DNA of 21,445 nt from a virus. Each line of letters begins with the position of its first letter. The first letter of the stretch is position 1. The position numbers and the translations under genes were made by a program. The notes below the pieces were generated by a model. It saw only the letters and a program-made list of their open reading frames with translations, was not told the origin of the DNA and did no database searches. Location: positions 1 through 21,445 of the IMG/VR virus record IMGVR_UViG_3300030104_005030; one strand, written 5' to 3'. Shown here piece by piece: positions 1 to 21,445 of this stretch.

Positions 1-1530
1 TGAAAGTACTCCATTTTTATTTCTAACGTCTGTTCCAAATGTTAGTCCAGCATCTACTAGTGGATCGATTGTCCATGATGCAACATTGTCTTCTGCTAGT
101 AGGTCTCCAGCTATACCAGAAACTATTGCTTTAGCCGTTGATGACCCTGCGTAAATCCAATTTTTTATTTTTGTAGTGCCTTGAGAATTTCTAGCCTTAT
201 CAGCATAGTCTCCCGCTTCTTGCATTTTTACACCCTTATATTCATTTACCCTGTCTGATGCCCAATTTGTGTCTTCTTCATATCCGTCCCAGTGGCATTG
301 TCCAGGCAATAAACATACATTAGGATTTGACGATATTAAAAATGGATGGTTTTTTGTTATTGAACCTCTACTATCTAATGCACCTACTCCAACCCTTCTT
401 CTGTCTACTAGGTGTGGCATTAAATCTTTAGTTGCATCGTATATTTTATTCCATGAAGTCTCGTTTCCTGATACATCTTGAATTAGGTCTTCAGACTTTC
501 CAGTACAACATGGTTCAGTTCCTGTTCCAGATGTTTGTCCATCTGTGCTTTGAGAAGATATTTCCGGAATAAGGGCCCTGTTTATTATGTGTTCCTCAAA
601 ATAATCCCAAGTTATATAGTAGGATAATTCCTCATTATAGCTTTCAGTATCTAAATCTTTTTCTTTTTCGTCTTCAGTTATTTCTTTATCAAATTTAGCT
701 GGAAACCCTGCAAAGGCAGTGCCTCCATCTAGGCCTGGTACTTCGAAAGCTTCTCCTGCTACCTGTTCTTGATATAAAAATACCATCATAGCATAACTAT
801 TTGGAAACAATTCTTCTGCTTTTTCTGTTTCTTCCTCTTCCTCTTTTTGGTCATCTGAATCTTTGCATCCATTAGCTATAGATGTGGAATTTACAGGGGT
901 AGACATCAAAACACTACCCATAGACATAATATCTACTGAGCAGTCAAACCCTCCAACATTATTAACGCTCCAACTAAAATTTGAAATCTTTCCTTTTAGT
1001 GCATCATAATTAAATCTAGAAGAAAGTTGGAGCTCTTTAACCTTTTGTGCAAATTTACATTGTCCACCTAGCATATCATCAAAACTTAATCCTGCAGTAT
1101 TTCTAGTCCCGTCACTTTTTGTTGACCATCCCCATTCAAGAACTACATATGTTCCTAACGACATATATAGTGGTTCAATATATTTTATCTGTTCCATTGA
1201 CCAAACCTTGAATTCAACAGTTGCCTTTCTTAATGCCCCTGCTGTTCCTTGGTCCTTTATTGTTGCATTAGTAATACCTGGTTTAGGCTCTGACCTATTT
1301 TCTAGATCGTAAGAATTTTGAAGTGAAGTTAAATTACCACTAAAAAGCTGTTTTCTTTCTCTAAGCTTTCTATCGCCATTTACCTGTACATTTGACGTCA
1401 TCTTTATCCAAGGCATTCTACCGTGAGTCCAGTCAGTATATTCATCAGGTATTCTAGTTGCCCTGTTGAATAACTCTTCTATGACCCCTCTTGGCCAAGC
1501 TCTATTAAAAAATGAAGGTGCGCCTGACAT
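1..1530 (-). CDS. Putative baseplate hub/tail structural protein, 3'-truncated by the window edge
   Basis: The frame is open for 510 codons from ATG (1530-1528) to the window edge with no stop, so the C-terminus is missing. The start directly abuts the TAA of the upstream LysM gene (TAAATG), and a purine-rich AGGGAAAGAAG lies inside that gene's end, which suggests translational coupling. Residues about 85-135 read as strand, strand, helix, then 'VVLEWGW'. This resembles the tube-like domains of phage hub proteins (gp27/gpD type), where a short helix precedes a 'v.l..GY' strand. An acidic low-complexity stretch (DDQKEEEEETEKAEE) lies near residues 225-240, and a Cys-Cys pair lies near residue 345. 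Its position after the tape measure, tube-cap-like and gp53-like genes fits a baseplate hub or wedge component. The hub assignment is inferred from pattern and position, not from recognised sequence identity. Confidence 0.55.
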   Translation of the reverse strand, partial: MSGAPSFFNRAWPRGVIEELFNRATRIPDEYTDWTHGRMPWIKMTSNVQVNGDRKLRERKQLFSGNLTSLQNSYDLENRSEPKPGITNATIKDQGTAGALRKATVEFKVWSMEQIKYIEPLYMSLGTYVVLEWGWSTKSDGTRNTAGLSFDDMLGGQCKFAQKVKELQLSSRFNYDALKGKISNFSWSVNNVGGFDCSVDIMSMGSVLMSTPVNSTSIANGCKDSDDQKEEEEETEKAEELFPNSYAMMVFLYQEQVAGEAFEVPGLDGGTAFAGFPAKFDKEITEDEKEKDLDTESYNEELSYYITWDYFEEHIINRALIPEISSQSTDGQTSGTGTEPCCTGKSEDLIQDVSGNETSWNKIYDATKDLMPHLVDRRRVGVGALDSRGSITKNHPFLISSNPNVCLLPGQCHWDGYEEDTNWASDRVNEYKGVKMQEAGDYADKARNSQGTTKIKNWIYAGSSTAKAIVSGIAGDLLAEDNVASWTIDPLVDAGLTFGTDVRNKNGVLS

Positions 1531-1842
1531 TTATACTATTCTTCTTTCCCTTACTAATTGATTATATTCTTCTATTATTTTGTCTGTTTGCTGTGGTATT
1601 CTTAATTGCATTCCAATTGGAACACTCATTGTTCCTTTTCCAATATTATTTGCCTCTGCTATTATCCACCATAACGTAACATCTTGATAAAACTCCATTG
1701 CCATATTATCTAATCTATCACCAACCCTAGACCTAACATACAAGTCATCTGAACGCCTTTCTATTTTTGGATATATTATTGTTCCATATACGGTTCTTAA
1801 GTTCTTATCTTTTTTCTTTCTATTTAATTCATATCTTTTCAT
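1531..1842 (-). CDS. gp53: gp53-like baseplate protein with LysM-type domain
   Basis: This 103-residue protein has a basic N-terminus (residues 1-30), then a LysM-like domain at about 35-84. The domain shows the VGDRLDNMA start, a 'LWWIIAEANNI' helix and a closing 'VPIGMQLRIP' strand. T4 gp53 carries a LysM domain and acts in the baseplate wedge. Short LysM proteins such as P2 gpX and Bacillus XkdP sit in the same place in other contractile tails and help join tube, hub and baseplate. A good ribosome binding site (AGGAGTAAGTT) precedes the ATG. The gene lies 9 bp after the 1255-residue baseplate gene and abuts the next one. A LysM baseplate protein is well supported. Calling it gp53 rather than a gpX/XkdP analogue rests on the T4-like context. 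Confidence 0.7.
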   Translation of the reverse strand: MKRYELNRKKKDKNLRTVYGTIIYPKIERRSDDLYVRSRVGDRLDNMAMEFYQDVTLWWIIAEANNIGKGTMSVPIGMQLRIPQQTDKIIEEYNQLVRERRIV

Positions 1843-1851
1843 AACTTACTC

Positions 1852-4800
1852 CTATTCTTGTGGTGAATATATTCCAGCCGGTTCAAAGTCTCTTGATACT
1901 GCTCCAAAATAATTTGCTCCTCTAGAGTATATTGATTGAACAACATCGTCTCCTGATTTATTATCTGCAAATAGTATTTTTCCACCAATAGATAAATCTA
2001 AGTAAAATGGTAATTGTCTTCCTTCATCTATATCCCATGGAGATTGGTCATTTGGAGCCAAGTCAAACTTGTCTACAATTAATGGTGTGTCTATAAACCA
2101 ATCACCTATAGTTATTTTTAATAATGGCGCAACTGGTAATCCTCCCTTGTATTCTGGAGAAATTAACTGCATAAATCTGTTTAATCTTTTGTAATTAGCT
2201 ATTAGTTCATTCTTTGTTCCAGCAGCCATTTTTAAGTCAAATCCTATTTCCCTTCCCATAGACTCAAATAAATACAATGGAGAAGTTCTACCAACATAAG
2301 TCACCTCTTGCCAACTAGGTGATATATTATCGGATAGTCCTGTCATGTAGGCTCTAAATTGTAATTGTTCTGCCTCTTCTCCAGCCGGTGTAGCCGTTGA
2401 AAACTTTACCCTAATTAAATCATCAAATGCTGGCTTATATTCTGGATTTTCTGGATCTGTCATATCAACAGAAGCATCTTCTAAACCTAAATTATTTGTT
2501 ACGTCTCCTCTTTGAGGTAATCCACCACCGTCTGGGTCGAATTGCGTACCATAATCTCCCTTAAACCTAGAAACTCTATCTTTTCCTCCCCATGGAGCTC
2601 CTTCTCCATTATCACCACCGTTTGGCCTATGGAAGTTTTGATTTTCATCGGAAGTTAGTAGTTCTCTGAAGTCCATTAGTTTTTGCGTAGTTCTTTCTAC
2701 AGGTATAAGGCCATAAGTTAATGTTTGGTATCTTCTTATTCTTTGGTTTTGAGACACAAGTAAATTTGAATTAGAAGTTACGTCTGCTCCTGCACCTCTT
2801 AGTTCTGCAAGGTCATCTGGTGAGTTTATACCATCATTATCTTCAATTGAAAATCTCTGGGTTAGTGGAGATTGGTATGGTCCTCCTGAACCAACTTCAG
2901 TTTCGCCTTCTGCTTCTGGGTCTGGTTCTTCAGGTTGGTTTTGAAAGTCACCGAGCATTTCGTCATATAATCCTACACCAACCTTATCAGTGTATTTTGT
3001 ATGTCTATTCCATTGCCTACGTCCTTTTAATAGCCCTTCGTTTTCAAAATTAAAATCACCCATCACATCATGTAATTCTTCATTATCTGTTACGAATGTT
3101 TCCTGATCAGGCTTTTTTATTCCTGCTTCTTCATGACCTAATTGTCTTATTGCCTGTCTAGATTTGTAAGGATTTGTATCTGCAAGGTCAGTCATTCTGT
3201 CATATGCATCACTATTTGAATCTGCATCAGACCTAAAATTATCTTTACCTGAGACATTTCCACCATATTGGTCGCTGTATTTGTCTCCATCGTTTGACGT
3301 ATTATATACTCTTGCAAAAGAAGGGTTTTGAGTTATCCTATCTCCTTGTTCCTGTTTGAATATTACATCCTGTCCTCCAGAGGTTAGGTATTTTGAATCA
3401 CTAAAGGTTCCTCCTGTTTCTTCATGTTGTCCTATTCCTACACCAGCAGAAGACCTATATATAGTAGTACCACCAATTCCGTATACTGAATGTGGTCCTA
3501 AAAAGTTTTTATCTGATAGACGTGTTATCTTTACCTTAGACATTCCTCTAACAGCAGCAGGCAATTTACTTACTAGTTTTCTTTTTAACCCATCCTTAAG
3601 ACCGTCAGCTGAAGGTATATTAGAAAGAGATTGATTACCACCATCACTACTATCTTTTTCAAAAGCAAATAAACCTGACTGCATATCTGTTGCTAGATAA
3701 ACTAATCTTGATTCACTTCTTTTATTACCAGCACCCATTGGAGTACCTGTATCTAAATCTGGTAATTTTGGTACGTCTCCAGTAACGTCACTCATATCTG
3801 GAACGTCTAATCCTGCCTCTTCTGCAGCTGCTTTAGCTCCTCCACCTCCACCAGAACCAAATGAGGCATAAACATTATCCTCATATCTGGCATTTTTAGG
3901 TAAAGTACCGTTTAATGGTCCCAATCCATGTCGTATTAAATGAATACCAACAGCGTTTGTTAGTGTTTGAGCTAAAGTAGATAATCCTAAAGGATATACT
4001 CTATTTGCCCCTAAACCTAATATCTTATCCATTTGTACTTTAGGATTAGTTAATTGTTGTCCTACACTTTTTGCTATAAACAATAGCCCTTTTGGACTTA
4101 TTAAAAATTTACCTATTCTTAAAGCATCTATTAGTGAACGATTTATTGCAGTACCTACTCCACCTCTAATAAGGTCTATTCCAAATTTAGGTCCTGGTCC
4201 ATCACTAAATAAACTCCAATTTTTTCCTATATCTCTTAGTATAAATGGCTGATCTGTTGCATTACCAAAAGAATGGAAATTTGAAGATTCTTTTCTTAGG
4301 TCTGTTTCTCCCTTTCCTGGTATTCTTGTGTATAAACTATCAACCTTCTTCTTAAAGTCTCCACTATCAAATTGAGATTTTTTTGCAGATATATTTAAGT
4401 CTCCTCCAGGACCTGTTCCTCCTGCTACCCTATATTGTTGTCCTTGACCATCATTAGTTCCTGCTGTATTAGGACGTACGTCATTAAATGTATTTAAGTA
4501 ATTTTCAGTATTAAATTGATAACTTCCACCGCTACCTGCTTTTCCAGGATAAGTATATGTCTCACCAGATATATCAATAAAACCACTTGCATCTTTATGC
4601 CTTTGAGCTGTGGTAAAACCGCTTTGTGCTATATCATCTTGATTATTTAATCCAAAAGGAGGTCTTCCACCAACCTTATCATTATATTGCATTCTAGTCC
4701 AGGTTGAAGTATTTCCTGCGTTAACGGTTGCCATTTTATATTGCATTGTACCTGGATTACCAGTTACGCCTGTATAATCTGTTGGGCCTAAGTGGTTCTT

Positions 4801-5619
4801 ATTTGTTATAAATCCTATTGCATCTATATCTGCTATACCATTATGTATTTTTTGTACAGAATTAAGAACTCCAGGACTGCTAAATTCAGTTCCACTAATT
4901 CCAGTATATAAAGAATTAGGATAAGTTTGATTTGGAGAAAATCCTTCGTGATGAGGAGATTTTCCATCAACAAATTTTAGTTGAGTTGAAGTTCTAGGAC
5001 TATTAAAGTCTTGTCCACTAATACCAGTAAATTGTGTAGACTGCATTTCTTTTGTAAAACCTGTTGCATCTATATCTGGAGTACTATTTACTATAGATAA
5101 TTCAGGGGTTGTAAAACCTGGAACAAAACCAAAAGCAGAAACAGTTGTACCTATAAATGCTGGACTAAACGTAAATGATGTAGCATCTATTCCTATTTTT
5201 TCAGGACTAGCTGGTAAAGGAAATACTTCAGCAGTAGTTTTTTCTGGGGATGCACCAAATGGAATTGGTTCTTGAGTTGTTTTTGCCCGTGAAGCGCCAA
5301 ATGGAATTGGTTCTTGAGCAGTTTTTTCAGGAGTTGCTCCAAATGGAATTGGTTCCTGAGTAGTTTTTTGTGCAGTTGTTGCAAGTGGACTAATATCTTG
5401 TGTAGATTTTTCCGGTGTTGGACCAAAAGAACTAGGGTCTTGAACCATTTGCGCTAATTTTGAAATTGGAGTCTTATCTGTATTTGTATCTACATTAGGA
5501 CTTGTAAAATCAAATTGTCCAGGAGCAGGACCAATATTAGAAAATTCACTACCATTCTTACTGTAGAATGCTGCTAAATCTACTGTTTCAAACTTACTTA
5601 TTTTTGGTGATTCAGCCAT
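1852..5619 (-). CDS. Large baseplate/tail-tube-cap-like protein with repetitive N-terminus
   Basis: This 1255-residue protein starts one base after the tape measure stop (TAATATG), with AGGAG inside that gene's end. Three regions are visible. Residues 1-380 are Pro/Thr/Gly/Ser-rich and repetitive: five tandem 14-residue units at 68-137, then diverged units containing 'DIDATGF' and 'TGISG.xF.SP' up to about 350. The middle (about 380-1000) is glycine- and Asp/Asn-rich, with few recognisable features. The C-terminal 200 residues form a compact domain with 'YVGRTSPLYLFES' and 'REIGFDLKM', then a 'LNRFMQLISPEY' helix. That layout is typical of tube-fold baseplate proteins that cap the hub and start the tail tube (T4 gp48/gp54). 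T4 places 48 and 54 directly after tape measure gene 29, as here. T4 gp48 and gp54 are each under about 370 residues, so this looks like a tube-initiator domain carrying a long low-complexity extension. The role is inferred from C-terminal pattern and position. Confidence 0.6.
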   Translation of the reverse strand: MAESPKISKFETVDLAAFYSKNGSEFSNIGPAPGQFDFTSPNVDTNTDKTPISKLAQMVQDPSSFGPTPEKSTQDISPLATTAQKTTQEPIPFGATPEKTAQEPIPFGASRAKTTQEPIPFGASPEKTTAEVFPLPASPEKIGIDATSFTFSPAFIGTTVSAFGFVPGFTTPELSIVNSTPDIDATGFTKEMQSTQFTGISGQDFNSPRTSTQLKFVDGKSPHHEGFSPNQTYPNSLYTGISGTEFSSPGVLNSVQKIHNGIADIDAIGFITNKNHLGPTDYTGVTGNPGTMQYKMATVNAGNTSTWTRMQYNDKVGGRPPFGLNNQDDIAQSGFTTAQRHKDASGFIDISGETYTYPGKAGSGGSYQFNTENYLNTFNDVRPNTAGTNDGQGQQYRVAGGTGPGGDLNISAKKSQFDSGDFKKKVDSLYTRIPGKGETDLRKESSNFHSFGNATDQPFILRDIGKNWSLFSDGPGPKFGIDLIRGGVGTAINRSLIDALRIGKFLISPKGLLFIAKSVGQQLTNPKVQMDKILGLGANRVYPLGLSTLAQTLTNAVGIHLIRHGLGPLNGTLPKNARYEDNVYASFGSGGGGGAKAAAEEAGLDVPDMSDVTGDVPKLPDLDTGTPMGAGNKRSESRLVYLATDMQSGLFAFEKDSSDGGNQSLSNIPSADGLKDGLKRKLVSKLPAAVRGMSKVKITRLSDKNFLGPHSVYGIGGTTIYRSSAGVGIGQHEETGGTFSDSKYLTSGGQDVIFKQEQGDRITQNPSFARVYNTSNDGDKYSDQYGGNVSGKDNFRSDADSNSDAYDRMTDLADTNPYKSRQAIRQLGHEEAGIKKPDQETFVTDNEELHDVMGDFNFENEGLLKGRRQWNRHTKYTDKVGVGLYDEMLGDFQNQPEEPDPEAEGETEVGSGGPYQSPLTQRFSIEDNDGINSPDDLAELRGAGADVTSNSNLLVSQNQRIRRYQTLTYGLIPVERTTQKLMDFRELLTSDENQNFHRPNGGDNGEGAPWGGKDRVSRFKGDYGTQFDPDGGGLPQRGDVTNNLGLEDASVDMTDPENPEYKPAFDDLIRVKFSTATPAGEEAEQLQFRAYMTGLSDNISPSWQEVTYVGRTSPLYLFESMGREIGFDLKMAAGTKNELIANYKRLNRFMQLISPEYKGGLPVAPLLKITIGDWFIDTPLIVDKFDLAPNDQSPWDIDEGRQLPFYLDLSIGGKILFADNKSGDDVVQSIYSRGANYFGAVSRDFEPAGIYSPQE
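5209..5418 (-). repeat. Five tandem 42-bp repeats coding 14-residue units
   Basis: Residues 68-137 of the 1255-residue baseplate protein consist of five 14-residue units of the type TPEKTTQEPIPFGA. The middle three are nearly identical (TAQKTTQEPIPFGA, TPEKTAQEPIPFGA, SRAKTTQEPIPFGA) and the outer two are diverged (TPEKSTQDISPLAT, SPEKTTAEVFPLPA). The DNA repeats too: a 'caaatggaattggttc' core recurs every 42 bp on the plus strand. This indicates recent tandem duplication. Confidence 0.9.
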
Positions 5620-5620
5620 A

Positions 5621-8600
5621 TTATGCTCCTACAGGTCCTTTACCAAGGTGAAGAACTTCTCCAACCTTTCTTCCATCTAAGTTAATAGTACCGCCAGATT
5701 TAACTGCCGAAATTAGTTCATCCAATTTAGCCATCATCATAGCATTGCCCATCATACTACCTTTACCTCCACCGCCTTCACTTTCTTCTTCATTTTCTGC
5801 TGCTTCTAAATCTGCTTCGGCTGTTTTAAGACTACCAAGTAACCCTAATTTTTCCAATGCAAATAAAGTAGGTAATAGTGGAGTAATCAAGGCTAAACCA
5901 ACAGCCATTGGAATGAATCCTACACCAAGAGCCGCAAAGCCCATTCCTAATTGAGCCAACACCATTCCCATTCCTGTTAGAGGTTCGAGTAGTGTTGCCA
6001 ATATGGTTAAAGGTTCTATCATCATTGTTATTGCAGTCGCAAACATCATAAACATAGGCACCATTGGGCCTAATAATAACATTCCTATTGCTAGTGGAAT
6101 AATTCCTACTCCTAGTGCAGCTATTCCTGCTCCACCCATTAATAGTCCTTCGCCTAATTCTGCCAATGGAGCCAAAGCTTCTGACATAGCAAGCAATGAT
6201 TCTGCTCCTCCTGCTGCAGTAAACAATAAGAATCCAATAGATGCCGCTCCTAACGCTAATCCCATAGCTATTAAGGCTGGAGCCATTAAGAACATTGCAG
6301 GTATTGCAGGATACATCATCATCATTCCTATTGCAAGTTGAGGTAGCATAGGAATCAGTAATAAGAAATTAGGTATAGCTTCACTTACAACTTTCAAAGC
6401 GTGAGCTAAAACATACATGGCACTTGCGACTATTAACATTGCTGCAGCACCAGCTATAATTGCAGCTGCCCCTACACCTGACATCATTATTGCCCCTAGT
6501 AGAGCTACTGCTCCGACCAGAGCTAACATTGATACAACAGCCATACCAACAGCTTCCCAACTAACTTTCATAAATTCCTGTACAGCCTTTGCAAATACAA
6601 ATACAGCAGCGGCAACTATAATCATTGCAGCTGCACCTTGTATTGCTTTTTTCATATCCATTTTGCCAATATTATCCATAACACCACCTTTAGCTCCAGG
6701 ACCGCCTCCTTTAGTGTCTGGCATGGAAGGTGCCTTTGCTTTTGGCAGATCTGGTTTAGCAGCTCCACCGAATTTTTCTTTATTTACCTTAAACCTCATA
6801 TCTGGTTTACCGGCTTTGGTTAGTGGTCCAGCTCCTGCTCCCGTTAACTTACTTAGGCCAGGTATCATTCCTCCTAGTTTTTTACCTATACCACTTAACA
6901 GTCCTCCTACAGGTTTTAACATTGAACCCCACCCACCAAAACTACTAGCTATAGTGGCTGCCATAGTTGCGTGTTCTCCTAGAAAAGATAATGTTCTAAC
7001 GTACCATGGGTCTTGTAATGATTGTTCGTCAGTAATCTTTTTTACCGCATCTGCGCCTTCATCCGTTATATCATTTATTTTTCCTTGGTTTTCCAATATA
7101 TTAACTAATTCTTCAGTAGTCATACCTAAAGCCGCGGCAAGAGCGTCTTGTTTTATCATACTCATATCTTGGAAATCAGCTAATGAACCGGCCTGTTTTG
7201 TTATTTCTTTTGTAAACTCCATCATGTTTCCAGAGTTATATGCTTGTCTAGCTGCATTAAGGTTTAATTCTCTACCTATAAGTACGCTTGCTTCCATTTC
7301 AGCCTGTAAAGATGATTCTACGTCAAGCATTCCTTTACCTGCAGCTAGAAGTGAACCAAACTCAACATTTAATTTCTTTGTTGCAATTGCTGCCTTAGTC
7401 ATTTCTTCAAAACCTCTTTTACCAAACCTAGAAAATTGTTCAGTATTATCTGCAACAACTGCCATTAGTTGACCTGGAGCAAGATTGTTTACTTCTGCCA
7501 TTCCTTTTAAGAATTGTGCGGCCTCTTCTGCTGATGTGCCAGTACTTTCTTCCATTTCGTTTAAGTTTTTAACAAATTTGGCTGCCGTATCTGAACCTAA
7601 ACCAAATCTATCGGCTAATAACGTTACCTGTTTTACATTTTCACGATTCACCTCTGAAAGCTGGAATCCTTTGTTAAGCATGGCTTTTTGAGCATTTACA
7701 ACGTCTTCAGCAGCTATTCCCATACCAGTAAATTCAAGAGCAATAAGTTTTGACTGTGCTGTCATTTCTGTAGCAAAGCCCATACTAGTTCCCATTTCGT
7801 TTGCAAATTCTCTAGTAAGTTTTACTTGGTCTAACAACCATTTTCCAGCAGTAAATATTAACAGTTGAGGATTACTAAACAGTCCAATATAGTCAGAAAT
7901 TTTATTCTTCATATCATCAACAGCTTGTTGTTGCGCATTCATCCTTTCTTGTTGTTTACCTAGAATATCTCTATATTCTATTCCTAAGGCATTTTTTTCT
8001 GATAGTTTAACATTTAGTTCTTTTGCCTTATCTACTTGGTCCTGCATTAGGTTTAGAATTTCGTCCTCTTCTGCTTTTTGTTCTATTTTTTTAGCTAGTA
8101 TTTCTTCTTCTGAAGCATTTAATTCTTCAAGGGCAACTAATTCATCTTGGTGAGTTTGAGCCATTTCTGTTAAAATTTGGTCTTGACTTTCCATTAAGCC
8201 ACCAATATCTATATTACTATCAACTACGTCAGTTAACATTTGTGCATCTAGTGATATTAGTGAAGATACGGATTGGCCAACGGCTAATCTGCCTTTATCT
8301 AATGCTGCTTGAGCTAATTTGGCCTGTGTTTCGGTTACAGAATAATCACTAAGTGCTGCGGCATTTAGTATACTTTCCTCTTGCTGTTTAGCAAAGTCAC
8401 CCATAATCTTAGTTAAACTATGACCCGCCTGTTCTATTTCTCTTTGGTAGTTTGCCTGTTCCTTAGCGGCATCTGTGGCAGCTTGTAGGTTATCGAGTAT
8501 CTCTGAGTAGTTGTTATTTATTGTGTCTAAGGCTTTTTCTGCAGCCTGGAGAGATTTTAGATAGTCTTTGGCTTCTTTTTTACGTTTATCAGCAAAAGAG

Positions 8601-8716
8601 TCATACTTTTGAGACATAGTATCCACCTTGGCTTGATTTGACTGAACAATCTTACCATATTCTTTTGCTTGAGCGTTTAACGCCTGTTGGTCTTTTGCTG
8701 TAAACTTTTTAGCCAT
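5621..8716 (-). CDS. Tail length tape measure protein (gp29 analogue)
   Basis: This 1031-residue protein fits a tape measure protein, which sets tail tube length and is packed inside the tube. The N-terminus (about 1-275) is strongly helical and coiled-coil, rich in Gln, Ala, Lys and Glu. Residues about 275-600 form an Ala/Leu-rich helical region. Residues about 620-685 are a Gly/Pro/Lys linker, and about 686-960 are a long run of hydrophobic helices rich in Ala, Met, Leu and Gly. An acidic patch (EAENEEESEGGGG) and the end 'INLDGRKVGEVL', common at tape measure C-termini, follow. It is the second-largest gene here and lies just after the frameshifted tail chaperone, the standard position. 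It starts 10 bp after an 82-residue gene with only a weak ribosome binding site, so coupling to that gene is likely. The match is by architecture and order; T4 gp29 is much shorter (590 residues). Confidence 0.88.
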   Translation of the reverse strand: MAKKFTAKDQQALNAQAKEYGKIVQSNQAKVDTMSQKYDSFADKRKKEAKDYLKSLQAAEKALDTINNNYSEILDNLQAATDAAKEQANYQREIEQAGHSLTKIMGDFAKQQEESILNAAALSDYSVTETQAKLAQAALDKGRLAVGQSVSSLISLDAQMLTDVVDSNIDIGGLMESQDQILTEMAQTHQDELVALEELNASEEEILAKKIEQKAEEDEILNLMQDQVDKAKELNVKLSEKNALGIEYRDILGKQQERMNAQQQAVDDMKNKISDYIGLFSNPQLLIFTAGKWLLDQVKLTREFANEMGTSMGFATEMTAQSKLIALEFTGMGIAAEDVVNAQKAMLNKGFQLSEVNRENVKQVTLLADRFGLGSDTAAKFVKNLNEMEESTGTSAEEAAQFLKGMAEVNNLAPGQLMAVVADNTEQFSRFGKRGFEEMTKAAIATKKLNVEFGSLLAAGKGMLDVESSLQAEMEASVLIGRELNLNAARQAYNSGNMMEFTKEITKQAGSLADFQDMSMIKQDALAAALGMTTEELVNILENQGKINDITDEGADAVKKITDEQSLQDPWYVRTLSFLGEHATMAATIASSFGGWGSMLKPVGGLLSGIGKKLGGMIPGLSKLTGAGAGPLTKAGKPDMRFKVNKEKFGGAAKPDLPKAKAPSMPDTKGGGPGAKGGVMDNIGKMDMKKAIQGAAAMIIVAAAVFVFAKAVQEFMKVSWEAVGMAVVSMLALVGAVALLGAIMMSGVGAAAIIAGAAAMLIVASAMYVLAHALKVVSEAIPNFLLLIPMLPQLAIGMMMMYPAIPAMFLMAPALIAMGLALGAASIGFLLFTAAGGAESLLAMSEALAPLAELGEGLLMGGAGIAALGVGIIPLAIGMLLLGPMVPMFMMFATAITMMIEPLTILATLLEPLTGMGMVLAQLGMGFAALGVGFIPMAVGLALITPLLPTLFALEKLGLLGSLKTAEADLEAAENEEESEGGGGKGSMMGNAMMMAKLDELISAVKSGGTINLDGRKVGEVLHLGKGPVGA

Positions 8717-8726
8717 AGCTTATCTA

Positions 8727-8975
8727 CTAACTATATTTCTTTAACATTTTTTCATATGATGACTGGTATTTATCTGCAGCAGGAGAGTCAGATTGCATTA
8801 AATCCTGCATTTCTTTAGTATTCAAGAACTTTTTTATAGCCCTTTTCTTGGCACCTGCTTGCATTTTACTTAGTAACCCATTAAGTAATTTAACCAAAAC
8901 GTTATCTTCTTTGATTATTTTTTGTACCTCTTCAGAAACTATATTTTTAATTTTTTGTTTGCTGTTTTTTGACAT
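8727..8975 (-). CDS. Small basic helical protein, function unknown
   Basis: This 82-residue protein is lysine-rich (about one residue in five) and predicted helical throughout, with no signal peptide or membrane segment. The start is supported by TTAGGAG eight bases before the ATG. It lies between the tail assembly chaperone and the tape measure gene and is first in the unit behind the intergenic element at 9006-9019. Its position suggests a role in tail assembly or an aid to tape measure folding, but no family is recognised. The 10-bp gap to the tape measure gene, whose own ribosome binding site is weak, suggests that its translation feeds the next gene. Confidence 0.7.
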   Translation of the reverse strand: MSKNSKQKIKNIVSEEVQKIIKEDNVLVKLLNGLLSKMQAGAKKRAIKKFLNTKEMQDLMQSDSPAADKYQSSYEKMLKKYS

Positions 8976-9005
8976 GTGTCATCTCCTAACGTTTATATTA
9001 TTACG

Positions 9006-9019
9006 TATATAAATATCAG
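9006..9019 (-). promoter_or_regulatory. Recurrent intergenic AT element, copy 1 (before the tape measure unit)
   Basis: The plus strand reads tatataaatatcag; in the gene direction this is CTGATATTTATATA. It lies about 30 bases upstream of the 82-residue gene's start. It is one of seven such copies, all in gaps before a transcription unit. The function (late promoter or other late control site) is inferred from recurrence and position only. Confidence 0.55.
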
Positions 9020-9033
9020 AATATTGGGGTTTT

Positions 9034-9315
9034 TTATCGTCTTCTAGTAGGCATTCTTGGAGCTTTTGATTTACTTTTTGCCTTGTCCATTTCTTCTTGC
9101 TCTTTCTTCTTTACATCATGAAGTCTTTTCAAGTAATATCTTCTCAGATGGACAGGCATTTCGTATAACGCATCCCAGGTGAATCCCCCATTGGAATGAT
9201 ACGCTATATCAAATAGCGAGTTGTGCAGAATGGGTCTGTAATCAGACCCTAGGCCAAAAAAACTGAACGGACATTGGCATTTTAACAGTGTACTCTTCAC
9301 CATCGTCTTCGCCAA
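9034..9315 (-). CDS. C-terminal extension of the tail assembly chaperone, probably made by frameshifting
   Basis: This frame is open for 93 codons from a TTG at 9315, or an ATG at 9303, neither with a convincing ribosome binding site. The protein-like part starts only at the overlap with the preceding gene. From residue 21 it reads GLGSDYRPILHN, then 'GGFTWDALYEMPVHLRRYYLKRL' split by a strand-helix pattern, ending in a Lys/Arg-rich tail. The 'FTW..LY.MPV.LR..Y' helix is a pattern I associate with the second (T-type) part of phage tail assembly chaperones. A slippery U7 at 9256-9262 and a hairpin just after it join this frame to the upstream gene by a +1 or -2 shift. The product would be about 361-362 residues (288 plus 73). 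I therefore read it as a frameshift-expressed domain rather than a separately started gene. Separate translation, like T4 gene 51, is the alternative. Confidence 0.75.
   Translation of the reverse strand: MAKTMVKSTLLKCQCPFSFFGLGSDYRPILHNSLFDIAYHSNGGFTWDALYEMPVHLRRYYLKRLHDVKKKEQEEMDKAKSKSKAPRMPTRRR
9232..9262 (-). promoter_or_regulatory. Programmed frameshift site: U7 slippery run plus hairpin
   Basis: In the coding direction, CAG is followed by seven T (9262-9256), a six-base spacer GGCCTA, then a perfect 7-bp hairpin GGGTCTG-ATTA-CAGACCC (9249-9232). The zero-frame TGA stop (9244-9242) lies across the stem-loop junction. The zero-frame codons are CAG TTT TTT TGG. The downstream frame reads TTT GGC CTA, which is +1 (equivalently -2) relative to zero. 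A phenylalanyl-tRNA on the second TTT can re-pair with TTT either one base forward or two bases back, so both shifts are chemically easy. The spacer and hairpin match the usual layout of stimulatory structures. Confidence 0.75.
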
Positions 9316-10120
9316 AGAATGTGTAATCTAAATCTATATCAGGAGATACGTCATTGATATACTCTCTGAAAGCTAAAGAATCTCTAGAAAGAAATTCATT
9401 ATCAACAAATTTAGAAATAGCTAATCTGTCGTATTCTCCATCAACAGATACAATCATATATTTTAATCTAGTACTCAACTCTGGGTTAACACCGTTTATT
9501 TTTCGTCTAGATTTTTTTGCAGCTTTAATTTCATCTTGAATTTTCTTTTCATCTCCGTGAGTTAAAAGCTTAAATTCTATAGTTCTTTTAGAGGCAGGAA
9601 GCTTATATTCAAACTTATTTTCTCCACTACTATATAGAGATTCGTTAAATTCTTTAGCTTCAAATTGAGTTAAGTCGATAACCTCTTTTTGTTTTTCTCC
9701 ACTAGATGGATTTTGTAATTCTACCTCATACTGCTTTCCATAAGCTAGTACCCTTGCTGCAATCATAACAGCATTTTTATCACCTACAAGTAGGTCATTG
9801 TAATTTATAGGACTAACTATTAAATTTCTCAATAATACATCAATAACAGTACCATTTTTTATTAGGTTTTGAGAAGTAAGAATATCCTCCTCTTTTGCAG
9901 TCATATATTTTATTTCTATAGTACCTTCTGAAAGAACGCTATCCTTTGGATATAACATTCCTTTTGATGGTAAAGGTATAATTTCTGTTGGAAATTTTCT
10001 TTCCGATTGTGATTGTTTTTTAACTTCAGGCGCTGCATCTTGAATAACTTGATTCTTTAATTCTTCGTCTGATAATCTTTGTTTATTTCCAGGATAATCC
10101 GGGTTTACTTCTTTTGACAT
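9242..10120 (-). CDS. Tail assembly chaperone / gp26-like T4_baseplate family protein
   Basis: This 292-residue protein begins with a charged, probably flexible tail (1-45). It then has 'FPTEIIPLPSKGMLYP' and 'IEIKYMTAKEEDILTS', the signature I associate with the T4 gp26/T4_baseplate family. The next helices (about 85-125) include 'LLRNLIVSPINYNDLLVGDK'. It lies between tail tube and tape measure genes, the conserved site of phage tail assembly chaperones such as lambda G/GT, which hold the tape measure protein before tube polymerisation. The start is supported by AATGGAGATAGAG before the ATG. The 3' end overlaps the next open frame by 74 bp and contains a slippery run and hairpin, so a minor fused product is expected. 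Family membership is fairly secure. The chaperone role is inferred from position and frameshift layout; T4 annotation calls gp26 a baseplate hub subunit. Confidence 0.8.
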   Translation of the reverse strand: MSKEVNPDYPGNKQRLSDEELKNQVIQDAAPEVKKQSQSERKFPTEIIPLPSKGMLYPKDSVLSEGTIEIKYMTAKEEDILTSQNLIKNGTVIDVLLRNLIVSPINYNDLLVGDKNAVMIAARVLAYGKQYEVELQNPSSGEKQKEVIDLTQFEAKEFNESLYSSGENKFEYKLPASKRTIEFKLLTHGDEKKIQDEIKAAKKSRRKINGVNPELSTRLKYMIVSVDGEYDRLAISKFVDNEFLSRDSLAFREYINDVSPDIDLDYTFFGEDDGEEYTVKMPMSVQFFWPRV

Positions 10121-10153
10121 AACTCTATCTCCATTAGTGTTTTATTCGTAACA

Positions 10154-10164
10154 TATATAAATAT
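10154..10164 (-). promoter_or_regulatory. Recurrent intergenic AT element, copy 2 (before the tail chaperone gene)
   Basis: The plus strand reads tatataaatat at 10154-10164, extended by further atat. It lies 34 bases upstream of the chaperone start and just beyond the terminator that ends the tail tube gene. That arrangement fits a fresh transcription start for the chaperone gene. It lacks the CAG extension seen in copies 1, 4 and 6. Confidence 0.5.
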
Positions 10165-10185
10165 ATATTTCCTGCAAAAAACAAT

Positions 10186-10215
10186 AAAAAATCCCAAACT
10201 ATTTGTAAGGGATTT
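10186..10215 (-). terminator. Probable intrinsic terminator after the tail tube gene
   Basis: In the transcription direction, AAATCCC (10215-10209) pairs with GGGATTT (10195-10189) around a 13-base loop. The second arm runs into T-rich sequence (GGGATTTTTTATTG). It lies 28 bases after the gp19 stop and before the next AT element. The loop is long and the stem modest, so termination may be partial. Confidence 0.65.
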
Positions 10216-10242
10216 CTTAAAATTATATAATAAATTATACTA

Positions 10243-10734
10243 TTAGTACTGTAGTATCCAGTAATCGCATTGGATAGTTACGGTAATTTCATTAGCAGCT
10301 GCTGTTTGCGTCCAGTCAATAGCTCCAAAATCTGCTGCAGTAATCATTGCACCTTTACCTGTCCATTCTTCTACTTTATCACCTACAGGACCAAGTACGT
10401 TGATTGTTACGTCTTTCTTATAGAAGTCTGCGTAACCATCTCTACCTGTTACTGATTCGTGGTGTAAACGTACCCATTCCATTACAGCTTGCGCACCTGA
10501 AGGTACAATTGGGTCATATAATACTAAATCAATTGTTTCCCATGTGGTTTTACCCTTCACGTATCTTGATACATTCATATGTTGTAATTCTAATGCTTCA
10601 GTTGCTAATTTTGGTCTAGCAGCTGTACGTATTAGATATGCTGGTATACCATCAACGTAGAATATAAATCTATTTTGCTGTTTTGGCTCAAAGGCCGTGA
10701 ACATTATTTCATTTGGATCGACTAGATTTGCCAT
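10243..10734 (-). CDS. gp19: Tail tube protein
   Basis: This 163-residue protein matches T4 gp19 (also 163 residues), which stacks as hexamers to form the inner tail tube. Recognisable stretches are 'FEPKQQNRFIFYVDGIPAYLI' with 'ARPKLATEALELQHMN' after it, the 'WETIDLVLYDPI' strand pair, and the C-terminal 'ITVTIQCDYWIL' strand. These follow the usual order of the tube fold: early beta-hairpin, central loop-helix 'AVMEWVRLHHE', then the closing sheet. The start has AGAGGAG upstream, in a leader identical to that of the sheath gene. It directly follows gp18, as in T4, and is followed by a hairpin terminator. That suggests it can be transcribed alone or by read-through from gp18. Confidence 0.95.
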   Translation of the reverse strand: MANLVDPNEIMFTAFEPKQQNRFIFYVDGIPAYLIRTAARPKLATEALELQHMNVSRYVKGKTTWETIDLVLYDPIVPSGAQAVMEWVRLHHESVTGRDGYADFYKKDVTINVLGPVGDKVEEWTGKGAMITAADFGAIDWTQTAAANEITVTIQCDYWILQY

Positions 10735-10750
10735 GTTTTATTTCTCCTCT
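10735..10750 (-). promoter_or_regulatory. gp19 leader with strong RBS, duplicate of the gp18 leader
   Basis: The 16 bases before the ATG read AGAGGAGAAATAAAAC, identical to the 16 bases before gp18. The AGGAG core sits about nine bases before the start codon. Sharing suggests matched, strong translation of the two most abundant tail proteins, or duplication of a leader. Confidence 0.75.
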
Positions 10751-10752
10751 TA

Positions 10753-10765
10753 TATATAAATATCA
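10753..10765 (-). promoter_or_regulatory. Recurrent intergenic AT element, copy 3 (before gp19)
   Basis: The plus strand reads tatataaatatca; in the gene direction TGATATTTATATA. It ends only 18 bases before the gp19 ATG and is almost contiguous with the ribosome binding site. If it is a promoter -10 box, the transcript leader would be only about 15-20 bases. Confidence 0.55.
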
Positions 10766-10778
10766 TCTTCGCTAAATT

Positions 10779-13676
10779 TTATTCTTCGAATGATGCACCA
10801 GTTCTCATAATGTTAAAGTCTATTATGATAAATTCAGCAGCTTTTGCAGGCTGTAAGAATATTTCACCGACCATTTGATTTCTGTCTACAACATCTGGAG
10901 TATTATTTGATTCATCCATAATAACTTTGAATGCATATAATCCTTGTTGTTGCTGTACAGTTTCAAGATATGGATTAACAATGTTTAAGAATCTATTTCT
11001 TGTTGCTGTAGTGTTATTTTCGAATACTAAGTATTTTGTAGAAGAAGCTATAAATTTCTTAAGTTTAATTAACAGTCTTCTTACGTTAATTCTGTCTAAT
11101 GCGGATGGTTTAGTTTGTAAAGTTTTTTGACCCCAAACACATACACCTGTACTAGGGAATACTGCAATTGGATTAACTTTAGCTTCATATAAATCATCTC
11201 TTTCTGCGTGAGTTAATCTTGTGTATACATCTAATACCTGACCTAAACTACCTCTGTTTAATCCTGCAGGAGCAAACCATGGGAAGGCAACTTTATCATT
11301 GTACGAGTATACTCCAGGTATTACAACCGAAGGCGGTACCCATACAAATCTATTAACTGTTGCATCAAGTATTTTAACCCAAGGATAATATTGAGCAGCA
11401 TAATTAGTGTCATATATTGCAGCTTGTGATGTTGCTGCTAGAACGTTGTCTCCATTTAATGAGTTAACACCATCAAATATGTAGAAACAATCACCTCTAT
11501 CTTCACATACTGTAATTACTTTATCTACAATATTAGATGCATTTTGAGAAAGTACACCTGGAAGAACTATAAGGTTAATATCTATTTCATCTGGATTAGT
11601 TACCGTATCTAAAGCTTTTTTGTACGCCTTGTAACCTGCAGCTGTAGTACTTGCAAAACTCATTCCAAATGTGTTTGTACTTGATAAGTCTTTTCCAACG
11701 TTTACTGGAGTAGCTGGATTAACACCATCAAATCCACCTTGGAAAGCTAAACTAAATCTTTTCTTATGTAGTGTACTGTCTAAGTTTATTTCACCACCTT
11801 CATTTCCATCAGTACAGTTAGATAATAAGAATGTTGAGTTGAAACCAACATTACCAGTATCACTAATTGGAGCTAGATAGTTTATCATACCATTATTAAG
11901 GACTGTCTCGTTAAAGTTAAATCCAAAGTATGTAGTTGTATTAGTAGCACTACTTCTAGACGTTACTAATGCAGCCTGAGGGTATGCGCCATATCCATCA
12001 TCTCCAACCGATTGAGCTTGTACAAATGGAGATAAGTAAGCTTCGTGACCGAATGGTACTAAAGCCTCAGAGTAAACTGCATTTCTAACATTTTCATGTA
12101 CTTCTACTCTAATATATTTAGAAAGATTGTTGTAATCACCTGCAACAATTAACTTTCCGTTAGCATCATAATATTTGTATTTATCTCCAATACGTCTAGC
12201 TATATAGTTAGGCGAAGCTGGATCTAAGCTTATGTTTGCGAATGATTCCATCGCAACAACTTTGTTGTCCGTGTCATCAAATTTTCTAACAACAACTGTA
12301 AAACTTCCATAATCTAAACCAGTGATACTTCCAGCCTTTTTGATAGACAATATACTAACTTTACAGTGAGTATTTGAAGTATTACCATGAGATAAAGTGT
12401 GGAACTTAAATAATGGAGAGTTTGTTGTTCCTATAGTTTGAGATACTACCCAAGGAGTAGCACCCGCTGCATATTCTTTACCAGTAGTAGTTGTATTTGT
12501 ACTAGTTGCAGTTGCAGCTGAGAAATTAACAGAGTTAAGTGATGCAGACGCTTTAGTGAAGCAATATCCACCACCATCATTATTAGCTGACGCTCCATAA
12601 GATTGAGAGTTAAATATTGAATACATGTATGCATCTTCCATATTAGCAGCTGTTCTACTTGCCTCTGGTATATGAATACCAGGACCAGAAGCTAATTGGT
12701 TTGGCCAATAACAAGAATTTGTTTTGTCATATGACCAAGTTACTGAAGTAGCACCTTTGAATGTAGCTAATTTCATTGTTCCAGTTCCAGTTAATGTACT
12801 ATCAAGAGCTGTTGCAACTCCAACTTGAGCTTCACCACCACCTAAAGTAGTAAGTGCTGCACCATATCCATTATGTAAGCAGTTTGTTGGTGCACCGGCA
12901 GATGAACCAGATTGAACTGTATAAGTATTTCCTGCTATACCAATAGCTGAAGCCGTTATCTGAACCATAGTATCATCTACATTTGCAGTTACGAATGTTC
13001 CAGCATGAGTGTTTATTTCAGCGGCTAAAGTTATAGCAGTAGCTGCCATGCTTGAACCAGTTAAAAAGTAAAATGGACCATAAGTATTAGTACCGTCAGC
13101 TGGCACTGTACCACCAGCGGCTATAAATCTATATTCATTATTTCCACCATCACCAATTTGAATTTCATAATTATTCTGTACACCGGCACCGTCTCCGTCT
13201 GCATCTTCAGGCATTGTAAATGCACCTGAAGCGTATGCACCTCCAGTAGGGGCACCAAATGTTATTGCTGTTTCTTCTTGAGTTGCAAGAAGGGCTGATG
13301 CGTGTATAACACCTAATAGGAATCCATCAGTTGTTGCGTTGTAAGAAGAACCAGATGGTCCACATGATGAACCTGAAGCAGTTAAAAATACTTGGTTATC
13401 TAATGAGTATCCGTCCAATCCTAGGACTCTTACAATAGTAACGCTTCCTGCACTTCTAATATATTGTTTTACTGTGTACGGTACGTATGTACCTGCTGTA
13501 CTTGACCCAAATTGTAATTCAAAGTCCGCCATGGAACGAACTACAACCGGTTCAAATGCTCTACCTCTTTCGGTTCTACCAATAATTGCCGCACCAATTT
13601 CACCAATTCCTACTGGTAAAAATGATAGGTCATTTTCTTGTGTAAAAACGCCAGGACTAACTATTCTTTCAGCCAT
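10779..13676 (-). CDS. gp18: Contractile tail sheath protein
   Basis: This 965-residue protein is a clear gp18-family sheath, which surrounds the tube and contracts during injection. The N-terminus reads 'MAERIVSPGVFTQENDLSF', then 'GIGEIGAAIIGRTERGRAFEPV', the standard sheath opening. The C-terminal part (about 790-965) carries 'FPWFAPAGLNRG', 'LTHAERDDLYEAKVNPI' and 'VWGQKTLQTKPSALDRINVRR'. It ends in the 'AEFIIIDFNIMRTG' strand, the region that forms the conserved sheath core. The protein is about 300 residues longer than T4 gp18 (659). The excess is mostly a Gly/Ser/Thr/Ala-rich segment at about 95-450. This contains a small domain (about 155-265) with the 'AAEINTHAG....VTA...' pattern seen as an insertion in other sheath proteins. 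The ribosome binding site and leader match those of gp19. Confidence 0.95.
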   Translation of the reverse strand: MAERIVSPGVFTQENDLSFLPVGIGEIGAAIIGRTERGRAFEPVVVRSMADFELQFGSSTAGTYVPYTVKQYIRSAGSVTIVRVLGLDGYSLDNQVFLTASGSSCGPSGSSYNATTDGFLLGVIHASALLATQEETAITFGAPTGGAYASGAFTMPEDADGDGAGVQNNYEIQIGDGGNNEYRFIAAGGTVPADGTNTYGPFYFLTGSSMAATAITLAAEINTHAGTFVTANVDDTMVQITASAIGIAGNTYTVQSGSSAGAPTNCLHNGYGAALTTLGGGEAQVGVATALDSTLTGTGTMKLATFKGATSVTWSYDKTNSCYWPNQLASGPGIHIPEASRTAANMEDAYMYSIFNSQSYGASANNDGGGYCFTKASASLNSVNFSAATATSTNTTTTGKEYAAGATPWVVSQTIGTTNSPLFKFHTLSHGNTSNTHCKVSILSIKKAGSITGLDYGSFTVVVRKFDDTDNKVVAMESFANISLDPASPNYIARRIGDKYKYYDANGKLIVAGDYNNLSKYIRVEVHENVRNAVYSEALVPFGHEAYLSPFVQAQSVGDDGYGAYPQAALVTSRSSATNTTTYFGFNFNETVLNNGMINYLAPISDTGNVGFNSTFLLSNCTDGNEGGEINLDSTLHKKRFSLAFQGGFDGVNPATPVNVGKDLSSTNTFGMSFASTTAAGYKAYKKALDTVTNPDEIDINLIVLPGVLSQNASNIVDKVITVCEDRGDCFYIFDGVNSLNGDNVLAATSQAAIYDTNYAAQYYPWVKILDATVNRFVWVPPSVVIPGVYSYNDKVAFPWFAPAGLNRGSLGQVLDVYTRLTHAERDDLYEAKVNPIAVFPSTGVCVWGQKTLQTKPSALDRINVRRLLIKLKKFIASSTKYLVFENNTTATRNRFLNIVNPYLETVQQQQGLYAFKVIMDESNNTPDVVDRNQMVGEIFLQPAKAAEFIIIDFNIMRTGASFEE

Positions 13677-13692
13677 GTTTTATTTCTCCTCT
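13677..13692 (-). promoter_or_regulatory. gp18 leader with strong RBS
   Basis: The leader AGAGGAGAAATAAAAC precedes the gp18 ATG. The same 16 bases precede gp19, while the other starts in the window have different leaders. The gp23 leader (AGGAGAAAATAA) is a close relative. Confidence 0.75.
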
Positions 13693-13731
13693 ATTGTGAT
13701 TATATAGATTGTTCTATCCACTATTTATCTA

Positions 13732-13746
13732 TATATAAATATACAG
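13732..13746 (-). promoter_or_regulatory. Recurrent intergenic AT element, copy 4 (before gp18)
   Basis: The plus strand reads tatataaatatacag. It is preceded on the plus strand by tatttatc, so this copy forms an imperfect inverted repeat. In the coding direction it therefore also contains GATAAATA (13729-13722), which matches the NATAAATA late promoter box of T4-like phages in the correct orientation. It lies about 56 bases upstream of the gp18 start. Confidence 0.55.
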
Positions 13747-13760
13747 GAATAGTCCAAAAT

Positions 13761-14090
13761 TTATTCTGATGGGGTAAATATTCCTGTTTCTATATCTAAA
13801 GAACCCTTTCCATATTTTTCAGTTAAACTCTTTGCAAATTCAACCTCTGTGTTTCTATTATCTGTGAAAGCAGATTCTAAATTATCTTTTTCTTTTGTTA
13901 AACTTTGCAATTCAAAATGTACCTGTCCCATCCTTAATGTTATATTGTCATAATTTTGTTTAATCGCCGTAATTGTCTCCAATTCTTCTTGAGTAAACTT
14001 TTGTACTGTATTGCTCTCTTGTTGTTTTGATTCAGCTTTTTCTTCTCTATGTTTTTCTAATTTTTGCTGAATGTCTTGGCTTATTACCAT
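13761..14090 (-). CDS. Small coiled-coil protein, conserved-type phage hypothetical
   Basis: This 109-residue protein is highly charged and helical. A Gln/Glu/Lys-rich N-terminus is followed by a coiled coil (about 35-90). It ends 'KYGKGSLDIETGIFTPSE', a short beta tail of the form 'KYG.G.(I/L)D...G.F' that I have seen at the ends of small coiled-coil phage proteins. The start is supported by AGGAGG eight bases upstream. It lies between the gp15-like and gp18 genes, where T4 has genes 16 and 17 (terminase), but it is not a terminase. A structural or assembly role is likely from context only. Confidence 0.75.
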   Translation of the reverse strand: MVISQDIQQKLEKHREEKAESKQQESNTVQKFTQEELETITAIKQNYDNITLRMGQVHFELQSLTKEKDNLESAFTDNRNTEVEFAKSLTEKYGKGSLDIETGIFTPSE

Positions 14091-14123
14091 GTCATAACCT
14101 CCTAAGTTTTAAGTTAAAAATTA

Positions 14124-15119
14124 TTATCTATTTCCGTGGCCCTTTAATATATCTAATTTGGGTATCATGCCACTTGCTTTATATTCACCCTCATTGTAAT
14201 AACTAGTTTTATTAGCTAATCCTGAATCTTCTATGTATTTTTTGGTTTGTAATCCTAATGCCTGGTTTAAGGAATCAAGATTTCCATATACACCATTACC
14301 CATAATTACCCTTGCTACACCATAAGACTTCTTATTAAACTGCGTCATATCTTTTTGTAAGTTATCAGGTATTATATATCCATTCATTTCAAGACTAAAT
14401 GTTGCTCTTACACCTCTATCTGCACCCTGTTCTAAATCGTTTGCTAAGTCAAATGAAGTCATAGTTGCCAAAAACTTAAAGTAATTATCTTTGCCCCAAT
14501 ACGAATTTGCTGCATAATTTATATCTTCTAATATTTTATTTTGGTGTCCTATAAATTCTGTGACCAATATAAGTTCATAACTTAGTTTTACGTAATCTGG
14601 AATAACTATATTATATGCTTCTACACTTGGATTTCTACCAACTAAAGCGTTAAAGTTATCATATCTATTTTTAGGGTTATATCTTTTTGTAGCAGTATAA
14701 TAAAGGTTTGGATTGTTTGCGTCTAATTTTGTAAAACCTTCTACCCTTTCAATTCCAGTTCTTTTATACATTAAAATTGGATATTGTATCTTACCAGTCT
14801 TATCTCTAAATACTCCACTTTTTTGTACAGATTTCCATCTTTCTGGAGAACCATACACTATAGGTACTCTAACTTCTTTATCGTTTTCTCTAACTCTAGG
14901 CTGAATAACGTTTTCGAAGTAATAGTAAATTGCTTCATCTATATCATATAAACCTACGTTAATTTCTTTTACATTATCTACTCGCTTTAATTGAGAGGCT
15001 CTATTTTTAGATATGGCTTTTCCTGCAGAATCAATCACACTCTTTCCATCTCTAGTAGATTGCATTTGATTTTCTACTACCTGTAAAGTTTCTGGTCTAT
15101 TTCTGTATGCTTGTGCCAT
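14124..15119 (-). CDS. gp15: gp15-like tail completion / sheath stabiliser protein
   Basis: This 331-residue protein fits T4 gp15 (272 residues), a hexamer that caps the tail and binds the neck. Matching elements are an early 'YYYFENVIQPRVRENDKEVR' segment leading to 'VPIVYGSPERW'. A central 'YDNFNALVGRNPS' is followed by 'IVIPDYVKLSYELILVTEF', and a late 'FSLEMNGYIIPDN' strand completes the set. T4 gp15 shows the same order: 'IRVPITYASKEH', 'SPIKMIYELSIFTRYEDD', 'LTFEVNGWMYP'. The N-terminal 50 residues and C-terminal 70 residues are extra. The ATG overlaps the gp14 stop by one base (TAATG), so translation is coupled. The order gp13-like, gp14, gp15-like agrees with T4. Confidence 0.8.
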   Translation of the reverse strand: MAQAYRNRPETLQVVENQMQSTRDGKSVIDSAGKAISKNRASQLKRVDNVKEINVGLYDIDEAIYYYFENVIQPRVRENDKEVRVPIVYGSPERWKSVQKSGVFRDKTGKIQYPILMYKRTGIERVEGFTKLDANNPNLYYTATKRYNPKNRYDNFNALVGRNPSVEAYNIVIPDYVKLSYELILVTEFIGHQNKILEDINYAANSYWGKDNYFKFLATMTSFDLANDLEQGADRGVRATFSLEMNGYIIPDNLQKDMTQFNKKSYGVARVIMGNGVYGNLDSLNQALGLQTKKYIEDSGLANKTSYYNEGEYKASGMIPKLDILKGHGNR

Positions 15120-15670
15120 TATTCATTATATAGGCCGTATGAGTAGCCTTCTCTTATATTTTCAAATTGTACTTTACTTTTTCTAGTTTGGTGTGTTTGG
15201 CATATAATTGAAAAAGAATTACCAAAATCGTCTCTTTGGCCTGAAGTATATCCTAAATCTGTGTCAGGAGTTTTTCCAACTATTAGCTGGTTTTCATTTG
15301 TAGCATCTATTTCCCAATATATATTATTCCACCAAATAACGTCTCCAACCTCTAATACAACATTTGCTGCTGGAGTTCCTATACTTCCTGTAGGTAATAA
15401 ATCATCTCTTAGGAATGCAAACGTTGCAGACTGATTTACATCTGGTCCAAATTCACTAGAGTCCCAGGTTTGGTCATCATGAGTTATTAAGCAATTAACC
15501 CTAACACCTTTTTTGTATATCTTATTTATTGCTTCTCCATACAGGTTATCATTGACATCATAGACAGAAGTTTTGAAAATATCTACTTCTGTATCTACCA
15601 AGTCATTTATTAGTTCTCTGTTAAGAGTTCTAAATAGACTTATATCTCTTTGTCCACCAAATAATGCCAT
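15119..15670 (-). CDS. gp14: Neck protein
   Basis: This 183-residue protein matches the gp14 neck protein family of T4-like phages; T4 gp14 is 256 residues, and shorter forms are common in marine relatives. Signature segments are 'FGGQRDISLFRTLNRELIN' at residues 4-22 and 'YGEAINKIYKKGVRVNCLI'. 'FLRDDLLP' and 'VGDVIWWNNIYWEID' followed by 'NQLIVGKTPD' complete the match. The protein joins the portal-filled head to the tail together with gp13. The start lies four bases after the preceding stop, and the ribosome binding site (TAGGG) falls inside the end of that gene. Confidence 0.88.
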   Translation of the reverse strand: MALFGGQRDISLFRTLNRELINDLVDTEVDIFKTSVYDVNDNLYGEAINKIYKKGVRVNCLITHDDQTWDSSEFGPDVNQSATFAFLRDDLLPTGSIGTPAANVVLEVGDVIWWNNIYWEIDATNENQLIVGKTPDTDLGYTSGQRDDFGNSFSIICQTHQTRKSKVQFENIREGYSYGLYNE

Positions 15671-15674
15671 TTAA

Positions 15675-16838
15675 TTACCCTATATAGATTCCGTAAGGAA
15701 TTTTATTCATTGTATCACCCATAAATTCAGCTTCTTCTTTTTGTCTTTCTAAAAGATTTCTTCTAGATGAAGCTTCTAAATCTTCTCTTAATTGTGTTAT
15801 TAAGTTTTCTTTTTCTCCTGCTGCCTCACTTCTTAAAGTATCTCCATCTAGATTTACTTCTGATCCTGGTATAGGTAAAGAAGAATATTTACTTCTAATG
15901 TTTCCTAGTAATTCTTTTGCCAGTGCTAAAGTATATTTTCTAATCCACTGCTTTCCTGGGTCGTTTATATTTTGATACAACATGTTATCGTAAGTTGCGT
16001 TTGAAAAGTCAGATATAGTATTTGCAACAGTACCATTTTTCATTGCATTATTTCTATCTGCAACCTTTACGTACTCAATCCACATTGTGAAATCACTTGA
16101 TGGGTCAGGAAATATCCTAAGCCTATCATTTCGTAATTCAAAACTATATGCAGATTTTCTTATAGTATCATTAAATTCTATGGCTTGAACCCTTAATAAA
16201 TCATCATACATTGGCATCATTAAAAAGTTTACTGCTGGACTATAATTTCCAAAACCAAATCCATCTAGTAATTGGTCGCTTCCATATCCTGTTCCTACAT
16301 AAGGGTCAAAATATTTTGTCATCGCAGGAGAACCTTCATAAAATACTCTTTTAACTTCTATATTATCTGTTCCAGCCGTACCTGATTCTAATGATAAAAT
16401 ATTAGAGTCTGTTAAATCATATATTTGCTTAGATTGCGAAACTTGAATAGAAGCGCTATAATAAGTAGTATCACCACCACTACCGGCCTCAGTACCATAG
16501 CTATTTGCTATTGTTATTAGTCTACCATGAGTTGGTGTTATTTCTCTATGCGTATGGTCACTTCCAGTTGCCGTACCTTTTAAGGTTAGAAGATTTTCTT
16601 TTATATTATAGTAATTTACCTGTGAACTATATTCTGTTACCGCTTCTTCAAAACATGCAAAAAAGTTTATTGCTTGTAATTCAATATCAACTATTGGATA
16701 ACCAAGTCTTTTTGCACACCATTCAGAAGTTTTTTCTATATCACCCTGAAAAGTATTATCAGAATCATATATCCCAAAAGGAGTATCTCCTGGGAAAAAC
16801 GATGATGAACCGGGCCAAATTGGAATTTTTACTGCCAT
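15675..16838 (-). CDS. gp13: Probable gp13-type neck / head completion protein
   Basis: This 387-residue protein opens 'MAVKIPIWPGSSSFFPGDTP', then 'DSDNTFQGDIEKTSEWCAKR' and 'LGYPIVDIELQAINFFACFE', a helical N-terminal region. A Gly/Ser/Thr-rich centre follows (about 90-170). A later mixed region has 'LRIFPDPSSDFTMWIEYVKV' and a helical C-terminus with 'WIRKYTLALAKELLGNIRSKYSSLP' split across two helices. Helical ends with 'AKELLG.IRSKY' are typical of gp13-type neck proteins of marine T4-like phages. T4 gp13 is 309 residues. Its position directly before gp14 and gp15 supports the call. It is first in its unit behind AT element copy 5, with AGGTAGAG as ribosome binding site. I am confident it is a neck or structural protein and less sure of exact gp13 orthology. 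Confidence 0.7.
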   Translation of the reverse strand: MAVKIPIWPGSSSFFPGDTPFGIYDSDNTFQGDIEKTSEWCAKRLGYPIVDIELQAINFFACFEEAVTEYSSQVNYYNIKENLLTLKGTATGSDHTHREITPTHGRLITIANSYGTEAGSGGDTTYYSASIQVSQSKQIYDLTDSNILSLESGTAGTDNIEVKRVFYEGSPAMTKYFDPYVGTGYGSDQLLDGFGFGNYSPAVNFLMMPMYDDLLRVQAIEFNDTIRKSAYSFELRNDRLRIFPDPSSDFTMWIEYVKVADRNNAMKNGTVANTISDFSNATYDNMLYQNINDPGKQWIRKYTLALAKELLGNIRSKYSSLPIPGSEVNLDGDTLRSEAAGEKENLITQLREDLEASSRRNLLERQKEEAEFMGDTMNKIPYGIYIG

Positions 16839-16853
16839 ATTTTTATCTCTACC

Positions 16854-16875
16854 TTTCTATATATAAATATAGAAA
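16854..16875 (-). promoter_or_regulatory. Recurrent intergenic AT element, copy 5, within a perfect inverted repeat
   Basis: The core tatataaatat lies at 16860-16870 on the plus strand. In this copy it is framed by perfect 8-bp arms, TTTCTATA and TATAGAAA, with a 6-base spacer. It ends 15 bases before the start of the gp13-like gene. The dyad symmetry could indicate a protein-binding site as well as a promoter. Confidence 0.55.
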
Positions 16876-16917
16876 ACTGCGCAAATAGAATAGCGCTTCT
16901 TAACATTTTTAACATTA

Positions 16918-17775
16918 TTATACAGATACTTTGACGAATGGACCGTCTCTCCATAACCTACCCGCAACACCTGGGTCAGAAGTTGGTAGATTTGTAAAAT
17001 TTATTTCTGAGCCTTCTACAGTAATATTATCTGTTATTAAAGCGGTTCCTACTACATGTAATTTTGTACTTGGTGTTGATGTTCCTATACCAACACCCGT
17101 AGTATTCAATCTTAGAAGGTGATTATTACTATTATCAACTTTCATTTGGATAAAATCACCGCTTTCATCACCAGTAATACTAACTCTACCAACATTGCCG
17201 TCTAAAGTAGCAAAAAATATTCCTTTGGAATTATCTAATCTAATATCACCACCAGCTATATCTAATTTTTTTTGCGGGGATGTTGTTCCTATACCAATTG
17301 AACCATCATCAAGTATACTCAAAGCAGGGTTTACGGTATCAGATGATATATCAAATCTATCTACGTCATCCCTAACCTTTATTTGAAAATGACTTTGACC
17401 AGTAGAACCAGCTTCAAATGCTACATTTAGGTCATTGTCAGTTGTGGTTTCAAATTTAACGTCGTATGAAGGAGTTTGTCCACTTGGTCCTGCTGCTGAT
17501 ATTAGTAATCCACTACCAGATATTACTCCACCTGCATCTATATCTCCACTTGCAGTAAGATTTCCACTAATAACTGCTCCAGTATTACTTGTGATAAGAC
17601 CTGGAGGGCCAACTGGACCAGCAATGCCATTTTCTGAAACAGTAACTGTTGTTGATTCTACTGGAGAAATAGTGGTTGTAGTTGGACATGAGCTATTTTC
17701 GGTAACTTGTACAGAACTTCCTTTTTCTGTTATCGTTACCGTATTAGTAGTTGATGTGTTTACGGTAGTAGACAT
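16918..17775 (-). CDS. Short tail-fibre-like structural protein
   Basis: This 285-residue protein resembles phage fibre proteins. The N-terminal 60 residues are Thr/Val/Ser-rich, with a short collagen-like 'GIAGPVGPPG' at about 50-60. The middle has 'GNLTASGDIDAGGVISGSG', a beta-helix-like repeat. Two copies of a 'GIGT..P..KL.(I/V).G' motif follow at about 162-175 and 228-241; such repeats occur in trimeric fibre shafts. The end 'SDPGVAGRLWRDGPFVKVSV' is a C-terminal motif I associate with structural proteins of marine T4-like phages. It starts two bases after the previous gene's stop and forms a pair with it. It may be a head or whisker-type fibre, because it lies among capsid and neck genes rather than with the tail fibres. 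That placement is inference. Confidence 0.7.
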   Translation of the reverse strand: MSTTVNTSTTNTVTITEKGSSVQVTENSSCPTTTTISPVESTTVTVSENGIAGPVGPPGLITSNTGAVISGNLTASGDIDAGGVISGSGLLISAAGPSGQTPSYDVKFETTTDNDLNVAFEAGSTGQSHFQIKVRDDVDRFDISSDTVNPALSILDDGSIGIGTTSPQKKLDIAGGDIRLDNSKGIFFATLDGNVGRVSITGDESGDFIQMKVDNSNNHLLRLNTTGVGIGTSTPSTKLHVVGTALITDNITVEGSEINFTNLPTSDPGVAGRLWRDGPFVKVSV

Positions 17776-17777
17776 AA

Positions 17778-18161
17778 TTAAACCGTCACTTCTTTACTTA
17801 GCTTAACTTTACCCTCTAATAATCTAGTTACATGGCTTCCAGATACCATTTCTAAATCATATTTTGCTTCATTAAATGTAAAAGCAGAAGACGTAGCGGC
17901 AGATATGTATATTCCAATGCTTCCTGAGGTTAGTGGGTTTGTTCCATTTGCGCCATAAAGATTTAATCCTGTCCCATCTGATTCAGTTACATTTGTTAAT
18001 GTTGCATATAGTGTTCCAGAACTTCCATAATCAGAACGTATCTGCATTCGTGCAGAATAAACTGTTAAATCAACCCTTGAACCAGCCGAATCTGTCCATA
18101 TAATTTCAAAATCTGTTGTTGCTCCTTGCTCTATTGTAAAAGAGTATTTTCCTGCGGCCAT
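17778..18161 (-). CDS. Ig-like/BppU-N-like phage structural protein
   Basis: This 127-residue all-beta protein begins 'KYSFTIEQGATTDFEIIWTD', then 'VDLTVYSARMQIRSD', and ends 'KYDLEMVSGSHVTRLLEGKV'. This pattern is shared by small phage proteins with a BppU-N/immunoglobulin-like fold that act as adaptors or decorations near fibre genes. No signal or membrane segment is present. It is the first gene after AT element copy 6 and is followed at a 2-base gap by the fibre-like gene, which suggests that the two products work together. The ribosome binding site AGGGAA is only moderate. Confidence 0.7.
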   Translation of the reverse strand: MAAGKYSFTIEQGATTDFEIIWTDSAGSRVDLTVYSARMQIRSDYGSSGTLYATLTNVTESDGTGLNLYGANGTNPLTSGSIGIYISAATSSAFTFNEAKYDLEMVSGSHVTRLLEGKVKLSKEVTV

Positions 18162-18193
18162 AGGTATTCCCTGTAATGCTAATTAGTTATTTT

Positions 18194-18207
18194 TATATAA
18201 ATATCAG
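18194..18207 (-). promoter_or_regulatory. Recurrent intergenic AT element, copy 6 (before the Ig-like gene)
   Basis: The plus strand reads tatataaatatcag, identical over 14 bases to copy 1. It sits three bases beyond the phoH stop and 32 bases upstream of the Ig-like gene. No hairpin terminator is visible between phoH and this site, so read-through from phoH is possible. Confidence 0.55.
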
Positions 18208-18209
18208 GA

Positions 18210-18884
18210 TTATTTAGTAAGTTTATGGTTTTTATAGTAGTTTAATATATCTTCCAAGATTGGGTGTCTGTGGTTAGATAATAATTCTATAGTATGTAAA
18301 CCTTCAACCTCTTTAACACCTCTTAAGAATCCTAGTCCACTATCCCCGTTCTTTTTTAAGTCTACTTGGTCGGTGTCTCCACAAAACATCATTTTACTAT
18401 TTAGTCCTATTCTCTGTAGAATCATAAGCGTTTGCTCGTGGTCTAAGTTTTGACATTCATCAACTATTACACAACTATTTAAGAAAGTTCTACCTCTCAT
18501 ATATGATACAGGCACAATTTCAATCTGTCCTTTTGTTATCATTTGCTCTACCCTTTCTTTTCTGAGTAGTTGGTACATATTACCGTATATTGGAGCTACC
18601 CATGGAGACATTTTTTCTTCCATGTTTCCAGGTAAATGACCAAGGTCTTCTTTACTAATAGTTGGTCTAGTAATGATAATTTTAGTGTATCTTTTTTCTA
18701 GTAATCCATGAAGAGCAATTTGACACGCTAAAAGAGTTTTTCCTGAGCCTGCCTTTCCTAGTATTATTGAGACATCATTTTCTAGAATTTTTGCCTTTGC
18801 AATTTTTTGTTCTTCATTTAATGATAATAAGAACCTATAACCTTTCTTATTATTCTTTTTTCCGTTTACAAAATCTTTTGCCAT
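18210..18884 (-). CDS. phoH: PhoH-like P-loop ATPase
   Basis: This 224-residue protein has a complete PhoH ATPase core. Walker A is GKAGSGKT at residues 43-50, 'IITRPTISKEDLGHLPG' lies at about 70-86, and Walker B 'CVIVDECQN' at about 138-146. 'MMFCGDTDQVDL' at about 165-176 (sensor-like) and a terminal 'LLSNHRHPILEDILNYY' complete it. The family resembles the ATPase part of superfamily 1 helicases, and its role in phages is unresolved. It is common in marine phages, where a link to phosphate stress has been proposed but not shown. The start has CGGAGG upstream. The gene is separated from gp23 by a strong terminator and has its own AT element. It is the only clearly non-virion gene in the window and sits inside the structural cluster. 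Confidence 0.95.
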   Translation of the reverse strand: MAKDFVNGKKNNKKGYRFLLSLNEEQKIAKAKILENDVSIILGKAGSGKTLLACQIALHGLLEKRYTKIIITRPTISKEDLGHLPGNMEEKMSPWVAPIYGNMYQLLRKERVEQMITKGQIEIVPVSYMRGRTFLNSCVIVDECQNLDHEQTLMILQRIGLNSKMMFCGDTDQVDLKKNGDSGLGFLRGVKEVEGLHTIELLSNHRHPILEDILNYYKNHKLTK

Positions 18885-18902
18885 AATAACCTCCGATTCT
18901 TT

Positions 18903-18915
18903 ACTATAAATATCA
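18903..18915 (-). promoter_or_regulatory. Recurrent intergenic AT element, copy 7 (before phoH)
   Basis: The plus strand reads actataaatatca, retaining the nine-base core tataaatat and the CA extension but not the leading tata. It lies 18 bases upstream of the phoH start and just after the gp23 terminator, an arrangement that fits a separate start of transcription for phoH. Confidence 0.55.
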
Positions 18916-18920
18916 AAGGC

Positions 18921-18952
18921 ATAAAAAAAGAGGCCAATTTCTTGGCCCCTTT
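18921..18952 (-). terminator. Strong intrinsic terminator after gp23
   Basis: In the transcription direction, AAAGGGGCCAA pairs with TTGGCCTCTTT over 11 bp with one G-U pair, closed by a GAAA (GNRA) tetraloop. The second arm runs into a tract of seven T. It lies 27 bases after the gp23 stop and separates the capsid unit from phoH. T4 also places a terminator after gene 23. Confidence 0.92.
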
Positions 18953-18979
18953 AATTAAAAATATAATCCTATATTTAGA

Positions 18980-20644
18980 TTACACTCTGTCTAAACCTGC
19001 AACATAGATTTTACCATAGAATTCTGGACGAACCATTTTCTTAGCGTATCTAGTCATTACACCTTTTCTAGGCGTAAAGTTAGTTGGGTCATAAACAAGT
19101 GGAGTCATGATTAACGGAATATACGGCGCGTAAACAGCTCCAGTTTCAAGGAATTGGTTTCCTCTAAATCCTAACAAGATAGTGTTTTCTTTCATGTAAG
19201 GGTTTTTGTAAACTGTAAATCTGTTAGCTAATGCACCAGTTTTCTTAACACCCATCGCGAATGACATTTGATTTCCATCAGTATCACTTGAGTATCCTGG
19301 GATAGACTCGATAATTGTAGCGATATCCGGTCCACATACGATAAAGTTTGCACCACCTCTAAGAGTTTTTTGGTGAATCTTATTCGAAACTTTTTGTATT
19401 TTAGTACCTAAAGTTTGGAACCAAGAGAATTGAGTGTAAGCTTCTGCAGCAGTTGGAGCCGCGAAGTTGCTGTTTGCTGAGTCATAAACTTCACCAAGAG
19501 CTGCTGACCAGTAGTCAGTAGTATTAGCACCAGTTAATAACATGTCTAAGATTTCTAAATCAATTTCCATTGAAATGTATTCAGATAACATAGAAGTTAA
19601 TTCAGCTTCAGCGTCGATTGAATGATAAGCATTCAAGTCTTGAGCGAACTCAGGAGACCATGCAGCTTTCAGTTTACGAGTTTTCGCAACAATCGCTTCA
19701 CTTCTTAATTCTACATCAACTTGTGGAATCTCGATGTCTTGAGCAGCTAAAGTACCATCTGGGTCACCAGTGAACTCAAAGTCAGCTCTGTTATCAGCAG
19801 TAGTTGCTTTCGGGAATAATACATTAGCTGCACCAATAACAGCGTTATCTAATGCAGTTACTCTTACGAAAATTACAACACCACCATCTGATTCGTAAGC
19901 ATACTCACCTAAAGTAGCATCAGCGAACTGAGTGTTTGGATCTGAGTCATTACTATATAATACTCTAGAGTTAGAAACGAATATAGCACCTGCTGCAGTA
20001 GTATCTACTTCATGAGTACCATCAGTAATTGTTCCTGCGTTGTAAGTAAGCTTCTTAATTAACCCACTAGCGATAGATGCTGATAAATCAGTGTTAAATC
20101 CTACGTCTTGCCAAGATGCTGAAGCCTCAGAGTCTGCAGTAATTGATCCATTACCTGGAGCTAAAGAGTATCCGAATTTACCAGCGCCATAAAGACCACC
20201 AGCAGCTTCAAGATTTGAACCAGAAGTATTACCCATAATATCGTTACCTTGAACGAATGGAGTAGGGTATCCAGCTGCATTCTCTAAAGTATCTCCATAT
20301 TTGAAGTCTAAGAAGAACACAAGTCCAGATGGAAGGTTCATTGGTTGAACAGATACAAAGTCTTTTGCAGCGATTTCACCAAATACTCTACGTACTAGAG
20401 GAAGTGCTACACCTGACCATTGTTCTTTGTTCGCAGTACCGTTAGAAGTTGAAGAAGCCTCATCGATTAACTGACGAGCTTGGTTTTCTAAAAGAACAGC
20501 CATACCACTTTTGTCGTATTCAGTGTCTATTCCTTCAAGAAGACCAGTCTTATTCCACTTACTAACTAGACCACGAGTTTGCGCTAGTTGGTTTGCGTGA
20601 GCATTACCAGCGCTGTCTAATAAGTTTGAAATGTTTTTTGACAT
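18980..20644 (-). CDS. gp23: Major capsid protein
   Basis: This 554-residue protein is a gp23-family HK97-fold capsid protein (T4 gp23 is 521). The diagnostic block 'LPLVRRVFGEIAAKDFVSVQ' then 'PMNLPSGLVFFLDFKYG' (about 81-117) matches T4 'MVRRAIPNLIAFDICGVQPM...G'. Later matches include 'LRSEAIVAKTRKLKAAWSPE', then 'FAQDLNAYHSIDAEAELTSM'. 'NFIVCGPDIATIIESIPGY' and the C-terminal 'MTRYAKKMVRPEFYGKIYV' follow. The N-terminal 62 residues form a probable propeptide: a (I/L)-x-E site, 'QLIDE|ASS', lies at Glu62, close to T4's cleavage at Glu65. Residues about 150-290 are Ala/Gly/Asp-rich and probably include the surface insertion. The ribosome binding site AGGAGA is seven bases upstream. The gene follows the scaffold gene by 23 bp and ends at a strong terminator. 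Confidence 0.96.
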   Translation of the reverse strand: MSKNISNLLDSAGNAHANQLAQTRGLVSKWNKTGLLEGIDTEYDKSGMAVLLENQARQLIDEASSTSNGTANKEQWSGVALPLVRRVFGEIAAKDFVSVQPMNLPSGLVFFLDFKYGDTLENAAGYPTPFVQGNDIMGNTSGSNLEAAGGLYGAGKFGYSLAPGNGSITADSEASASWQDVGFNTDLSASIASGLIKKLTYNAGTITDGTHEVDTTAAGAIFVSNSRVLYSNDSDPNTQFADATLGEYAYESDGGVVIFVRVTALDNAVIGAANVLFPKATTADNRADFEFTGDPDGTLAAQDIEIPQVDVELRSEAIVAKTRKLKAAWSPEFAQDLNAYHSIDAEAELTSMLSEYISMEIDLEILDMLLTGANTTDYWSAALGEVYDSANSNFAAPTAAEAYTQFSWFQTLGTKIQKVSNKIHQKTLRGGANFIVCGPDIATIIESIPGYSSDTDGNQMSFAMGVKKTGALANRFTVYKNPYMKENTILLGFRGNQFLETGAVYAPYIPLIMTPLVYDPTNFTPRKGVMTRYAKKMVRPEFYGKIYVAGLDRV

Positions 20645-20667
20645 TTATTTTCTCCTAAAATTTTTTG

Positions 20668-21445
20668 TTATAGCAATCCTGCTAATTTTTTCATTCTACT
20701 ATTGAATTGGTTTGCCTCAACTATTACAGCTTTTGCTGGTTTTGTTGATTTTGAAACTTTAGATGCTAAACCTTCTCTTAAAGATGATTTTTTTGTTGCA
20801 CCAGTACTAAGTGATTCAGCTAATGTAGAGAATACTAATTTTACTTCTCTTACGTTTGCAGCTCTATCAAATGTTTCAATCACTCTCATTTTTTGACCTT
20901 CAGTCAAGTTATGCGAACGGAATAATTTGTTAGAGAATAACAATTTAGCGTTTAATAAGTTAACTTCATTGATAGTACCCTTCAAAGACTTAATAGTAGC
21001 ATAAGCTTCTTCTAATTCTTTTTCAGTTTCAGTTTTAGTTTCCTCATCTTCCTCTTCTTTTAATTCTGATGCTGTTTCATCTTCATCATCTTCTTCTTTC
21101 AAAGATTTGATAATTTCTTCTAAGTCAAGTTCTTCATCTTCAGCAACTTCGTCGTCTTCAGTTTCTGAAACTTCATCATCTTCTGTTTCTGACACTTCGT
21201 CGTCTTCAGTTTCTGAAACTTCATCTTCATCCTCGTCTTCCATTGCCATTTCAGCAGTACCTTCTTCGTCTTCAGCTTCCAATTCTTTAATAATTTCTGC
21301 AAGTTCAGCATCTAATTCAGAATCCTCTTCTTCAGCAACTTCTTCTTCATCTTCAGTTTCAGTTACCTCGTCTTCGTCTTCTTCCTCTTTATACATTTCT
21401 GCAGTACTTTCTTCCTCATCTTCATTCTCTGTTAACTTGTCAACG
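20668..21445 (-). CDS. gp22: Acidic prohead core scaffold protein (gp22-like), 5' end outside window
   Basis: The frame is open for 258 residues to the right edge. The ATG at 21396 is internal, because the 16 codons before it (VDKLTENEDEEESTAE) are open and continue the acidic pattern. The real start therefore lies beyond the window. The N-terminal 140 residues here are almost all Glu/Asp with Ser/Thr and contain repeats. The C-terminal 110 residues are helical and basic ('FRSHNLTEGQKMRVIETFDR', then 'SLREGLASKVSKSTKPAKAV', ending 'FNSRMKKLAGLL'). An acidic, helical protein directly before gp23 is the place and character of T4 gp22, the main core scaffold degraded by the gp21 protease. The acidic part is much more extreme than in T4, so assignment rests on position and C-terminal character. 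Confidence 0.7.
   Translation of the reverse strand, partial: VDKLTENEDEEESTAEMYKEEEDEDEVTETEDEEEVAEEEDSELDAELAEIIKELEAEDEEGTAEMAMEDEDEDEVSETEDDEVSETEDDEVSETEDDEVAEDEELDLEEIIKSLKEEDDEDETASELKEEEDEETKTETEKELEEAYATIKSLKGTINEVNLLNAKLLFSNKLFRSHNLTEGQKMRVIETFDRAANVREVKLVFSTLAESLSTGATKKSSLREGLASKVSKSTKPAKAVIVEANQFNSRMKKLAGLL
21079..21405 (-). repeat. Duplicated acidic module in the scaffold protein, with a nested 24-bp triplet repeat
   Basis: Two copies of a module lie back to back. Copy A (21405-21259) runs from 'TAEMYKEEEDEDEVTETED' to 'AEIIKELEAEDEEG'. Copy B (21258-21079) runs from 'TAEMAMEDEDEDEVSETED' to 'LEEIIKSLKEEDDEDE'. Copy B is longer because the eight-residue unit EVSETEDD occurs three times in tandem (21222-21151). 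The DNA repeats too, with 'gtcttcagtttctgaaacttc' variants at 24-bp spacing. Confidence 0.85.

Follow-up and report, generated by a model that had tools for sequence, protein, structure and literature searches.

Does the tail assembly chaperone gene of this virus encode one protein or, through a programmed frameshift, two? The window analysed here is the whole 21,445-nucleotide stretch of IMG/VR virus record IMGVR_UViG_3300030104_005030, and the gene in question lies at 9242-10120 on its minus strand. The zero frame encodes 292 amino acids ending in VQFFWPRV and matches PF12322 (E = 1.4e-9; 38.4 bits against a cut-off of 24.5) and PHROG 150 (E = 3e-12), which places it among the short-form tail assembly chaperones (TAC-N) of the gp26/gp51 type. 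The chaperone role proposed in an earlier, sequence-only reading of this DNA holds through these profile matches. The gene is flanked, as in a lambda-type G/GT cassette, by the tail tube gene upstream (10243-10734, minus strand; PHROG 4542 tail tube, E = 3.5e-24) and by the tape measure gene (5621-8716, minus strand; PHROG 167 tape measure, E = 2.1e-8), whose product is the presumed client of the chaperone; both matches agree with the neighbours that had been named from the sequence. One small ORF of 82 amino acids (8727-8975, minus strand) lies between the chaperone gene and the tape measure gene, and profile searches (Pfam-type and PHROG) gave no convincing family match for it. Elsewhere in the window, a 1255-amino-acid protein (1852-5619) carries repeated QEPIPFGA-type segments at its N-terminus and has no PHROG match, and a PhoH-like gene (18210-18884) adjoins the major capsid region. 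PhoH-like genes near the capsid region are frequent in marine T4-like phages.

The final zero-frame codons of the chaperone gene are TTT TTT TGG CCT AGG GTC TGA. The candidate slippery site, TTT TTT TGG, occupies 9254-9262 (minus strand) and contains the T7 run 9262-9256, one of two seven-T runs on the minus strand of the window. After the spacer GGCCTA (9255-9250) it is followed by the hairpin GGGTCTG/ATTA/CAGACCC (9232-9249, minus strand), which holds the zero-frame stop TGA (9244-9242). The second frame stands in a +1 relation (equivalently -2) to the zero frame and ends at 9034; its putative T domain (9034-9255, minus strand, 73 codons) would form the C-terminal part of a predicted long form (TAC-NC) of 361 amino acids. 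The sequence-only reading had described the seven T, the perfect 7-bp hairpin six bases further on with the stop at it, and an alternative +1/-2 frame of 73 codons after the slip; its coordinates proved correct and the frame relation was confirmed on the window sequence.

We propose that one gene gives two tail assembly chaperones through a programmed frameshift, most likely +1, and assign to this reading a probability of about 0.83. Most ribosomes would read from 10120 to 9242 and terminate in the hairpin, which would give TAC-N, the equivalent of lambda gpG and T4 gp26. A minority would slip at UUU UUU UGG, most likely by +1: with UGG waiting in the A site, peptidyl-tRNA-Phe in the P site would move from UUU 9259-9257 to the overlapping UUU 9258-9256, so that GGC 9255-9253 would be the next codon, followed by CUA GGG and so on to 9034. 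Shifted reading would add the 73-residue T domain and yield TAC-NC, the equivalent of lambda gpGT and T4 gp51, and together the two chaperones would cover the tape measure protein and bring in the tail tube. Slippage itself and chaperone activity are what we infer here; what the comparison supplies is a conserved site and frame relation, a second frame constrained as coding sequence, a place in the chaperone family, homology of the T domain and lineages with decayed sites that have a start of their own.

A tblastn search with the second-frame peptide matched Microcystis phage Mel-JY01, Flavobacterium phages immuto and an uncultured 484-kb phage, and IMG/VR, scanned with this peptide and with four zero-frame proteins, yielded several hundred loci; deduplication left 194 junctions, mostly from IMG/VR. 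The +1 relation is found in 192 of them, with the second frame open past the zero-frame stop (a few short second frames among the 192 loci are cut by contig ends). TTTTTTTGG is present in 141 of the 194 junctions, in the identical phase TTT TTT TGG; the other types are TTT TTT TAC/TAT (20), TTC TTT TGG/TAC (18), TTT CTT TGG/TAC (9) and a few singletons. Conservation of the site and of the frame relation is far above chance, and the interpretation of the locus as a frameshift cassette is supported by it. The alignment of homologues suggested earlier as a check came out in two parts: the U run and the frame relation are conserved, while the hairpin is limited to certain lineages. The arrangement differs from a canonical -1 tandem slippery site (X XXY YYZ), the relation being +1, and not -1, in the window and in the same 192 junctions.

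On the U run, +1 and -2 had both been considered possible. Both do fit U7, and the natural variants favour +1, which we regard as the probable direction. The alternative is a -2 slip of the kind used by phage Mu, in which tRNA-Phe would move back two bases on U7 under the influence of the hairpin and one extra Phe would be incorporated; we consider it unlikely, with odds of about four or five to one in favour of a +1 slip. In bacteria, +1 shifting has been documented at UUU_Ynn and CUU_U (PMC5009743). UUU_Y or CUU_U, in which a pyrimidine follows the P-site codon and +1 re-pairing is permitted, stands at the second codon of the site in 192 of the 194 junctions, including the apparently non-frameshifting L213; outside this count are L002, with UUU_C one codon earlier, and L208, in which the T domain is a separate ORF. 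The P-site codon is UUU in 182 junctions, CUU in 10 and UUC in none, with UUC making up 20% of Phe codons elsewhere in these genes. This third-base case for +1 is ambiguous, since a -2 slip would make the base in question the central one of a Phe codon that is translated.

Less ambiguous are the 19 frameshifting loci of the wider family with UUC UUU Y, where +1 re-pairing works but a -2 slip would set tRNA-Phe on UCU. The base in the first codon of the site has changed 5 times on the tree, and the sites of PAU (GAA TTT TCT TAA) and L002 (AAC TTT CTA) are compatible with +1 only. Together with the P-site codon variants, these sites favour +1 over -2: re-pairing of the Mu type is permitted by U7 in the window but is not conserved among the relatives. 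The A-site codon is mostly UGG or UAC/UAU and not a stop. A positioned Shine-Dalgarno-like stimulator was looked for and not found: ahead of the slip, pairing with the anti-SD sequence was no stronger than in the two neighbouring segments.

It is the hairpin that speaks for a backward shift. Downstream hairpins usually stimulate such shifts, and a hairpin 6 nt downstream argues, on these general grounds, against +1. Strong stems 4-6 nt past U7 were found at 41 of 141 U7GG loci and at 0 of 53 others (Fisher p = 5.6e-7), that is, all 41 stand at intact U7GG sites, which counts in favour of the -2 slip. However, the remaining 100 of the 141 U7GG loci are without a strong hairpin, and the association of hairpin and U7GG was not significant across independent pairs on the tree.

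The structure itself is the one GC-rich hairpin among 13 perfect 7-bp hairpins found on the window. RNA folding gave z = -2.0 for a 54-nt region, and -12.4 kcal/mol with z = -3.8 for the 34-nt hairpin region. Twenty-four loci with the geometry of the window keep at least 6 of the 7 pairs, and compensatory changes on both sides affect pairs 2, 4, 5 and 7. When 110 loci were picked by stop position alone, mean pairing was 3.88 versus 3.45 (s.d. 0.08) with the arms shuffled, which exceeds all 1000 shuffles. Other lineages have a different stem in the same place, for instance GCGGGC/GCCCGC. A universal hairpin was considered and rejected, strong stems being found at only 41 of the 194 loci, against 17 of 189 in a control window. 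Judged by its covariation, the hairpin is real and limited to some U7GG lineages, and in the lineage of the window it probably raises the slip rate.

The two directions predict different products and different site requirements. A +1 slip would give a junction peptide with two Phe, SVQFFGLGSDYR, and a -2 slip one with three, SVQFFFGLGSDYR. The site change TTCTTTTGG should stay active under +1 and be dead under -2; the reverse, dead under +1 and active under -2, is expected for TTTTTCTGG. If the slip needs U7, it should be lost with TTCTTCTGG, in which U7 is broken at both positions. The direction is thus testable with few constructs, since the natural variants show what the site requires.

Sites with interrupted runs also bear on the possibility that it is RNA polymerase, and not the ribosome, that slips. 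On the seven-T tract the polymerase would produce transcripts that lack one U or carry two extra, and these would then be translated in the standard way. Most loci do have the U7 tract, but seven T are short for productive slipping, as is generally held, and the C-interrupted sites (TTCTTTTGG, TTTCTTTGG, TTTCTATTC), with T runs of at most 4, retain the arrangement. A stem loop can promote such slippage (PMC5009743). We find this explanation very improbable.

The coding status of the second frame was assessed on 77 independent pairs. Read in that frame, they differ by 328, 177 and 820 substitutions at codon positions 1, 2 and 3, and codon changes were 642 synonymous versus 400 non-synonymous; in the other two frames of the same pairs the corresponding synonymous and non-synonymous counts were 138 and 951, and 79 and 1000. 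This substitution pattern indicates that the second frame is under purifying selection at the protein level. In 74 of the 194 loci it has no ATG, GTG or TTG in the stretch between its upstream stop and the point 45 nt after the slip, and in 77 of the 194 it is open for at most 15 nt upstream of the slip. Purifying selection and missing starts together show the second frame to encode a conserved protein, to which in many loci the first frame offers the only access. The sequence-only reading had seen no convincing start in the second frame, and this holds for those 74 relatives; the window itself has an in-frame ATG at 9303 and a TTG at 9315, and the argument from absent starts rests on the relatives.

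These two codons are the starting points for a further alternative, in which the second frame would be a separate gene translated from its own start (ATG 9303 or TTG 9315) or reached by re-initiation past the zero-frame stop. We give it little credence: ATG 9303 is without a clear ribosome-binding site, and the stretch that should supply a start is free of start codons in the 74 loci mentioned. In its favour, Mel-JY01 is annotated in GenBank as having two overlapping genes, and in L208 (1900-2252) and L213 (1895-2211) the T domain occupies a different frame and has an ATG of its own directly after the stop. A relative with its own second-frame start had been named beforehand as evidence against frameshifting, and in these two such relatives were found. 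However, precisely there the slippery motif, retained in the remaining loci, is degraded (TTC TTG TAT and TTC CTT TGG CCA, respectively), which favours the frameshift instead. L208 and L213 appear to be a natural loss-of-frameshift control, the site having decayed once the T domain has a start that does not depend on it. Finally, homopolymer runs are in general error-prone in sequencing, but an error in the run or a decayed gene is a negligible possibility: the frame relation is identical in 192 of the 194 deduplicated loci, drawn from many assemblies, and in isolates, and the second frame is under strong purifying selection.

The family membership of the gene links the proposed frameshift to phage T4. 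Both T4 gp26 and gp51 are full-length members of PHROG 150, gp26 reaching profile position 235 and gp51 position 280 of 282; by this coverage the two are paralogues, gp26 corresponding to the short form and gp51 to the short form with a C-terminal extension. In profile-profile comparison with hhalign, the second-frame domain matched the -1 T domains of jumbo phages (96.7%, E = 4.8e-10) and an alignment of the S-PM2, phiM12 and gp51 C-termini (91%, E = 1.1e-6). Such a comparison was needed, as the PHROG 150 profile run on in-silico fused proteins gave a match that did not extend into the T domain. These matches identify the window gene as a T4-type tail assembly chaperone whose predicted long form ends in a domain with homology to the C-terminus of gp51. 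The link to T4 genes 26 and 51 drawn earlier is borne out by PF12322, PHROG 150 and T-domain homology, with the refinement that the two T4 proteins are paralogues, one short and one extended. The complete relatives Mel-JY01 and immuto have one chaperone gene per genome; PF12322 missed both, and the own profile of the window family finds them. A structure model was made of the short form only. Its first-ranked Foldseek match in the PDB was the HK97 tail assembly chaperone (2ob9), a weak one with E = 0.49, and the top two in VIA-align, both with low Z, were YqbN (3klu; Z 5.8, rmsd 4.5, 86 aligned) and HK97 gp13 (2ob9; Z 4.7, rmsd 6.1, 85 aligned).

T4 and the window are alike in their PF12322/PHROG 150 proteins and in having a short form and a longer one with a C-terminal T domain, whereas T4 uses two paralogous, divergently transcribed genes and the window one gene with a putative frameshift. 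Campylobacter phage CP81 (L302) has two paralogous chaperone genes that resemble gp26/gp51 except in being adjacent. Jumbo phages of the RaK2/121Q/PA5oct type, S-PM2 and phiM12 share with the window homologous N and T domains and a U run that ends the short form, yet their genes have a -1 relation at U_UUU_UUY in the zero-frame phase instead of +1 at UUU_Y. All RaK2/121Q/PA5oct-type phages (L020, L022-L032) carry U_UUU_UUC or U_UUU_UUU with a -1 T domain, and in S-PM2 and phiM12 the T domain is in the -1 frame at the U run. The short form of HTVC008M terminates in a comparable U run. The +1 relation was found in SP-15, LIS04, GXN1, RM378 and PAU. A tree of 24 sequences, on which branches are long and deep nodes poorly supported, requires two or more switches between +1 and -1. 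We put at about even odds the joint claim that within one homologous family the decoding rule changed several times for the same two products (-1 at U_UUU_UUY, +1 at UUU_Y/CUU_U, duplication or separate start), and that in the hairpin-bearing lineages, that of the window among them, either the hairpin may act as a stimulator of +1 shifting, something uncommon in bacteria, or a change to -2 may have taken place. From the paralogy of gp26 and gp51 and the frameshifts across the family it follows that the two-gene arrangement of T4 is one solution of several in a family whose other members frameshift.

With lambda G/GT and Mu-type cassettes the window shares the position before the tape measure gene and a short and a long form with a common N domain; lambda shifts by -1 and Mu by -2 (PMC5009743), the window by a predicted +1, and the likeness described here is one of arrangement. 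The +1 frameshift of bacterial release factor 2 (CUU_U, rarely UUU_U; PMC5009743) has, like the window family, UUU or CUU in the P site followed by U; it differs in that the window family has neither an A-site stop nor a positioned Shine-Dalgarno stimulator and has, in part, a downstream hairpin instead. According to a 2016 review, long-tailed phages other than T4 have widely conserved G/GT frameshifting, and -1, -2 and +1 variants are known elsewhere (PMC5009743). That gp26 and gp51 are the T4-like TAC-N and TAC-NC is credited to Vladimirov, Gautam and Davidson (2022) by the citing papers PMC10885494 and PMC12846349, and the title of that work proposes a non-frameshift mechanism for T4-like phages. 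The two-gene arrangement is reported in PMC10885494, and poly-T -1 signals in T4-like phages in PMC12846349. In open-licence papers we did not find a description of a +1 cassette of the T4 type. A large group of T4-like phages appears to use a +1 shift where homologues use -1 or two genes, and the public annotations of SP-15, LIS04, GXN1, RM378, immuto and Mel-JY01 lack the T domain or show it in pieces or detached from the rest. In the records of L016, L019, L015, L018 and L003 (SP-15, LIS04, GXN1, RM378 and immuto, respectively) the frameshifted T domain is omitted or represented only by short hypothetical ORF fragments, and the records of L020 and L022-L032 that were viewed carry no frameshift annotation.
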